From Variovorax paradoxus (lineage in GTDB: Bacteria; Pseudomonadota; Gammaproteobacteria; Burkholderiales; Burkholderiaceae_C): a stretch of 64,000 nucleotides of DNA. The DNA lies in NCBI RefSeq assembly GCF_029919115.1, contig NZ_CP123990.1, positions 1,178,001 through 1,242,000 of the forward strand, read 5' to 3'. This document shows, in pieces, positions 1 to 64,000 of this stretch. Positions within the stretch are counted from its first letter, which is position 1, and the number at the start of each line of letters is the position of its first letter. A model generated the notes under the pieces. The model was given only the letters and a program-made list of their open reading frames with translations, did no database searches and was not told the origin of the DNA. Both the position numbers and the translations under genes were made by a program.

Positions 1-2
1 TG

Positions 3-653
3 CGCGCGCGGCTCTACGCGCGCGCCGGGCTGGACGAAGCCACCGTGGCGCAGGTCGTCGGCATCAGCCTGGCGACCAACTGGCTGGGCTACGGGCTGCT
101 TGCGGGCGGCCTGTTTGCGGCAGGTGCCATCACCCCGCCGCGCCAGGCCAGCATTGGCACGGATGCACTTCGCGTCCTTGGCGTGGTGATGATCGTGCTG
201 GCTGCGGCGTATGTGGCGGCCTGTGCGTTTGCGCGTGGTCGGCAGTGGCAGGTGAGAGGGCGGCGGCTCAAGCTTCCTTCGGCACAACTTGCGCTCGTGC
301 AGCTCGCGCTCTCCACGGCCAACTGGGCATTGATGGGCTGCGCTATGTACCTGCTGTTGGGCCGCCAGGTGCCGTATACGACGACCTTGAGCGTGCTGCT
401 CGCTGCTTCGATCGTCGGGGTGATCACGCCTATTCCGGCGGGGCTGGGCGTGCTGGAGGCGGTGTACCTGGCGCTGCTCTCGGGCACCGTGCGCCAGGGC
501 ACGTTGATGGGCGCCGTGCTGGCGTACCGTGCGCTTTACTACCTGCTGCCGCTGGCCGGCGGCATTGTGCTTTACCTTTTTCTCGAACGCTACGCGGCAA
601 GCCATCCGAACGAGGCGGAAAGCGAGACACCATGGCGCGCGCAAACCCGCTGA
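3..653 (+). CDS. UPF0104 / lysylphosphatidylglycerol synthase-type membrane protein (5' end missing)
   Basis: The gene enters the window already open in frame 3, so its N-terminus lies upstream and only about 216 residues are visible. They are strongly hydrophobic, with roughly five membrane segments, and include the stretch TPIPAGLGVLEAVYLALL. The G-x-G-x-x-E pattern is typical of the C-terminal half of UPF0104 (YbhN-like) proteins, which are related to the flippase domain of MprF. The substrate is unknown. The last 22 bases overlap the start of ligD, suggesting co-transcription. The GTG at 45 is an internal codon, not the real start. Confidence 0.85.
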   Translation, partial: RARLYARAGLDEATVAQVVGISLATNWLGYGLLAGGLFAAGAITPPRQASIGTDALRVLGVVMIVLAAAYVAACAFARGRQWQVRGRRLKLPSAQLALVQLALSTANWALMGCAMYLLLGRQVPYTTTLSVLLAASIVGVITPIPAGLGVLEAVYLALLSGTVRQGTLMGAVLAYRALYYLLPLAGGIVLYLFLERYAASHPNEAESETPWRAQTR

Positions 654-3202
654 AGCGCTACAAGGAGAAGCGCAACTTCGGCGTCACGCCAGAGCCGGAG
701 GAGGGCGGAGCATCGGCACCCGGCACGCTGCAGTTCGTGGTGCAGAAGCACTGGGCCAGCCGCCTGCACTACGACTTTCGCATCGAGCTCGACGGCGCGA
801 TGAAGAGCTGGGCGGTGCCCAAGGGACCGAGCTACGACACGCACGACAAGCGCATGGCGGTACACGTCGAGGACCATCCGATTTCGTACAACCAGTTCGA
901 AGGCGTGATACCGCCCAAGCAGTATGGCGCGGGCAAGGTGATCATCTGGGACAAGGGCACCTGGACGCCCATCGGCGACGCCCGCAAGGGCTACAAGGCC
1001 GGGAACCTCAAGTTCGAACTGCATGGCTACAAGCTGCACGGCAAGTGGGCGCTGGTGCGCATGCACAGCAGCAAGGACGGCAAGCAGGATGCGTGGCTGC
1101 TGATCAAGGAGCACGACGACTACGCCCGCCCGGCCGCCGAGTTCAGCGTGGTCGACCAGTTTCCCGACAGCGTGGCCGAGATGCCGATGCCCACGCCGGC
1201 TGCGGCGGCGCCCGCACCCGAGGCGGCGCCTGCCCGTGCAAAACGCGGCAAGGCAGGCGGCGGCATGCCGGCCGATGCGGTGAAGGCCGCCCTGCCCGCC
1301 AAGCTGTCACCGCTGCTTGCCACTCTGGTCGACGGCCCGCCGCCCGACCCCGGGAACTGGTTTTATGAAATCAAGTTCGACGGGTACCGTTTGCTGGCCC
1401 GCATCGATGAGAAGAAGAACGTGCAGCTCATCACGCGCAACGGGCATGACTGGAGCAGCCGCATGCCGCAGCTGGTGCACGCCATCAAGGGCATGAAGCT
1501 CAAGCCCGGGTGGCTCGACGGCGAGATCGTGGTGCTCAACGAATCCGGAAGCACCGACTTTCAAGCCCTGCAGAACGCCTTCGACAAGGAGAAGACCAGC
1601 AACATCGTCTACTTTCTTTTCGACCTGCCGTACTACGGCGGCTTCGACCTCACGGGCGTGCCGCTCATCGAGCGCCGGGCCCTGCTGCAGTCGCTGCTTG
1701 CCAAGGCGCCGCCTGAAATCCGCTTCAGCGAAATCTTCGATGCGCCGCCTGAAGACATCGTGGCGTCGGCCTGCAAGATCGGGCTCGAGGGCGTGATCGG
1801 CAAGCGCAAGAACAGCACCTATGCATCGCGCCGCTCGCCCGACTGGATCAAGCTCAAGTGCTCGCGGCGGCAGGAGTTCGTCATCGGCGGCTATACCGAT
1901 CCGAAGGGCTCGCGCGTGGGCATCGGCGCGTTGCTGATCGGCGTGCACGACGAAAAGGGCGATCTCATTTATTCAGGCGCGGTGGGCGCGGGCTTCAATG
2001 GCCGCACGCTCAACGAAATGCTCGAAAGACTGAAGCCGCTGGGCACCGACGAGCGTCCGTTCAAGGACCCGACCGAGAACGACCGCCGCGCGCACTGGGT
2101 CAAGCCGGTGCTGCTGGCCGAAGTCACTTTTTCGGAATGGACGAAAGACGGCCACGTGCGGCACCCGGTGTTCCACAGCGTGCGCACCGACAAGCCCGCC
2201 AAGGCGATCATCCGCGAGCAACCCGTGCATCAGCCGAAAGCCAAGCCGGGGAAAGAGGCCAAGCCCGCCCCTGATGCCGGCCCGGAACCCTCGGCCACGA
2301 TGCCCGCCAACTTCAAGGTCTCGAATGCCGATCGCGTGGTCGACCCGACCACCGGCATCACCAAGATCGAGGTGGTGCGTTTCTACGGCCTTGTCGCGCC
2401 GCTGATGATGGAGCACCTGAAGAGCCGGCCCGTGTCTTTCGTGCGCGCGCCGCAAGGCATCAAGGGCCAGCTGTTCTTTCAGAAGCACCTCGACGAGGGC
2501 CAGATGGCCGGTGTGCGGCAGCTCGATCCGGCGCTGTGGCCCGCGCACCCCGAGCTGATCGAGGTGGCCAGCCCGCTCGGGCTGTTGAGCGCGGCGCAGA
2601 TGAACGTCATCGAGCTCCACACCTGGAACGCTGTGAAAACACTCATCGGCAAGCCCGACCGCATGACCTTCGACCTGGACCCGGGCGAGGGTGTCGGCTG
2701 GCCCATGGTGCTGCAGGCGACGGAGCTGATGCGCGTGGTGCTCGACGAACTGGGCCTTCCGTCTTTCTGCAAGACCAGCGGCGGCAAGGGGCTGCACGTG
2801 GTCGTGCCGTTGAAGCGGCAGTATGACTGGGACACGGTCAAGGATTTTTCGCAGGCCATCGTGCGGCACATGGCGCGCACGGTGCCGCAGATGTTCGTTG
2901 CCAAGAGCGGGCCGAGCAATCGCATCGGCCGCATCTTCATCGACTACCTGCGCAACGGTTTCGGCGCCACCACGGTGTGTGCATGGTCGGTGCGTGCCCG
3001 TCCGGGCATGGGGGTATCGGTGCCGGTGGAATGGGCCGAGGTGCCAACGCTTGCAAGCGGCGCGCAGTGGACGCTGCGAAACATCCATGCCCGGCTCGAC
3101 CGTGGCAACGACCCGTGGGCCGGCTATGCGAAGGCCGCGATCAGCCCGGGTGCCGCAATGAAGCGGCTGGGGTTCGAGCCCGCGAAGCTCAGAGCTCGAT
3201 GA
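632..3202 (+). CDS. ligD: ATP-dependent DNA ligase LigD (phosphoesterase-ligase-polymerase)
   Basis: This is the multifunctional non-homologous end-joining enzyme, 856 aa, in the order 3'-phosphoesterase (about 1-170), ligase (about 215-530), primase-polymerase (about 560-856). H46, D54 and H82 match the phosphoesterase metal site. The ligase nucleophile is K248 in EIKFDGYR. The polymerase catalytic aspartates are D681 and D683 in FDLDPGEG. Alanine/proline- and lysine-rich linkers join the domains. I chose ATG 632 because the family N-terminus (MARANPLKRYKEKRNF) begins there, although the frame stays open further upstream. No Ku gene is seen in the window; it may lie outside. Confidence 0.97.
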   Translation: MARANPLKRYKEKRNFGVTPEPEEGGASAPGTLQFVVQKHWASRLHYDFRIELDGAMKSWAVPKGPSYDTHDKRMAVHVEDHPISYNQFEGVIPPKQYGAGKVIIWDKGTWTPIGDARKGYKAGNLKFELHGYKLHGKWALVRMHSSKDGKQDAWLLIKEHDDYARPAAEFSVVDQFPDSVAEMPMPTPAAAAPAPEAAPARAKRGKAGGGMPADAVKAALPAKLSPLLATLVDGPPPDPGNWFYEIKFDGYRLLARIDEKKNVQLITRNGHDWSSRMPQLVHAIKGMKLKPGWLDGEIVVLNESGSTDFQALQNAFDKEKTSNIVYFLFDLPYYGGFDLTGVPLIERRALLQSLLAKAPPEIRFSEIFDAPPEDIVASACKIGLEGVIGKRKNSTYASRRSPDWIKLKCSRRQEFVIGGYTDPKGSRVGIGALLIGVHDEKGDLIYSGAVGAGFNGRTLNEMLERLKPLGTDERPFKDPTENDRRAHWVKPVLLAEVTFSEWTKDGHVRHPVFHSVRTDKPAKAIIREQPVHQPKAKPGKEAKPAPDAGPEPSATMPANFKVSNADRVVDPTTGITKIEVVRFYGLVAPLMMEHLKSRPVSFVRAPQGIKGQLFFQKHLDEGQMAGVRQLDPALWPAHPELIEVASPLGLLSAAQMNVIELHTWNAVKTLIGKPDRMTFDLDPGEGVGWPMVLQATELMRVVLDELGLPSFCKTSGGKGLHVVVPLKRQYDWDTVKDFSQAIVRHMARTVPQMFVAKSGPSNRIGRIFIDYLRNGFGATTVCAWSVRARPGMGVSVPVEWAEVPTLASGAQWTLRNIHARLDRGNDPWAGYAKAAISPGAAMKRLGFEPAKLRAR

Positions 3203-3431
3203 AGGCCGAGGTGGCCTTGTTCAGCGCCAGCATGCCCTTGGCGGTGATCGATTCCACTTGGGCGAGATGGCGTATCGCGCGATCGTCCGGCGCGTGGCCG
3301 GAAGACGGCGGGATAAAAGCGGTTACCAGCTCGGCCGCACGCAGCACGCGCACCCTGTCGATGTCTGCTGGCGTGTGGACGACGTATGGCAATTTCTGTT
3401 CGGCGATGACTCGAAGAAACTCCATGGACAT
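3189..3431 (-). CDS. Small conserved-looking protein of unknown function
   Basis: An 80-residue protein whose 3' end overlaps the end of ligD by 14 bases, tail to tail. The ATG at 3431 has a good Shine-Dalgarno (AAGGAG, 7 bases before the start), which argues for a real gene although it is short and antisense at its end. There is no signal peptide, membrane segment or recognisable motif. The C-terminal half (RAIRHLAQVESITAKGMLAL) looks helical. I do not recognise the family and assign no function. Confidence 0.7.
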   Translation of the reverse strand: MSMEFLRVIAEQKLPYVVHTPADIDRVRVLRAAELVTAFIPPSSGHAPDDRAIRHLAQVESITAKGMLALNKATSAFIEL

Positions 3432-3591
3432 GAGCCGTCTCCTTGTCTAGATGGCGGTACAAACATTTTGCGGAAAAAATCACGTTTGTGCCTAATCCCT
3501 GCACCGCATACGACTTTCTTGTGTGTACGAAAGTGTTCGCTTTTACCCAAGGCTGAAACGAAGGTGCCGATCCGCGCAGGGCTGAAACCGC

Positions 3592-4713
3592 TTACCGCGC
3601 AGCCTGTGCAGGCACCGGAGCCCTGTCGGCTGGAAGAATTTGCCAGCGCGCGGGGTCGATGCCGTTGAACGCTGCTGCGTAGCGGGCGGTGCCGCCGTCC
3701 TCGCCTGTTACATCGCGTATCGCAATGCTGTCGATCCGGTTGGGGTAGGTGCGCGCAACGTGGCCGTAGATCTCGGGGTCGCTCTCGCCCGAGTCGCCCA
3801 CGAGCATGAATCGCCGCCGGGGAAAGTCGGCCAGCAGCCGCTCGATGATGCCGAGCTTGTGCGTGCGCGAATCCTGGTCGCCCGGAATCAGCGTGCGCCA
3901 GCTTGTGCTCTCGCGCAGGTGCATGCTGCCTGTGGGAAACCCCGCGTCGCGGACGAAGTCGGCCAGCGCGGGGTAGAGCTGTATGGGGCTGGCCGAAAGA
4001 TAGTGGAACCGCGTGCCGGGCGTTTGCGAGAGCGTGCGGTAGTAGGCGGCCATGCCCGGCGCCGCCTCGAAGCGCCGCGCAAACGTGTTCAGCAGCATCT
4101 CGCGCCGGTCGCGCACCTGCGTGCGCTTGATGGTGTCGTCGATGTCAGAAATGATCGACAGGCCCTCGGCAGGAACGATCAGCGCCTGGCCCCTGAAGCG
4201 GTGCAGCAGCTCGCCGGGCCCCGTCACGGCATGGAACTTCAGCCACTCGTCCGAAGGCGACGCATGGGGTGCATCGATCACGATCCGCATGTCCATGCGG
4301 CCGTTGGCGCCCGAAGGCGGCGAGCTCACGCGTGCGGGGCTGCCGTCGAAGTCGATATCGAACACCTTGCCTTCTTCCGATTCGGCATGGAAGAGCGCCG
4401 TGCGCTGGTTGAAGCGCAGCCGCGCCGCGGGCGAGAGCTTGTTCAGGCGCAGGCCCAGGTAACGCGCGAACGCGGTGTTGAGGCCCCAGCGCCGGTCGGG
4501 CTCGTACACCCAGGCGTGAATGTCGATCTCGAGCCTGCCATCGCCGGTGGGGCGCGCCGTGCCGGGCATGAAGAGCGCTTCTTCGTCGGGCTCCAGCCGC
4601 TCGGCCGCCCGCAGCGCTCCTGTTGGTGCGAGGCCGAAAAGCAGTGCGGCGCCGGCCAGAAAGGAGCGGCGCCGCAGCGGCGGGGAAACGCGAACCCGGA
4701 TGCCGCCGTTCAT
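3592..4713 (-). CDS. App1-type phosphatidate phosphatase (DUF2183), Tat-like signal
   Basis: A 373-aa HAD-like phosphatase of the DUF2183/App1 family, whose yeast member dephosphorylates phosphatidic acid. The catalytic DxDDT motif is D190-I-D-D-T194, followed by the RxxVRD region typical of the family. Residues 14-38 (RRRSFLAGAALLFGLAP then ALRAAE) look like a twin-arginine signal, so the enzyme probably acts outside the cytoplasm. Its ATG overlaps the folA stop by 4 bases (ATGA), making it the third gene of a thyA-folA-App1 operon. The bacterial substrate is not known; a lipid phosphate is an inference from the family. Confidence 0.88.
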   Translation of the reverse strand: MNGGIRVRVSPPLRRRSFLAGAALLFGLAPTGALRAAERLEPDEEALFMPGTARPTGDGRLEIDIHAWVYEPDRRWGLNTAFARYLGLRLNKLSPAARLRFNQRTALFHAESEEGKVFDIDFDGSPARVSSPPSGANGRMDMRIVIDAPHASPSDEWLKFHAVTGPGELLHRFRGQALIVPAEGLSIISDIDDTIKRTQVRDRREMLLNTFARRFEAAPGMAAYYRTLSQTPGTRFHYLSASPIQLYPALADFVRDAGFPTGSMHLRESTSWRTLIPGDQDSRTHKLGIIERLLADFPRRRFMLVGDSGESDPEIYGHVARTYPNRIDSIAIRDVTGEDGGTARYAAAFNGIDPARWQILPADRAPVPAQAAR

Positions 4714-5231
4714 GTCTTCGAGGGCGCCACGCGTTCGTAAGTGACGAAGCTGAAGTTCAGGCCTTCCTTGGCCGACACATGCGGCTCGCGCTTTGTCTCG
4801 CGCCACTCGGCAGGAGAGAGTTCGGGCGCATGCGCATCGCCTTCGTAGTCGTGTGCGAGCTCGGTCACCACGGCGTACTGCGCGAGCGGTTCGGCTTCGG
4901 CATAGATCTGTGCACCGCCGATCACCCACACATCGGGCACCTGCGATTCTTCGCACAGCGCGAGCGCTTCCTGCAGGCTGCCCACGCGATGCGCGCCTTC
5001 GGCTTTCCAGTCGTCCTGCCGGCTGATGACGATGTTGTGCCTGCCGGGCAGGGGCCTGAAGCGCGGCGGCAGCGAATCCCAGGTCTTGCGGCCCATGACG
5101 ACCGGCGCGCCGGCTGTCTGCTGCTTGAAGTGCACCATGTCTTCGGGCAGGTGCCACGGCATGGTGCCCTTGGCACCGATCACGCCGTTGGCGGCGCGGG
5201 CGAAGATGAGGTGCAAACGCGGTGTGGGCAT
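4710..5231 (-). CDS. folA: Dihydrofolate reductase
   Basis: A 173-aa cytoplasmic enzyme that reduces dihydrofolate to tetrahydrofolate with NADPH. Family landmarks visible in order are LIFARAANGVIG, the MPWHLPEDM loop with the active-site acidic residue, VVMGRKTWDSLP and the NADPH-binding VWVIGGAQIYAEA. Length is normal. It lies 19 bases behind thyA, a common pairing because thymidylate synthase generates the dihydrofolate that FolA recycles. The last base pairs overlap the App1-like gene by 4. Confidence 0.97.
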   Translation of the reverse strand: MPTPRLHLIFARAANGVIGAKGTMPWHLPEDMVHFKQQTAGAPVVMGRKTWDSLPPRFRPLPGRHNIVISRQDDWKAEGAHRVGSLQEALALCEESQVPDVWVIGGAQIYAEAEPLAQYAVVTELAHDYEGDAHAPELSPAEWRETKREPHVSAKEGLNFSFVTYERVAPSKT

Positions 5232-5250
5232 ATCGGGCGGAGCAGTGCGG

Positions 5251-6090
5251 TCACACAGCCACGGGCGCCTTGATCGCCTCGTGGTGCTTGTAGTCGAGCA
5301 CTTCGAAGTCTTCGTACTGGTAGTCGAAGATCGAAGCCGGCTTGCGCTTGATGTGGAGCGTAGGGTAAGCGTAGGGCGTGCGGCTCAGCTGCAGTGCCAC
5401 CTGCTCGGCATGGTTGCTGTAGATGTGGCAGTCGCCGCCGGTCCAGATGAAGTCGCCCACGTCGAGGTCGCACTGCTGCGCCACCATGTGCGTAAGCAGC
5501 GCGTAGCTGGCAATGTTGAAGGGCACGCCAAGGAAGATGTCGGCGCTGCGCTGGTAAAGCTGGCAGCTCAGCTTGCCGCGCTCTCCGGGTGCCTGCGGCG
5601 GCGCCACGTAGAACTGGAAGAAAGCGTGGCAGGGCATGAGTGCCATCTTCGAGAGCTCGGCCACGTTCCATGCGCTCACGATGATGCGGCGCGAATCGGG
5701 GTTGGTCTTCAGCGTCTTGATGACTTCGGAGATCTGGTCGATGTGGCCGCCGTTGGGCGTGGGCCAGCTGCGCCATTGCACGCCGTACACGGGGCCCAGG
5801 TCGCCGTCTTCGCGCGCCCACTCGTCCCAGATGGTGACGCCGCGCTCCTTGAGCCAGTTGTTGTTGCTGGAGCCGGTCAGGAACCACAGCAGTTCCTGGA
5901 TGATGGACTTCAGGTGCACCTTCTTCGTGGTCACCAGCGGAAAACCTTCGTTCAGGTCGAAGCGCATCTGGTGGCCAAACACGCTCTTGGTGCCCGTGCC
6001 GGTGCGGTCGCTCTTGAACACCCCGTGGGTTTCCACGTGGCGCATGAAGTCTTCGTACTGGGAGCGGACGGGGCGGGCGGTCGAGGTCAT
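5251..6090 (-). CDS. thyA: Thymidylate synthase
   Basis: A 279-aa ThyA-type enzyme that converts dUMP to dTMP using methylene-tetrahydrofolate. The catalytic cysteine is in [13 protein letters not shown]. Other landmarks are [11 protein letters not shown] near the N-terminus, [33 protein letters not shown] and the C-terminal APVAV end required for closure. It is slightly longer than the 264-aa E. coli protein because of a short insertion after the active site (PPQAPGERG). I start it at ATG 6090 (MTSTARP), as the frame upstream has no homology. First gene of the thyA-folA-App1 operon. Confidence 0.97.
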
Positions 6091-6126
6091 GTTGGGAATT
6101 TTACGGGGCGGCGCTAGCATCGGCAG

Positions 6127-6768
6127 ATGACCGGCCCCGACCACTCCCACGACCACTCCCACGACCACAGCGAACTCGGCGAAATGGACCTGCGTGTGCG
6201 GGCGCTGGAAAGCGTGCTCACGCAAAAGGGCTACATCGACCCTGCCGCGCTCGATGCACTGATCGACACCTATCAAACCCGCATCGGGCCGCGCAACGGG
6301 GCAAGGGTGGTGGCGCGGGCCTGGGTCGACCAAACCTTCCACGACTGGCTGATGGCGGATGCCACGGCCGCCATTGCTTCGCTCGGCTATACCGGCCGCC
6401 AGGGCGAGCACATGGTGGCGGTACAGAACACCGACGAGCAGCATCACATGGTCGTCTGCACCCTGTGCAGCTGCTACCCCTGGCCGGTGCTCGGCCTGCC
6501 GCCCACCTGGTACAAGAGCGCCCCATACCGCTCGCGTGCCGTGAAGGACCCGCGCGGCGTGCTGGCCGATTTCGGCACGGTGCTGCCCGAGACGACGCGC
6601 ATCCGCGTCTGGGATTCCACCGCCGAGGTGCGCTACCTCGTGATTCCGCAGAGGCCCGCGGGCACCGAAGGCTGGAGCGAAGACGAACTCGCCACCCTGG
6701 TTTCGCGCGACTCGATGATCGGCACGCGCCATGCCGATGCGCCAGCCGCCGCAAGGAGCGCCGCATGA
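6127..6768 (+). CDS. nthA: Cobalt-type nitrile hydratase, alpha subunit
   Basis: A 213-aa alpha subunit of nitrile hydratase, which hydrates nitriles to amides. The metal-binding motif C111-T-L-C114-S-C116 is clear. The Thr after the first Cys is the hallmark of the cobalt (not iron) class, and two of the cysteines are oxidised in mature enzymes of this family. The N-terminus is unusual: residues 6-15 read [10 protein letters not shown], a possible metal-holding tag. The gene overlaps the beta subunit by 4 bases (ATGA). No amidase for the amide product is present in the window. Confidence 0.96.
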
Positions 6769-7430
6769 GCTACGTCACGCATGCGGACCTGGGCGGCCAG
6801 CCGGGCTACGGGCCGGTCACGCCCGAGCCCGAAGGCGAACTCTTCCACGCCGGCTGGGAGCCGCGCGCGCTGGCGCTCACGCTTGCCATGGGCGCAACCG
6901 GTTCCTGGAACATCGATGCGAGCCGCGCCATGCGCGAGACGCTGCCGAACTACCGCAACCTGAGCTACTACCAGATATGGCTTGGGGCGCTGGAGCAGCT
7001 GATGCTGCAGCGCGGGCAGGTTTTTGCCGACGAGGTCGCGACCGGCGAGATGCGCCACGCGGCCGCGCCGGTTCCCCGTGTGCTGCACGCCCAGAACGTG
7101 CCCGTGGTGCTCGCCAAGGGTTCGCCTACCGAGCGCGCCGCGCCGGGCCCCGCGCGCTTTGCCGTCGGGCAGGCCGTGCGCATGCACATCGGCAAGGCCG
7201 ACTATCACACGCGGTTGCCGGGCTATGTGTGGGGCAAGCGCGGCACCATCGAACATGTGCACGGCGCACATGTGTTTGCCGATGCGAATGCGCAGGGTCT
7301 CGGTGAACAGCCGCAGTGGCTCTACACGGTCGTCTTTGAGGAAGCCGAACTGTGGGGCGATGCGCTGCCGCGCCAGAACCTCTCGGTGTCGGTCGATGCG
7401 TGGGAAAGCTACCTGCAGGCCGCCCCATGA
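6765..7430 (+). CDS. nthB: Nitrile hydratase, beta subunit
   Basis: A 221-aa beta subunit that pairs with the alpha subunit to form the nitrile hydratase heterodimer and active-site channel. Recognisable parts are the N-terminal [11 protein letters not shown], the helical [18 protein letters not shown] and the C-terminal SH3-like barrel ([47 protein letters not shown]). Its start overlaps nthA and its stop overlaps the accessory gene, each by ATGA, so the three are translationally coupled in a 1:1 arrangement. Length is normal for the family. Confidence 0.96.
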
Positions 7431-7801
7431 AGATCGACATGCCACCGCTCGCGCTCGCTCCCGGCATGCCGCGCGATGCCGATGGCCCGGTGTTCCGCGA
7501 GCCGTGGGAAGCGCAGGCTTTTGCGATGACGCTCGCACTGCACGAGCGCGGCCTGTTCAGCTGGGTGGAGTGGGCCGAAGCCCTTGCGGCCCAGATCTCC
7601 GCCGCGCAAGCCGCTGGGGACCCGGATGCTGGCGACACCTATTACCGGCATTGGCTTGCTGCACTCGAAGGCCTGGTGGCCCGCAAGGGCGCGAGCTCGG
7701 GCGACGAACTCGCGCGCTACCGCCACGCCTGGGACCACGCGGCCGACCGCACGCCGCACGGCCAGCCGATCGAGCTGCGCGGCGAAGACTTTCCACGTTG
7801 A
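7427..7801 (+). CDS. Nitrile hydratase accessory protein (cobalt-loading type)
   Basis: A 124-aa protein of the nitrile hydratase accessory family, which resembles the N-terminal half of the beta subunit. Visible landmarks are GPVFREPWEAQAFAMTLAL, FSWVEWAEALAAQI and TYYRHWLAALEGLV. In cobalt-type enzymes the homologous activator delivers cobalt to the alpha subunit by exchanging partners, so this is probably the maturation factor. It overlaps nthB by ATGA and ends the three-gene operon, directly before the REP-like pair. Confidence 0.92.
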   Translation: MKIDMPPLALAPGMPRDADGPVFREPWEAQAFAMTLALHERGLFSWVEWAEALAAQISAAQAAGDPDAGDTYYRHWLAALEGLVARKGASSGDELARYRHAWDHAADRTPHGQPIELRGEDFPR

Positions 7802-7813
7802 GGATTTGTCTTG

Positions 7814-7923
7814 CTCCTTCCCCCGCTGGGGGAAGGTTGGGATGGGGGCTGCCCCGCATCCATCTCAGCGCGGGGTTGAAGGCCGCTTGCCCCCACCCCG
7901 GCCCTCCCCCGGGAGGGGAGGGA
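7814..7923. repeat. Inverted pair of REP-like palindromic units
   Basis: Two GC-rich units of about 35 bases face each other between the nitrile hydratase genes and a convergent gene. Unit one (7814-7849) reads CTCCTTCCCCC then GGGGGAAGG then GGGATGGGGGC. Unit two (7889-7923), read on the minus strand, has the same order: TCCCTCCCC, GGGGGAGGG, GGGGTGGGGGC. Each unit contains its own hairpin, and the two together can pair over nearly their whole length. This resembles BIME/REP arrangements and may also act as a bidirectional terminator. A related hairpin lies at 60068-60094. Confidence 0.65.
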
Positions 7924-7939
7924 GAAATATCCGCCGGCC

Positions 7940-9382
7940 CTAAACGCGGATCACGCGGCCCGGGTTCAGGATGTTCTTGGGGTCGAGCCCGCGCTTGATG
8001 GCGCGCATCATCTCCAGCGCCACGGGCGACTTGTGCTTCTCGAGCTTGTCGACCTTGAGCGAACCCACGCCATGCTCGGCCGAGAACGAGCCGCCGAACT
8101 TCTCGACCGCGTCGTACACCAGTGTGTTGATGCGCTCTTCCTCATTCTTCAAAAAGGCCTTGGCGTCGATGTTCTCGGGAGCCTGCACGTTGTAGTGCAG
8201 GTTGCCGTCGCCCAGGTGGCCGAAGTTCACCAGCCGCACGCCCGCAATTTCGCGCGCCAGCAGCGCATCGGTCTCGGCCACGAAGGCCGGAATGCGCGAA
8301 ACGGGAATCGAGATGTCGTGCTTGATGTTCAAGCCCTCTTCGGCCTGCGCGAGCGGAATGCTTTCGCGGATGTGCCAGAGCTGGTGCGCCTGCGCAAGGT
8401 TCTCGGCCACCACCGCATCGGTCACGCAGCCGTCTTCGAAAGCCGTTTCGAGCAATGCCTCGAAGCGTGCGCGCGCATGGTCTTCGGATTCGCTGTCGGA
8501 GTTCTCGAGCAGCACGCAGTACGGCACGGCTTCGTCGCCGATGAAGGGCACGCGCAGTTGCGGCATGTGCTTGTCGACCAGGCTCAGCGCAAACTTGCCC
8601 ATCACTTCGAAGCCCGTAAGGCCCGAGCCCAGATGCTTGTGCGCCAGGCCCAGCAGCGTGACCGCGTGGTCGAGCGAGGGCACTGCGGCCCAGGCCGTGA
8701 GCTGCGCCGCGGGCAGGGGGTAGAGCTTCATCGTCGCTGCGGTGATGATGCCCAGCGTGCCTTCGCTGCCGATCATCAGGTCGCGCAGGTCGTAGCCGGT
8801 GTTGTCCTTGCGCAGGCCGCTGGTGCCTTCCCAGATTTCGCCTTGCGGCGTGACCACTTCGAGGCCCAGGCACAGATCGCGCGTGTTGCCGTAGCGAACC
8901 ACCTGCGTGCCGCCGGCATTGGTGGCAAGGTTGCCGCCGATGGTGCAGCTGCCTTCGGCGGCAAGGCTCAGCGGGAACAGAAAGCCCTGTTTCTCCGCCG
9001 TCTCCTGCAGCGTCTGCAGGATGCAGCCGGCCTCCACCGTCATCGTGAGATTGGCCGCATCGACGGTGCGAATCGCGTTGAGCCGCTGCAGGCTCAGCAC
9101 CACCTGGGTGCCGCTGTCGTCGGGAATGGAACCCACTGCCAGCCCGGTGTTGCCGCCCTGCGGCACGATGGCCGTGCCGGCCGCGGCGCAGGCCTTGACC
9201 ACGTCGGCCACCTGCTGCGCGTTGGCGGGCCGCACCACGGCCAGCGATTTGCCGCGCGCGCGCTTGCGCCAGTCTTGCTCGTAGGCCGCAAGGTCGCCTT
9301 CGTTCAGCACATGCTGCGCACCGACGATGTCGCGCAGCTGGTCGATGAGGGGAGCGGAAGAAGAGGTCGTCGTTGACGTCAT
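7940..9382 (-). CDS. FAD-linked 2-hydroxyacid oxidase/dehydrogenase (GlcD/D2HGDH-like)
   Basis: A 480-aa flavoprotein of the VAO/GlcD superfamily that oxidises D-2-hydroxy acids such as D-lactate, glycolate or D-2-hydroxyglutarate. The FAD-binding motif PQGGNTGL, the SLAAEGSCTIGGNLATNAGG loop, IGSEGTLGIIT and the C-terminal cap with NFGHLGDGNLHYN and SAEHGVGSLK are all present. The last contains the metal/substrate-binding His typical of this group. The exact substrate cannot be read from sequence. The ATG overlaps the stop of the upstream DUF2069 gene (ATGA). Confidence 0.93.
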   Translation of the reverse strand: MTSTTTSSSAPLIDQLRDIVGAQHVLNEGDLAAYEQDWRKRARGKSLAVVRPANAQQVADVVKACAAAGTAIVPQGGNTGLAVGSIPDDSGTQVVLSLQRLNAIRTVDAANLTMTVEAGCILQTLQETAEKQGFLFPLSLAAEGSCTIGGNLATNAGGTQVVRYGNTRDLCLGLEVVTPQGEIWEGTSGLRKDNTGYDLRDLMIGSEGTLGIITAATMKLYPLPAAQLTAWAAVPSLDHAVTLLGLAHKHLGSGLTGFEVMGKFALSLVDKHMPQLRVPFIGDEAVPYCVLLENSDSESEDHARARFEALLETAFEDGCVTDAVVAENLAQAHQLWHIRESIPLAQAEEGLNIKHDISIPVSRIPAFVAETDALLAREIAGVRLVNFGHLGDGNLHYNVQAPENIDAKAFLKNEEERINTLVYDAVEKFGGSFSAEHGVGSLKVDKLEKHKSPVALEMMRAIKRGLDPKNILNPGRVIRV

Positions 9383-9786
9383 TGGGCGGAAGCCTCCAGT
9401 TGGCGGGCAGCCTTGGCATTGCGAAGGCGCAGCCGCACATGCCAGGCGCAGGCGGCAAAGAGCATGAGGCACAGCAGCACCTCGACCAGCGCGAGCGCTT
9501 GCCCCACGCCGTTGGTGTCGCTCCACGCGCGCACCACGCCCTCGGTGAAATAAAGCCAGATCATCAGGCTGACCCAGCGGTAGGTGTACATGCGGTTCTT
9601 GTAGAGCCCCGCAAGCGGAATGACAAGCGGCAGCACCTTCAGCGCCAGCAGCGAACCGCCAGGCCGCAGCGGCGCGAGCCACAGCTCCCAGGCCAGCCCC
9701 AGCACGATCAGGCCGACAACGCTGCCCACGGCAAGCCAGCGGGTGGCGCGGACGGAAGAAGAGGCTTGCGGCGTGACGATTTGCAT
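9379..9786 (-). CDS. DUF2069 inner-membrane protein
   Basis: A 135-aa protein with four predicted membrane helices, matching the small DUF2069 family of unknown function. A characteristic stretch is LPLVIPLAGLYKNRMYTYRW followed by MIWLYFTEGVVRAW. The start at ATG 9786 (MQIVTPQ) gives the normal family length. It is translationally coupled to the FAD oxidase downstream and lies divergent from the YihY gene. Confidence 0.88.
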   Translation of the reverse strand: MQIVTPQASSSVRATRWLAVGSVVGLIVLGLAWELWLAPLRPGGSLLALKVLPLVIPLAGLYKNRMYTYRWVSLMIWLYFTEGVVRAWSDTNGVGQALALVEVLLCLMLFAACAWHVRLRLRNAKAARQLEASAQ

Positions 9787-9862
9787 GGAGTGATCACCGC
9801 GGAACTGGCGACACGGAGTGTGCGAAGACGAGGAGAGGGATCGGGTTCTTATGATACCGGCC

Positions 9863-11062
9863 ATGAATCGTCGTCAGCTGTGGAGGGATCTTTCGCGTTT
9901 TCCGTGGGGCAACACCGCGGCGGTGCTGGGCGAGCGTTTTCGCGAAGACCGCCTGGGGCTGACCGCCAGCAGCCTTACCTTCACCACCACCATTGCGATG
10001 GTGCCGTTCTTCACCGTAGCGCTGGCGCTCTTCACAGTTTTTCCGATGTTCGCCAAGCTGCAGGGGCGGCTGCAGCGCTGGTTCATCGAAAGCCTGATTC
10101 CGGACAACATTGCGCGCCAGGTGCTGGGCTACCTTAACCAGTTCTCCAGCAAGGCCGGCGGGCTGGGCATCGCGGGCTTGGTGGTGCTGCTGATCACCGC
10201 CATCGCGCTGATTCTCACCATCGACAAGACGCTCAACAACATCTGGCGGGTGCGCTCGCCGCGGCCTCTGGCCCAGCGCGTGCTCATCTACTGGGCCGCC
10301 ATCACGCTCGGCCCGCTCATCCTTGCAGTGAGCCTTTCGACCACTTCGTATGTATTTGCCGCTTCGCGCGACGTGGTGGGCGGAAGCATCCTGAAGCTGT
10401 TCTTCGACACCTTCGAGTTCGTGCTGCTCGCGGCGGGCATGGCGTCGCTCTATCACTATGTGCCCAACACCAACGTGCGCTGGTCGCATGCATGGGCCGG
10501 CGGCATCTTCGTGGCGGCGGCCATCGAAATTGCCAAGCGCGTGCTGGGCTACTACCTGAGCCTGGTGCCGACCTATTCGGTGCTGTACGGCGCCTTTGCC
10601 ACGGTGCCGATCCTGCTGGTGTGGATCTACGTGGCGTGGGTGATCGTGCTGCTGGGGGCGGTCATTGCCGCGTATCTGCCCAGCCTGCTGACTGGCGTGG
10701 CCCGCCGCGGCGGCCGGGCGGGGTGGCCGCTGCAACTGGCGATGGAAGTGCTGCAGCACCTCGCACGTGCGCGCGCCACGCCGGCCAAGGGCATGGGAGC
10801 GACCGAGCTCGTCACGCGCATGCGGGTGGACACGCTGCAATTGGTGCCGGTGCTCGAAACCCTGGTGGTGCTCGACTGGATTGCGCCGCTCGCCGAAGAA
10901 ACGCCGAACGAAGACCCGCGCTACGTGCTGCTGGCCGACCCGTCCACGCCGATCGAGCCGCTGCTCAGGGAACTGCTGATGCCGCGGGCTGAGCCACTCG
11001 AAGACCTGTGGCAAAAGGGGCCGCTGCGATCGCTGCGTCTGGGCGACGTGCTCCTTATTTAA
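9863..11062 (+). CDS. YihY/BrkB family inner-membrane protein
   Basis: A 399-aa protein with about six membrane helices in its first 290 residues, of the YihY/BrkB family (once mis-annotated as RNase BN). Family landmarks are LTASSLTFTTTIAMVPFFTVALALF, IDKTLNNIWRV, YHYVPNTNVRW, AWAGGIFVAAAIEIAKR and YSVLYGAFATVPILLVWIYVAW. A soluble C-terminal winged-helix-like tail of about 110 residues follows. The function of the family is not settled. ATG 9863 (MNRRQLW) is preferred; an in-frame ATG at 9851 is possible. Confidence 0.9.
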   Translation: MNRRQLWRDLSRFPWGNTAAVLGERFREDRLGLTASSLTFTTTIAMVPFFTVALALFTVFPMFAKLQGRLQRWFIESLIPDNIARQVLGYLNQFSSKAGGLGIAGLVVLLITAIALILTIDKTLNNIWRVRSPRPLAQRVLIYWAAITLGPLILAVSLSTTSYVFAASRDVVGGSILKLFFDTFEFVLLAAGMASLYHYVPNTNVRWSHAWAGGIFVAAAIEIAKRVLGYYLSLVPTYSVLYGAFATVPILLVWIYVAWVIVLLGAVIAAYLPSLLTGVARRGGRAGWPLQLAMEVLQHLARARATPAKGMGATELVTRMRVDTLQLVPVLETLVVLDWIAPLAEETPNEDPRYVLLADPSTPIEPLLRELLMPRAEPLEDLWQKGPLRSLRLGDVLLI

Positions 11063-11068
11063 TAGCGG

Positions 11069-11407
11069 TCAGATCTTGACCCTGCCCAGCCAGATGTCGC
11101 GGTACATCGCCCAGTCGCCCATGAAGGAATAGAGCGGGCGCTTGAACGAGGCGGGCCGGTTTTTCTCGAAGCCGAAATGCCCGATCCAGGCAAAGCCATA
11201 GCCCGCGACCAGCCCGGCCAGCAGCCAGAGCGGATCGAGCGTGACCACCAGGGCCACCAGGCACACCAGCGAAATCGTCGAGCCCACGAAATGCAGGCGC
11301 CGGCAGGTGCGGTTCGCGTGCTCGGTCAGGTAGAACGGGTAGAACTCCGCAAAGCTCTTGAAACGTCGCGGATCGACAGCAGATTCCGGGGCAGTCGTGG
11401 TGTTCAT
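11069..11407 (-). CDS. DUF962 / Mpo1-like membrane protein
   Basis: A 112-aa protein of the DUF962 family. Yeast Mpo1 in this family is an iron-dependent dioxygenase that alpha-oxidises 2-hydroxy fatty acids. Conserved histidine-bearing stretches are visible: FYLTEHANRTCRRLHFVGS and YGFAWIGHFGFEKNRPASF, with two membrane helices between them. The ATG at 11407 (MNTTTAPES) gives the usual length. A fatty-acid oxidation role here is inference from yeast. Convergent with yihY, from which it is separated by only 6 bases. Confidence 0.87.
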   Translation of the reverse strand: MNTTTAPESAVDPRRFKSFAEFYPFYLTEHANRTCRRLHFVGSTISLVCLVALVVTLDPLWLLAGLVAGYGFAWIGHFGFEKNRPASFKRPLYSFMGDWAMYRDIWLGRVKI

Positions 11408-11507
11408 CGTGCGAGTCTCCTGGGCGCCGGAGGCGCTTTGTTCATAATAGCCACGACCTTCCGGCCGCACCACCGCGGTTTGTATTCACACTTTCACAGC
11501 ATCAGCT

Positions 11508-11891
11508 TTGAGCGCTCTTCCCGCCGCCCCCGAATCCGCCGAGCCGGCCGGCGCCGCGCCATGGGTCGTGTGCCTGTGCGCCGAATGGTGCGGCACCTGC
11601 CGCGACTACCGGCCGCTGCTGGAGCAGGTGGCGCGGGCGCATCCGCAATTCCGCTTTGCGTGGGTCGACATCGAAGACCACGCCGAGATCGCCGATGCCT
11701 TCGACGTGGAGACCTTTCCCACGCTGCTGATCGCCGGTGCCGAGGGCACCCGCTTCCTGGGCCCGCTGCTGCCGCACGCCGAAACGCTCTCGCGCATGCT
11801 CGGCGCGCTGCAGGCGCCGCAGCCTTCCAGCCTGGATGTCGACCTGCTGCTGGCCGTGCTCGAGAAGCGGCCGGCTGAATTCGCGGTCTGA
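11508..11891 (+). CDS. Thioredoxin-fold protein with WCGTC active site
   Basis: A 127-aa thioredoxin-like protein with active site W27-C28-G-T-C31 and the cis-proline loop ETFPTLLI. The order is the usual one: hydrophobic first strand (WVVCLCAEW), active site, WVDIEDHAEIADAFDV, cis-Pro. There is no signal peptide, so it is probably a cytoplasmic disulfide reductase or co-chaperone-like protein. The start appears to be TTG at 11508; no in-frame ATG lies before the active site. Divergent from the DUF962 gene. Confidence 0.87.
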   Translation: MSALPAAPESAEPAGAAPWVVCLCAEWCGTCRDYRPLLEQVARAHPQFRFAWVDIEDHAEIADAFDVETFPTLLIAGAEGTRFLGPLLPHAETLSRMLGALQAPQPSSLDVDLLLAVLEKRPAEFAV

Positions 11892-11893
11892 CC

Positions 11894-12838
11894 TTATCCC
11901 GCCGCGCCGGAACGCGCGCGCCCCAGCTTGCGCCGGCCCGCGCCGGCAATGGCATTCACCATGTGCCGCACGAATTCTTGCGCCAGCGGTGTGAGCGTTC
12001 GGCCTTCGAGCGCCAGCACCTGCAATTGACGCTGCTGCAGCGGCGCCTCGGCGAACGGGCGCGCCACCATCTCGCCCGCGTCGATGAGGTGCGTCACTGT
12101 CAGGTGTCCGGAGAGCATCACGTCCGGTGTGCGCAATAGCGGCAGCAGCACCGAAGAAAAGTTGCTGACGAAGATCGCGCGGTACTGCAGGCCCTGCAGG
12201 CTGCACGCCTGGTCGAACAGCTGCCGTGCGGTCACGCCCTTGTCGCCCACGGCCAGCGGGTAGCGCACGGCGTCTGCAACCGACACCACGCGTTGCCGCG
12301 CCAGCGGATGGTCCGGGCGCAGCACCGCGAACACGGGTGCGTTGGCCGAATGCTCGATCTTCAACCCGGGCTCCGGCGCCACGACGTATTTCAAGGCGAT
12401 GTCGGCCTCTCCGCGGGCAAGCAGCGCGCTCACACCATCGGGCGAGCCCACATGCAGTTCGAGCTGCGTGCCCGGATGCGACGATTCGAAGCTGCGCATG
12501 AGTTGCGGCATGAAGTGCGCTGCGAACCCTTCGGTACACGCGGTGCGAATGCGGTGCGCGCTGCGGCCGCCGAGGTCGCGCACCTGTTCGAAGACCTGTT
12601 CGATGTCGAGCTGCGCATTGCGCAAGTGTGCCGCGAGCCGCTCGCCGGCTGCGTTGAGTGCCATGCCCCGAGCGTGGCGCTCGAACAGGGGCGTGCCCAG
12701 GCTGTCTTCAAGCTTGGTGATCTGCCGGCTGACCGCGGATGAAGCGACGAACAGCCGCGCCGCCGCCTGGCTCACCGAGCCGCTGCGCGCCACCTCGAGG
12801 AAGTGGCGCATCGGAATGCTGAGGAGCGGTGGTGCCAT
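11894..12838 (-). CDS. LysR-type regulator, divergent from M20 peptidase
   Basis: A 314-aa LysR-family transcription factor with a winged helix-turn-helix at about residues 5-64 (MRHFLEVARSGSVSQAAARL, SSAVSRQITKLEDSLGTPLF) and a periplasmic-binding-like effector domain after residue 90. It is divergent from an M20 peptidase and a Bug-type binding protein, the usual position of a regulator controlling those genes. A perfect palindrome with the LysR T-N11-A pattern lies 13-27 bases upstream of its start (12851-12865). I start at ATG 12838 (MAPPLLSIPMRHF). Confidence 0.93.
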   Translation of the reverse strand: MAPPLLSIPMRHFLEVARSGSVSQAAARLFVASSAVSRQITKLEDSLGTPLFERHARGMALNAAGERLAAHLRNAQLDIEQVFEQVRDLGGRSAHRIRTACTEGFAAHFMPQLMRSFESSHPGTQLELHVGSPDGVSALLARGEADIALKYVVAPEPGLKIEHSANAPVFAVLRPDHPLARQRVVSVADAVRYPLAVGDKGVTARQLFDQACSLQGLQYRAIFVSNFSSVLLPLLRTPDVMLSGHLTVTHLIDAGEMVARPFAEAPLQQRQLQVLALEGRTLTPLAQEFVRHMVNAIAGAGRRKLGRARSGAAG

Positions 12839-12850
12839 GGGTGTCGAGCC

Positions 12851-12865
12851 TTGCCTTGAAGGCAA
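12851..12865. promoter_or_regulatory. Probable LysR-type operator
   Basis: A perfect 15-base inverted repeat, TTGCCTTGAAGGCAA, with the T-N11-A spacing of LysR-type recognition sites. It lies between the divergent lysR gene (start 12838) and the M20 peptidase gene (start 12949), so it could serve autoregulation and activation of the peptidase and transport genes. Confidence 0.55.
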
Positions 12866-12948
12866 TGGTAGCTTGCGAAAACGGTGCTGGAAGCATCGCG
12901 CTTCAGGCCTTGTACTTGCTGCACCCACCGACACAGGAAAAACTCTTC

Positions 12949-14367
12949 ATGCAACGTACCGAGAGCCTTGCCGCTGCCGCCGCCTATTTCGACGACGGCG
13001 GCTTCTTCGCCGACCTGCAGCGGCGCATCGCCTTTCGCACCGAAAGCGACACCGGCGCCGCCACGCCCGCGCTCGGTGCCTATCTGCGGGAGGAACTGGT
13101 GCCGCCGCTGACTGCGCTGGGCTTCGAGTGCGAGATCGTCGAGAACCCGGTGCCCGGCGGCGGGCCGTTCCTGATTGCGCGGCGCATCGAAGACCCCGCA
13201 TTGCCCACCGTGCTGAGCTACGGCCACGGTGACGTGGTGAGCGGGCAGGACGCGCATTGGGACGAAGGCCTCGGGCCCTGGGCGCTCACCGTGCGCGGCG
13301 ACCGCTGGTATGGGCGCGGCACGGCCGACAACAAGGGCCAGCACACCATCGCGCTCGGCGGGTTGGCAGCTGCGCTGCGCGCGCGGGGCGGGCGCCTGGG
13401 CTACAACATCACCTGGCTCATCGAAACAGGCGAAGAGGCCGCGTCACCGGGCCTGCATGCGGTGTGCGAGCAGCAGCGCGGCAAGCTGCGCGCCGACCTT
13501 TTCATTGCCAGCGACGGGCCGCGGGTGAGCGCCGAGCGGCCCACGCTTTTTCTTGGCTCGCGCGGTGCCGTCAACTTCAGCCTGCGGCTGCGTGCACGGG
13601 CGCGGGGTTACCACTCGGGCAACTGGGGCGGCGTGCTCGCCAACCCGGCCACGGTGCTGAGCCACGCGGTAGCCTCGCTGGTGGATGCGCGCGGGCGCAT
13701 CCTGGTCGAGGCGTTGCGACCGTCGTCCATTCCACAGGGCGTGCGTGAAGCATTGGCAGATATCGCCATTGGCGGCGGCGCCGACGATCCGGCGCTTGAC
13801 GAAGGCTGGGGCGAGCCCGGTCTAAGCCCCGCGGAGCGGCTCGTAGCTTGGAACACCATCGAGGTGCTCGCACTCGGTGCCGGCTCGCCGCAGCGGCCGG
13901 TGAACGCGATCCCCTCCGAAGCGGTCGCGCATTGCCAGTTGCGCTTCGTCGTCGGAACGCCGTGGCGAGACTTGGCGAATATCGTGCGGGCGCATCTCGA
14001 CGCGCACGGCTTCGGCAACGTCGAGGTGCAGGTCACCCTCGAAGGCGCGGCCACGCGGCTCGATGTGGAGAACCCATGGGTCGATTGGGCCCGGCGTTCC
14101 ATCGAGCAAAGCAGCGGCCAGCCCCTCGACCTGCTGCCCAACCTCGCGGGCTCGTTGCCCAACGACGTCTTTGCCGACCTCCTGGGCTTGCCCACACTGT
14201 GGGTGCCGCATTCCTATCCGGCTTGTGCGCAGCATGCGCCCAACGAACACCTGCTGGCCCCGCTCGCGCGCGAGGGCCTTCAGATCATGGCGGGCCTGTA
14301 TTGGGACCTGGGCGAACCGGGGCTCGCGCCGTGGGCGGCCGAGAAAAAACAGCACGCCGCCTCCTGA
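12949..14367 (+). CDS. M20 family metallopeptidase/amidohydrolase
   Basis: A 472-aa zinc-dependent hydrolase of the M20 (ArgE/DapE/carboxypeptidase G2) clan, which cleaves peptides or N-acyl amino acids. Metal and catalytic motifs are [19 protein letters not shown], the catalytic [12 protein letters not shown] and the C-terminal HAPNEH. A dimerisation domain sits between about residues 215 and 340. An AGGAAA-like Shine-Dalgarno (caggaaaaactcttc) precedes ATG 12949. It is followed 20 bases later by a Bug-type binding protein and is divergent from LysR, suggesting a small uptake-and-hydrolysis module. The substrate is unknown. Confidence 0.93.
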
Positions 14368-14387
14368 TTTTTCTTCTTGGACGAACC

Positions 14388-15377
14388 ATGAAAACTCCCC
14401 TCTCCAATAGCCTTCGAAGCCTGCTGGCCTGTGCTTCGGCCTTCATCGCCCTCCATGCGCCCGCACTCGCGCAGGACGCCTGGCCCGACAGGCCCGTGAA
14501 GTTGGTCGTGCCCTTTCCGCCGGGTGGCGGCACCGACATCGTCGCGCGGGCGATGGGGCAGGGCTTGTCGGAGCGGCTCGGCCAGCCCGTGGTCATCGAC
14601 AACAAGCCCGGCGCCTCCACCATCATCGGCACCGATGCGGTCGCCAAGGCCGCGCCGGACGGCTACACGCTGCTGCTCTCGGGCTCCACCAGCTACAGCG
14701 TGAACCCCGCGCTTCGCGCCAAGCTGCCCTACGACCCGGCGCGCGATCTCGCGCCCATTGCCATCGTCGCGCGCACGCCGCTGGTGCTGGTGGTGGGGGC
14801 CGGAACGCCATGGCGCTCGCTGCCCGAGCTCATTGCCGCAGCCAAGGCCAAGCCGAAGAGCATCCGCTACGCAACCTTCGGCGCCGGCTCGGGGCCGCAC
14901 CTCGCGGGCGAACTGCTCGCGTTGGCCGCGGGCATTCAGCTGCAGGACATTCCGTACAAGGGCAGCAGCCAAGGCTCGATGGCGGTGATTGGCGGCGAGA
15001 TCGAGATCGGCATCGACACCGTGGCCGCCGTGGCGCCGCATGTGCGCTCGGGCAAGCTGCGTGCGCTGGGCATCGTGGGCGCGACGCGCTCCAGCATGCT
15101 GCCCGAGGTGCGCACCCTGGCCGAGCAGGGGCTGCCAGACGCGACCTTCGACGCCTGGTACGGCTTTGCCGCGCCGGCCCGCACGCCGGCACCGGTGCTC
15201 GACAAGCTTGCGCGGGCGGTCACCGCAACCATGAGCAGCCCGGCCTTGCAGGCGCAGCTTCGCACGCAGGGCATGGAGCCGGTGGCAATCGGCGCGGCGG
15301 CGTTCCGCAGCCAGATGGAGGGCGAGATCTCGCGCTATCGCGCGCTGGCCCATCGCGCAGGCATTGCGCCCGAATAA
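14388..15377 (+). CDS. Bug/TctC-type tripartite tricarboxylate transporter binding protein
   Basis: A 329-aa periplasmic binding protein of the Bug family, highly expanded in Bordetella and Comamonadaceae. A Sec signal peptide ([18 protein letters not shown], cleavage about residue 29) is followed by the family core: [59 protein letters not shown] and SGKLRALGI. No TctA/TctB membrane genes are nearby, so it is an orphan that must share a transporter or act as a sensor. Co-directional with and just behind the M20 peptidase gene. Confidence 0.94.
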
Positions 15378-15386
15378 CGTTGTGGC

Positions 15387-16202
15387 TCAGGCGGGCGTGC
15401 CGACGAAGTCGCGCAGCGCAAACAGCACTTCGTCGGGTGCCTCGCTCATCAGCGAGTGCCCCGCATGCACCGTGACGACCTTGCCCTGCTTCGCCTTGGA
15501 GGCGAGTGCCTTGGTGGCGCGCGGCGGCGTCATCTGGTCGGCATCCCCAAGCAGGAAGAGCACAGGGCATTGCACGGCTTCGATGGCTTGTTCGCCGTTG
15601 GCGTAGTCGTTGCAGGCCTTGAAGCCGATGTGGAACACGTTGGCGCTGCGGTTGCTCGCGAGCACGCGGCGCATCAGCGCGCGCGAGCTGCCGTAGAGCC
15701 ACGTGCCGGGGCCTAGCGAGGAGGGCGGCGGTGCGAGCAGCGAATGCGAGAAGTTGTTCACCATGGTGATGGCACGCTGCGGATCGTTGAGTGCGCCGTT
15801 GAGCAGTGCGGGCGACACGGTCATCGGGTAGGCGGTGCCCACCAGCGCAAGATGCGTAACGCGCTCGGGCGCGCGTGAGGCGGCCTCCAGCGCAATGAGC
15901 GAGCCGAAGCTGTGGCCCACCAGCGCAGCCTTTTGCACGCCGGCGGCGTCGAGCAGCGCAATGACGAACTGCGCAGCCTCTTCCACGCTGGCGGGCGGTG
16001 GGCCCTCGCTCTTGCAATGGCCGGGAAGGTCGAGCGCGAGCACGTTCCAGCCGTGGTTGGCGAACCAACGGCTTTGCAGGATCCACACGCTGTGGTCGTT
16101 GAGCACGCCGTGGATGAACACCACGGTGGGCTTGTTTGCATCGGAGGCCTTGCCGCCGGTGTAGCAGTAGGTGCGGTGATGGTTGACATCGAACGTGCTC
16201 AT
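15387..16202 (-). CDS. Alpha/beta hydrolase
   Basis: A 271-aa alpha/beta-hydrolase. The oxyanion-hole motif FIHGVLND, the nucleophile elbow GHSFGS, the acid loop LFLLGDADQMTPP and the catalytic histidine in VTVHAGHSLM are all visible, so the Ser-Asp-His triad is intact. There is no signal peptide. An esterase or related role is likely but the substrate is not evident. It is convergent with the Bug gene, 9 bases away, and is not tied to an operon. Confidence 0.92.
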   Translation of the reverse strand: MSTFDVNHHRTYCYTGGKASDANKPTVVFIHGVLNDHSVWILQSRWFANHGWNVLALDLPGHCKSEGPPPASVEEAAQFVIALLDAAGVQKAALVGHSFGSLIALEAASRAPERVTHLALVGTAYPMTVSPALLNGALNDPQRAITMVNNFSHSLLAPPPSSLGPGTWLYGSSRALMRRVLASNRSANVFHIGFKACNDYANGEQAIEAVQCPVLFLLGDADQMTPPRATKALASKAKQGKVVTVHAGHSLMSEAPDEVLFALRDFVGTPA

Positions 16203-16245
16203 GCGTGTTCCTCGGTTCCTGTCTCAGTCGATTTCTGCGTCGGAT

Positions 16246-18663
16246 TCATTGGGCTGCCGCACGTGCCCAGCGGTCGAGGCGCTTTATCGCGCGCTCGAAC
16301 AACTGGCTCGCCGCCCGGGCAAGCGCCGCGTCGCCGGGCTCGATGTGGCGTCCGCTGCCCGCGCCGTCCTGCAAGCCGTAGATCGGATACGCAGCAGTGC
16401 TTTCGGTAGCCGGCACCACCTGGTAGATGAAGTGGTACGGGTCATATGCCAGGTCGGGCAATGTGGGGTCGGTGTCGAGCTTGCGGTCGATCGTCAGGCT
16501 TACCCATGTGGCGCCGGCATCGTTGATGTCCGGCCCGATGCGGCAGGTGCCGAGATTGATGTCGCGGCCATGGTCCACGCCCAGGCTGTGCAGCTTCTCG
16601 ATGGTGGCAACAATGCGCTCTACCGTGATGCTGCCGGTGAGCTGCTGCCACGCGGCGTTGGCTTCCGCCACGCGGCGCTGCAGCTCGGGCCACACGGGCG
16701 GCAATTGCGTCGGCGGGATGTCTTTCCATTCCGCTGGCGGTGCGTGGCCCGTCGGGCTGTGGGCCAGGCACAGCCGCTGGCTCGATCCCTTGCCGCGAAG
16801 GCGGCCGAATATGCCGGGCTGTTCGCTCAGCACGCCCAGATGCCATGTGGGCACAGGCGCAGGGCTGTCGCCATCGGTTTCATGGTTGCCTTGGCGTATC
16901 TGCACGTAGATCGGCTGATTCCCGATTTCCGATTCACCGTTCTTGCGTAGTTCGAACTGCCAGCCGCTTGCTTCGGGCTGCAGGCGCAGCACCGCATAGC
17001 CGTCGTTCAGGGCCAGCAACTCGGTCCAGCCCAGCATCGTTGCGATATCTGGTGCATGGCCGTCCGGCAGCACGGGCTGCTCGGTGGCAGGCGTATTCAG
17101 GGCCTGCGCGCAACGCTCGGCCTGGGCTTCATCGCCCAGCAGCCGCCAGGCTTGGGCGAGGTGCTGGCACAAGCCATCGCTCAGGCGATCGCTTGCGAGC
17201 AGCTCGCGCGTGATCTGTTCCACCAGCGGCCGCTGCCCCAGTTTGGCGGCAGCCTTGGCCGCGAGCGCCATCAAAGCGACACGGCGCGTTTCGGCGGGAA
17301 TGTCGGCAATGAGCTCCTGCAGGGGCGTACTCGCCTGCGCATTGCAGTGGGCCAGGACCTCGAGCACCTGCGCCGGCTGTTCCAGCTGGTCGTAGGCCCA
17401 GGCTACTTCGTCGGCCAGTTGTTCGGCCGGCCACTGGCTGCCGAAGGTGTGGTTCAGCACCTTCCACGACTCGACGGCACCAGCCCATTGCCCGCTGCGG
17501 GTCTGGCAGCTCAGCCGTCCATGGTATTGCTCCCAGAACGGCGACACCGCCCAGCCCTTCTCGTGCCAGGGGATGGCTTCGGCAAAGCGCTCCTGCCGGT
17601 AGTAGCCGTTGATCGCGAGGTTGTTGCACAGCATCGCGTAGATGTGAGGTTCGGCGTCCAGAGGGCCGCCTTCGCCCGTGGCGAAGTAGTGCTCGAAGCG
17701 CGCCGCGCCGAGTTCATAGGCCTCGGCCTCGACCGCGCTGACGCGTGCAAGGTCGATGGTGTTCGTATAAAGGCCTTCGCGCTCCTTGAGCAATTCGACC
17801 GCTTCGGCAAACTCGCATCCCGCGCTGTAGTAGTCGCCGCCGCCCAGGTTGCGGTGCTCGGCCCAGCGGATGCCCTCCAGGTCGAAGGGCTGGCCCATCT
17901 TGTAGTCGAGCAGCACGCGCCAGACCTGGGCACGCGGGTCCGGCACCTGCGCCATGTAGGCGTCGAGGTCGGCCGCAGCGCCTTCGAGGTCGCCGGCGTA
18001 CTCGCGCAACCGGGCGCGAATGCGCAGCGCCGCCGGCAACCCGCCGGTACGCTCGTACATTGCTGCGATGGCGCGCGCGTGGCCCTGCTGGTCGGGGTCG
18101 TCGGCCTCGGGGAGGGAGGCGCGCATCAGTGCGGTCCAGACCCAGTGAAGGGAATGGTCCTCGCCGAGCGAACGCAGGCGTTCGACGATCGGCTGGATTT
18201 GCCTGTCGAAGCACTCGCCGGCCTTGAACATCGCGTCGTGATAGAGCCGGCCGGCCACGTCGTGCTCGCCGTCTTCCCAGGCCCAGTCGGCCGCCTCGTA
18301 CCAGGCGGCAGGCAAGGCGATGGAGCCCAGGCGGGCTACCGCCTCGAGGATCAGGGCGCGCGATTCGGGGCCGCGGCCCAGCCGGCGTGCCAGGTGGGCC
18401 TGCTCATAGAGCGAGAAGCCGGCCTCTTGCCAGTGGTGGGGCGTGCGCGGCCGGGTGGCAAGCAGCGTGGCGCGCTGGCGCTCGTACATGTCCATGGCTT
18501 CGTCGCCGCGGTCGAGTGCGCCGAGCAGGCGTGCCTTGCGCAGGAGCAGGCCCGCGTCGCCGGGATGCTGGCCCAGCGCGTCGTCGGCCATTGCCAGTGC
18601 GGCTTCAAGCCGGTCTTCCTCGTGCAGCGCGTCGATGGATTCAATGGATGCCTCTACGCTCAT
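16246..18663 (-). CDS. Large tetratricopeptide-repeat protein of unknown function
   Basis: An 805-aa soluble protein with no signal peptide. The N-terminal two thirds are helical and TPR-like (for example DRLEAALAMADDALGQHPGDAGLLLRKARL split over the first repeats, and later LYHDAMFKAGECF and RFAEAIPWHEKGWAVSP). The C-terminal 250 residues look more beta-rich and contain no motif I know. It starts on the metY stop codon (ATGA overlap), so it is co-translated with O-acetylhomoserine sulfhydrylase. I do not recognise a named family, and a scaffolding role is only a guess from the repeats. Confidence 0.87.
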   Translation of the reverse strand: MSVEASIESIDALHEEDRLEAALAMADDALGQHPGDAGLLLRKARLLGALDRGDEAMDMYERQRATLLATRPRTPHHWQEAGFSLYEQAHLARRLGRGPESRALILEAVARLGSIALPAAWYEAADWAWEDGEHDVAGRLYHDAMFKAGECFDRQIQPIVERLRSLGEDHSLHWVWTALMRASLPEADDPDQQGHARAIAAMYERTGGLPAALRIRARLREYAGDLEGAAADLDAYMAQVPDPRAQVWRVLLDYKMGQPFDLEGIRWAEHRNLGGGDYYSAGCEFAEAVELLKEREGLYTNTIDLARVSAVEAEAYELGAARFEHYFATGEGGPLDAEPHIYAMLCNNLAINGYYRQERFAEAIPWHEKGWAVSPFWEQYHGRLSCQTRSGQWAGAVESWKVLNHTFGSQWPAEQLADEVAWAYDQLEQPAQVLEVLAHCNAQASTPLQELIADIPAETRRVALMALAAKAAAKLGQRPLVEQITRELLASDRLSDGLCQHLAQAWRLLGDEAQAERCAQALNTPATEQPVLPDGHAPDIATMLGWTELLALNDGYAVLRLQPEASGWQFELRKNGESEIGNQPIYVQIRQGNHETDGDSPAPVPTWHLGVLSEQPGIFGRLRGKGSSQRLCLAHSPTGHAPPAEWKDIPPTQLPPVWPELQRRVAEANAAWQQLTGSITVERIVATIEKLHSLGVDHGRDINLGTCRIGPDINDAGATWVSLTIDRKLDTDPTLPDLAYDPYHFIYQVVPATESTAAYPIYGLQDGAGSGRHIEPGDAALARAASQLFERAIKRLDRWARAAAQ

Positions 18664-19967
18664 GCGGCTTTCTCCGCAGCCTTCAGCGCCCGCTTCAGGT
18701 CGTCGATCAGGTCCGCCGGGTCTTCAAGGCCGATCGAAAGCCGGATCGTCCCTTGCGAAATGCCCGCACCCGCCAGCGCCTCGTCGGTCATGCGGAAGTG
18801 CGTGGTGCTGGCCGGGTGGATCACCAGGCTGCGGCAATCGCCCACATTCGCAAGGTGGCTGAAGAGCTTGAGCGCCTCGATGAACGCCTTGCCCTGCGCG
18901 CGGCTGCCCTTGATGTCGAAGCTGAACACCGCGCCCGCACCGCGTGCGCCGTGGCGCAACAGCTTTTGCGCCAGTGCGTGGCTGGGGTGCGATTCGATCA
19001 GCGGATGGCCCACGCGCGACACGAACGGGTGGCTCGCGAGAAACTCGACCACCTTCTGCGTGTTGTCGATGTGGCGCTCCATGCGCAGCGGCAGGGTTTC
19101 GATGCCCTGCAAGATCAGCCAGGCGGTGTGCGGGCTCATCGAGGCACCGAAGTCGCGCAGGCCCTCGCGCCGCGCGCGCAGCAGGAATGCACCGACCGTG
19201 CTTTCCTCGCTGAAGACCATGTTGTGAAAGCCATCGTAGGCCTGGGTCAACTCCGCGAATTTGCCGGATTTTTCCCAGTCGAAACTGCCGCCGTCGACCG
19301 CCACGCCGCCGATCACGGTGCCGTGGCCCGAGAGGAACTTGGTGGCCGAGTGGTAGACAAGGTCGGCGCCCCAGTCGAAGGGCTTGATGAGGTAGGGCGA
19401 GGTGAGCGTGGAATCGACCAGCAGCGGCACGCCGGCTTCATGGGCAATGTCGCTCACCGCCGGAATGTCGAGCACGTCGAGCCCGGGGTTGCCCACGGTT
19501 TCGCCGAAGAAGAGCTTGGTTTCGGGGCGCACCGCGGCGCGCCAGCCGTCCAGGTCCCCGGGCTTCACGAAGGTGGTTTCAATGCCGAAGCGCCGCATCG
19601 TGTAGTGCAGCAGGTTCTGCGAGCCGCCGTAGAGCGCGGTACTGGCCACGATGTGGGAGCCCGCACCCATGAGCGTGGCGATCGAAAGGTGCAGCGCCGC
19701 TTGCCCGCTGGCGGTGGCAATGGCGCCAATGCCGCCTTCGAGCGCCGAAACACGCTGCTCGAGCACCGCATTGGTCGGGTTGCTGATGCGCGAGTACACA
19801 TGGCCCGCGCGCTCCAGGTTGAAGAGCGCCGCCGCATGGTCGCTCGACTCGAAGACGAAAGAAGTGGTGAGGTGGATCGGCACCGCCCGCGCGCCGGTGG
19901 CGGGGTCGGGTGCGGCGCCGGCGTGCAGCGCCAAAGTATCGAATCCGGGGTCGGAATAGCCGGGCAT
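18660..19967 (-). CDS. metY: O-acetylhomoserine (thiol)-lyase
   Basis: A 435-aa PLP enzyme of the Cys/Met metabolism family that makes homocysteine from O-acetylhomoserine and sulfide. The Schiff-base lysine is K210 in YHSATKFLSGHG. Other landmarks are DTLALHAGAAPDPATGARAVPI, YSRISNPTNAVLEQR and ATASGQAALHLS. The length (about 430) fits MetY rather than the shorter cystathionine enzymes. ATG 19967 is preferred over the GTG two codons upstream because an AAAGGTG ribosome site is spaced correctly. It is the first gene of a two-gene unit with the TPR protein. Confidence 0.94.
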   Translation of the reverse strand: MPGYSDPGFDTLALHAGAAPDPATGARAVPIHLTTSFVFESSDHAAALFNLERAGHVYSRISNPTNAVLEQRVSALEGGIGAIATASGQAALHLSIATLMGAGSHIVASTALYGGSQNLLHYTMRRFGIETTFVKPGDLDGWRAAVRPETKLFFGETVGNPGLDVLDIPAVSDIAHEAGVPLLVDSTLTSPYLIKPFDWGADLVYHSATKFLSGHGTVIGGVAVDGGSFDWEKSGKFAELTQAYDGFHNMVFSEESTVGAFLLRARREGLRDFGASMSPHTAWLILQGIETLPLRMERHIDNTQKVVEFLASHPFVSRVGHPLIESHPSHALAQKLLRHGARGAGAVFSFDIKGSRAQGKAFIEALKLFSHLANVGDCRSLVIHPASTTHFRMTDEALAGAGISQGTIRLSIGLEDPADLIDDLKRALKAAEKAA

Positions 19968-20110
19968 GAGCACCTTTCTGGGTTCGTTCGCAATGCCCCG
20001 TTACGTCTGCTAATCATGCGCGCGCATCATGGGCGTGGGAGTCGGCGCCGATTGTGGGCTATATTCAATTCGGCACCGCCGCCGAGAACGATTTCCGAGA
20101 GGAGCACACG

Positions 20111-20551
20111 ATGAAAGTCAGCGACATCCTTCGCGTCAAGGGCAACACGCTCTTCACCATCACGCCTGACGACCTGCTGGCCGAAGCGGTCAAGACCATG
20201 GCGGAAAAGGACATCGGCTCCCTGGTGGTCATGGAACACGGCGACCTGGTCGGCATGCTCACCTTCAGGGAAGTGATCGTGGCCCTGGTCGACAACGGCG
20301 GCCAGGTGGGCGGCACGCTCGTGCGCAAGGCCATGGACGATGCGCCCGTCACGTGCACCCTCGAAACCGAGCTCGACGAAATCCGCCGCATCATGCTGGA
20401 GCGCCACGCGCGCTACATGCCCGTCATGGACAAGCGCATGCTGATGGGCGTGATCAGCTTCTACGACGTGGCCAAGGCGGTGGTGGACAGCCAGAACTTC
20501 GAGAACAAGATGTTGAAGGCCTACATCCGCGACTGGCCTGAAGAGCAGTAG
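20111..20551 (+). CDS. Two-CBS-domain protein
   Basis: A 146-aa protein consisting of a pair of CBS domains, which bind adenine nucleotides and act as energy sensors. The first (about 1-60) contains LAEAVKTMAEKDIGSLVVMEHGDLVGMLTFRE and the second (about 75-135) contains LDEIRRIMLERHARYMPVMD and LMGVISFYDVAKAVV. There is no catalytic domain, so its partner is unknown. It stands alone, divergent from metY, with a TATATT hexamer about 40 bases upstream that may be its -10 element, and a GAGAGGAG ribosome site. Confidence 0.93.
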   Translation: MKVSDILRVKGNTLFTITPDDLLAEAVKTMAEKDIGSLVVMEHGDLVGMLTFREVIVALVDNGGQVGGTLVRKAMDDAPVTCTLETELDEIRRIMLERHARYMPVMDKRMLMGVISFYDVAKAVVDSQNFENKMLKAYIRDWPEEQ

Positions 20552-20581
20552 CCGGCCGCGCGCCGGCTATGCCCGGCGAGC

Positions 20582-21586
20582 TTATTCCTTGATATTGGCC
20601 GTCTGCACGATCTTCTGGTTGCGGGCGTATTCGGCCTGCACAAACTGCCCGAACTGCTCGGGCGTGCCGCTGCCGGGCAGGGCGCCTTGCTCATTGAGCT
20701 TGGCACGCACCTGTTCCTCGGCCAGCACCGCGTTCAGCTCCTGGTTGAGGCGCGCCACCACGGCGGGCGGGGTCTTGGCGGGCGCGAAAATGCCGGTCCA
20801 GCTCACCATGTCGTAGCCCTTGAGACCGGGCATCTCGCTGAAGGTGGGCACGTTGGGCAGTGCCGCCAGGCGCTGGCTGCCGGTAATGCCCAGCGCCTTC
20901 AGGCGGTTGCCGTTCACATGCGGAATGGCGCTGGTGCTCACCAGCATCGCCAGGTCGACCTGGTTGCCGATCACGTCCGTGGCAATCTGCGCGCCGCCGC
21001 GGTAGGGCACGTGGGTCACGAAGATGCCGCTGCGCTGCTTCAAGAGTTCCATGGCCAGCTGCAGCACCGTGCCCACGCCCGAGGTGGCGTAGTTGTAGGC
21101 GCCGGGCTTGGCCTTGGCGAGCTTCACGAAGTCGGCATAGGTCTGCGCCTCCAGGCCGGGGCGTGCCACCAGCACCATCGGCGCGGTGTTGAGCATGCCC
21201 ACCGGCGCAAGATCCTTGAGCGGATCGAACTTGAAGGCCGAGGGGTTGACCAGCCGGCCGATGGCAATGGCGCTGTCGGGCCCGACCACCAGCGTGTAGC
21301 CGTCGGGCGCCGCATTCACGGCCTTGGCCACGCCGATGGCCCCGCCCGCTCCACTGACGTTGTCGATGACGACCGACTGCTTCAACCGCTCGGCCAGCCG
21401 CGTGGCGACCAGGCGGGCGTTGACGTCCACACTGCCGCCTGCCGTGTACGGAACGATCAGCGTGATCGGCTTGGCGGTGGGCCATGCGGCCTGTGCAAGT
21501 GCTGCGGCGGGCAGCATCGCGCAGAGAGTGGCGGCAAGAAGAGTGCGGCGGGGCAGGCTGAAGGGTTGGGTCATGGCTTGGCTCAT
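20582..21586 (-). CDS. Bug/TctC-type binding protein
   Basis: A 334-aa periplasmic binding protein with an N-terminal signal (SLPRRTLLAATLCAMLPAA then ALAQ) and family core [65 protein letters not shown] and NRLKALGITG. It lies 2 bases behind the adenosine-deaminase-like gene, so uptake and deamination are probably linked. ATG 21586 gives tight coupling; ATG 21574 is an alternative four codons in. No TctA/B genes are nearby. Confidence 0.93.
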   Translation of the reverse strand: MSQAMTQPFSLPRRTLLAATLCAMLPAAALAQAAWPTAKPITLIVPYTAGGSVDVNARLVATRLAERLKQSVVIDNVSGAGGAIGVAKAVNAAPDGYTLVVGPDSAIAIGRLVNPSAFKFDPLKDLAPVGMLNTAPMVLVARPGLEAQTYADFVKLAKAKPGAYNYATSGVGTVLQLAMELLKQRSGIFVTHVPYRGGAQIATDVIGNQVDLAMLVSTSAIPHVNGNRLKALGITGSQRLAALPNVPTFSEMPGLKGYDMVSWTGIFAPAKTPPAVVARLNQELNAVLAEEQVRAKLNEQGALPGSGTPEQFGQFVQAEYARNQKIVQTANIKE

Positions 21587-21588
21587 TG

Positions 21589-22674
21589 CTAGTGGGCAGT
21601 TTGCGGTTCTTGTGCGAGGCGGGCGCGCAGCGCGTCGAATTCCTGGCTCCATTGCGTGCGCCATGCGCGGCGCTGGGTGTCGTCGATCCACGCGCCGTCG
21701 AGGCCGTTGTGCATGAAGCCGCGCAGGTCGTCCAGGCCGAAGCCGAAGTCGCGCACCATCATCAGCCAGGCCCCGGTGGGCGTGACCTTGTGCAGCGTCG
21801 GGTCGTCGGTGTTGGGATGGATGCGCAGCCCCAGGCCGGGCATGCGCCGGATCGGGTGGTCCAGCGCCCAGCGCTCCGGCGGCAGGGTACGCAGGTAGTA
21901 GGAGTTGGTGGGCACCACGGTAAAGATCACGCCGCGCTCGGCGCACTGGCGCGCGAAGTCGGGCTGATCGACCACCGTGTAGCCGTGGTCGATGCGGTCG
22001 ACCTGCAGCATGTCGAGCGCGGTGCGCACGTTGGTCCACGGCATGCCGAATTCGCCCGCGTGCGCGGTGGCCTTGAGCCCTGCGCGCCGCGCTGCGGCAT
22101 ATGCCTCGGCAAAAAGCTCGGGCGGCCGGTCGGTCTCGCGGTAGTCGATGCCGATGCCGATCACCTCGTCGCAGCGGTACGCCTTGACCCACTCCACCAT
22201 TTCGACGGCAGCCTCCGGGCTGGCCTCCCGGTCGATGGCTGCGATGAGACGGCCGATGATGCCGAACTCCTGCTGCGCGTCCTGAAGGGCACGCACGATC
22301 GCGCACTGCGCCATCGAATACGGAATGCCGGAGCCGTGCACCGTCCCGGTCGGGTTCCAGAAGAACTCGGCGTAGCGCACGTTGTGGGCTGCGGCGTCCT
22401 CCAGGTATTCGAGCGTCAGCTGGTACAGGTCGCCGGGGCTGCGAACCAGCTGCGCGTCGAGCGCACGCAGCACGCGCAGCACGCCGACGGGCTTTTCTCC
22501 GCGCGTATAGAAGCCTTCGATTTCGTCGGCCGCCAGCGGCGAACCGGCGCGATGGTTGAGTTGCTTGAAGGTTTCGCGGCGCACCGTGCCGAACAGGTGG
22601 CAATGCAGCTCCACCTTGGGCATCGCATGCAGCATGGATTCCAGCGTGAGGGGCGGCAGATCGAGGCGGGTCAT
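21589..22674 (-). CDS. Adenosine-deaminase-like amidohydrolase with altered sugar-binding site
   Basis: A 361-aa metal-dependent deaminase of the ADA family. The zinc site is intact: H24-C-H26, HAGEFG with the catalytic Glu, RIDHG and NTDDP. The residue that binds the ribose 5'-hydroxyl in true adenosine deaminase (Asp in HxHLDG) is replaced: this protein reads HCHLFG, with F28. The native substrate is therefore probably not adenosine but another aminated ring. It is grouped with an orphan Bug protein and a divergent LysR gene. Start at ATG 22674. Confidence 0.9.
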   Translation of the reverse strand: MTRLDLPPLTLESMLHAMPKVELHCHLFGTVRRETFKQLNHRAGSPLAADEIEGFYTRGEKPVGVLRVLRALDAQLVRSPGDLYQLTLEYLEDAAAHNVRYAEFFWNPTGTVHGSGIPYSMAQCAIVRALQDAQQEFGIIGRLIAAIDREASPEAAVEMVEWVKAYRCDEVIGIGIDYRETDRPPELFAEAYAAARRAGLKATAHAGEFGMPWTNVRTALDMLQVDRIDHGYTVVDQPDFARQCAERGVIFTVVPTNSYYLRTLPPERWALDHPIRRMPGLGLRIHPNTDDPTLHKVTPTGAWLMMVRDFGFGLDDLRGFMHNGLDGAWIDDTQRRAWRTQWSQEFDALRARLAQEPQTAH

Positions 22675-22714
22675 GCCGGGCAGTCTAGGGAGCGGCGCGT
22701 CATAAGCAAAATTT

Positions 22715-22742
22715 TGAATTTCTATAATTTGATTCACTGAAT
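22715..22742. promoter_or_regulatory. Divergent promoter/operator region of lysR and the deaminase
   Basis: An AT-rich patch in otherwise GC-rich DNA between two divergent genes. It holds three half-sites, TGAAT (22715), ATTCA (22732) and TGAAT (22738). The last two form the palindrome ATTCACTGAAT, and the first two flank a TATAAT hexamer at 22723-22728. This is a plausible LysR-type binding site overlapping a promoter, but the -35 element is weak on either strand. Confidence 0.4.
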
Positions 22743-22761
22743 TAATCGCCGACCCAACTCC

Positions 22762-23718
22762 ATGGCCTCTTCGCCGCTTCGGGCGCTCACGCTGCGCCAG
22801 CTTCAGTTCTTCTCGGTGCTGGTGGAAGAAGGCCACTTCGGCCGCGCGGCGCGCCGGCTGGCCATTACCCAGCCGGCGCTGAGCAATGCCATCAAGCAGA
22901 TGGAGAAGCTGCTGGGCGCGGAGTTGCTGACCCGTTCCACCCACCGGCTGGAGCTCACGTCGGTGGGCGCCGAGGTGCTGGCGCGCACCGACTTTTTGGT
23001 CAATGCGTTCGATGTGGCGCTGCGCGATATCGAGAGCACGGTGCAGCGCGGCCGGGCTTTCGTGCGCGTGGGTGTGATTCCCTCGGCCAGCGGGCGCGTG
23101 ATGGCCGCGGCGAGCGAATTTCTTGAAACCGGAGGGCGCGAGGTCGAAATTGCCTGGCGCGACGCGCCTTCGACCGATCTGCTGGCCGAACTGCGCAGCG
23201 GCCAGCTCGACATGGCCGTTGCAGCAATTACAGAGCCACCGGGCGGCCTGACCTGTGTCGACCTGTTCCGCGACCCGTTGGTACTGGTGGTGCCGCGCGA
23301 CCATGCGCTGGCCGCGGCCGCCGACGCGAGCTGGGAGGCCATCGGCAAGGAACGCCTGGTGCTGTTCGAGAGCGGCAGCATGCCGGCGCTCGGCAACCCT
23401 GCCCGCGCCCAGTTCGAGCAGGGCCCCGAGCCCTACCGCGTCAGCTATTCCGAAACGCTGTATGCGCTGGTGCGAAGCGGCCAAGCGCTGGGGCTGATGC
23501 CGCGGCTCTACACCTCGTCGCTGCGCGACCCGGAACTGGTGGTGGTCCCGTTGTCGAAGCCGCGCGTCGAGCGGCGCCTGGTGCTGGCCTACCTGCCGGG
23601 GCCGATGCGCAACGTGGCGGCGCAAGAGCTGATTGCGTTTCTGCGCGAGCGGCTCCCCCAGGCCGGCGAAGCCGCGGTGCGGTGCGTGGCGGCGAAGGGC
23701 GCGCGAGGCCGGCGCTGA
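22762..23718 (+). CDS. LysR-type regulator, divergent from deaminase
   Basis: A 318-aa LysR-family regulator. The N-terminal DNA-binding domain is clear (LRQLQFFSVLVEEGHFGRAA, ITQPALSNAIKQMEKLLGAE) and the effector domain begins near residue 95. It is divergent from an adenosine-deaminase-like gene and its Bug partner, so it probably responds to their substrate. The TGA stop sits inside the first copy of a short tandem repeat (23714-23744). Confidence 0.93.
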   Translation: MASSPLRALTLRQLQFFSVLVEEGHFGRAARRLAITQPALSNAIKQMEKLLGAELLTRSTHRLELTSVGAEVLARTDFLVNAFDVALRDIESTVQRGRAFVRVGVIPSASGRVMAAASEFLETGGREVEIAWRDAPSTDLLAELRSGQLDMAVAAITEPPGGLTCVDLFRDPLVLVVPRDHALAAAADASWEAIGKERLVLFESGSMPALGNPARAQFEQGPEPYRVSYSETLYALVRSGQALGLMPRLYTSSLRDPELVVVPLSKPRVERRLVLAYLPGPMRNVAAQELIAFLRERLPQAGEAAVRCVAAKGARGRR

Positions 23719-23744
23719 GATCGGGGCTGAGATCGGGGCTGAGA
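23714..23744. repeat. Short tandem repeat at a gene end
   Basis: Two full copies and a partial third of the 12-base unit GCTGAGATCGGG. The stop codon of the LysR gene (TGA) is within the first copy, and each copy carries a TGA in the same frame. It probably arose by slippage and has no evident function. Confidence 0.7.
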
Positions 23745-23754
23745 CTAGGCCGAT

Positions 23755-24972
23755 CTAGTGCAACTCAGCCGCGGCGTGAATGGTTTCGCGCACGCGCGGA
23801 TAGATCTGCGCATTCCACTTGCTGCCGCTGAAAACGCCGTAGTGGCCCACGCCGGCCTGCAGATGGTGCACCTTCAGGTAGGGCCGGATGCCGGTGCACA
23901 GGTCTTGCGCCGCCACCGTCTGGCCGACCGCGCAGATGTCGTCGCGCTCGCCTTCCACCGTGAGCAGCGCGGTGCGGCGGATGGCGGCCGGGTTCACCGT
24001 GCGGTCGCCCACCGTGAGCACGCCGCGCGGCAGGTCGTAGGTCTGGAACACGCGTTCCACTGTCTCCAGGTAGAACTCGGCCGGCAGGTCGTTCACCGCC
24101 AGGTATTCCTCGTAGAAGGCGGCAATGGTGCGCGCCTTCTCGATCTCGCCTTCGACAAGATGCTTGGCCATGTCTTCGAACTGCTTCTTGTGGCGCTCGG
24201 GGTTCATGCTCATGAAGGCCGAAAGCTGCAGGAAGCCCGGGTACACGCGCCGCATCATGCCGGCATGCGGCCACGGCACGTGGCTGATGAGGTTGCGGCG
24301 GAACCACTCGATGGGCTTGCTGGTGGCAAGCTTGTTCACACCGGTCGGGTTGATGCGGCAATCGACCGGGCCGGCCATGAGCGTGAGGCTGCGCGGCGTG
24401 GCCGGGTTGTCGTCTTCGGCCATGAGCGCGGTGGCAGCCAGCGCAGCCACGCAGGGCTGGCACACGGCCACCATGTGCACGCCCGAGCCGACCGCCTCGA
24501 GAAACTGGATGAGCTGCAGCGTGTAGTCGTCCAGGCTGAAGCCGCCATGCCACAGCGGCACGTCGCGCGCGTTGTGCCAGTCGGTCAGGTACACGTCATG
24601 GTCGCGCAGCAGGGTGCGCACGGTTTCGCGCAGCAGCGTGGCAAAGTGGCCCGACAGTGGTGCAACCAGCAGCACGGGCGGGTGCACGGCCTTTGAGTCC
24701 TTGCGGAAGTGCAGCAGCGTGCCGAAGGGCGAGACCAGTGTTTTCTCTTCGTGCACGGCGGTTTCCGTGCCGTCGACCACAACGCTGTGAATGGCGTAGC
24801 CGGGCCGCGAATGGGTGAGCCGCATGCGCGAAAACACCTCGAACTGCGCGGCCATGCGCCGCACCATGGTGCGTTCGGTGCCGTCCTTCCAGAGTGCCTG
24901 GCCGAGGTACTGGGCTGCGAGCCGGGAGGGCGAGAGCAGGTCGGCTTGGTTCTGGTAGGCCCGGTACAACAT
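23755..24972 (-). CDS. phaZ: Intracellular polyhydroxybutyrate depolymerase
   Basis: A 405-aa protein of the intracellular PHB depolymerase family, which mobilises stored PHB granules. The nucleophile is the unusual cysteine of this family, C171 in MVAVCQPCVAA, matching the Cys of the Cupriavidus PhaZ1 enzyme rather than a lipase serine. Other landmarks are DWHNARDVPLWHGGFSLDDY, TLMAGPVDCRINPT and the catalytic histidine near VGHYGVFSG. There is no signal peptide. I start at ATG 24972 (MLYRAYQNQADLLSP), the family N-terminus. No phaC or phasin gene is adjacent. Confidence 0.94.
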   Translation of the reverse strand: MLYRAYQNQADLLSPSRLAAQYLGQALWKDGTERTMVRRMAAQFEVFSRMRLTHSRPGYAIHSVVVDGTETAVHEEKTLVSPFGTLLHFRKDSKAVHPPVLLVAPLSGHFATLLRETVRTLLRDHDVYLTDWHNARDVPLWHGGFSLDDYTLQLIQFLEAVGSGVHMVAVCQPCVAALAATALMAEDDNPATPRSLTLMAGPVDCRINPTGVNKLATSKPIEWFRRNLISHVPWPHAGMMRRVYPGFLQLSAFMSMNPERHKKQFEDMAKHLVEGEIEKARTIAAFYEEYLAVNDLPAEFYLETVERVFQTYDLPRGVLTVGDRTVNPAAIRRTALLTVEGERDDICAVGQTVAAQDLCTGIRPYLKVHHLQAGVGHYGVFSGSKWNAQIYPRVRETIHAAAELH

Positions 24973-25073
24973 AAAGGTAGTACAGGCAAGTTGCGGGCCA
25001 AGCGGTGGCACAGGCCTTGCACGGCCATGGGAGCCGACCCGGCAGCTAGGCACACCCGCCAAGGAGACCCACG

Positions 25074-25730
25074 ATGGCCAAACCCGTTCTCACCATCAGC
25101 AGCAAGAACTACGGCGCCTGGGCGCTGCGCGGCTGGCTGATGTGCAGGCTGGCCGGGCTGGACTTCAGCGAAAAGATCATTCCGCCCGACGACCCGGCCA
25201 TGAAGGCCGAGATGCTGCTGCTCTCGTCGTCGATGCTGGTGCCTTCGCTGCAGCACGGCAGCGTGAAGGTGTGGGACACGCTGGCCATTGGCGAATACCT
25301 GAACGAGATCAAGCCCAAGGCGGGGCTGCTGCCGGCCGACATCCAGGCCCGCGCGCATTGCCGCGCCATCTGCGGCGAAATGCATTCCGGCTTTGCTTCG
25401 ATGCGTGGCGCCTTGCCGATGAACATCAAGGCGCGCTTTCCGGGCTTCAAGATCTGGTCGCGTGCGCAGGCCGACATCGACCGCATCGTCGCCATCTGGC
25501 GCGAATGCCTCAAGACCTACGGCGGCCCCTTCCTGTTCGGCAAGCAGCCCGGCATGGCCGACGCCATGTATGCGCCGGTGGTCACGCGCTTTCTGAGCTA
25601 CGACGTGCCGCTGGACTCGGTCTGCGCCTCTTATTGCAAGCGCGTGATGGACTTGCCCGCCATGCAGGAGTGGGTGGCCGCCGCGAAGCAGGAACCCGAG
25701 GAAATCGACGAACTGGACGCGGAGTTCTAA
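25074..25730 (+). CDS. Glutathione S-transferase family protein
   Basis: A 218-aa protein with a thioredoxin-fold N-terminal half (LTISSKNYGAWALRGWL, MLVPSLQHG with the cis-proline, VWDTLAIGEYL) and an alpha-helical C-terminal half containing the buried GMADAMYAPV motif. It is a GST of unknown substrate. A GGAGA ribosome site precedes ATG 25074. It is divergent from phaZ across 101 bases in which I see no clear promoter. Confidence 0.92.
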   Translation: MAKPVLTISSKNYGAWALRGWLMCRLAGLDFSEKIIPPDDPAMKAEMLLLSSSMLVPSLQHGSVKVWDTLAIGEYLNEIKPKAGLLPADIQARAHCRAICGEMHSGFASMRGALPMNIKARFPGFKIWSRAQADIDRIVAIWRECLKTYGGPFLFGKQPGMADAMYAPVVTRFLSYDVPLDSVCASYCKRVMDLPAMQEWVAAAKQEPEEIDELDAEF

Positions 25731-25744
25731 GCGGGGCCTGCCGC

Positions 25745-26092
25745 CTAGTGCCGGAACATCCGCAGGTCGAGTGCGCTTTCTTCACCGAGCCACATGGCAT
25801 GCGCCGTGTGGTCGGCCAGGTCGTCGCCCGTGACGCCGTGCACAAAAATGTCGAGGCCGTTGCGGTTGGCCTCCAGCCAATCGATCACCTGGTCGAACTC
25901 GGCCGCGTCGAACGCCAGCTGGCAGCTCCAGTGCGGATGCGGCCCGACCAGGCGCTCATGCACCCGGCCGACCACCACCATCAACTCATGGCCCGCGCGC
26001 TCGCACAGTTGCCTTGCCTGCGCGACCGTAGCGGGGCCGAAATAGACGTGGGCGTGGTACTGCGGATAGAGGTTTTCAGGGCGGCGCGGCAT
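25745..26092 (-). CDS. DOPA 4,5-dioxygenase family protein
   Basis: A 115-aa protein of the small DOPA 4,5-dioxygenase family, first described in fungi, which opens catechol rings in an extradiol fashion. Conserved histidine clusters are YHAHVYFGP, GPHPHWSCQLAF, DIFVHGVTGDD and DHTAHAMWLGE. The full-length fold is present. Bacterial members are common in proteobacteria but their physiological substrate is not known. Convergent with the GST gene; it ends 14 bases from it. Confidence 0.9.
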   Translation of the reverse strand: MPRRPENLYPQYHAHVYFGPATVAQARQLCERAGHELMVVVGRVHERLVGPHPHWSCQLAFDAAEFDQVIDWLEANRNGLDIFVHGVTGDDLADHTAHAMWLGEESALDLRMFRH

Positions 26093-26098
26093 ATGGGC

Positions 26099-26719
26099 TC
26101 ATTGTGGCCCTAACCTGAAGCGCCCGCTGTAGCGGAACACGTCGCCGAACCAGCGGTGGCGCAGCACCATCTTCATGGTGAAGCCGTCGGCATCGGCCGG
26201 GTCGGGCCGCTCCTCGACGTAGGCCGTGCCCAGCAGCAGGCCCAGCGGCAGCGGCAAGCGCAGCCTGCCAAGGCGCCAGATGTAGCCTTTGTCGCGAAAC
26301 ACCAGCGCGCCTTCTTCCGCGCTCACAGCCAGGCGCATGCCGATGCCGAAGCGCACGTATTCGACCACCTCGCTGCCGCGCTCTGCCACACGGCCCATGT
26401 GCGAACGAAAATGGAACGGCGCGCGGCCTTCGAAGCGGAAGACACGGTCCCAGTACAAGAGGGCGTCGTCCGCCCGGCAGCGGTAGTGCACTTCGATCGG
26501 CACGCCGGTGCCGGTGTAGGGAACGAGTGCGCCGAACAGGCGGCCGAAGGGCATGAGCAGCCTTGCCCAGGGTGCGTGGTGCACTTCGTCCATGGTGCCG
26601 CGCACGCACACGTGGGCATTCGAAAACGGCGCCATGGTGTAGTGGCGGCGGATGACCTCGCCCAGCCGCTCCCAGGCGGGGCCGAGCACTTGCTGAAAGA
26701 CGGGCCGGGTGTCGGTCAT
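26099..26719 (-). CDS. DUF4166 domain protein
   Basis: A 206-aa soluble-looking protein of the DUF4166 family, whose function is unknown. Landmarks are FQQVLGPAWERLGEVIRRHY near the N-terminus, PFHFRSHMGR and the C-terminal FTMKMVLRHRWFGDVFRYSG. The beta-rich composition suggests a lipid-binding-like fold, but this is a guess. It starts inside the SRPBCC gene stop (ATGA overlap) and ends the GbsR-associated gene group. Confidence 0.87.
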   Translation of the reverse strand: MTDTRPVFQQVLGPAWERLGEVIRRHYTMAPFSNAHVCVRGTMDEVHHAPWARLLMPFGRLFGALVPYTGTGVPIEVHYRCRADDALLYWDRVFRFEGRAPFHFRSHMGRVAERGSEVVEYVRFGIGMRLAVSAEEGALVFRDKGYIWRLGRLRLPLPLGLLLGTAYVEERPDPADADGFTMKMVLRHRWFGDVFRYSGRFRLGPQ

Positions 26720-27762
26720 GCGGCCGCCGCGGCCGCTTCGCTGCGCACCTTGTAGAAGCGCAGGATGTGCTCGGAAAAATCGCCGAGGAGAAAGTGCGCC
26801 ACGCGGTCGGCATACCAGTTGAAGCGCGTGCTCACGCGCCATGAAACGTCGATGCGAAGCTCCGTGCCGCCCTCGCGCGGGGTGAGGGTGTAGGCCGAGT
26901 CGCGCAGGTCGAAATAGTGGCCGCCGATGAGCACGTGGTCGTCCAGCGCACCGGCCGGAAAAGAGTCGGGCGAGAAGCGGTAGCGCCATTCCACCCGCTT
27001 CAGCGGCTGCCAGTCGGTAACGACCTCGTCGAAGTGCACGTTCTTCTGCCATTGCACCTTGCGCACGCGGCCTTCGGACGTTTGCTCGGTGACGGCCGCC
27101 ACGGGCATGGGCACGCCGATGCGGTACGCCCACGCATCGCCCACTTCGGTGGGGCGAATGTCGCGCACATCGTTGAGCTCATGCCACACGCGTTCGGCGG
27201 GCGCGGCGATGAAGACCGTGCGCGACGTTTTCGAGATCAGCTCCGGGTTGGGCAACTGCGGCTCGATGGCGCCGAGTAGCAGCGGCAGCACCGCAAAGCT
27301 GTAGAGCGCCGGCTTGGGCCAGTGGGTGACACGGCAGACCAGCCCCATGGCCAGCCCGCCAAGGCTGCCCATGAAGGCGAACATCGGCACGATCACGATG
27401 GCGCAGATCATTCCCTCGATGTAGACCAGCAGCGTGCCGACCACGAACAGCGCGGTGGCAACCCAGGGTGCCCAGATGTAGTAGCCCCACCCGCGCCGCT
27501 CGATTCGCTCGGCCATATAGACCGTGACGGCACCGCACACCGCGGGCGCAAGGTAGATGAAGGAGCCCAGCATGGCCGAGAAGCGCTGGCCCGGCAATCC
27601 GCTGAAGGCGATGCGCAGCACGAAGGCGGCCGCGGCGCCCACCAGCAGTGGCCAGAACCATGCAAAGGGCATGCGGCGCAGCGGCGGCTCCTGTATTTCT
27701 GCGGCGCTGGTCGCGGTGGGTGGCAACTCGCGCGGTGCGGCTTCTTCGGGTTCGGTGCTCAT
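26716..27762 (-). CDS. Membrane-anchored SRPBCC (START-like) protein
   Basis: A 348-aa protein. Residues 31-170 contain about five membrane helices (FAWFWPLLVGAAAAFVLRIAF, IYLAPAVCGAVTVYM, WVATALFVVGTLLVYIEGMI, IVPMFAFMGSLGGLAMGLV, ALYSFAVLPLLLGA). Residues 178-340 form an SRPBCC domain typical of polyketide cyclase/START proteins that bind hydrophobic ligands (SRTVFIAAPAERVWHELNDV). The combination suggests a hydrophobic ligand handled at the membrane. It is coupled by ATGA to DUF4166 and follows the methyltransferase gene at 56 bases. Function unknown. Confidence 0.87.
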   Translation of the reverse strand: MSTEPEEAAPRELPPTATSAAEIQEPPLRRMPFAWFWPLLVGAAAAFVLRIAFSGLPGQRFSAMLGSFIYLAPAVCGAVTVYMAERIERRGWGYYIWAPWVATALFVVGTLLVYIEGMICAIVIVPMFAFMGSLGGLAMGLVCRVTHWPKPALYSFAVLPLLLGAIEPQLPNPELISKTSRTVFIAAPAERVWHELNDVRDIRPTEVGDAWAYRIGVPMPVAAVTEQTSEGRVRKVQWQKNVHFDEVVTDWQPLKRVEWRYRFSPDSFPAGALDDHVLIGGHYFDLRDSAYTLTPREGGTELRIDVSWRVSTRFNWYADRVAHFLLGDFSEHILRFYKVRSEAAAAAA

Positions 27763-27818
27763 GTAGGTTTCTTCTCCTCGTTGTGTTTGCTGTCTTGTTG
27801 TTTCGGTGGCGCTTGTTG

Positions 27819-28778
27819 TCAGCCGCTGCGCCTGGCGGTCACCATGCAGTAGTCGAAGTCGCGCCAGAAAACGCCCAGCACCAGGGCGCAGTAGCTCGCG
27901 ACAATGTGCTTGCGGCGCCAGGGGCTGAGCTTGCCGCGCGCCTTCCAGAGCTCGGCCAGCGCAAAGCGCGTGGCCAGCGCCGGAATGTGCAGCGCGCTGG
28001 GCGCGACGCGCCAGCGCAGCGACTGCACCTTGACGTCTTCGAACCCGTTGTCGCGCAGTGCGGTCACAAAGTCTTCCTGCACGGCCAGCGTGGGCACGGC
28101 CCAGCTGTCGGCCCACAGGCGGTGCAGCCAGCCGGCGACGCGGCCGGGCTGGCGCCGCAGCAGAAAGCCGTCGACCACCGCCAGCCGAGCGCCGGGCTTC
28201 AGCAGGCGTGCCGCCTCGCGCACGAAATCGGCCTTGGCCGTACCGCTGGCGTAACAGGCGCTCTCCACTGCCCACGCGCCATCGGCTTGCGCCGCCGGCA
28301 GGCCGGTGCGCGTGTAGTCGGCTTCGATGTGCGCCATGCGATCGGCCACGCCGGCACGGGCGTCGAGCCGGGCCGCGATGCTGTTCTGCACGGCCACGTT
28401 GGTGACGGTGACGGCATACAGCGACGGGTCTTCGCTCACCAGTGTGCGCGCGGTGGCGCCGGCGCCGCAGCCCAGGTCGATCACGCAGCGGCGGGGTTGC
28501 GCGGCCTCCTGCTTCGGGCTGGGAGCGTCGGCCTCGTCGAGCTTCAGTGCGCGGCCGACCGTTCGGTTCATCTCCACCAGCATGCCTTCGCGCCGCAATG
28601 GGTTGAGCCCGAGCCGCCAAAAGCCGAAGTGCATGTTGTAGCTGGGGCTCCATGCGCGGTAGTCGTCGGCCACCTCGGTGAAGTAGTCCTGCGTGTCCGC
28701 GCGTGTGATGGCCTGGTTGGACAGCGGAGCTTCAGGCGTCTGCGCCGCGCGGAAATCGGGCTGGAAAACATTGGGCAC
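27819..28778 (-). CDS. Class I SAM-dependent methyltransferase
   Basis: A 319-aa methyltransferase with motif I at residues 99-107 (VIDLGCGAG) and the downstream acidic and LLKPGARLAVVDGF motifs. The N-terminal region (YFTEVADDYRAWSPSYNMHFGFW) resembles enzymes that methylate lipids or isoprenoids (tocopherol or cyclopropane-type groups). The substrate is not determinable. It lies between the DUF393 and SRPBCC genes, in a group probably controlled by the GbsR-like regulator. Confidence 0.9.
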   Translation of the reverse strand: MPNVFQPDFRAAQTPEAPLSNQAITRADTQDYFTEVADDYRAWSPSYNMHFGFWRLGLNPLRREGMLVEMNRTVGRALKLDEADAPSPKQEAAQPRRCVIDLGCGAGATARTLVSEDPSLYAVTVTNVAVQNSIAARLDARAGVADRMAHIEADYTRTGLPAAQADGAWAVESACYASGTAKADFVREAARLLKPGARLAVVDGFLLRRQPGRVAGWLHRLWADSWAVPTLAVQEDFVTALRDNGFEDVKVQSLRWRVAPSALHIPALATRFALAELWKARGKLSPWRRKHIVASYCALVLGVFWRDFDYCMVTARRSG

Positions 28779-28799
28779 AAAAAGCTCCTTTTTCTCTTT

Positions 28800-29225
28800 T
28801 CAGATTCGGCAATTGCCACCGGCACATGTGGCCGACGAGCGGGCGGCCTTTCCGGCCAGCAGGGTGACCAGCCAGCGCGGCAGCCGGTAGCGGTTGCGCG
28901 CAAGCACCGCATAGGCGCGGTCGGCCAGCGGCGCGACGAGCGGCAGGTCGAGAAGGAAGCTGCCGCTCGGCAGCCCGACGGCATCGCGGCAGGCCCGAAT
29001 GGCAGGGACGCCCGCGAACACCTGTCCGGCGGCGTCTACCGCGTGAATCGCCGTCATCAGCGCCTCGCGAGGCGCGGGTCCTTCGCTGAAGCCCGGCGGC
29101 GAGCAATCGACCAGCTGCAGGCGCCCGGCGGCATCACGCGCCTTCATGCCGTTCATCTCGGCCGTGCAGAGGGCGCAGGTAGCGTCGTAGTAAACGGTGA
29201 GAGGGTAGGTGACAGCAGGGCGCAT
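28800..29225 (-). CDS. DUF393 (DCC) thiol-disulfide protein
   Basis: A 141-aa protein of the DCC/DUF393 family, a thioredoxin-like fold with the motif Y13-D14-x2-C17-x2-C20 (YYDATCALC). Two further cysteines lie near the C-terminus (SSATCAGGNCRI), which is unusual and might give a second redox pair. The protein is probably cytoplasmic. A 20-base inverted repeat matching the one in front of the GbsR gene lies 15 bases upstream of its start, so it is the first gene of the regulated group. Confidence 0.9.
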   Translation of the reverse strand: MRPAVTYPLTVYYDATCALCTAEMNGMKARDAAGRLQLVDCSPPGFSEGPAPREALMTAIHAVDAAGQVFAGVPAIRACRDAVGLPSGSFLLDLPLVAPLADRAYAVLARNRYRLPRWLVTLLAGKAARSSATCAGGNCRI

Positions 29226-29239
29226 GGTTTTGTTTCGTT

Positions 29240-29259
29240 ATTTCTGTCAAAACAGAAAT
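29240..29259. promoter_or_regulatory. Predicted GbsR/MarR operator, copy 1
   Basis: A perfect inverted repeat with 8-base arms, ATTTCTGT-CAAA-ACAGAAAT, 15 bases upstream of the DUF393 start codon (29225). A near-identical copy lies at 29909-29928 in front of the regulator itself. Two copies at both target positions make this the likely binding site of the GbsR-like protein. Confidence 0.65.
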
Positions 29260-29281
29260 GATTTGGCAAAAAAAGAGAAGC

Positions 29282-29884
29282 TCAGATCATCGGCAGGCTG
29301 GCGTGATGGGCATCCGGGTCATCGTCGTTTTTCTTCGGTGCCGTGGGCGCCGCCGGAGGCGCATCGCCGCGAACGAACTTCTGCACGCTGGCGCCCAGCG
29401 TCAGCACCTTGTCGAGCGTGCCGGGCGAGAGCCGCAGCATTTCGTCGGCCCAGGTGGCGAGCTTGCTCATCAGGTCCATGGTGGAGCGGATGCGGTCTTG
29501 CGCATCGGCAGGCTCCTTCTGGAAGTCGGGGCTCGAGACGATTTCGCGCAGCACGCGGATGGTGGGATCGAACTCGCGTTCCTTGCGTTCGCGCACCACG
29601 GTGCGAAACAGTTCCCACACGTCGACGCTGGTTTCGAAGTAGTCGCGGCGGTCGCCGAGGATGTGCGTTACCCGCACCAGGTTCCAGGCCTGGAGTTCCT
29701 TCAGGCTGTTGCTCACGTTGGAGCGGGCCACGCCCAAGGTGTCGGAGAGCTCTTCGGCATGCATGGGCTTGCCATGGGCGAACAGCAGCGCATGAATTTG
29801 CGAAACCGTGCGGTTGACACCCCACATGGAGCCCATCTCGCCCCAGTGGAGGACGAATTTGCGTTGGATGTCGGTGAGTTCCAT
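29282..29884 (-). CDS. GbsR/MarR-family transcriptional regulator
   Basis: A 200-aa winged-helix regulator of the GbsR subfamily. The DNA-binding region is at about residues 20-85 (VSQIHALLFAHGKPMHAEEL, LGVARSNVSNSLKELQAWNL, VTHILGDRRDYFET), followed by a helical dimerisation domain. Residues 172-200 are Pro/Ala/Lys/Asp-rich and probably disordered. It lies in the same orientation as the DUF393-methyltransferase-SRPBCC-DUF4166 genes. A 20-base palindrome sits 25-44 bases upstream of its start, consistent with autorepression. Confidence 0.92.
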   Translation of the reverse strand: MELTDIQRKFVLHWGEMGSMWGVNRTVSQIHALLFAHGKPMHAEELSDTLGVARSNVSNSLKELQAWNLVRVTHILGDRRDYFETSVDVWELFRTVVRERKEREFDPTIRVLREIVSSPDFQKEPADAQDRIRSTMDLMSKLATWADEMLRLSPGTLDKVLTLGASVQKFVRGDAPPAAPTAPKKNDDDPDAHHASLPMI

Positions 29885-29908
29885 GCCTCGAAGTCTAAGA
29901 TTTTAGAA

Positions 29909-29928
29909 ATTTCTGTCAATAGAGAAAT
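29909..29928. promoter_or_regulatory. Predicted GbsR/MarR operator, copy 2
   Basis: ATTTCTGT-CAAT-AGAGAAAT, the same sequence as the copy at 29240-29259 with one mismatched arm position. It is located 25 bases upstream of the GbsR-like gene start (29884), in an AT-rich stretch that probably contains the promoter. Confidence 0.6.
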
Positions 29929-29961
29929 ACAAATTCATTTGCACATGCCGCTGGTTTGGAA

Positions 29962-29981
29962 TACTGTATGAATAAACAGTA
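29962..29981 (+). promoter_or_regulatory. LexA (SOS) box
   Basis: TACTGTATGAATAAACAGTA fits the LexA consensus CTGT-N8-ACAG exactly in its arms and matches 17 of 20 positions of the E. coli consensus. It lies 21 bases upstream of the radical SAM gene start, where bound repressor would block transcription. The PA0069 orthologue in Pseudomonas aeruginosa is, to my knowledge, part of the LexA regulon. Confidence 0.75.
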
Positions 29982-30002
29982 GTCAAAAGAAAGGTGCGCC
30001 AC

Positions 30003-31097
30003 ATGCCAGCTGCCCACATTCCCATCCACATCATCAAAGGCCGGGGCGCGGCCACGCACTTGGCACACCGCTTTTCGCGTGATGAGCGCAATGCGTTCGA
30101 CGACGGCTGGGGCACGCTCGAAGAGGGCGCGGCCGAAGCCGAAGGGCTGCTGCCGCTGGCGACGGAGGTGCGCTTCGAAGACGTGAAGTCGGTGCTCAAC
30201 CAGAATGAATCGCCCGACGTGTCGTTCGACCGTTCGCTCAACCCGTATCGCGGCTGCGAACACGGCTGCATCTACTGCTTTGCGCGGCCCACCCACAGCT
30301 ACCTCAACCTCTCGCCGGGGCTCGACTTCGAAACCAAGCTCATTGCCAAGCGAAACATCGTGGAGGTGCTGCGCGCCGAACTCGGCCGCAAAGGCTATCG
30401 GCCAAGCCACGTCGCCATCGGCACCGCCACCGATTGCTACCAGCCCATCGAGCGCGAACTGCGCCTCACGCGTTCGATCATCGAGCTGTTGCAAGAAACA
30501 CGGCACCCATTTGCGCTGGTCACCAAGTCGAGCGCGGTGGAGCGCGACCTCGACCTGATCGCGCCCATGGCCGCCCAGCACCTTGCCGCGGTGTACGTGA
30601 CCGTGACCACGCTCGATGGCGAACTGGCCCGCAAGCTCGAGCCGCGAGCGGCCGCTCCGCATCGGCGGCTGCGCACCATTCGCACCCTGGCCGAGGCAGG
30701 CGTGCCGGTGGGGGTGAGCGTGGCGCCGCAGATCCCGTTCGTCAACGAAGACATGGAGCAGGTGCTCGAAGCGGCCTGGGAGGCCGGTGCGCGCAGCGCC
30801 TTCTACACCGTGATCAGGCTGCCGTGGGAGGTGGCGCCCCTGTTCAAGGAGTGGCTGGGGCTGCACTACCCGCAGCGGGCGGACCGCATCATGGCGCGCA
30901 TCCACGAAATGCGCGGCGGCAAGGACTACGACGCCGACTTTGCCACGCGCATGAAGGGCACCGGCCTCTGGGCCGACCTGATCCGCCAGCGCTTCGAGAA
31001 GGCGGCAAACCGCATCGGCTTCAACCGCGAACGCATTCCGCTCGACCTGGGCGCCTTCCGGCCGCCGGGTGCGGCGGGGCAGGGCAGTCTTTTCTGA
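30003..31097 (+). CDS. Radical SAM protein, PA0069 family
   Basis: A 364-aa radical SAM enzyme. The [4Fe-4S] cluster motif CX3CX2C is in RGCEHGCIYCFARPTHSY. Related proteins include spore photoproduct lyase-type DNA repair enzymes, and the family appears in SOS regulons, but its reaction is not established. AAAGAAAGG lies 8 bases before ATG 30003, which I prefer over the GTG at 29994. A LexA box lies directly upstream, so induction by DNA damage is likely. Confidence 0.93.
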   Translation: MPAAHIPIHIIKGRGAATHLAHRFSRDERNAFDDGWGTLEEGAAEAEGLLPLATEVRFEDVKSVLNQNESPDVSFDRSLNPYRGCEHGCIYCFARPTHSYLNLSPGLDFETKLIAKRNIVEVLRAELGRKGYRPSHVAIGTATDCYQPIERELRLTRSIIELLQETRHPFALVTKSSAVERDLDLIAPMAAQHLAAVYVTVTTLDGELARKLEPRAAAPHRRLRTIRTLAEAGVPVGVSVAPQIPFVNEDMEQVLEAAWEAGARSAFYTVIRLPWEVAPLFKEWLGLHYPQRADRIMARIHEMRGGKDYDADFATRMKGTGLWADLIRQRFEKAANRIGFNRERIPLDLGAFRPPGAAGQGSLF

Positions 31098-31211
31098 GGG
31101 CTGGTCCCGTGCGGCCTGCAGCCGGGCATCGCATCAAATCCGCTTCAAAATAAGCGGTAGATTCAACCCACCGGCGGCATCGGCCGTCCGGCCATGGCTG
31201 CAAAGGTACGC

Positions 31212-31727
31212 ATGAACGGGATATGGATAGTGGTGATGGGAGTTTCAGGCTGCGGCAAGTCGAGCCTGGGGGCGGCGCTTGCGACCGCCTTTGCGCTGCC
31301 GCTGATCGAAGGGGACGACCACCACCCTGCGTCGAACGTCGAAAAAATGCGCCAGGGCATCCCCTTGACCGATGCCGACCGCGCCGGCTGGCTTGCCACT
31401 CTGGGCCGTGCGCTTGCCGACAAGCCGCAGGGCGCGGTGCTGACTTGCTCTGCGCTCAAGCGCGCTTACCGCGAGCAGCTGCGTGCGGCCGTGCCGGACC
31501 TGCGCTTCGTGTTCATGGCCATCGAGCGCGACGAGGCCGAGCGGCGCGTGGCCGCGCGTGCGGGCGCGGGCGAGCACATGTTTCCGGCCAGCCTGGTGGC
31601 CAACCAGTTCGCCACGCTCGAATCGCCGGTGGGCGAGGCCGGCGTGGTTGCCGTCGACGCCACCGCGCCGCTGCCGGAACTGGTGGCGCAGATCAAACGC
31701 GAAATCCCGGAAGCTGCGCGCCGCTAG
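31212..31727 (+). CDS. gntK: Gluconokinase
   Basis: A 171-aa P-loop kinase that phosphorylates gluconate to 6-phosphogluconate. The Walker A motif GVSGCGKSS begins at residue 10. The family landmarks EGDDHHPASNVEKM, PLTDADRAGWL, TCSALKRAYREQLR and LVANQFATLE are all present. I chose ATG 31212 because AAAGG lies upstream at good spacing; an upstream in-frame ATG at 31194 lacks a ribosome site. It is convergent with gnd, which uses its product. Confidence 0.94.
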   Translation: MNGIWIVVMGVSGCGKSSLGAALATAFALPLIEGDDHHPASNVEKMRQGIPLTDADRAGWLATLGRALADKPQGAVLTCSALKRAYREQLRAAVPDLRFVFMAIERDEAERRVAARAGAGEHMFPASLVANQFATLESPVGEAGVVAVDATAPLPELVAQIKREIPEAARR

Positions 31728-31758
31728 AGCGCAAGCACCCGGCCGTCTGCGCCGGCCC

Positions 31759-33177
31759 TTAGATCACTTCGGGCCAGTTGGTATGGAAGAACTCGCCCGC
31801 TGGCTTGTCGACCCGCTCATACGTGTGCGCGCCAAAAAAGTCGCGCTGCGCCTGCAGCAGGTTGGCCGATAGGCGCTCGGTGCGGTAGCTGTCGTAGTAG
31901 GCGAGCGACGCGCTGAACGCCGGCACCGGAATGCCGTTGCTCACGGCCAGCGCCACCACTTCGCGCCAGTTCTGCTGCGTGCGGTTGAGCAGGTCCTTGA
32001 AGAAAGGGTCGAGCATCAGGTTGCCCAGCGCCGGGTTGGTGCGGTAGGCATCGGTGATGCGGTTCAGGAAACGCGCGCGAATGATGCAGCCGCCGCGCCA
32101 GATTGCCGCAATGCGGCCGAGGTCGAGCTTCCACTCCTTCTTCTCGCCCATCGTCTTGATGAGGTCGAAGCCTTGCGTGTAGCTGATGACCTTGGAGGCA
32201 TACAGCGCATCGTGCACCTTGGCCACCAAGGCCTTCTTGTCGAGCGAAAGCTCCGCCGTCGGACCTTGCAGCAGCTTGCTTGCGGCCACGCGGTGGTTCT
32301 TTTGCGAAGACAGCACGCGTGCTTCAACGGCTGCGTTGATGGTGCTGATGACCACCGCGTTCTCGGCCGCGTTGATGAGCGTCCATTGGCCCGTGCCCTT
32401 CTGGCCTGCCTTGTCGAGAATCACGTCGACGATCGGCTTGCCCGTTTCGGGGTCTTTCTGCTCGAGCGCCTTGGCGGTGATCTGGATCAGGTAGCTCTGC
32501 AGCTCGCCGTCGTTCCATTCGTTGAAGACTGCCGCCATTTCGTCGGTGGTGAAGCCCGCGGCCTTGAACAGGCTGTAGGCCTCGCAGATCAGCTGCATGT
32601 CGCCGTACTCGATGCCGTTGTGCACCATCTTCACGTAGTGGCCCGCGCCGCCCGGGCCGATGTGAATCACGCAAGGCTCGCCGTCGACCTTGGCTGCAAT
32701 GCTCTCGAAGATCGGCTTCATCACCTCCCACGTGGAAAGCGGCCCGCCCGGCATGATCGAGGGGCCCTTGCGCGCGCCTTCCTCGCCGCCCGACACCCCC
32801 GCGCCGATGAAGCGCAGGCCCTTGCCCGAGAGGTACGCATCGCGGCGCTCGGTATCGGTGTAGAGGCTGTTGCCGCCGTCGATGACGATGTCGTCCTTGT
32901 CGAGCAGCGGAATCAGTTGCTCGATGACCTGGTCGACCGGCGCACCGGCCTTCACCATGATCTGGATCTTGCGGGGCTTGGCAAGGCTCTGAACGAACTC
33001 TTCCAGCGTCTTCGCGCCGACCAGCTTCTTGCCGGGGTTTGCGGCCACGAAGGCCTCGGTGGTGGCTTCGGTGCGGTTGTACACGCTGACCTGGAAGCCG
33101 CGGCTTTCCACGTTCAGCACCAGGTTCTGGCCCATCACGGCCAGGCCGATCAAACCGAAATCGCTTTTGTTGCTCAT
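31759..33177 (-). CDS. gnd: 6-phosphogluconate dehydrogenase (decarboxylating)
   Basis: A 472-aa enzyme of the oxidative pentose phosphate pathway that converts 6-phosphogluconate to ribulose 5-phosphate, producing NADPH. It has the N-terminal Rossmann motif GLIGLAVMGQNL, the NRT after the second strand, the catalytic region GAGVSGGEEGARKGPSIMPGG and HIGPGGAGHYVKMVHNGIEY, and IAAIWRGGCIIRA. Length is that of the long (E. coli-like) form. Start at ATG 33177 (MSNKSDFG). gntK converges on it from the other side, but edd/eda are absent here. Confidence 0.97.
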   Translation of the reverse strand: MSNKSDFGLIGLAVMGQNLVLNVESRGFQVSVYNRTEATTEAFVAANPGKKLVGAKTLEEFVQSLAKPRKIQIMVKAGAPVDQVIEQLIPLLDKDDIVIDGGNSLYTDTERRDAYLSGKGLRFIGAGVSGGEEGARKGPSIMPGGPLSTWEVMKPIFESIAAKVDGEPCVIHIGPGGAGHYVKMVHNGIEYGDMQLICEAYSLFKAAGFTTDEMAAVFNEWNDGELQSYLIQITAKALEQKDPETGKPIVDVILDKAGQKGTGQWTLINAAENAVVISTINAAVEARVLSSQKNHRVAASKLLQGPTAELSLDKKALVAKVHDALYASKVISYTQGFDLIKTMGEKKEWKLDLGRIAAIWRGGCIIRARFLNRITDAYRTNPALGNLMLDPFFKDLLNRTQQNWREVVALAVSNGIPVPAFSASLAYYDSYRTERLSANLLQAQRDFFGAHTYERVDKPAGEFFHTNWPEVI

Positions 33178-33282
33178 GGCCCTTCTTTCGTGTGCGATAG
33201 ATGTGACCGGCATTGTGCCGGGGGTGCCGCGGAGCTGCTGCTGGAGCGCGCCTATGGCCGAGCGGGCCGCAGGGGCGGCAGC

Positions 33283-33891
33283 TCAGCCGCCAAAGAGCGC
33301 ATCGAACACGCGAATCGAGGCATACGCATCGTTGGCCGCATAGCGGATCTGAGCTTCGGTCAACTGCTTGTTGGCCCAGTTCGACGTGGTCGCCTTGCGC
33401 GACTTGACGAAGCGCCGGTTGAACACCAGCGCCACGGCCGTCTTCACGCCGACCGATTTGCGGTAGCCGCGCCGGCGAAACTCGCTGTCGATGTCGAACA
33501 CGGCTTTCGGTTCGATGTTCAGGCGGTTGCGGATCAGTGTGAGATCGCTCGAAAGCCCGAAGCCGACCTTCCTGAGTTCGGTCGAGGCGAGCAGCGCGGC
33601 GACGACCGGGTTGCATTCGGTGCGGTGCAGCTGGAAAAGCCACGCCTTCTCGCGCGTCGAAAACTGCACCACGTGCGGGCCGCCAGACACCTCGTTCTTG
33701 GCGAAAGTGGGTTTCGATTCGGTGTCGAAGCCTGCAACGCCCGCGGCCAGCAGCGCGGCGGCCGCGTGCTCGGCTTCTTGCAGCGTGGCGACGACGACGA
33801 TGTCCTGGAGGCCGAGGCCCTCGAAGGCTTCGAGAAGGGCGATCTGCTCGCGTTCGGGAAGGGGCGGCAACGCGATGGTGTCGCCGCTCAC
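33283..33891 (-). CDS. DEDDy-type 3'-5' exonuclease
   Basis: A 202-aa exonuclease of the DnaQ/RNase D superfamily. The four acidic residues of the DEDDy class are visible: D56 and E58 in FDTESKP, D116 in GLSSDLTLI, and D188 with Y184 in YAANDAYAS. There are no HRDC or polymerase domains. The substrate (DNA or RNA) is not evident. It starts on the stop of the TfoX-like gene (ATGA) and is the last gene of the minus-strand series. Confidence 0.92.
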   Translation of the reverse strand: MSGDTIALPPLPEREQIALLEAFEGLGLQDIVVVATLQEAEHAAAALLAAGVAGFDTESKPTFAKNEVSGGPHVVQFSTREKAWLFQLHRTECNPVVAALLASTELRKVGFGLSSDLTLIRNRLNIEPKAVFDIDSEFRRRGYRKSVGVKTAVALVFNRRFVKSRKATTSNWANKQLTEAQIRYAANDAYASIRVFDALFGG

Positions 33892-34307
33892 GAGGAGGCT
33901 GCTTTCTTTTTCTTCACTGGGGTTTTCTTTGCTGGTGTTTTCTTGGCGGCCGTCTTGCCGGCGGCGGTTTTTTTCTGCTTTGGCGGCTGGCCCGAACGCA
34001 AGGCCGCTTCGTAGGCGCGGCGGCCCCAGAGCGCGGCTTCGTGCCGGTCCTCGAAGAGATCGGCGGGTGCTTGCCGGTAAGACATCGGCATGGTCTTGCC
34101 GCCGCGCTCGTAGGTGAAAGGCGGCAGGTTCAGTTTGTCGAAGTGTTCGGCGCTGTCGGCATCGGACTTCAGGTAGAGCGTGTCCTTCAGGACGATCGCG
34201 ATCATGCGTCCCTCGTGAAAGATGCCGTGGCCGCCGAACATGCGGCGCGGCTCGATGCGGCCGAAGCGTTCGAAAATCTCATGCAGGCTCTCTACGAACT
34301 CACTCAT
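33888..34307 (-). CDS. TfoX N-terminal-domain protein with lysine-rich tail
   Basis: A 139-aa protein. Residues 1-105 are a TfoX N-terminal domain (FGRIEPRRMFGGHGIFHEGRMIAIV, LYLKSDADSAEHF, MSYRQAPADLFED). The C-terminal TfoX domain found in competence regulators is absent. Residues 107-139 are instead a low-complexity Lys/Ala/Pro/Thr tail (KKTPAKKTPVKKKK), similar to histone H1-like tails and probably nucleic-acid binding. It is co-translated with the exonuclease. A role in DNA handling is inference. Confidence 0.9.
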   Translation of the reverse strand: MSEFVESLHEIFERFGRIEPRRMFGGHGIFHEGRMIAIVLKDTLYLKSDADSAEHFDKLNLPPFTYERGGKTMPMSYRQAPADLFEDRHEAALWGRRAYEAALRSGQPPKQKKTAAGKTAAKKTPAKKTPVKKKKAASS

Positions 34308-34319
34308 TGCGCAAGCCGC

Positions 34320-34709
34320 TCACGACGTGATCTCGATGCGGTTGCCGTCCGGGTCGAGCACCACGCTTTCGTAGTAGCCGTCGCCGGTGCGGCGCGGTCC
34401 GTCGAGCAGCGGGTAGCCGTCGGCCTTCAGCCGCTGCGTCAGCTCGTCCACCGCCGCGTCGGACCCCACGCTGATGGCCAGGTGCGTCCAGCCCATGCGC
34501 TGCGCGCCGGGTTCGGCCGGCACGGGCGAGAGGGTGCTGGTGGTCATGGCCTCGATGCGGGCGCCGTCGCCCAGGCTCAGGAAGCACGATGCAAAACCCT
34601 TGGCCGGGTTGGCATAGCCGGCCCCGGCCGTGGCACCAAAGTAGTCGACATAGAAGCGCTTGCAGCGTTCGAGATCGGTGGTCCAGAGAGCGATGTGATC
34701 GATGCGCAT
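34320..34709 (-). CDS. VOC (glyoxalase-like) family protein
   Basis: A 129-aa vicinal-oxygen-chelate protein made of two beta-alpha-beta modules: RIDHIALWTTDLERCKRFYVDYFGA split across the first, and MGWTHLAISVGSDAAVDELTQRL then DPDGNRIEI in the second. Likely metal ligands are H5, E53, H75 and the Glu in RIEI. It could act on a reactive aldehyde or an epoxide but no specific function can be assigned. ATG 34709 starts at the usual family N-terminus. Confidence 0.9.
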   Translation of the reverse strand: MRIDHIALWTTDLERCKRFYVDYFGATAGAGYANPAKGFASCFLSLGDGARIEAMTTSTLSPVPAEPGAQRMGWTHLAISVGSDAAVDELTQRLKADGYPLLDGPRRTGDGYYESVVLDPDGNRIEITS

Positions 34710-34737
34710 GGAAAGACAAGACGAAGGGGAAGGGCAC

Positions 34738-35250
34738 TCAGCCGGTGTGTCGCGGCTGCCGTGGCGTGCCCTGCGGAAACCAATGGTACGCAACCCGCTC
34801 GCGTCCGCTGGCGGGGTGCCTGTCGACCGCGCCGCGCACCAGGCCGTAGCGCTCGTAGAAGCGCTGCGCCGCGGTGTTGTTGATGGCGACATGCAGCTTC
34901 CAGCCGTGCGGCATGCGCACGCTGGCTTCGTCGAGCAGCGCCTGCCCGAGGCCCTGGTTGCGCAGATGCGGTTCGACGAACAGCTGGGCCACGTATTCGC
35001 GCCGGGCGAGCATCACCATGAAGGCGAGCACCTGGCCTTCGCGCTCGGCCAGCACCACGTCGGCCGGCGGTACGAATTCTGTTTGCACGCGCCGCAGCCA
35101 GTGCGTGATCGGCTCGATCACGGTTGCCCTGCGGTTGGCCGCTATCCAGGCCCGGCGCCAGATGCCGGCCAGCATCAGGCTCTCTTCAGGGGCGCCGTCG
35201 CGAGAGCGCAATTGGAACGCGGGAATCTGTGCTGCAGACATGCGACTCAT
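34738..35250 (-). CDS. GNAT-family N-acetyltransferase
   Basis: A 170-aa GNAT acetyltransferase. The acetyl-CoA-binding motif A (VAQLFVEPHLRNQGLGQALLDEA, with Q/R-x-x-G-x-G/A as RNQGLG) and the C-terminal NTAAQRFYERYGLVR are clear. The acceptor substrate is unknown. Starts at 35250 (MSRMSAAQ) or 35241 (MSAAQ) are both possible; neither has a strong ribosome site. It lies between fghA and the VOC gene in the minus-strand series. Confidence 0.88.
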   Translation of the reverse strand: MSRMSAAQIPAFQLRSRDGAPEESLMLAGIWRRAWIAANRRATVIEPITHWLRRVQTEFVPPADVVLAEREGQVLAFMVMLARREYVAQLFVEPHLRNQGLGQALLDEASVRMPHGWKLHVAINNTAAQRFYERYGLVRGAVDRHPASGRERVAYHWFPQGTPRQPRHTG

Positions 35251-35290
35251 GATACGGCGCCCGTGTGCCGCGGTCGATACGAATGGCCGA

Positions 35291-36166
35291 TCAGCCACGC
35301 AAGGTTTGGGCGTGGTGGGCGAGGTGGTCCGCCATGAAGGTCTGGATGAAGTAGTAGCCGTGGTCGTAACCCTCGTGGCGGCGCAAGGTGAGCGGCTGGC
35401 CCGCGGCAAAGCAGGCGGCCTCGAAGGCTTCCGGGTACAACTGCTCGGCAAGGAATTTGTCGGCCAGGCCCTGGTCGATCAATATGCCTTGCGGATACGG
35501 CGCGGCGGTCTGCGATTTCATGAGCGCGCTGGCGTCGTGCGCAAGCCATTGGGCACGGTCGCCGCCGGGCTCTCCCAGGTAGCCGCTGAACGCCTTTTCG
35601 CCCCACGGGCATTGCGTGGGCGCGCAGATGGGCGCAAATGCCGAGAGCGACTTGAACCGTCCCGGGTGCCGCATTGCCAGCGTGAGCGCACCGTGGCCGC
35701 CCATCGAATGGCCGAAGATGCCAAGGCGCTGGTCGTCGACCGCGAAGTGCTTTGCCACGAAGGGCAGCAGCTCATGCACGATCCAGCTTTCCATGCGCCA
35801 GTGGGCGGACCACGGGGCCTCGGTCGCGTCGAGGTAGAAGCCCGCGCCAATGCCGAAGTCCCAGTTGGCCGTGGCGCCGGGCAGGCCTTCCACGGTGCTT
35901 CCGCGCGGGCTGGTGTCGGGAGCGATCAGCGCCAGGCCCAGGCTGGCCGCCATGCGCTGCGCGCCCGCCTTCACAGCAAAGGTTTCTTCGTTGCAGGTGA
36001 GCCCTGCAAGGTAAAGCAGGGCCGGCACGCGCTCGTGGGCGGCTTGCGGCGGCAGGTAGACCGAGAAGCGCATCGGCAAGCCGATTTCGTGCGAGGCATG
36101 CTCGTGAAAGCTTTGCACGCCGCCGAAGACATGGTGCTCGGAAAGGGTCTTGAAGATGTCGGTCAT
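35291..36166 (-). CDS. fghA: S-formylglutathione hydrolase
   Basis: A 291-aa esterase-D type hydrolase that releases formate and glutathione from S-formylglutathione, the second step of glutathione-dependent formaldehyde oxidation. The nucleophile is S154 in GIFGHSMGGHGA. LLYLAGLTCNEETF, DTSPRG and the catalytic His in GYDHGYYFIQTF are characteristic. It is translationally coupled to an alpha/beta hydrolase (ATGA) and lies in the same series as the formaldehyde dehydrogenase and the Rieske oxygenase genes upstream. Confidence 0.96.
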   Translation of the reverse strand: MTDIFKTLSEHHVFGGVQSFHEHASHEIGLPMRFSVYLPPQAAHERVPALLYLAGLTCNEETFAVKAGAQRMAASLGLALIAPDTSPRGSTVEGLPGATANWDFGIGAGFYLDATEAPWSAHWRMESWIVHELLPFVAKHFAVDDQRLGIFGHSMGGHGALTLAMRHPGRFKSLSAFAPICAPTQCPWGEKAFSGYLGEPGGDRAQWLAHDASALMKSQTAAPYPQGILIDQGLADKFLAEQLYPEAFEAACFAAGQPLTLRRHEGYDHGYYFIQTFMADHLAHHAQTLRG

Positions 36167-37089
36167 CGGGAGTTGTTGTTGGGCTGCAGTGCGGGCACCA
36201 GTTCGAGTACGGCGTCTGCAAAGATGCGAGACGCCTCTTGCGGCATGTTGTGGCCCACGCCGGGCACCAGCCGGTGCGAGCGTGGTCCGCTGAACCGGTG
36301 CGCGTGGGCAGAGGCTTCGGCGGGCGGACGCACGCCATCGTCCAGGCCGTCGAAGGTGATGGTGGGCACCGATATCGCAGGCTGCGCGGCCAGGCGGCGT
36401 TCGATGTCGGCGTAGGCCGGGTCGCCCGCCACCAGTCCGAAGCGGTGGCGGTATGAATGAATCACCACCTCGACGAAGTCGGGGTTGTCGAAGGCTGCGG
36501 CGCTGCGCTCGAAGGTCGCGTCGTCGAACTTCCACGTGGGCGACCACAGTTGCCACAGCAGGCGGGTGAGCGCCTTGCGGTCCTTCGCCAGCCCGGCCCG
36601 GCCGCGCTCGCTGTGAAAGTAGTACTGGTACCAGAGGCTGTGTTCGTTCGCGGGCGTGTCGGGCTCCATCGCTCTGGCGATGTCCTGGATGTTGTAGCTG
36701 TTGAACGAAACGAGGCCTGCGCAGCGCTCGGGCCAGAGCGCCGCCACCACGCACGCCGCGCGGCCGCCCCAGTCGTAGCCGGCGAGCACCGCGCGCTGGA
36801 TGCCGAGTGCGTCGAGCAGCGCGAGCAGGTCGGCCCCGAGCGCGGCCTGCTCGCCGGAGCGCGGCGTGGCATCGCTCAGGAAGCGCGTGCCACCGTAGCC
36901 TCGCAGGTAGGGCACGATGACGCGGCAACCCTTGTCGGCGAGCATCGGCGCCACTTCGGCGTAAGTGTGAATGTCGTACGGAAAGCCGTGCATCAGCAGC
37001 ACGGGTGGGCCGTCGGCGGGCCCGGCTTCGTAATAGGCGATTTCGAGAACGCCCGCCTCGATCTTGCGCAAGGGCTCCATGCGGTTCAT
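36163..37089 (-). CDS. Alpha/beta hydrolase, epoxide/haloalkane hydrolase-like
   Basis: A 308-aa alpha/beta hydrolase whose nucleophile is aspartate, in AGYDWGGRAA, as in epoxide hydrolases and haloalkane dehalogenases. The oxyanion motif LLMHGFPYDIHTY and the catalytic His in GVGHNMPQEA are present. It sits between adhC/frmA and fghA, separated by 22 bases from the first and overlapping the second by 4. This placement suggests a link with formaldehyde metabolism or with the oxygenase product, but no substrate can be named. Confidence 0.9.
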   Translation of the reverse strand: MNRMEPLRKIEAGVLEIAYYEAGPADGPPVLLMHGFPYDIHTYAEVAPMLADKGCRVIVPYLRGYGGTRFLSDATPRSGEQAALGADLLALLDALGIQRAVLAGYDWGGRAACVVAALWPERCAGLVSFNSYNIQDIARAMEPDTPANEHSLWYQYYFHSERGRAGLAKDRKALTRLLWQLWSPTWKFDDATFERSAAAFDNPDFVEVVIHSYRHRFGLVAGDPAYADIERRLAAQPAISVPTITFDGLDDGVRPPAEASAHAHRFSGPRSHRLVPGVGHNMPQEASRIFADAVLELVPALQPNNNSR

Positions 37090-37111
37090 GGCTGGCGTTC
37101 TCCTCCAGAGG

Positions 37112-38218
<1,107 letters not shown>

Positions 38219-38269
38219 GGGACTTCAGGGCAAAAAGGAGAAGAGGGACAAGGATACCCAGACCGGCGC

Positions 38270-38908
38270 TCAGGCCGGGCCGGCAGCAAAGATACCCGAC
38301 ATTCCGATGAAGCCGGGCAGATGGCGAAAGTCCCACACCCAGCTTCGCAGCGCAGGGTATTCGTCCAAAGGGATGCCGCCTTCGCCGGCCAGCGCCACAT
38401 AAGGAAAGCAGGCCAGGTCGGCCACGGTGGCGTGTTGCCCGACCAGCCATTGCAGGCCTTCGCAGGCGCGCTCGGCCAGGTGGTCGTCCAGCAAACGAAA
38501 GGCCGCATGAGCGCCGCGCCGGCAGGCTTCGATGTCGAGATTTTCGTAGCCGAACGCGTCGTGCAGCCGGGCCGCCGATGCGGTGCGGGTAATTTCATCG
38601 GCGGTGGCGAACCACATCGCGATCTGGCCCTGCAGCTGTGGGTCGTCCGGGTACCAGCGGCGCCGTGCGTCGTACTTGCTCGCAAGATAGACAAGGATGG
38701 CTTGCGCATCGCGCAGCACTAAGCCGTTGTCGTCGATCACCGGAATCTGCCCCAGCGGATTGACGTGCGCGAGAAACGCGGCCGACTTGTGCTCGCGGCC
38801 GGGGTGAAAGTCGACCGGCACGCTCTGGTAGCCGAGGCCCAGCCAGGCCAGCATTTGCCGCACCTTGAAGCAGTTGCCGGAAAGGGCGTAGTCGTAGAGC
38901 TTGATCAT
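38270..38908 (-). CDS. GST-like protein associated with a split Rieske oxygenase
   Basis: A 212-aa protein with the GST fold: N-terminal IKLYDYALSGNCFKVRQML, NPLGQIPVIDDNGLVLRDAQAILVYL split over the cis-Pro loop, and a helical C-terminal domain with ATVADLACFPYV. Its ATG overlaps the stop of the Rieske-less oxygenase gene (ATGA), implying a fixed ratio. In caffeine-degrading Pseudomonas, the GST-like NdmE is a structural partner of the Rieske-less oxygenase NdmC, and this gene may play the same role. A catalytic GST role is the alternative. Confidence 0.92.
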   Translation of the reverse strand: MIKLYDYALSGNCFKVRQMLAWLGLGYQSVPVDFHPGREHKSAAFLAHVNPLGQIPVIDDNGLVLRDAQAILVYLASKYDARRRWYPDDPQLQGQIAMWFATADEITRTASAARLHDAFGYENLDIEACRRGAHAAFRLLDDHLAERACEGLQWLVGQHATVADLACFPYVALAGEGGIPLDEYPALRSWVWDFRHLPGFIGMSGIFAAGPA

Positions 38909-39768
38909 GCGGCTTGCCTCACGCCAAAGCGCATGCCGCGCTCGCGCAGCCAGCGCCGGTAGGTGACGGAGGTCGTGTCGCCGCGCGTCGGCGTCTCGGC
39001 GCGGCCTTCGAGCGGCATGCGCTTGAAGGCGTGGTTCTCGAGAATCGGCTTGTCCTGCCCGAAGATCGTCTGCTGGAATGCGATGAGCTCGGCGTCTGTC
39101 GAGGTGTCGTCGTAGCAGGCGAGCAGCGTGTGGGCGATCACGTGCTCGTCATCGAGCGGCTGCAGGAACAGCGCAATGGCATCGAGCTCACCGGCGCGGT
39201 GGCTCGACTTGTAGAGCATGGCCGTGAGCGGCTGCATGACGCGGTATTTGTACGTTACCTCGGCGCCGCTGTCGTGGGCGGCCGAGGCGCGGGGCTGCCA
39301 GAAGCGGCAGTCGGTGGCCCAGATTTCCTGGGTGGCCGGGTCGACTTGCACCTGGTACTTTGCCACCTCGGTGTGCGGCACCTTGCCCAGGAAGCCGGCG
39401 TGCACGAAGGGGAAGTGCGCCATGTCCAGAAAGTTCTCGATCACGCGCAAGCCCGATACGGCCACGCCGATGCTGCCGCAGTCGACCATGCGGCGCCCGG
39501 GTTCGCCATATTCGGGAAAGTCGAACAGGGGCCGCGCCGGCTTGCCGCTTGGGCAGACCCAGAGGTAGCCGTAGCGTGACTGGATGGCCAGCGTTTGCGT
39601 GCCGAGCCGGCACTGCGGTGCACCGGCCGCGTCGCTCCACACGTGCAGTGTTTCGCCGAGCAGGCGAGTCGTGCGGGGCTGCGCATCGGAGCTGCCGGCG
39701 AGCGTCGTCGAAGGGCCGACGACCAGCCAGTCGTCGAGCATGTTGGGATCGTCTGTGATGAAGGGCAT
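38905..39768 (-). CDS. Rieske-type oxygenase catalytic subunit lacking the Rieske cluster
   Basis: A 287-aa protein with the mononuclear non-heme iron domain of ring-hydroxylating/demethylating oxygenases. Iron ligands fit D115-x2-H118-x4-H123 in ENFLDMAHFPFVHAGFLG. The N-terminal 80 residues resemble the Rieske scaffold (MLDDWLVVGPSTTLA, then SRYGYLWVCPSG), but the whole cluster-binding part with CxH and CxxH is missing. The protein jumps from PQCRLGTQT straight to the closing strand. The cluster is supplied, presumably, by the neighbouring Rieske protein. This matches the organisation of NdmC. Substrate unknown. Confidence 0.93.
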   Translation of the reverse strand: MPFITDDPNMLDDWLVVGPSTTLAGSSDAQPRTTRLLGETLHVWSDAAGAPQCRLGTQTLAIQSRYGYLWVCPSGKPARPLFDFPEYGEPGRRMVDCGSIGVAVSGLRVIENFLDMAHFPFVHAGFLGKVPHTEVAKYQVQVDPATQEIWATDCRFWQPRASAAHDSGAEVTYKYRVMQPLTAMLYKSSHRAGELDAIALFLQPLDDEHVIAHTLLACYDDTSTDAELIAFQQTIFGQDKPILENHAFKRMPLEGRAETPTRGDTTSVTYRRWLRERGMRFGVRQAA

Positions 39769-39776
39769 GGTTCTCT

Positions 39777-40475
39777 TCAGGCTGCCGATTGCGGTCGTCG
39801 ACTTTCTTCTTCTTCGATTTCGCTGCGGAGACCGCGTGCGGTGATGTGCAGCGTCTTCATTGCGGCGGTGCCGGGCGCGGCATCTGTCCAGAGGTGAATG
39901 AAGGCCAGCCGTGGTTGTGCATCGAGCACCAGTGCCACTGTGCCGTAGTGGCCGAGCGGCCCGTGCCACGCCGCCGTCGTTGCGGTGTCGCTCGCAAAGC
40001 CGCGCCGGGCGAGTGCATCGCGCACGCTTGCCGCATCGGCGCGCACGGCGAGCGTACGGCAGAACGACCAGCCGGCGGGCACGACGTCGTCTTGCGGCGG
40101 GGCTTGCGCGGCCTCGCCAGCGAGGTTCACCCACAGCATGCCCGCTGCATCCACGGCGCTGAACACCTTCGCGCACAGGTTGCTTGGCGGCGGCATGCCG
40201 GGATGTGCGGGAATGCTCATGCACTGCCCGCTGCCGGCGGCGTACTGCCAGCCGTGGTACGCGCAGGAGAGGCGGTTTTCCGCCACCTGCCCGAGCGTGA
40301 AGCGCACGCTGCGGTGGGGGCAGCGGTTCTCCCATGCCTGCGGTGCGCCATCGGCCGAACGCCAGAGTGCAAGCTCCTGTCCCCGGGCAAAGCCTGCAAC
40401 GATGTTGGCGCCGGGGCGCACATCGGCCGAACGGGCCACCGGATGCCAGGCTGAAATGCTGTCTGCGCTCATCAT
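39777..40475 (-). CDS. Rieske [2Fe-2S] protein partner of the split oxygenase
   Basis: A 232-aa protein. Residues 8-118 are a complete Rieske domain with ligands C52, H54, C71 and H74 (NRCPHRSVRF and SCAYHGWQY; CxH-x16-CxxH). The remaining 115 residues have no iron site or reductase domain and no motif I recognise. The gene ends 8 bases before the Rieske-less oxygenase, so the two probably form one functional oxygenase. Unlike NdmD there is no fused reductase, and the electron donor is unknown. Start at 40475 or 40472 (MM); AAGG lies 11 bases upstream. First gene of the series, divergent from aroQ. Confidence 0.92.
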   Translation of the reverse strand: MMSADSISAWHPVARSADVRPGANIVAGFARGQELALWRSADGAPQAWENRCPHRSVRFTLGQVAENRLSCAYHGWQYAAGSGQCMSIPAHPGMPPPSNLCAKVFSAVDAAGMLWVNLAGEAAQAPPQDDVVPAGWSFCRTLAVRADAASVRDALARRGFASDTATTAAWHGPLGHYGTVALVLDAQPRLAFIHLWTDAAPGTAAMKTLHITARGLRSEIEEEESRRPQSAA

Positions 40476-40550
40476 GATGCGCGCTACCTTAGCGCAAGTC
40501 CCAGGCAAGACGCACACTCATAATGGAGGCATCGCCAGACGCCACTCACC

Positions 40551-40991
40551 ATGAAAAAAATACTCGTCCTCAACGGCCCCAACCTCAACCTGCTTGGCAC
40601 GCGCGAGCCCGAGCAATACGGACGCGACACGCTGGCCGACGTCGAACGCCTGTGCAAGGACGCCGGCGCCGCGCACGGTGTGGAAATCGAGTGCCGCCAG
40701 TCCAACCACGAAGGCGTGCTGATCGACTGGATCCATGAGGCCGGCCGCGAGGTGGCCGCGGGCAACATGCTGGGCGTGGTGATGAACCCCGGCGCTTACA
40801 CGCACACATCGATTGCGCTGCACGACGCCATCAAGGGCGCAAGCGTGCCGCTGATCGAACTGCACATCTCGAACGTGCATGCGCGCGAGGAGTTTCGCCA
40901 CCGCTCGTACATTTCGCCGGCGGCGCGCGGCATCATCGTCGGCCTGGGCGTGAAAGGCTACGCGCTGGCCATCGCGGCGCTGGCGCCCTGA
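40551..40991 (+). CDS. aroQ: Type II 3-dehydroquinate dehydratase
   Basis: A 146-aa shikimate-pathway enzyme that dehydrates 3-dehydroquinate. It has the N-terminal [16 protein letters not shown], catalytic Y23 in [13 protein letters not shown] and the catalytic H105 in [17 protein letters not shown]. Length is the dodecameric type II norm. It is divergent from the Rieske gene and separated from it by 75 bases containing the hairpin GCGCTA-AGG-TAGCGC at about 40482-40496. Confidence 0.97.
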
Positions 40992-41009
40992 ACCCTGCGG
41001 AGAGGTCGA

Positions 41010-42563
41010 TCAGTCGGTCTGCCTGGGGGCCGAGGCCTTCCAGCTGCGGCTGATGTGGCCCTGGGAGTCGACGCTCTCCAGGTGAACGTCGAAGCCCCAC
41101 AGCCGGGCGACGTGCTTCAGCACTTCTTCGGCATCGTCGTGCAGCGGCAGGTTGTTGCGCTGCGTGTGGCGCAGCGTCAGGGCGCGGTCGCCGCGCATGT
41201 TGACGTTCCACACCTGGATGTCGGGCTCCCTGCTGCTGATGTCGTACTGGCGTGACAGCGATTCGCGCAGCGCGTGATAGCCGCTGTCGTCGTGAATGGC
41301 GGACACCTCGAGCTCTGGCTCGTTCTGGTGGTCGCGGATCGCGAACAGCCTGAAATCACGCATCGTCTTCGGGCTCAGGAACTGGCCGATGAAGCTCTCG
41401 TCCTTGAAGTTGCGCATTGCATAGTCGAGCGTCTTGACCCAGTCGGTGCCCGCAAAGTCGGGAAACCAGCGCCTGTCTTCCTCGTTCGGCTTTTCGCAGA
41501 TGCGCCGCAGCTCGGTGAACATGGCAAAACCCAGCGCATAGGGGTTGATGCCGCTGTAGGCGCGGTGCCCCACCGGTGGCTGAAAGATCACGCCCGTGTG
41601 CGAACTCAGCCACTCCATCATGAAGCCGTCGGCAAGCTGCCCGCGGTCGTACATGGTGTTGAGCAGGGTGTAGTGCCAGAAGGTGGCCCAGCCTTCGTTC
41701 ATGACCTGTGTCTGGCGCTGCGGATAGAAATACTGCGCGATCTTGCGCACGATGCGCACCACCTCGCGCTGCCAAGGCTCGAGCAGCGCGGCGTTCTTTT
41801 CTATGAAGTAGAGCAGGTTTTCCTGCGGCTCCGAAGGAAAGCGGCGGGATGAGTCGGATTCGGTGGTGTGTTCGCTCTTGCGCGGCAGGGTGCGCCACAG
41901 ATCGTTCACCTGCTGCTGCATGTAGCGCTCGCGTTCTGCGCGCTGCGTGCCCTCTTGCGCCAGCGACCGCTTCTGCGGGCGGCGATAGCGGTCGACGCCG
42001 TAGTTCATCAGCGCATGGCAGGAGTCGAGCAGTTGCTCCACCGCATCGAGGCCATGGCGCTCTTCGCACTCGGCGATGTAGTGCCGCGCGTACACGAGGT
42101 AGTCGATGATGGACGAGGCATCGGTCCACATCCGGAACAGGTAGTTGCCCTTGAAGAAGCTGTTGTGGCCGTAGGCCGCGTGCGCAATCACCAGGGCCTG
42201 CATGGCCATGGTGTTTTCTTCCATCAGGTAGGCAATGCAGGGATCGGAGTTGATGACGATCTCGTAGGCCAGCCCCATGTGCCCGCGGCGGTAGTTCTTT
42301 TCGGTGGCGATGAACTGCTTGCCGTACGACCAGTGGCGGTAGATCATGGGCATGCCCACGCTGGCGTAGGCATCCATCATCTGCTCGGCGGTGATCACCT
42401 CGAGCTGGTTGGGGTACACGTCCAGTCCGAAGCCCTTCGCCGTCTTCGCTATCTCCGTGTGGTAGGTCTCGATGAGATCGAAGGTCCAGTCCGACGGACT
42501 GGGCAGGCGCTCCAGGCGACCGGTGGGGTTCATGCGCTCGAGGGGAGGGTGGTCGGAAGTCAT
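41010..42563 (-). CDS. SpoVR family protein (YcgB-like)
   Basis: A 517-aa protein of the SpoVR family, named for a Bacillus spore cortex gene but widespread in non-sporulating proteobacteria, where it is part of a stress-related operon. Landmarks are YPNQLEVITAEQMMDAY, HWSYGKQF, YEIVINSDPCIAYLMEENTM, YGHNSFFKGNYLF and VMNEGWATFWHYTLL, the last with a possible metal-binding NEGWATFWH. Starts at ATG 42563, inside the yhbH stop (ATGA). Third gene of prkA-yhbH-spoVR. Its molecular function is unknown. Confidence 0.96.
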   Translation of the reverse strand: MTSDHPPLERMNPTGRLERLPSPSDWTFDLIETYHTEIAKTAKGFGLDVYPNQLEVITAEQMMDAYASVGMPMIYRHWSYGKQFIATEKNYRRGHMGLAYEIVINSDPCIAYLMEENTMAMQALVIAHAAYGHNSFFKGNYLFRMWTDASSIIDYLVYARHYIAECEERHGLDAVEQLLDSCHALMNYGVDRYRRPQKRSLAQEGTQRAERERYMQQQVNDLWRTLPRKSEHTTESDSSRRFPSEPQENLLYFIEKNAALLEPWQREVVRIVRKIAQYFYPQRQTQVMNEGWATFWHYTLLNTMYDRGQLADGFMMEWLSSHTGVIFQPPVGHRAYSGINPYALGFAMFTELRRICEKPNEEDRRWFPDFAGTDWVKTLDYAMRNFKDESFIGQFLSPKTMRDFRLFAIRDHQNEPELEVSAIHDDSGYHALRESLSRQYDISSREPDIQVWNVNMRGDRALTLRHTQRNNLPLHDDAEEVLKHVARLWGFDVHLESVDSQGHISRSWKASAPRQTD

Positions 42564-43852
42564 GCGGGCACCCCTTCCTTCTTGAAGAGGTCGCGGAACA
42601 CGGGGTAGATGTCGCTTGCGTCCGATACCTTGCGCATCGCGAAGTTGGGCTGCAGGCCCTCCAGTTGCGCGTATTCCTGCCACAGGTTCTGCTCGGTTTC
42701 GGCCACCTGCACATAGGCGTAGTAGCGCACCACCGGAAGGATGTTTTCGACCAGCAGCTCGCGGCAGCGACCGCTATCCTGGTGCCAGTTGTCGCCGTCG
42801 CTTGCCTGCGCGCCGTACACATTCCATTCGCCGCTCGGGTAACGGGCCTTGATGATCTCGTCCATCAGCACCAGCGCGCTCGACACCACGGTGCCGCCGG
42901 TTTCGGTGGCGTGGAAGAATTCTTCCTCGTTCACTTCCTGCGCCTGCGTGTGGTGGCGCAAGAAGACGAGATCGATGCGTTCATAGTGCCGCGTGAGAAA
43001 CAGATAGAGCAGCATGAAGAAGCGCTTGGCCATGTCCTTGCGGGCTTCGTCCATGGAGCCCGAAACGTCCATCAGGCAGAACATCACCGCCTTGGCGCTG
43101 GGCACCGGCGTCTTCACGCGATTGCGGTAGCGCAGGTCGATGGGGTCGATGTAGGGCACATGCCGCGCGGTTCTGCGCAACTCTTCAATGTGCTCTTCAG
43201 TCTCGCGGATTTCTTTCTGGATGAAGGGCTGTTCCGCCTGCGGATGCTGCTTCAGGTGCAGCAGGTGCGCCTCCAGGCGGCGCAGCTCCTTGCGCGGCTC
43301 GCCGCCGAGCGCAATGCGCCGCGCGAGGGCGCCGCGCATCGAGCGCACCACGTGCAGGTTGTTGGGCGTGCCATCGTTCGTGAAGCCGGCGCGGTGGCTC
43401 TTCCATTCGGGCACTTCGGCAATTTGCGTGCGAATGAGGTGCGGCAGCGCCAGGTCGTCGAAGAACACGCGCATGAACTCTTCGCGCGTGAGGCGGAACA
43501 CAAAGTCGTCTTCGCCTTCGCCGCCGTCTCCGGCCTCGCCGCTGCCCGAGCCGCCGCCGGCCTGCCCCTCGGGCCGCGCAATGCGGTCGCCCTTCAGGTA
43601 TTCCTGGTTGCCCGGATGCACGTACTCGCGGTCGCCGCCGCGCGCATGGCCGAACACCGGTTCGGACACATCGTGGCGCGGCAGGGTGACATCTTCGCCT
43701 TGCTCCAGTTCGCGGATGTTGCGCCCGCTGACCGCGCGCCGCACGGCTTCCTGGATCTGGCCTTTGTAGCGCCGGAGGAAGCGCTCCCGGTTGCCGATGG
43801 ATTTGTTCTTGCCCGAGAGCCGGCGGTCGATGATCTGCTGCAGGATGGCCAC
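42560..43852 (-). CDS. YeaH/YhbH family protein (DUF444)
   Basis: A 430-aa protein of the DUF444 family with a C-terminal VWA-like domain, shown by the MIDAS-like motif MFCLMDVSGSMDEARKDMAKRF. The N-terminal region is basic. The start codon is GTG at 43852 (first residues AILQQIIDRR after it). An AGGAG lies about 13 bases upstream, longer than ideal. It sits between prkA and spoVR, and homologues are encoded together across proteobacteria. A terminator-like hairpin separates it from prkA. Confidence 0.94.
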   Translation of the reverse strand: MAILQQIIDRRLSGKNKSIGNRERFLRRYKGQIQEAVRRAVSGRNIRELEQGEDVTLPRHDVSEPVFGHARGGDREYVHPGNQEYLKGDRIARPEGQAGGGSGSGEAGDGGEGEDDFVFRLTREEFMRVFFDDLALPHLIRTQIAEVPEWKSHRAGFTNDGTPNNLHVVRSMRGALARRIALGGEPRKELRRLEAHLLHLKQHPQAEQPFIQKEIRETEEHIEELRRTARHVPYIDPIDLRYRNRVKTPVPSAKAVMFCLMDVSGSMDEARKDMAKRFFMLLYLFLTRHYERIDLVFLRHHTQAQEVNEEEFFHATETGGTVVSSALVLMDEIIKARYPSGEWNVYGAQASDGDNWHQDSGRCRELLVENILPVVRYYAYVQVAETEQNLWQEYAQLEGLQPNFAMRKVSDASDIYPVFRDLFKKEGVPA

Positions 43853-43872
43853 GATGATGTCAAAGCTCCTTG

Positions 43873-43901
43873 CAAAAAGGGGGCGAGGCCCCGGCCTCGC
43901 C
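43873..43901 (-). terminator. Terminator-like hairpin between prkA and yhbH
   Basis: On the minus strand, GGCGAGGC and GCCTCGCC arms form an 8-9 bp stem followed by CCCCCTTTTT. It lies between the prkA stop (43916) and the yhbH start (43852). It could attenuate transcription so that PrkA is made in excess of YhbH and SpoVR. Confidence 0.6.
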
Positions 43902-43915
43902 GCTGTGAACTACCG

Positions 43916-45838
43916 CTATGAACTCTTGCGTACCCGCAGGTACCATTCGCAGAGCAGGCGAACCTGCTTGGCCGTATAGCCCTTTTCGACCATGCGGGTC
44001 ACGAAGTCTTCGTGCTTCTTCTGTTCGTCGGCACTGCTCTTCGTGTTGAAGCTGATCACCGGCAGGAGTTCCTCGGTGTTGGAGAACATCTTCTTCTCGA
44101 TGACGGCGCGCAGCTTTTCGTAACTCGTCCATGCGGGGTTGCGCCCGGCGTTGCCGGCCCGCGCACGCAGCACGAAGTTGACGATCTCGTTGCGGAAGTC
44201 CTTCGGATTGCCGATGCCCGCGGGCCGCTCGATCTTCTCGAGTTCGGCGTTGAGCGCGGCCCGGTCGAACACCTCGCCGGTGTCCACGTCGCGGAACTCC
44301 TGGTCCTGGATCCAGTAGTCGGCATAGGTGACGTAGCGGTCGAAGATGTTCTGGCCGTATTCGCTGTAGCTCTCCAGGTAGGCCGTCTGGATTTCCTTGC
44401 CGATGAACTCGGCATAGCGCGGCGCCAGCAGCTCCTTGATGTAGCTGATGTACTTCTGTTCTGTTTCCGGCGGAAACTGCTCACGTTCGATCTGCTGCTC
44501 GAGCACATACATCAGGTGCACCGGGTTGGCGGCCACCTCGGAACTGTCGAAGTTGAACACCTTGGAGATGATCTTGAACGCAAAGCGGGTCGATACGCCG
44601 CTCATGCCTTCATCAACCCCGGCGTAGTCGCGGTATTCCTGGATCGACTTGGCCTTGGGATCGGTGTCCTTGAGGTTCTCGCCGTCGTACACCTGCATCT
44701 TGCTGTAGATGCTGGAGTTCTCGGGTTCCTTCAGCCGCGTGAGCACCGAGAGCTGGGCCATCATGCGCAGCGTGCCAGGGGCGCAGGGCGCCTTGGCCAA
44801 GGATGAGTTGCGCACCAGCTTCTCGTAAATCTTGATTTCTTCCGAGGCGCGCAGGCAGTACGGAATCTTGACGATGTAGATCCGGTCGAGAAAAGCCTCG
44901 TTGTTCTTGTTGTTGCGGAAGGCCTTCCACTCGCTCTCGTTGCTGTGCGCCAGCACGATGCCGTCGAACGGGATGGCGCCGAAGCCTTCGGTGCCCTTGA
45001 AGTTGCCTTCCTGCGTGGCCGTGAGCAGCGGGTGCAGCACCTTGATGGGCGCCTTGAACATTTCGACGAATTCGAGCAGGCCCTGGTTGGCCAGGCACAG
45101 GCCGCCGGAGTAGGCGTAGGCGTCGGGGTCGTCCTGGGCATAGGTCTCGAGCTTGCGGATGTCGATCTTGCCGACCAGCGAGGAGATGTCCTGATTGTTC
45201 TCGTCGCCCGGCTCGGTCTTGGCAACGGCAATCTGGCGCAGCACGGAAGGGTAGCGCTTGACCACCTTGAACTGGCGGATGTCGCCGCCGTACTCTTCGA
45301 GGCGCTTGACGGCCCACGGCGAGAGGATGCGGTTCAGGTAGCGGCGCGGAATGCCGTATTCCTTTTCAAGGATCTCGCCGTCTTCGACCGCGTCGAAAAG
45401 ACCGAGCGGCGTTTCGTTGACCGGCGAACCCTGGATGGCATAGAAGGGCACATGCTCCATGAGCTGCTTCAGGCGCTCGGCAATGGAGCTCTTGCCGCCG
45501 CCGACGGGCCCCAGCAGGTAGAGGATCTGCTTCTTTTCCTCGAGGCCCTGGGCGGCATGCCTGAAGTACGACACCACCTGCTCGATGGCGTCCTCCATGC
45601 CGTAGAACTCCTTGAACGCGGGGTAGATCTTGATGACCTTGTTCGCGAAGATTCGCGAAAGCCGGGGATCGTTGCGCGTGTCGACCAGCTCGGGTTCGCC
45701 GATTGCCTTGAGCATCCGCTCGGACGCAGTGGCATACGCTGTGGGATCGCGTTTGCAAATATCCAGGTAGTCCTGCAGCGAGAGGACTTCCTCGCGGGTG
45801 CGCTCGTAGCGGGCGGCAAAGTTGCTGATCACATCCAT
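43916..45838 (-). CDS. prkA: PrkA family serine protein kinase (YeaG-like)
   Basis: A 640-aa protein with an AAA+-like N-terminal ATPase domain and a C-terminal kinase-related region. The P-loop is LLGPVGGGKSSIAERLKQL. Other landmarks are YAIQGSPVNETPLGLFD, NQGLLEFVEMFKAPIKVLHPLL and AHSNESEWKAFRNNKNNEAFLDR. E. coli YeaG, its homologue, acts in nitrogen-starvation and stationary-phase adaptation. ATG 45838 is preferred over the GTG two codons upstream because GGAGG lies 7 bases before it. A 6-bp hairpin lies in the leader (45861-45877). First gene of prkA-yhbH-spoVR. Confidence 0.97.
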   Translation of the reverse strand: MDVISNFAARYERTREEVLSLQDYLDICKRDPTAYATASERMLKAIGEPELVDTRNDPRLSRIFANKVIKIYPAFKEFYGMEDAIEQVVSYFRHAAQGLEEKKQILYLLGPVGGGKSSIAERLKQLMEHVPFYAIQGSPVNETPLGLFDAVEDGEILEKEYGIPRRYLNRILSPWAVKRLEEYGGDIRQFKVVKRYPSVLRQIAVAKTEPGDENNQDISSLVGKIDIRKLETYAQDDPDAYAYSGGLCLANQGLLEFVEMFKAPIKVLHPLLTATQEGNFKGTEGFGAIPFDGIVLAHSNESEWKAFRNNKNNEAFLDRIYIVKIPYCLRASEEIKIYEKLVRNSSLAKAPCAPGTLRMMAQLSVLTRLKEPENSSIYSKMQVYDGENLKDTDPKAKSIQEYRDYAGVDEGMSGVSTRFAFKIISKVFNFDSSEVAANPVHLMYVLEQQIEREQFPPETEQKYISYIKELLAPRYAEFIGKEIQTAYLESYSEYGQNIFDRYVTYADYWIQDQEFRDVDTGEVFDRAALNAELEKIERPAGIGNPKDFRNEIVNFVLRARAGNAGRNPAWTSYEKLRAVIEKKMFSNTEELLPVISFNTKSSADEQKKHEDFVTRMVEKGYTAKQVRLLCEWYLRVRKSS

Positions 45839-46466
45839 GGTCACGCCTCCATCAAGTCTGCGGGTTTTATTAACCCGAAGCCTGCAGCCGCAATGCGTCG
45901 CAACTTTTTTAAAGGTGCCCGCCCCATGGCTGCAAGCCGTGGAAAACTCCCTTAATCACATCTGCACAAACAGCATAAAGCAAAGAGTGCACCCGGAATA
46001 TTGTTTGTTAAATCAGAACCACAGTGCCGAGTAAAGTTCCCAAGAAAAACCCGCACCATTTCTCAATTCCAGCTAAATTCCAAGGTTCGGCAAACGGACT
46101 TGGTGCTATCCCGATGCCCAGTGAAAATACCTATGGCAATCGGTCTATGCACTCATTGCTTCTTTTCCGGGGAAAGCACCTCCTATTGAGCCCCCCACGG
46201 CCCAAAAACGGTTACACCACAATAACGCGCCATGTGCTGTTTGGGTTTATTGCTCAAACGAAAAATATATAAAAGCAATCTGCGCGCCATCTTTTGATGG
46301 GCAAGGCGCGCATGTCCGCGTGGGAACGCGCGCCAATCGCCGGTCGGCGTGGTTCTGGCGGGAGCCTTCATGGTGCGCGGCACCGAACAAGGTCGGCAGG
46401 CACCGTTCGCGTGCATGAACGAAGACAGGGGCCGCATGGGCCCCTGTTCTTGCTACTTCAGCTTCT
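45839..46466. other. Gene-free AT-rich stretch between prkA and dnaJ
   Basis: The only non-coding stretch over 300 bases. 45839-45950 is the prkA leader, with the hairpin CGGGTT-TTATT-AACCCG at 45861-45877. From about 45950 to 46280 the composition turns clearly AT-rich. The small open frames here (such as 46024-46272) have no ribosome site or convincing sequence. At 46264-46273 is AATATATAAA, promoter-like, followed by a structured element at 46282-46311 with nested stems (GCGCGCC/GGCGCGC and CCATC-TTTT-GATGG). A small RNA is possible but unproven. Confidence 0.45.
46425..46447 (-). terminator. Hairpin downstream of dnaJ
   Basis: A perfect 9-bp inverted repeat, ACAGGGGCC-GCATG-GGCCCCTGT, beginning 20 bases after the dnaJ stop. 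No long T-run follows on the minus strand (TCTTCGTT), so it may terminate weakly or protect the mRNA 3' end. Confidence 0.55.
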
Positions 46467-47603
46467 TCAGCTGAAGAATTCCTTGGCCTTGTCGAGCCAG
46501 CCCTTGTCGGTGGGGCTGTGCTTGTCGCCACCCTTCTTGAGCGACTCGTCAAGCTCCTTCAGCAGCTTGCGCTGGTGCTCGGTGAGCTTGACCGGCGTTT
46601 CGACGCGCACGTGGCAATACAGGTCGCCCGGGTAGCTCGAGCGCACGCCCTTGATGCCCTTGCCGCGCAGGCGGAACTGCTTGCCGCTTTGCGTGCCGTC
46701 GGGAATGTCGATGGCGGCCGGGCCCTTGAGCGTGGGCACGCTGATTTCGCCACCCAGCGCCGCCGTCGTCATGCTGACGGGCACCACGCAGTGCAGGTCG
46801 TCTCCGTCGCGTTCGAACAGCTCGTGCTTCTTGAGGCGAATCTCGATATAGAGGTCGCCAGGGGGCCCGCCATTGGTGCCGGGCTCGCCGTTGCCCGTGC
46901 TGCGAATGCGCATGCCGTCGTCGATGCCAGCCGGGATCTTGACCTCGAGCGTCTTGTTGTTCTTGATCTTGCCCTGGCCGTGGCACACCGTGCAGGGCTC
47001 GGGAATGATCTTGCCGCTGCCGTGGCAGGTGGGGCAGGTCTGCTGCACGCTGAAGAAGCCCTGGCGCATTTGCACGGCGCCGGCGCCGTGGCAGGTGGTG
47101 CAGGTGATGGGCTTCGTGCCGGGCTTGGCGCCCGAGCCGTGGCAGGTGCCGCAGTCATCCCAGCTCGGAATGCGGATCTGCGCTTCCTTGCCTTCTGCGG
47201 CTTCTTCGAGCGTGACCTCCATTGCGTAGCTGAGGTCGCTGCCGCGGAACACCTGGCGTCCGCCGCTGGTGCGGCCGCGGCCGCCGCCGAACACGTCGCC
47301 GAAGATGTCGCCGAACGCTTCGGCAAATCCGCCGAAGCCCTCTGCACCGGGGCCGCCGCGCATGTTGGGGTCGACGCCGGCGTGGCCGTACTGGTCGTAG
47401 GCCGCGCGCTTCTGGCTGTCCGACAGCATTTCGTAGGCTTCCTTCACCTCCTTGAACTTGGCCTCGGCGTCCTTGCTGGTGTCGCCGTGGTTGCGGTCAG
47501 GGTGGTGCTTCATCGCAAGCTTGCGATAAGCCTTCTTGATTTCTTCCTCGCTCGCGTTCTTGGGAACGCCGAGGGTCTCGTAGTAGTCGCGTTTTGTGGC
47601 CAT
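46467..47603 (-). CDS. dnaJ: Chaperone DnaJ
   Basis: A 378-aa type I J-protein, co-chaperone of DnaK. The J-domain includes HPD in [12 protein letters not shown] Gly/Phe-rich linker follows (about 75-125). Four zinc-finger CxxCxGxG repeats are visible ([32 protein letters not shown]), then the substrate-binding C-terminal domains. Length is normal. It lies 97 bases after dnaK, the two separated by a long hairpin at 47650-47683. Confidence 0.98.
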
Positions 47604-47649
47604 GGCTGGTTCGGTCGGGGCGGGCGTGAAGCCGTAACTTGAAGCGAGA

Positions 47650-47683
47650 AAGGCTGGAACACCCGCTCAGGTATTCCAGCCTT
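47650..47683 (-). terminator. Long hairpin between dnaK and dnaJ
   Basis: A perfect 10-bp inverted repeat, AAGGCTGGAA and TTCCAGCCTT, with a 14-base loop, between the dnaK stop (47701) and the dnaJ start (47603). On the minus strand it is followed by TCTCG rather than a T-run. It probably acts as an attenuator or mRNA stabiliser that keeps DnaJ below DnaK level. Confidence 0.5.
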
Positions 47684-47700
47684 GTTCGAAGGGCTGAGGA

Positions 47701-49638
<1,938 letters not shown>

Positions 49639-49755
49639 GTTCTTTACTCCTGAAAGCCTGAAAAATATGTTGTTATGAACTTGTGGATAACCCAGCGCGA
49701 TTCAAGGTATGAAGCGGGGATTTCCTGTGGGAATCGTGTGTATCGGTAGAGCGGA

Positions 49756-50331
49756 TTACTTGGGCGCGCTGACGGTGACCAGCGCCGGGCGCAGCACGCG
49801 CTCGTTGATGGTGTAGCCCTTCTGCAGCACGCTCACCACGGTGTTCGGCTCCTGCTCGGGGGCGGGCACCACCGAAATGGCCTGGTGCTGGTGCGGATCG
49901 AACTTGGTGCCGGGGGCCGGAGCTACCTCGATGACCTTGTTGCGCTCGAGCGCGCTCTTCAGCTGGCGCAGCGTGGCTTCGGCACCTTCGCGGATCTGTT
50001 CGGGCGTGGCGTCCTTGATGGCGAGGCCGGCTTCGAGGCTGTCCGTCACGGGGAGCAGGCTCTCCGCAAAGGCCTCGACCGCAAACTTGCGCGCCTTGGT
50101 GATCTCGTCGTCGGCGCGGCGGCGCGCGTTCTGCACGTCGGCCTGCGCGCGCAGGTACTGATCGGCCAGTTCGGCATTCTTGGCCTGCAGTGCGGCGAGC
50201 TCGCCCTGTGCTGCAGCCAGGGCGTCTTGCGCCTCGGCTTCGTTGGCAGCCTGTGCGGCCTCCAGTTCTTCGGGGCTTGGCTCGCCTTGCAGCATTTGAG
50301 AATTCTGTGCGGATTGTTGCGGGTCAGACAT
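49756..50331 (-). CDS. grpE: Nucleotide exchange factor GrpE
   Basis: A 191-aa GrpE. An acidic, glutamine-rich N-terminus is followed by a long coiled-coil helix (about 40-95; [20 protein letters not shown]), the [25 protein letters not shown] region and the C-terminal beta domain ending [12 protein letters not shown]. It drives ADP release from DnaK. It is the first gene of the grpE-dnaK-dnaJ unit and has a near-consensus sigma-32 promoter about 45 bases upstream. Confidence 0.97.
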
Positions 50332-50376
50332 TTTTCAAAGAACCGGCGTGTGCCGGGAAACAAACGATAGCCAGCC

Positions 50377-50404
50377 ACTTGGGGCTGGTCGGAGGCATTT
50401 CAAG
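50377..50404 (-). promoter_or_regulatory. Sigma-32 (heat-shock) promoter of grpE
   Basis: Read on the minus strand: -35 CTTGAA, a 14-base spacer, then -10 CCCCAAGT. The consensus is CTTGAA-N13/14-CCCCATNT, so only one specified position differs. The -10 box ends 45 bases before the grpE start. It lies directly after two terminator-like hairpins, isolating the heat-shock operon from the upstream FKBP gene. Confidence 0.8.
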
Positions 50405-50405
50405 C

Positions 50406-50430
50406 GAAAAAATGCGGCCAAAAGGGCCGC
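50406..50430 (-). terminator. Second terminator after the FKBP gene
   Basis: On the minus strand, GCGGCC-CTTTT-GGCCGC followed by ATTTTTT, a good rho-independent structure, just before the grpE promoter. It backs up the first terminator at 50438-50462. Confidence 0.7.
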
Positions 50431-50437
50431 TGAGGCA

Positions 50438-50462
50438 TGAAAAAGGCCCGCAATCGGGCCTT
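50438..50462 (-). terminator. Rho-independent terminator of the FKBP gene
   Basis: AAGGCCCG-ATTG-CGGGCCTT on the minus strand, an 8-bp perfect stem with a 4-base loop, followed by a T-run, 23 bases after the stop of the FKBP-type isomerase gene. Confidence 0.85.
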
Positions 50463-50485
50463 CGTGCCAAGTGTGGCGGGAACGA

Positions 50486-50836
50486 TCAATGGGCGTCGAG
50501 CAGCTCGACGTCGAACTTCAGCGTTGCGTTCGGGGGAATCACGCCGCCGGCGCCGCGTGCGCCATAGCCCAGCGATGCGGGAATGATCAGCGTGCGCTTG
50601 CCGCCGATCTTCATGCCGGCAACGCCTTCGTCCCAGCCCTTGATGACCTGGCCGGCGCCCAGCGAGAACGCGAAGGGGTCGTTGCGGTCGCGGCTCGAAT
50701 CGAACTTGGCGCCTTGCACGCCGTCGTTGTAGAGCCAGCCGGTGTAGTGCACGTGCACGTGTTGGCCGGCCTTGGCTTCGGCGCCGTCGCCCACGGTGGT
50801 GTCTTCGTATTGCAGGCCGGAGGGAGTGGTAGGCAT
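50486..50836 (-). CDS. FKBP-type peptidyl-prolyl isomerase
   Basis: A 116-aa single-domain FKBP, close in length to human FKBP12. Family motifs are GLQYEDTTVGDGAEAKAGQHVHVHYTGWL split over the first strands, FDSSRDRNDPFAFSLGAGQVIKGWDEGVAGMKIGGKR and LIIPASLGYGARGAGGVIPPNATLKFDVELL. The hydrophobic active-site residues are present. No signal peptide, so it is cytoplasmic and speeds prolyl isomerisation during folding. It stands alone between a terminator pair and the HxlR-like gene. Confidence 0.96.
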   Translation of the reverse strand: MPTTPSGLQYEDTTVGDGAEAKAGQHVHVHYTGWLYNDGVQGAKFDSSRDRNDPFAFSLGAGQVIKGWDEGVAGMKIGGKRTLIIPASLGYGARGAGGVIPPNATLKFDVELLDAH

Positions 50837-50930
50837 GTGAACGCTCCTTGCGTCGATTTTGGATGGTGAATGGATGAACCAGCGAAGGCTGGAAGTTTAC
50901 CGATGCCTCCGGCCGGCCCTGCCGACCTGC

Positions 50931-51380
50931 TCAATTGGCAGGGTCGGCGGGCGGGGTAGATGAGGAAGGGGATGACGGTGCCGGGCTCGAAGGTTCCGCG
51001 GAGCCGGAAGAAGCGGGTGCTGCGGGCACAGCAGGGGCCGGCGATGAAGCAGGCGCGGTGGGCGCTGGTGCTGCGGCCTTCTTGACTTGGCCCAGCTGCC
51101 ACTTGCCCGCAAAGGCCTGCAGGTCGGACAGCCGCTTGAGCAGGTCTTGCCCGCTGACGGTCAGGCTGTAGCCGTCGCCGCCGTGGCTGACGAGGCCCGC
51201 CTCGCGCAATTCCTTGATGCGCGTATTGAGCGTGTTGGGAGTGATGCCACCGACACTGTCCTGCAGCAGCCGGAACGTTTGCGCATGCCCGTCGCGCAGC
51301 GCCCAGAGCACGCGCAGTGCATAGCGCGCCTCGAGCAGTGCGAGCAGCTGGCTGATGGCTGCGTTTTCCTTGGTACTCAT
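50931..51380 (-). CDS. HxlR-type transcriptional regulator with low-complexity tail
   Basis: A 149-aa protein. Residues 1-98 are a winged helix of the HxlR type (LLALLEARYALRVLWALRDG, FRLLQDSVGGITPNTLNTRI, LREAGLVSHGGDGYSLTVSG). Residues 99-149 are almost entirely Pro, Ala and Ser, a disordered tail not typical of the family. I chose ATG 51380 (MSTKENAAIS) because a GAGGAG ribosome site lies 9 bases upstream; ATGs at 51386 and 51389 are too close to it. No neighbouring gene identifies its target. Confidence 0.87.
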   Translation of the reverse strand: MSTKENAAISQLLALLEARYALRVLWALRDGHAQTFRLLQDSVGGITPNTLNTRIKELREAGLVSHGGDGYSLTVSGQDLLKRLSDLQAFAGKWQLGQVKKAAAPAPTAPASSPAPAVPAAPASSGSAEPSSPAPSSPSSSTPPADPAN

Positions 51381-51556
51381 CGACATCATCTCCTCGGGGG
51401 CTGGGCGGGCCATCGATCCTGGCGGCAGGGCCGGTGCTCGCGTTCTTGTTGGCTTGCTATGGCCGCTCGTTGCTCGGCGACTATAGCGCAAGGATCACGA
51501 TGCTACTAGTTTTATAGCTACGGGTGCATACAGCATGCGGGCTCTGAGACAAAGCC

Positions 51557-52408
51557 TCACAAATTGACAAAGTCGGCCATGGCTTCGCCCAAGCGAACGG
51601 CACGGGCCGGCGACCAATCGGGGTTGAACACCAGCGCGGGCGCCGGGAACAGCATGACCACGGTGGAGCCGAGCAAAAAGCGGCCCATCTCGTCGCCCTT
51701 CGTGAGCACGATGTCCTGGTCGGCGTAGCTCCATTCGCGCAGTTCGCCGCCGCGCGGCGGATTGACCACGCCGTGCCACACGGTGGCCATGCTGCCGACG
51801 ATGGTGGCACCCACCAGCACCAGCACGAAGGGGCCGCGTCCGGTTTCGAAAACGCACACCACGCGCTCGTTGCGCGCAAACAGGCCGGGCACGCCGCGCG
51901 CGGTGGCGGGGTTGACCGAGAACAGGTCGCCGGGCACGTAGATCATGCGCAGCAGCCGGCCATCGCACGGCATGTGAATGCGGTGGTAGTCCCTGGGGCT
52001 CAGGTAAAGCGTGGCAAAGCTGCCGTGCGCGAAGCGGGCCGCCAGCGTCGAGTCGCCGCCCACCAGCGCGGTGGTCGTGTAGTTGTGGCCCTTGGCCTGG
52101 AAGATCTGGTCGCCCTCGATGGCGCCGAACTGGCTGATTGCACCGTCGACCGGGCACACCAGGTCGGCGTCGGCCAGGGGCCGCACGCCGGGCTTGAGCG
52201 CGCGGGTGAAAAACTGATTGAAGCTTTTGTAGTGGTTGATGTCCGACTCGAGCGCTTCGCCCATGTCGACGCCGTACTTGGCAACGAAGCGCCGGATGAT
52301 CCACGTGGTGACGGCGCCGCGTTCCTTGCCTGCGACCCAGCCGGCAAAATTTGTCAGTGCCTGCTTGGGAAACAGGTATTGGTGCAGTACGGCTGAGCGG
52401 TCGGACAC
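51557..52408 (-). CDS. psd: Phosphatidylserine decarboxylase
   Basis: A 283-aa inner-membrane enzyme that makes phosphatidylethanolamine from phosphatidylserine. It is synthesised as a proenzyme that cleaves itself at LGST (residues 246-249), where S248 becomes the pyruvoyl cofactor. Other landmarks are FNQFFTRALKPGVRPL, CPVDGAISQFG, LSPRDYHRIHMPCDG and GSMATVWHGVV. Length fits the E. coli-like type I family. The 148 bases upstream contain a GC-rich hairpin at 52525-52547 that belongs to the next gene's 3' side. Confidence 0.96.
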   Translation of the reverse strand: MSDRSAVLHQYLFPKQALTNFAGWVAGKERGAVTTWIIRRFVAKYGVDMGEALESDINHYKSFNQFFTRALKPGVRPLADADLVCPVDGAISQFGAIEGDQIFQAKGHNYTTTALVGGDSTLAARFAHGSFATLYLSPRDYHRIHMPCDGRLLRMIYVPGDLFSVNPATARGVPGLFARNERVVCVFETGRGPFVLVLVGATIVGSMATVWHGVVNPPRGGELREWSYADQDIVLTKGDEMGRFLLGSTVVMLFPAPALVFNPDWSPARAVRLGEAMADFVNL

Positions 52409-52524
52409 GTGTGAATGGCCGGGCAGGCCTGGAATGCAAATCGGAGGGGCATTCTATAAAGGCCCCCGGCGTCCGGACGTAGGAAGCTTCCCTTGTATGG
52501 AGCCCAGCCACCTCGTGCGGATCG

Positions 52525-52547
52525 GGGGGCGGTTGCACGCCGCCCCC
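52525..52547 (-). terminator. GC-rich hairpin after the uronate operon
   Basis: GGGGGCGG-TTGCACG-CCGCCCCC, an 8-bp G+C-only stem 10 bases after the stop of the last Bug gene. No T-run follows on the minus strand, so factor-independent termination is uncertain. It may mark the end of the long minus-strand operon. Confidence 0.4.
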
Positions 52548-52556
52548 GGCGCAATA

Positions 52557-53549
52557 TCAGTCCGCCTTGATGCCGGCCGCCTTGATCACCTGGGCCCACT
52601 TCTCGACCTCGGCCTTCTGGAAGGCCGCGATCTTTGCCGTGGTCAGGTCGGCAGGCTCCATGCCGAATCCCTTGAGCTTTTCCTGCATCTCCGGCGTTGC
52701 AAGAATCTTGCGGATCTCGGTGTGCAGCCGGTCGACGACGGGTGCCGGCGTGCCCGCGGGCACGAAGATCGCCTGCCACGACAGCACCTCGAAGTCTTGC
52801 AGCCCCGCAATGCCCGACTCTGCAACGGTGGGCACGTCGGGCATCGAAGCCAGGCGCTTGGCCGAGGTCACGGCAATGGCGCGCAGCTTGCCGCTTTGCA
52901 CGTGCGGGCCAGCCACAACGGTGGTGTCGAACATCATGTCCACCTGGCCGCCGATCACGTCCTGGATGGCCGGGCCGCTTCCCTTGTAGGGAATGTGCGT
53001 GAACTTGACGCCCGACTTGAATGCCAGCAGTTCGAGCGACAGGTGCTGCGAGGTGCCCGTGCCGGCCGATGCCGACGACAGGCCGCCCGACTTGGTCTTG
53101 CTCGCTTCGAGCACGTCCTTCAGGGTCTTGTAGGGGCTCGCCTGGTTCACCACCAGCACCAGCGGGTTGGTGCCGATGAGCGTGACCGGCGCAAAAGACT
53201 TCTGCGGGTCGTAGCCGAGCTTCGGATACAGGCTGATGTTGATTGCGTGCGAGCTGATGGTGCCGCCCACCATCGTGAAGCCGTCGGGTGCCGCGCGTGC
53301 GCCGATTTCGGAGCCCACGCTGCCGCCGGCACCTCCCTTGTTGTCGACGATCACGCTCGTGCCCAGCACCGTGCCGAGCTTCTGTCCGATCAGGCGGGCC
53401 AGCACGTCGGTGGTGCCGCCAGCGGGAAATGGCACCAGGTAGGTAATGGCCTTGCCGGTGGGCCAGTTGCCGGGGCCTTGCGCAAAAGCGGGCAGGCCCG
53501 CGGCAAGCGAAGAGGCGAGGGCGGTGCGAATCAGTGTTCGGCGTTGCAT
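52557..53549 (-). CDS. Bug/TctC-type binding protein
   Basis: A 330-aa periplasmic binding protein with N-terminal signal (MQRRTLIRTALASSLAAGLPAFAQ) and family core ITYLVPFPAGGTTDVLARL, VIVDNKGGAGGSVG, AAPDGFTMVGG, HIPYKGSGPAIQDVIGGQVDMM and SGKLRAIAVTSAKR. It is the last gene of the uronate operon, 38 bases after the beta-propeller gene. No TctAB permease is visible. It is one of two Bug proteins in the operon. Confidence 0.93.
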   Translation of the reverse strand: MQRRTLIRTALASSLAAGLPAFAQGPGNWPTGKAITYLVPFPAGGTTDVLARLIGQKLGTVLGTSVIVDNKGGAGGSVGSEIGARAAPDGFTMVGGTISSHAINISLYPKLGYDPQKSFAPVTLIGTNPLVLVVNQASPYKTLKDVLEASKTKSGGLSSASAGTGTSQHLSLELLAFKSGVKFTHIPYKGSGPAIQDVIGGQVDMMFDTTVVAGPHVQSGKLRAIAVTSAKRLASMPDVPTVAESGIAGLQDFEVLSWQAIFVPAGTPAPVVDRLHTEIRKILATPEMQEKLKGFGMEPADLTTAKIAAFQKAEVEKWAQVIKAAGIKAD

Positions 53550-53587
53550 GGCGATATCTCCTTTGATGATGATGTTCGTTTTCGTCG

Positions 53588-54676
53588 TCACGGCGTATCG
53601 ACGATTTCGATCCAGTTCGGGTTCTTGCCCACGCCGATGCGCGAAGGCTTGCCCAGTGCGCCGGTGGTGGGGTCGATGGCATACAGCGCAACGTTGTGCG
53701 ACTCCTGCCCGGCGGCAATCAGGTAGCGGCCGCTCGAATCGATGGCAAAGCCGCGCGGCGTTTTCTCGGTCGGCGTCTGGCCGAGCGGCTTCAGCTGTCC
53801 GGTGGACGGGTCCACCCTGAAGGCCGAAAGCGTGCTCGACGTGCGCTCCGATGCATACAGAAAACGCCCATCGGGTGTCAGGTGCAGGTCGGCCGCCCAG
53901 GGCTTGCCGGTGAATCCGGCGGGCAGCGTGGTGGTGCTTTGTTCCAGCTTGAGCGTGCCGCGCGCTGCGTCCCAGGCGTACACGTTCAGGCTCGCGTCGA
54001 GTTCGTTCAGCAGGTAGACGCGGCGCTGCGCCTTGTCCCACACAAAGTGACGCGGCCCCGACTTGGCGGTGGCCATGGTCAACGGCGGATCGTTGGCTGA
54101 GAGCAGCCCCTTGTCCGCATCGAAGCGCCAGCTCGACACGTTGTCGCCGCCCAGGCTGGTGGCAAGCACGAAGCGGTTGCTCGCGTCCGCGTGGATCGCG
54201 TGCGCATTCGGCCCGGTCTGCACCAACTGCTGGATGGCGCCCGCGGCGCCGTCCTTGCCGATGGCGTTGACCGAGATCTTGCCGCCCTGGTAAGAGGCCG
54301 CAAAGAGCCATTTGCCGCTCGCGTCGAGATCGATGTTGGCCATGCTGTCGGCCAGCGGCGCCTCGCCGATTTTCTGCAGCTTGCCCGTGGCCGGGTCGAT
54401 CGACATGCTGACCACGCGGAACGGCTGCGAGCGAAGCGCGGCATGCAGCACGCGCTTGTCGGGGCTTACCACCATGGGCATCACAGTGCCGCCGACATTC
54501 AGCGCCTGCACCGGCTTGAGCACGCCGAGGGCGCGGTCCAGCTCGAGCACCGAGACTTCCTGGCTGTCGGCGTTGGAGACATAGACCCAGGTGCCCGCCG
54601 AGGCGTGGCCCGCGGCAGCCAGCGACAGCAATGCAACCGCGCCGCGAAGCGCGCGAAAGATGGGCGTGCGGTTCAT
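53588..54676 (-). CDS. Exported beta-propeller lactonase-family protein
   Basis: A 362-aa protein with a Sec signal peptide (ALRGAVALLSLAAAGHASAG, cleavage about residue 27). A seven-bladed beta-propeller of the YVTN/6-phosphogluconolactonase (Pgl) type follows: repeats such as VVSPDKRVLHAALRS, DLDASGKWLFAASYQGG, LHLTPDGRFLYASERTSS and IDSSGRYLIAAGQES. Such proteins hydrolyse sugar lactones in the cytoplasm, but this one appears to be periplasmic. It is coupled by ATGA to the upstream Bug gene, so a role in periplasmic aldonolactone or uronolactone processing is plausible. Confidence 0.88.
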   Translation of the reverse strand: MNRTPIFRALRGAVALLSLAAAGHASAGTWVYVSNADSQEVSVLELDRALGVLKPVQALNVGGTVMPMVVSPDKRVLHAALRSQPFRVVSMSIDPATGKLQKIGEAPLADSMANIDLDASGKWLFAASYQGGKISVNAIGKDGAAGAIQQLVQTGPNAHAIHADASNRFVLATSLGGDNVSSWRFDADKGLLSANDPPLTMATAKSGPRHFVWDKAQRRVYLLNELDASLNVYAWDAARGTLKLEQSTTTLPAGFTGKPWAADLHLTPDGRFLYASERTSSTLSAFRVDPSTGQLKPLGQTPTEKTPRGFAIDSSGRYLIAAGQESHNVALYAIDPTTGALGKPSRIGVGKNPNWIEIVDTP

Positions 54677-55659
54677 GGCTTGATGTTGAGTTTGGCGATC
54701 AACGCCTTGAAGTACGCGTTGTCCTTGGCCAGCGTTTCCTTGAACACCGCGCCGTCGGTGTAGACATAGCCGAGGTTCTGCTTGTCCATCACCTCATGCA
54801 TGAGCGGCTCGGCCGCCGTCTTGGCCGTGATCTCGCGCAGCTTTGCCATGACTTCGGGCGGTGTGTTCTTGGGTGCGCCAAGGCCGCGCCAGGTGCCGAT
54901 CGACAGGTCGATGCCGCGCTCCTTGGCCGTGGGTACGTTGTCGAAGCCTTTCACGCGCTTGTCGGCCATGACCATCAGCACCTTGAGCTTGCCGGACTGC
55001 ACATGCGTCGTGACCTCGGCCGGGCTCACCGCCACGGCCTCGATGTGGCCGCCCAGGAGCGCCAGCACCGCGGGTGCCGCACCCTGGAAAGGAATGTGGC
55101 CAAACTTGGTGCCGGTCTTGTCTTCCAGCGCGGCCGCGGCCAGGTGCCAGATGGAGCCGTTGCCCGAATTGCCGACTCGCACGCTTTCGGGCGACTTCTT
55201 TGCGGCTGCCAGGAATTCTTCGATCGTGTTCCATGGCGCGTCGGCCTTGACGGTGATCGCGGCCGGGTCTGCGTTGAGTTGCGCAATCGGCTGGAAGTCG
55301 TCGTAGTTGAACTTGGCCAGGCCCAGGTGCGGCAGCGTGAGCAGTTCCACCGTCAGCACCGCGAGCTTGTAGCCGTCGGGCCGGGAGTTGATCACCTCGG
55401 TCCAGCCGATCGCGCCGCCCGCGCCGGGGCGGTTGACGATCACGATGCTCTGCGACGTGTGCTTGCGGCTCGCTTCTGAAAAAGCGCGCGCCAGGCCGTC
55501 GGTGCCGCCGCCTGGCTGGTAGGGAACCAGCAGCTCGATGGCGTGGTTCGGAAAGTTGTTGCTGTTGCTCTGGGCCGTCGCCAGTGCCGTGTAGCCGAGC
55601 GAGAGGCTCGCCGTTGCCGAAAGGGCGGCCAGGCCGCGCAGGAATCTGCTTCTTCTCAT
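54673..55659 (-). CDS. Bug/TctC-type binding protein
   Basis: A 328-aa periplasmic binding protein with a twin-arginine-like or Sec signal (MRRSRFLRGLAALSATASLS) and core IELLVPYQPGGGTDGLARAF, IVIVNRPGAGGAIGWTE, RPDGYKLAV, HIPFQGAAPAVLALLGGHIEA and SGKLKVLMVMADKR. It lies 68 bases behind the SDR gene and overlaps the beta-propeller gene by 4 bases. As elsewhere here, no TctA/TctB genes are present. Confidence 0.93.
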   Translation of the reverse strand: MRRSRFLRGLAALSATASLSLGYTALATAQSNSNNFPNHAIELLVPYQPGGGTDGLARAFSEASRKHTSQSIVIVNRPGAGGAIGWTEVINSRPDGYKLAVLTVELLTLPHLGLAKFNYDDFQPIAQLNADPAAITVKADAPWNTIEEFLAAAKKSPESVRVGNSGNGSIWHLAAAALEDKTGTKFGHIPFQGAAPAVLALLGGHIEAVAVSPAEVTTHVQSGKLKVLMVMADKRVKGFDNVPTAKERGIDLSIGTWRGLGAPKNTPPEVMAKLREITAKTAAEPLMHEVMDKQNLGYVYTDGAVFKETLAKDNAYFKALIAKLNIKP

Positions 55660-55727
55660 TGGTTGTTGTCTCCGTTATTGATCTTGATTCGGCAAAGCCC
55701 AAAAAGGCTGGAAAAGGCGCGCTTCCG

Positions 55728-56489
55728 TCAGGGCATGTATTGCCCGCCGTTGACTTCGATGACCTGGCCCGTCACGTAGCCTGAAAGCTGCTCGGAGGCC
55801 AGATAGAGGAAAGCGCCCACGCATTCGTCCGGCGTGCCGATGCGCCCCATCGGAATGCCGGCGCGGAACGACTCGAGCATGGCGGGCGTGGAGAAGCGGT
55901 CCTGGAACGGCGTCTGAATGACGCCGGGTGCGACCGCGTTCACACGGATCTTGTCGCCGACGAGTTCCCTGGCGAGCCCGTGCGTGGCCGTGCTCACAAA
56001 GCCCTTGGAACCCGCATACAGGTAGGCGCCGGGGCCGCCGCCGGTGCGCGCCGCAACCGACGTCACGTTGATGATGTTGCCGCCGCCGTGGGTGCGCATG
56101 AGCGGCACCACCTCGCGCGCAAACGCGAGCACCGAGCGTGCGTTGATGTGCATCACCTCGTCGAACAGCGCATCGTCGAATTCCGCAATGGGCACGCGCT
56201 TTACCAGGCTGCCCGCGTTGTTGACCAGCACGTCGATGCGGCCGAACCGCGCCGCCGTCTGCTTCACGCATTCGCGGATGGCGGCGGTGTCGAGCACGTC
56301 GCCCTGCAGCGCAAAGGCGTCGCCTCCGGCCTTGCGAATGGTCTCGACGACCTGGTTCGCTGCATCGGCGGAGCTGTTGTAGTGCACTGCCACGCGCACG
56401 CCGCGGGCCGCGAACGCAATGGCGACTGCGGCACCAATGCCGGTGCTGGCGCCGGTGATGAGCGCGGTCTTGCCTTTGAGGTCTTCCAT
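55728..56489 (-). CDS. Short-chain dehydrogenase/reductase
   Basis: A 253-aa classical SDR. The NAD(P) motif TGASTGIG, NNAG and the catalytic SV...YLYAGSK (Y-x3-K) are present, with the C-terminal GYVTGQVIEVNGGQYMP. It probably oxidises or reduces a sugar acid, given its place 31 bases behind garD. It could be an alternative uronate or aldarate dehydrogenase. The exact substrate is unknown. Confidence 0.93.
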   Translation of the reverse strand: MEDLKGKTALITGASTGIGAAVAIAFAARGVRVAVHYNSSADAANQVVETIRKAGGDAFALQGDVLDTAAIRECVKQTAARFGRIDVLVNNAGSLVKRVPIAEFDDALFDEVMHINARSVLAFAREVVPLMRTHGGGNIINVTSVAARTGGGPGAYLYAGSKGFVSTATHGLARELVGDKIRVNAVAPGVIQTPFQDRFSTPAMLESFRAGIPMGRIGTPDECVGAFLYLASEQLSGYVTGQVIEVNGGQYMP

Positions 56490-56520
56490 GGATGTTTCCT
56501 TTGGAGGTCGTCGAATGAAG

Positions 56521-58128
56521 TCAGGTCACGGGGGCGGGGTTGAACAGCACCAGCGCGTTGTGCAGCTTCCATTGTTCGGCCCAGGTTTTCTTCCTGCCGC
56601 TGGCCACGTCGAGCATCAGGCGGAACATCTCCCAGCCCACGTCTTCGATGGTGGCGTCGCCGTCGGCGATGCGGCCTGCGTTCACGTCCATCAGGTCGTG
56701 CCAGCGGCGGGCGAGGTCGCTGCGCGTGGCCACCTTGATCACGGGCACTTCGGCCAGGCCGTAGGGCGTGCCGCGGCCGGTGGTGAACACGTGCAGGTTC
56801 ATGCCGGCGGCCAGTTGCAGCGTGCCGCAGATGAAGTCGCTGGCGGGTGTCGCGGCGTAGAGCAGGCCTTTCTGCCTGGCTTTCTCGCCCGGCGACACGA
56901 CGCCGGAGATCGGCGCGCTGCCGCTCTTCACGATCGAGCCCATGGCCTTCTCGACGATGTTCGAGAGCCCGCCCTTCTTGTTGCCCGGGGTGGTGTTGGC
57001 GCTGCGGTCGACGCGGCCGCGATCCAGGTAGGCGTCGTACCACGCCATCTCGCGGATCATGGCCTCGGCCACCTCAGGCGTGGTTGCGCGCGAGGTGAGC
57101 TGGTCGATGCCGTCGCGCACCTCGGTGACTTCGGAGAACATAACCGTGGCGCCGGCGCGCACCAGCAGGTCGGTGCAAAAGCCCACGGCCGGGTTTGCCG
57201 TGACGCCCGAGAAGGCGTCGCTGCCGCCGCACTGCACGCCCACCACCAGTTCGCTGGCCGGCACGGTTTCGCGCCTGCGGGCATTCAGCCGCTCCAGGTG
57301 TTCTTCGGCCTGCCGCATGATCGAATCGATCATCGACATGAAGCCCACGTGGGCGTCGTCCTGCAGGCACACCACGTCGAGCTTGGCATTGGCCGTCTCA
57401 CCGATGTCGGCCACGTTGCGCTCGTCCACCAGCGCAATGCTGCCGGGCGGCAGCAGCCGCTCGGGCTGCAGCTTTTCGCAGCCCAGGCTGATGACCATCA
57501 CCTCGCCGCCGAAGTTCGGGTTGAGGCTGATGTTGCGCAGCGTGCGAATCGGGATGACCGCATCGGGCGCGTCGATGGCCACGCCGCAGCCGTAGCTGTG
57601 CGACAAACCCACCACATCGTCGACGTTGGGGTACTTCGGAAGCAGCTCGGCCTTGATGCGCTGCACCGCAAAGTCGACGACGCCGGCCACGCACTGCACC
57701 GTTTGCGTGATCGCGAGGATGTTGCGCGTGCCTACCGATCCATCGAGGTTGCGGTAGCCCTCGAAGGTGTAGCCCTCCAGCGGTGGTTGCGCGGGCGGCT
57801 TGACGGTCGCGATCGGCAAGCCCTCGAGCTCGCGCGCGGCGGGCATCTTGAGCAGCCGCTCGTGCACCCAGCTGCCGCGCGGAATGGCCTTGAGCGCATA
57901 GCCGATCACCACGTTGTAGCGCAACACCGCGTCGCCTTCGGCCAAGTCGACCAGCGCGACCTTGTGGCCCTGCGGCACGTTGTCCACCAGCACAAGGCCG
58001 TCGGCGAACGTGGCGCCGGCCTTCAGTCCGCCGTCGTTGGCAACGATGGCGACGTTGTCCGCCGCGTGCATGTGGATGCGGTGCGGCGGACGCGCCGCCG
58101 GGGAAGAGGGAAGTGGTGAGTCGGCCAT
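56521..58128 (-). CDS. garD: Galactarate dehydratase
   Basis: A 535-aa member of the UxaA/GarD family that dehydrates galactarate to 5-keto-4-deoxyglucarate. N-terminal SAF-like domain: [18 protein letters not shown] and [11 protein letters not shown], then [18 protein letters not shown]. Core: [74 protein letters not shown] and [14 protein letters not shown]. It ends FNPAPVT, as E. coli GarD does. This fits GarD in length and sequence better than altronate dehydratase. Placed after the TRAP genes in the uronate operon. Confidence 0.94.
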
Positions 58129-58165
58129 CGTGAAAGCGGGATTCGCGTTGCGGGTCTTTGCTCTG

Positions 58166-59464
58166 TTACTTCACCGAGTTGATGAGGTCGGGCAGCCACA
58201 TCGAGAACGCCGGCACGTAGGTCACGAGCATCAGACAGATCAGAAGAGCACCATAGAACGGCCAGATCGACCGCATCACCTGCCCGACCGATACCCCTCC
58301 GATCGCACAGCCTATGAACTGCGTCGTGCCCACCGGCGGCGTGTTGAGCCCAAGCGCGCAATTGATCAGCATGACAATGCCGAACTGCACGGGGCTCATG
58401 CCAAACTGCATGGCAATGGGCAGGAAGATGGGCGTGCAGATCAGAATGGTGGCGGCCATGTCCAGGAACGTGCCCAGCACGAACAGCAGCACGTTGATCA
58501 TCAGGAAGATGACCCACGGATCGCTCGAGACGCTGGTCATGAGCTCGCCGGTCTTCTGCGGCACTTCGTACAGGGCCATGAAGTAGCCGAAGGCCGAGGA
58601 AATGCCGATCAGCAGCAGCACCACGCCGGTCGTCTTGCAAGCCTTGGCGCAGGCCTTGAAAAAGTCCTTGCGGCTGAGCGACCGGTACACGAACACCGTA
58701 ACGCCCAGTGCCCACAACACAGCCGTTGCGGCCGATTCGGTGGCGGTGAAAACGCCCGACAGAATGCCGACAAGAATGATCGCAACGATCATCAGCCCCG
58801 GCAGTGCGCCAATGAAGGCCGAGAGCACTTCGCCCCAGCCCGGGAACGCGCCGCGGATCGGATAGCCGCGGCGGATGGCCACGTAGTAGGCGGCGCCCAG
58901 GTTGCACACCGTGAGAATCAGCGCGGGAATCAGGCCCGCGAGAATCAGGCTCAACACGCTGACAGAGGCAATGCCGGTGGTTGCGAGCGTGAAGATGATC
59001 AGGTTGTGCGAGGTGGGCATCAGCGCACCCACCAGGGCGGCGTGCGTCGTGACGTTGACCGCGTAGTCGGCGTCGTAGCCTTCCTTCTTCATGAGCGGAA
59101 TCATCACCGAGCCCATGGCCGAGACGTCGGCCACCGGCGAGCCGGCCACGCCGCCGAACAGCGTGCAGCCGATCACGTTGCTCATGCCCAGGCCGCCGCG
59201 CACATGGCCGACCAGGCTGTTGGCGAAACGAACGATGCGCTGCGCGATGCCGCCGTAGAGCATCAGCTCGCCGGCGAACACGAAGAACGGAATGGCCAGG
59301 AAGGAAAACACCTGCATGCCGCCGACCATCTTCTGGAACACCACGGCAACGGGCAGGCCCGCATAGAGCACCGTGGCAACGGAGGCAAGGCCGATCGAGA
59401 AGGCGACGGGCACGCCCAGCACCAGCAGTGCCAGGAAAACAAGGGAAAGGACAGTCAGTTCCAC
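58166..59464 (-). CDS. dctM: TRAP transporter large permease (DctM type)
   Basis: A 432-aa membrane protein with about 12 helices, the main channel subunit of a TRAP transporter driven by ion gradients. Landmarks are [59 protein letters not shown] and the second half [29 protein letters not shown]. The start codon is GTG at 59464, overlapping the small permease gene by 10 bases. It follows dctP and dctQ. The sugar acid transported is predicted to be an uronate or aldarate from the context. Confidence 0.96.
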
Positions 59465-60042
59465 GCCGGCACCACTTCTTCGTCGCGCAGGAGGGCGACG
59501 ATATGTTCAATCGAAAAAAGCACGATCAGGAGGCCCGCAATCACCAGGGCCAGGTAGTCGAGACCGACCGGAATGCCCATCATGGGCTTGATGTCGCTCC
59601 ACTTGAGCGTGGTCCAGACCCAGCCGCTCCACGTCATGATTGCGCCGAAGAGCGCAACCAGCGCATGAATCAGTATTTCGATCTTCAGGCGGATCGACTC
59701 GGGCAGCAGCACCACCAGCGAGTCGAGCCCGATGTGGCCGGCATCCCGCACGCCGACGGCAACGCCGAGCGCGGTGACATACAGCACCAGTTGAAGCGCG
59801 AGCCCTTCGGCCCAGGTCGGCGTGTCGTTGAACACATAGCGGCCGACCACCTGGTACTGAACGCAAACGATGATCGTGATGAGCATCGCAACGGCGAGCA
59901 TCAGGCTCGCCTTGGAAAGAAAAGCGCAAAAGCGCGAATAGGCGTGATTGGACGGCGGACGTCCATCAGGATTGACAAGGTCTTCGAGCTCGACGGGCAC
60001 GCCGGTTGCCATCGTGTCTACCGCGGGGACGGTAAGTGTCAT
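59455..60042 (-). CDS. dctQ: TRAP transporter small permease (DctQ type)
   Basis: A 195-aa protein with four membrane helices (for example LMLAVAMLITIIVCVQYQVVG, LQLVLYVTALGVAVGVRDAG, ILIHALVALFGAIMTWSGWV, LALVIAGLLIVLFSIEHIV). It contains the conserved DAGHIGLDSLVVLLP. Small TRAP subunits of this type join the large permease. The cytoplasmic N-terminus is about 35 residues longer than needed. A hairpin at 60068-60094 lies upstream, after dctP. Confidence 0.93.
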   Translation of the reverse strand: MTLTVPAVDTMATGVPVELEDLVNPDGRPPSNHAYSRFCAFLSKASLMLAVAMLITIIVCVQYQVVGRYVFNDTPTWAEGLALQLVLYVTALGVAVGVRDAGHIGLDSLVVLLPESIRLKIEILIHALVALFGAIMTWSGWVWTTLKWSDIKPMMGIPVGLDYLALVIAGLLIVLFSIEHIVALLRDEEVVPAWN

Positions 60043-60067
60043 GGGAATTTCCCTGAATATGGAAAGA

Positions 60068-60094
60068 GGCCCTCCCTCGGGAGGAGGGAGGGCC
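60068..60094 (-). repeat. Strong hairpin between dctP and dctQ (REP-like)
   Basis: A perfect 11-bp inverted repeat, GGCCCTCCCTC-GGGAG-GAGGGAGGGCC, followed on the minus strand by TCTTTCC. Structures of this kind after a binding-protein gene often stabilise its mRNA and limit transcription into the permease genes. It resembles the REP-like units at 7814-7923. Confidence 0.65.
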
Positions 60095-60102
60095 GGGGCA
60101 CG

Positions 60103-61071
60103 TTACTTGTTGTCTTGAACGGCCTTGACGAGGCGCTGCAGATCAGGCGTGGAAATGAACTTCGTGTAGACCGGGGTCATCGCCGAGCGGAACGAGGCCT
60201 TGTCCACATCGGCAACGATCTGGGCGCCGCCCTTGGTCACGACTTCGAGCGACTTGGCTTCCTGCTCGTCCCACTTCTTGCGCTGGAAGGCCACCGATTC
60301 CTTGGCCGTTGCGCGGAACAGGTCCTGGTCGGCCTTGGGCAGCTTGTCGTAGATGGCCTTGGACATCACGAGCATTTCGGGCGCCATGGAGTGTTCGGTG
60401 CGCGAATAGAACTTCACTGCTTCGTAGTGCTTGAAGCCGTCGTACGAAGGAATGTTGTTTTCGGCGGCGTCGATGAGGCCGGTCTTGAGCGCGGTGAACA
60501 CCTCGCCGGCAGGCATTGGCGTGGCGTTGGCGCCCATGGCGCTTACCAGGGCAACCCACAGGTCGGATTGCTGCACGCGGATCTTCAGGCCCTTGGCATC
60601 GGCCAGCGTCTTGACGGGCTTCTTGGCGTAGATCGAGCGGGCGCCGCTGTCATAGAAGGCCAGGCCCACCAGGCCTTCGTGCTCGCAGCCCTTCAGGATT
60701 TCGTCGCCGATGGGACCGTCGAGCGACTTGCGCATATGGGCGATCGAGTCGAACAGGAAAGGCATCGTCGGCACCAGCGTCTTGGGGCAGATCGAATTCA
60801 GCGCGCTGATGTTGACGCGGTTCATTTCGAGCGCGCCGATCTTGACCTGGTCGAGCGTTTCCTTTTCGCTGCCGAGTGCGCTCTTGTTGAACACCTTGAT
60901 CTTGTACTTGCCGTTGCTGCGCTTCTCGAGCAGTTCGCTCATGTGCTTGACGGCTGCGACGGTGGGGTAGTCATCGCTGTTGTGCACGTCGGCCGAGCGG
61001 AACTCGACGGCGTTTGCAGCCATGGCGCAGAGACCGGCGGCCAGCGCGATCAGGTGGCGGTTGTATTTCAT
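60103..61071 (-). CDS. dctP: TRAP transporter substrate-binding protein (DctP type)
   Basis: A 322-aa periplasmic binding protein with a signal peptide ([15 protein letters not shown], cleavage about residue 22). The family core has [69 protein letters not shown] and the C-terminal [10 protein letters not shown] region. The conserved Arg in KGLKIRV binds the substrate carboxylate. The neighbours suggest a hexuronate or aldarate ligand. First of three TRAP genes. Confidence 0.95.
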
Positions 61072-61106
61072 TTGTCTTCCTCTTCGGGTTGGTGGTTAAA
61101 AGGCAA

Positions 61107-62018
61107 TCAGAAACGGCATTCGGGTTCCGGCAGGCCCTTGACGCCAGGACGCAGCGCAAAAACGCCGCCCGCCAGCGGCTGGTCGGACAGGTCGCCTCCG
61201 GGGCGGATCGAAGTCACGAAGAGCGTGTCGAGTTGCGGGCCGCCAAATGCGCACATCGCGGGCTTCTTCACAGGCACTTCGAGCGAGCGGTCGAGCTTGC
61301 CGTCAGGCGTGAAGCGGTGCACCAGGCCCGCGTCGTTGCCGCAGATCCAGTAGCAGCCGTCGACGTCGACGGCTGCGCCGTCCGGCCGGCCGGGCAGCGG
61401 CTTCATGTCGACGAACACGCGGCGGCTGTGCGGCGTGCCGGTGTCGGTGTCGTAGTCGAAGGCCCAGATGGTCTGAACCAGCGGATGCGAATCCGAGAGA
61501 TACATCGTCTTGCCGTCGGGGCTGAAGGCGAGGCCGTTCGGAACAATCATGTGTTCGAACTGCGGACGCAATGCGGCGCCCGCGTTCACGTCGGCGTGGT
61601 AGCGGTAGACGCGGCCGACCTCATGGGCCGCTGCCATGTCCATTTGCATGGTGCCGGCCCAGAAGCGGCCCTGGCGGTCGCAGCGGCCGTCGTTGAAGCG
61701 CATGCCGTGTTCGGCGTGCGCCGCGCTGGCAATGGGGCTCGCGGCCAGCGTGCCATCGGCGCGGGTTGCAATCGCGAACAGGCCGCTCTCCATGCCGGCG
61801 ATCCATTCGCCCGGGTGGCCCGCGCGCGGCGCGATGCAGGCGAGCATTTCGTCGCCGGTCCAGCGGCTGTGTTCGCCCGTGGAGGCGTGCCAGCGGTGCA
61901 GGTGCCTGGCCGGTATGTCGACCCAGTAGAGCGCCTGTTCGTCCGCGCGCCAGACCGGGCTTTCGCCGGTTGCGCACTGCACGTCGAGAACGAGTTCTGC
62001 TTGCATGCCGGCTGTCAT
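61107..62018 (-). CDS. SMP-30/gluconolactonase family lactonase
   Basis: A 303-aa beta-propeller of the SMP-30/regucalcin family, cytoplasmic lactonases that use a divalent metal. Metal-site signatures are TGESPVWRADEQALYWVDI, GMRFNDGRCDRQGRFWAGTM, IVPNGLAFSPDGKTMYLSDS and RPDGAAVDVDGCYWI. It starts on the stop of the uronate dehydrogenase gene (ATGA). It is predicted to hydrolyse the aldarolactone made by that enzyme. It differs from the exported beta-propeller lactonase farther along the operon. Confidence 0.93.
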   Translation of the reverse strand: MTAGMQAELVLDVQCATGESPVWRADEQALYWVDIPARHLHRWHASTGEHSRWTGDEMLACIAPRAGHPGEWIAGMESGLFAIATRADGTLAASPIASAAHAEHGMRFNDGRCDRQGRFWAGTMQMDMAAAHEVGRVYRYHADVNAGAALRPQFEHMIVPNGLAFSPDGKTMYLSDSHPLVQTIWAFDYDTDTGTPHSRRVFVDMKPLPGRPDGAAVDVDGCYWICGNDAGLVHRFTPDGKLDRSLEVPVKKPAMCAFGGPQLDTLFVTSIRPGGDLSDQPLAGGVFALRPGVKGLPEPECRF

Positions 62019-62845
62019 TGGTCGCCGAACGGGCCTTGCGCCGTGAAGGCGCCGCCCTGGTAGATGGCGTTGGGGTCGGTCGGCGCCACGGGCGGTTGAG
62101 CCTCGACCTTGTCGCGGAACACTTCGGACGTGTCCTGCGGCACGAACCCCAGGTGCGCGGCTGCGCTGTTGTCCCACCACACATCGCGGTTGGCCGACAT
62201 GCCGTAGACGACGGTGTGCTTCACCTCGGGTGTGAAGAGCGACTTTTCGATCAGCGTGGTGAGGTCGCGGTAGCTGAGCCAGGTGCTCATCATCCGCCGG
62301 TTGAGCGGCTCGGGGAACGAGGAGCCGATGCGGATGCTCACGGTTTCGATGCCGTACCGGTCGAAGTAGAACTGCGCCACGTCTTCGCCGAACGACTTGG
62401 AAAGGCCGTAGTAGCCATCGGGCCGGCGGGCAACGTTGGCGTCGAGGTGCTCGCTCTGCTTGTAGAAGCCGATCACGTGGTTGGAGCTTGCGAACACCAC
62501 GCGCTTCACGCCGTGGCGGCGGGCGGCTTCATAGATGTGGAACACGCCCTTGATGTTGGCTTCGAGAATCTCTTCGAACGGACGCTCGACCGACACGCCG
62601 CCAAGGTGCACGATGGCATCGCATCCTTCGACCAGTGCATGGACCGCGGCTTTGTCGGAAAGGTCGCAGGGCACCAGTTCTTCATGCGCACCCTCGGAGG
62701 GCGCGACTGCGGCAATGTCGGAAAGGCGCAGGATCCCGGCATAGGGGCGCAGGCGTTCACGCAGTACCTTGCCCAGGCCGCCGGCCGCGCCGGTGAGCAG
62801 GATCCGGGGGAGCTTGTTGTTCGAAACTTGTGAGGACGTCGACAT
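62015..62845 (-). CDS. udh: Uronate dehydrogenase
   Basis: A 276-aa NAD-dependent oxidoreductase of the extended SDR superfamily that oxidises D-galacturonate or D-glucuronate to the aldarolactone. The Rossmann motif is TGAAGGLG (18-25) and the catalytic pair Y146-x3-K150 is in YYGLSKSFGED. Landmarks shared with known Udh are FASSNHVIGFY, RIGSSFPEPLNRRMMSTWLS and the GMSANRDVWWDNS end. It is the first gene of the operon, 178 bases from the divergent GntR-family regulator. It feeds the lactonase and GarD steps downstream. Confidence 0.94.
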   Translation of the reverse strand: MSTSSQVSNNKLPRILLTGAAGGLGKVLRERLRPYAGILRLSDIAAVAPSEGAHEELVPCDLSDKAAVHALVEGCDAIVHLGGVSVERPFEEILEANIKGVFHIYEAARRHGVKRVVFASSNHVIGFYKQSEHLDANVARRPDGYYGLSKSFGEDVAQFYFDRYGIETVSIRIGSSFPEPLNRRMMSTWLSYRDLTTLIEKSLFTPEVKHTVVYGMSANRDVWWDNSAAAHLGFVPQDTSEVFRDKVEAQPPVAPTDPNAIYQGGAFTAQGPFGDQ

Positions 62846-62992
62846 GTTTGTTGGCGCTTGGAATGGGTTGGTTCTGTCGGTCAGGGATCCGGAGGCCGCT
62901 GGGCTGAAACTTCAGCTGGATATCGGGTCAGTCCAAATAACCGGCCGATGGATAGAGCGGCGCTTTCGGAGGGCTGGAGTGATAAGTTATCT

Positions 62993-63005
62993 GTTGTCGT
63001 ACAAC
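62993..63005. promoter_or_regulatory. Predicted operator of the GntR/FadR-type regulator, copy 1
   Basis: GTTGT-CGT-ACAAC, a perfect short palindrome between the divergent udh and gntR-family genes, 18 bases before the regulator start. FadR-subfamily regulators often bind TTGT-N-ACAA-type sites. A related sequence lies at 63886-63904. Confidence 0.5.
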
Positions 63006-63023
63006 TAATAGGGGATTATTATC

Positions 63024-63845
63024 TTGACCATGGTCCAAACGGCTACGGGTAATCCCTCAATATCGACCGCGGCGGCGGAAGTCGCCGCCGGCGGCTCCTA
63101 TGCGGGGCGCGCGCGCCCGCGCGGCCTTGCCCATGGGCTGGTGGAAGACCTGGGCGAGAAAATCCGCAATCAGTCGCTGCGACCCGGCGACAAGCTGCCC
63201 ACCGAGTCGGCCATCATGAAGTCGTTCGGCGTGAGCCGCACCGTGGTGCGCGAAGCGCTGTCCAAGCTGCAGGCCGCCGGGCTGGTTGAAACGCATCACG
63301 GTGTCGGCACCTTTGTGCTGCAGCCGCGCGCGGCGGGCATGTTCCGGCTCGACTCGACCGACATCGCCAACTCCGTGGACGTGCTGGCGGTGCTTGAGCT
63401 CCGCATCAGCCTCGAGACCGAATCTGCCGGGTTGGCCGCCTCGCGCCGCACCGAGGAGCATCTGCTTGCCATGCGCCAGGCACTCGACGATTTCGAGCGC
63501 AACGTGGCGGTGGCAGGGGACACCGTGGCGCCCGATTTCCGCTTTCACCTGCAGATCGCCCAGGCCACCGGCAATCCGTATTTCGCGGACATCATGAGCC
63601 ACCTGGGCACCACGATCATTCCGCGCACGCGCATCACCGCCATTCGCAACTACGACCGGCGCGGCGAATACCTGAGCCGCGTGAACCGCGAGCACGAAGA
63701 GATCTACGCGGCCATTGCGCGGCGCGATCCCGAATCGGCCCGCGCGGCCATGCGCATTCATCTCACCAACAGCCGTGAGCGGCTGCGTGTTGCGCAAGAA
63801 GCGGCCCAGCAGACGGGCGCCACGCAGCCGCCGGCGGCTTCCTGA
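63024..63845 (+). CDS. GntR/FadR-family regulator
   Basis: A 273-aa regulator: winged helix at about 35-105 (GEKIRNQSLRPGDKLPTESAIM, SRTVVREALSKLQAAGLVETHHGVGTFV) and a C-terminal FCD ligand domain (LRISLETESAGLAASRR, FHLQIAQATGNPYF, HEEIYAAIARRDPESARAAMRIHL). FCD proteins often bind sugar acids, fitting control of the divergent udh operon. The TTG at 63024 has AGGGGA 9 bases upstream; ATG 63030 is the alternative, with a longer spacing. Confidence 0.93.
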   Translation: MTMVQTATGNPSISTAAAEVAAGGSYAGRARPRGLAHGLVEDLGEKIRNQSLRPGDKLPTESAIMKSFGVSRTVVREALSKLQAAGLVETHHGVGTFVLQPRAAGMFRLDSTDIANSVDVLAVLELRISLETESAGLAASRRTEEHLLAMRQALDDFERNVAVAGDTVAPDFRFHLQIAQATGNPYFADIMSHLGTTIIPRTRITAIRNYDRRGEYLSRVNREHEEIYAAIARRDPESARAAMRIHLTNSRERLRVAQEAAQQTGATQPPAAS

Positions 63846-63885
63846 ACGAAATTTCCGGCAATACGCTGGACAATCGTTGTTTGTG

Positions 63886-63904
63886 GTTGTACGATGACTG
63901 ACAA
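63886..63904. promoter_or_regulatory. Predicted operator of the GntR/FadR-type regulator, copy 2
   Basis: GTTGTACGA followed by TGACTGACAAC: nine bases equal the reverse complement of the first operator (GTTGTACGACAAC). The site lies 23-41 bases before the partial gene that ends the window, suggesting that this gene belongs to the same regulon. Confidence 0.4.
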
Positions 63905-63926
63905 CACAAACCAGCTGGAGACTTGA

Positions 63927-64000
63927 ATGAGCTTGAAAAGACGTGATCTGGTGCTCGGTGCCCTCGGCGGCGGGGTGCTTGCAGCCAGCGGCGCTGCGCA
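63927..64000 (+). CDS. Start of an exported protein (3' end missing)
   Basis: Only 24 codons are visible: MSLKRRDLVLGALGGGVLAA then SGAA. This is an N-terminal export signal with a twin-arginine-like KRRDLVLG, followed by a hydrophobic stretch. A GGAG ribosome site lies 6 bases before ATG 63927. In this neighbourhood a Bug-type binding protein is the most likely identity, but the family cannot be decided from so little. A GntR-type operator candidate lies upstream. Confidence 0.7.
   Translation, partial: MSLKRRDLVLGALGGGVLAASGAA

Follow-up and report, generated by a model that had tools for sequence, protein, structure and literature searches.

A probable split Rieske oxygenase of the NdmCDE type, with an unfused Rieske subunit and a glutathione-transferase-fold partner, in Variovorax paradoxus

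Results

The window analysed here, a stretch of 64,000 nucleotides, comes from a Variovorax paradoxus genome that is represented by a single contig of 5.81 Mb and has its nearest named homologues in Variovorax. Three closely packed genes on its reverse strand, referred to as P1, P2 and P3, stand ahead of a block of formaldehyde genes (Table 1). The gap between the P1 stop and the P2 start is 8 nt, P2 and P3 share 4 nt, as an earlier reading from the sequence alone (the sequence-only reading) had noted, and 51 nt separate P3 from frmA, which is followed on the same strand by an alpha/beta hydrolase gene and fghA. Pfam assigned a Rieske domain to P1, the oxygenase catalytic domain VanA_C to P2 and both GST_N and GST_C to P3, which is a member of the glutathione transferase (GST) superfamily by these domains. 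Rfam gave no match over the window at gathering thresholds; a promoter scan returned one site, against a shuffle mean of 0.5, and a terminator scan three, against 4.7.

Table 1. Features of the P1–P2–P3 locus and neighbouring genes, in positions of the window.
Feature	Position	Strand	Assignment and basis
P1	39777..40475	-	Rieske [2Fe-2S] protein, 232 aa; counterpart of the NdmD N-terminal half
P1 residues 7-119	40119..40457	-	Intact Rieske domain with C52/H54/C71/H74; Pfam PF00355
P1 residues 120-232	39780..40118	-	Predicted reduced, iron-less catalytic domain (formerly an 'unknown extension'); HMM-HMM and AF2/Foldseek/VIA-align
P2	38905..39768	-	NdmC-like mononuclear-iron oxygenase subunit, 287 aa; PF19112
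P2 residues 1-60	39589..39768	-	Predicted Rieske remnant without cluster-binding lobe; HMM-HMM, model superposition
P2 residues 61-287	38908..39588	-	Catalytic domain with presumed ligands H118, H123 and D239 and bridging D115
P3	38270..38908	-	NdmE-like glutathione-transferase-fold protein, 212 aa; GST_N/GST_C Pfam
frmA	37112..38218	-	S-(hydroxymethyl)glutathione dehydrogenase; synteny, annotated counterpart; named by eye
alpha/beta hydrolase gene of frm block	36163..37089	-	Synteny; named by eye
fghA	35291..36166	-	S-formylglutathione hydrolase; synteny, annotated counterpart; named by eye
aroQ	40551..40991	+	Divergent, upstream of the triad; named by eye

The sequence-only reading had placed the Rieske ligands C52, H54, C71 and H74 together on one protein, and all four are indeed on P1 and unchanged in 72/72 aligned homologues. 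For the mononuclear iron of P2 it had pointed to D115, H118 and H123, residues that are also invariant (69/69 aligned homologues), but D239 is conserved in the same 69/69 and, following the usual Rieske-oxygenase pattern, we take the iron ligands to be H118, H123 and D239, with D115 as the bridging aspartate instead. The cluster motif and iron triad that a Rieske non-heme iron oxygenase alpha subunit holds on one chain are here divided over P1 and P2. Decay of these genes into pseudogenes was rejected because the ligand columns are fully conserved, and chance adjacency was excluded because P1, P2 and the GST gene lie side by side in 17/37 same-genus genomes (the window genome and 36 relatives); among these 17, one contig ends within the GST gene and one P2 frame is broken. 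Apparent frame breaks, which may be sequencing errors or decay, were seen in the P2 gene of locus L029 (genome G029) and in the unsplit oxygenase gene of locus L168 (genome G485).

On profile comparison and predicted structure, P2 retains a remnant of a Rieske domain that has lost its cluster. Its start matched the start of the Rieske domain with an HMM-HMM probability of 98.6% and a score of 75.8 (100 shuffles: mean 10.0, maximum 14.9), and the predicted model can be superposed, over its residues 3-284, on SxtT 1-334. P2 has nothing that corresponds to residues 60-64 and 68-110 of the unsplit relative L063, and the earlier observation that the cluster-binding part is missing from a scaffold that is still Rieske-like at its start was upheld.

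The part of P1 beyond the Rieske domain had been described as a 115-residue unknown extension that set the locus apart from the known system. Neither element of that description survived: NdmD carries an equivalent region between its Rieske and reductase parts, and the extension looks like a reduced catalytic domain by HMM-HMM comparison and predicted structure. The idea of a domain unique to the window locus was likewise discarded, since NdmD and the P1 proteins of many genera have equivalents. In the AF2 model, P1 residues 4-232 align to Rieske oxygenases (Foldseek/VIA-align). The extension scored 30.2 in HMM-HMM comparison against a maximum of 20.1 over 150 shuffles, a clear score that came only from the wider set (93 rows) and went with a moderate probability of 34-50%, or 5-8% without the NdmD rows. 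Compared with unsplit catalytic domains it reached a probability of 1.6% and a score of 18.0 (shuffle maximum 16.2), and in a first set of 35 P1 and NdmD sequences, cut at other points, the probability was 55% and came chiefly from the shared final strand of the Rieske domain. Pfam returned only scattered weak matches to the extension in eight proteins and the 72 rows of alignment A4, for which 46/50 usable P1 loci were taken (L212, L225, L236 and L238 being left out). Taken together, the profiles and the model give good support to the view that the extension is an oxygenase catalytic domain that has shrunk and is without iron, and P1 and P2 have the appearance of two copies of a single oxygenase subunit that degenerated in complementary ways. 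Gene fission was considered as their origin, and we infer that duplication fits better because each protein keeps a remnant of the part that it is missing.

A different role for P1 would be that of a diffusible Rieske ferredoxin which shuttles electrons to P2, with no mixed oligomer and with an extension that serves something else. Rieske ferredoxins are small, Rieske-only proteins that group with one another, whereas P1 has a second folded domain that matches the catalytic domain and scores 2e-27 to SxtT against 1e-3 to the naphthalene-dioxygenase ferredoxin in sequence comparison. The Rieske domains of P1 and NdmD are also set apart together by one branch (91/85, not starred), which was recovered in 94% of 200 bootstrap trees, and they fall among oxygenase alpha subunits in a tree where only two rows, labelled by ORF length, represent ferredoxins. 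As P2 has no cluster of its own either, we hold the ferredoxin reading to be very improbable and treat P1 as an oxygenase subunit.

Comparison was made with ndm clusters from plasmid records of Pseudomonas putida MT178 (whose NdmA matches the PDB NdmA fragment at 91%), Paraburkholderia caffeinilytica CF1, Klebsiella, Sinorhizobium meliloti and Komagataeibacter nataicola. The analogy with NdmC, NdmD and NdmE that had been drawn earlier proved to be true homology, with identities of 44% between P2 and P. putida NdmC (276 aa), 55% between P3 and NdmE (212 aa) and 38% between P1 and the NdmD N-terminus. With NdmCDE, the 7-methylxanthine N7-demethylase of P. putida CBB5 (compared through the MT178 homologues), the window system shares a cluster-less catalytic subunit, a Rieske part supplied in trans and followed by the equivalent extension, a GST-like partner and formaldehyde genes nearby. 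It differs in that its Rieske part is free: P1 ends after the extension and is not fused to a reductase, as the sequence-only reading had noted, the FMN/NAD/plant-type [2Fe-2S] reductase half of NdmD is absent from the locus and no reductase match was found in the window. The system was not filed as NdmCDE itself because the fused NdmD is absent. Seen as a departure from the known system the unfused state is no oddity, given its frequency among relatives (below), and the term 'three-component' was right for the three genes but leaves out the reductase that the locus is missing. A second difference is that a search of the window genome for NdmA gave, P1 and P2 pieces aside, a best full-length match of 34%, so that the NdmA plus NdmB pair of the caffeine N-demethylation pathway was not found there.

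The gene order in P. caffeinilytica is NdmC, NdmD, NdmE, frmA, fghA and that in the window is P1 (NdmD part), P2 (NdmC), GST, frmA, hydrolase, fghA; the two oxygenase genes stand in the opposite order and, apart from the hydrolase, the remaining genes match. The NdmCDE family itself was already known, since homologues in 18 organisms, mainly Sinorhizobium and Mesorhizobium, are reported in a review (PMC4408171), and a Variovorax homologue of P2 is already labelled 'putative methylxanthine N7-demethylase NdmC' in one source. Three P1-type proteins (P0145, P0205 and P0247) bear the database name 'Methylxanthine N1-demethylase NdmA', which is misleading because the iron site is absent from them. 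P1, P2 and the GST are also separate genes in L157, L159, L235 (Piscinibacter caeni), L251 and L068 (K. nataicola), the first four of which fall in the window's own P2 clade, but all five have a stand-alone reductase gene, placed between P2 and GST in L157 and L159. These two loci also contain NdmB (59-60%) and NdmA (65-70%), L251 has an NdmB-like gene and L068 an NdmA-like gene. SxtT and GxtA are the nearest solved structures to both P1 and P2 in sequence and fold, but carry both metal centres on one chain, and we know of no GST partner for them. HpxD is similar in being a Rieske oxygenase that acts on a purine and in having a VanB-type reductase gene next to its own, but it is unsplit and far off in the tree, and no GST is annotated within 5 kb on either side of it.

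P2-like matches (E <= 1e-45), split or unsplit, were present in 11/399 genomes order-wide and in 22/299 family-wide. Co-occurrence was surveyed, as the sequence-only reading had suggested, in one genome per species, taking the best 80 of at least 574 relatives, a sample that is biased because the ranking was by similarity to a sequence of the unfused type. Of these best 80 stretches, 69 encoded both the Rieske subunit and a GST, 68 of them with a P1–GST distance of <=1.5 kb and the last with 1.9 kb. Of the other 11, four showed P1 at the edge of the stretch but lacked a GST, two showed a GST without P1 and five neither; in the genomes of all 11, a P1-like gene adjoins an NdmE-like GST gene. 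All 80 catalytic genes (best 80 of at least 574) are found in genomes with Rieske and GST genes, a figure that counts genome-level presence for the 11 loci. The sequence-only reading had held that it would be refuted if homologues of the catalytic protein regularly occurred without the other two genes, and this sample did not refute it. No GST (E <= 0.01; 16-20 kb read) was detected near any of nine unsplit relatives (L063, L165 and L167-L173), including L168, which was left out of trees and profiles.

P1 was unfused in 62/80 loci (55 in the stretches plus seven that were resolved and are counted here because their frames, 239-302 aa, leave no room for a fused reductase), and an NdmD-type fusion to the reductase was found in 18/80. 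The reductase is fused to P1 as in NdmD in L163 and L164, and to P2 in L060, L161, L062 and, by position only, L061; no reductase was found in the stretch for the window, L154-L156, L158, L160 or L162. The fusions at L060:9485-11341 (618 aa) and L161:8424 onward (604 aa) join a catalytic subunit to a whole C-terminal VanB-type reductase, the reverse of NdmD. L166 (G274) encodes at about 7100-9105 a 397-aa protein that by eye consists of Rieske domain, extension and plant-type [2Fe-2S] domain without flavin or NAD domains, and it is a natural intermediate.

Some loci show further arrangements. Two split sets lie side by side at L068:15467-20927 on a K. nataicola plasmid (kombucha), the second with a Rieske protein whose second cluster cysteine is replaced by glycine (LEGVYHGW) and with its own P2-like and GST genes beside it. 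At L066:9986-14246, and also in L192, L193, L221 and L248, one NdmD-like and one GST gene are common to two different P2/NdmC-like genes. The GST active-site motif pattern was absent in 42/71 ORFs.

In Variovorax, frmA follows the triad in 15/17 triad loci, the exceptions being one contig end and one other neighbourhood. This position, the short gap in the window and the retained SGNC motif of the N-terminal domain would fit a catalytic GST that makes a glutathione-formaldehyde adduct or passes it to FrmA, rather than holding the complex. In many rhizobial stretches, however, the GST gene adjoins P1, away from P2, with no frmA in the stretch, GST genes are confined to the split side of the comparison above (0/9 unsplit relatives), and NdmE is given no known catalytic role in a review and a genome paper (PMC4408171; PMC8055839). 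We regard a catalytic GST as improbable, and prefer a protein that secures the assembly. A possible parallel to GST-dependent Rieske oxygenases is found in insects, where the GST Noppera-bo and the Rieske oxygenase Neverland both belong to ecdysteroid synthesis.

The gene aroQ lies directly beside frmA in 7/13 triad-less Variovorax loci and therefore marks the cassette site; the triad is, on this basis, a cassette heading a formaldehyde operon that the genus also has alone, and it may have been either gained or lost. Since the frm block occurs without the triad in other Variovorax, the formaldehyde genes are weaker evidence than they look and were dismissed as proof of demethylation. The same split oxygenase could then act as a hydroxylase on an unmethylated purine or similar ring, much like HpxD on xanthine, with the frm genes as mere housekeeping neighbours. 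This would agree with the triad-less frm blocks, with the presence of frmA in only 18/80 sampled stretches against BMP-type transporter genes in 48/80 (best 80 of at least 574), with the annotation of HpxD as a xanthine hydroxylase and with the purine-deaminase-like genes that by eye adjoin the unsplit relative L063. But P2 groups with NdmC and not with HpxD, and its own-clade relatives sit with NdmA/NdmB, and we consider the hydroxylase unlikely and demethylation a reasonably likely reaction. L063:8259-12340 is itself placed, by eye, between adenosine, 8-oxoguanine and guanine deaminase-like genes, which hints at purine substrates.

VanB-type reductases gave four strong matches in the window genome, none of them near the locus, and, because the reductase half of NdmD is absent from the locus, the reductase must come from elsewhere. 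The best candidate, C1:4029501-4030463, is present in 17/17 triad genomes against 8/20 others of the genus (Fisher p 7e-5; the genomes are related), and two control reductases lean likewise in a 23-genome subset (8/9 against 6/14 and 8/9 against 8/14); for both these reasons it is a candidate only. It is found within L109:3742-11633 (G000 C1, about 4025741-4033632), where its neighbours resemble, by eye, genes for an NMT1-type transporter protein, for a RutR-like regulator and for a cytosine-deaminase-like amidohydrolase, and no oxygenase partner was noticed there.

The catalytic tree was built from 59 chosen domains and rooted on NdmA/NdmB/HpxD; alignment A5 covers 41 of the 80 loci, and 14 of those 41 were left out of this tree. 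A branch (99/100) separates all split sequences from the others, one change is enough to account for the split among the 59 catalytic domains and, as judged from this tree, it arose once. The P2-reductase fusions fall in a single clade. A 20-row group (92/90, not starred) holds the NdmD-type rows together with two unfused rows and L166, and is nested in a 30-row group with other unfused rows (86/82, not starred), and unfused rows branch elsewhere in the catalytic tree too. The root and the unfused rows around and beyond the NdmD-type group favour an order of split first and fusion later, and the unfused state of the window is probably older than the NdmD fusion.

Discussion

We consider it likely that the locus encodes a split, N-demethylating Rieske oxygenase of the NdmCDE type whose reductase is encoded elsewhere, and very likely that P1, P2 and the GST form the split complex. 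In Rieske oxygenases the cluster of one subunit is about 12 A from the iron of its neighbour (PMC12445004). We propose that P1 docks on P2 in such a way that its cluster would occupy the position of the lost lobe, separated from the P2 iron by one bridging aspartate (D115), the two proteins making a neighbour pair as between subunits of an ordinary oxygenase, and that the NdmE-like GST may secure this assembly. Electrons would pass from NAD(P)H through a flavin/plant-type [2Fe-2S] (VanB-type) reductase from elsewhere in the genome, and the iron of P2 would hydroxylate an N-methyl group, by analogy to NdmC most likely at N7 of a methylated purine. The hydroxylated product would break down to release formaldehyde, to be oxidised by FrmA and FghA with glutathione. 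N-demethylation of an N-methylpurine is the most likely role, and we give an N7-methylpurine, on the analogy with NdmC, an even chance of being the substrate. As there is no close full-length NdmA, at most N7 or a similar single demethylation is expected and not full caffeine degradation.

For the family as a whole we lean towards descent of NdmCDE and its unfused relatives from a duplicated oxygenase subunit, of which the P1/NdmD copy would have lost the iron site and the P2/NdmC copy the cluster lobe, so that activity would need a mixed pseudo-homo-oligomer locked by a GST-fold protein that is found only with split systems. The reductase would have been tied in later in at least three ways, as a free gene, by fusion to P1 as in NdmD or by fusion to P2, and the window would represent a version without a dedicated reductase.

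A review calls NdmCDE very unique among Rieske oxygenases (PMC4408171), and a paper of May 2026 describes the structure of the complex as unsolved (PMC13237722). The literature searched, with the primary NdmCDE paper (Summers 2013), which may say more, and most subscription papers outside its scope, yielded no account of an unfused form, of the extension as what is left of a catalytic domain or of a tie between the split state and the GST. The three components are already known; what is probably new is that the unfused layout is common and probably the earlier form, what the extension is, and the split–GST tie. The unfused layout looks widespread and is possibly older than the known caffeine enzyme.

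These findings offer a testable model for the assembly of NdmCDE, in which the NdmD stretch between Rieske domain and reductase would be a degenerate oxygenase domain and, therefore, NdmC and NdmD would be expected to come together as adjacent subunits do in an ordinary oxygenase. They also give a comparative reason to regard the GST as an assembly factor, its presence with 80/80 split loci (best 80 of at least 574) against 0/9 unsplit ones. Small unfused proteins and natural intermediates are on offer for structural work, and with the two metal centres on separate, exchangeable proteins, Rieske-to-iron electron transfer across a protein-protein interface may be studied.
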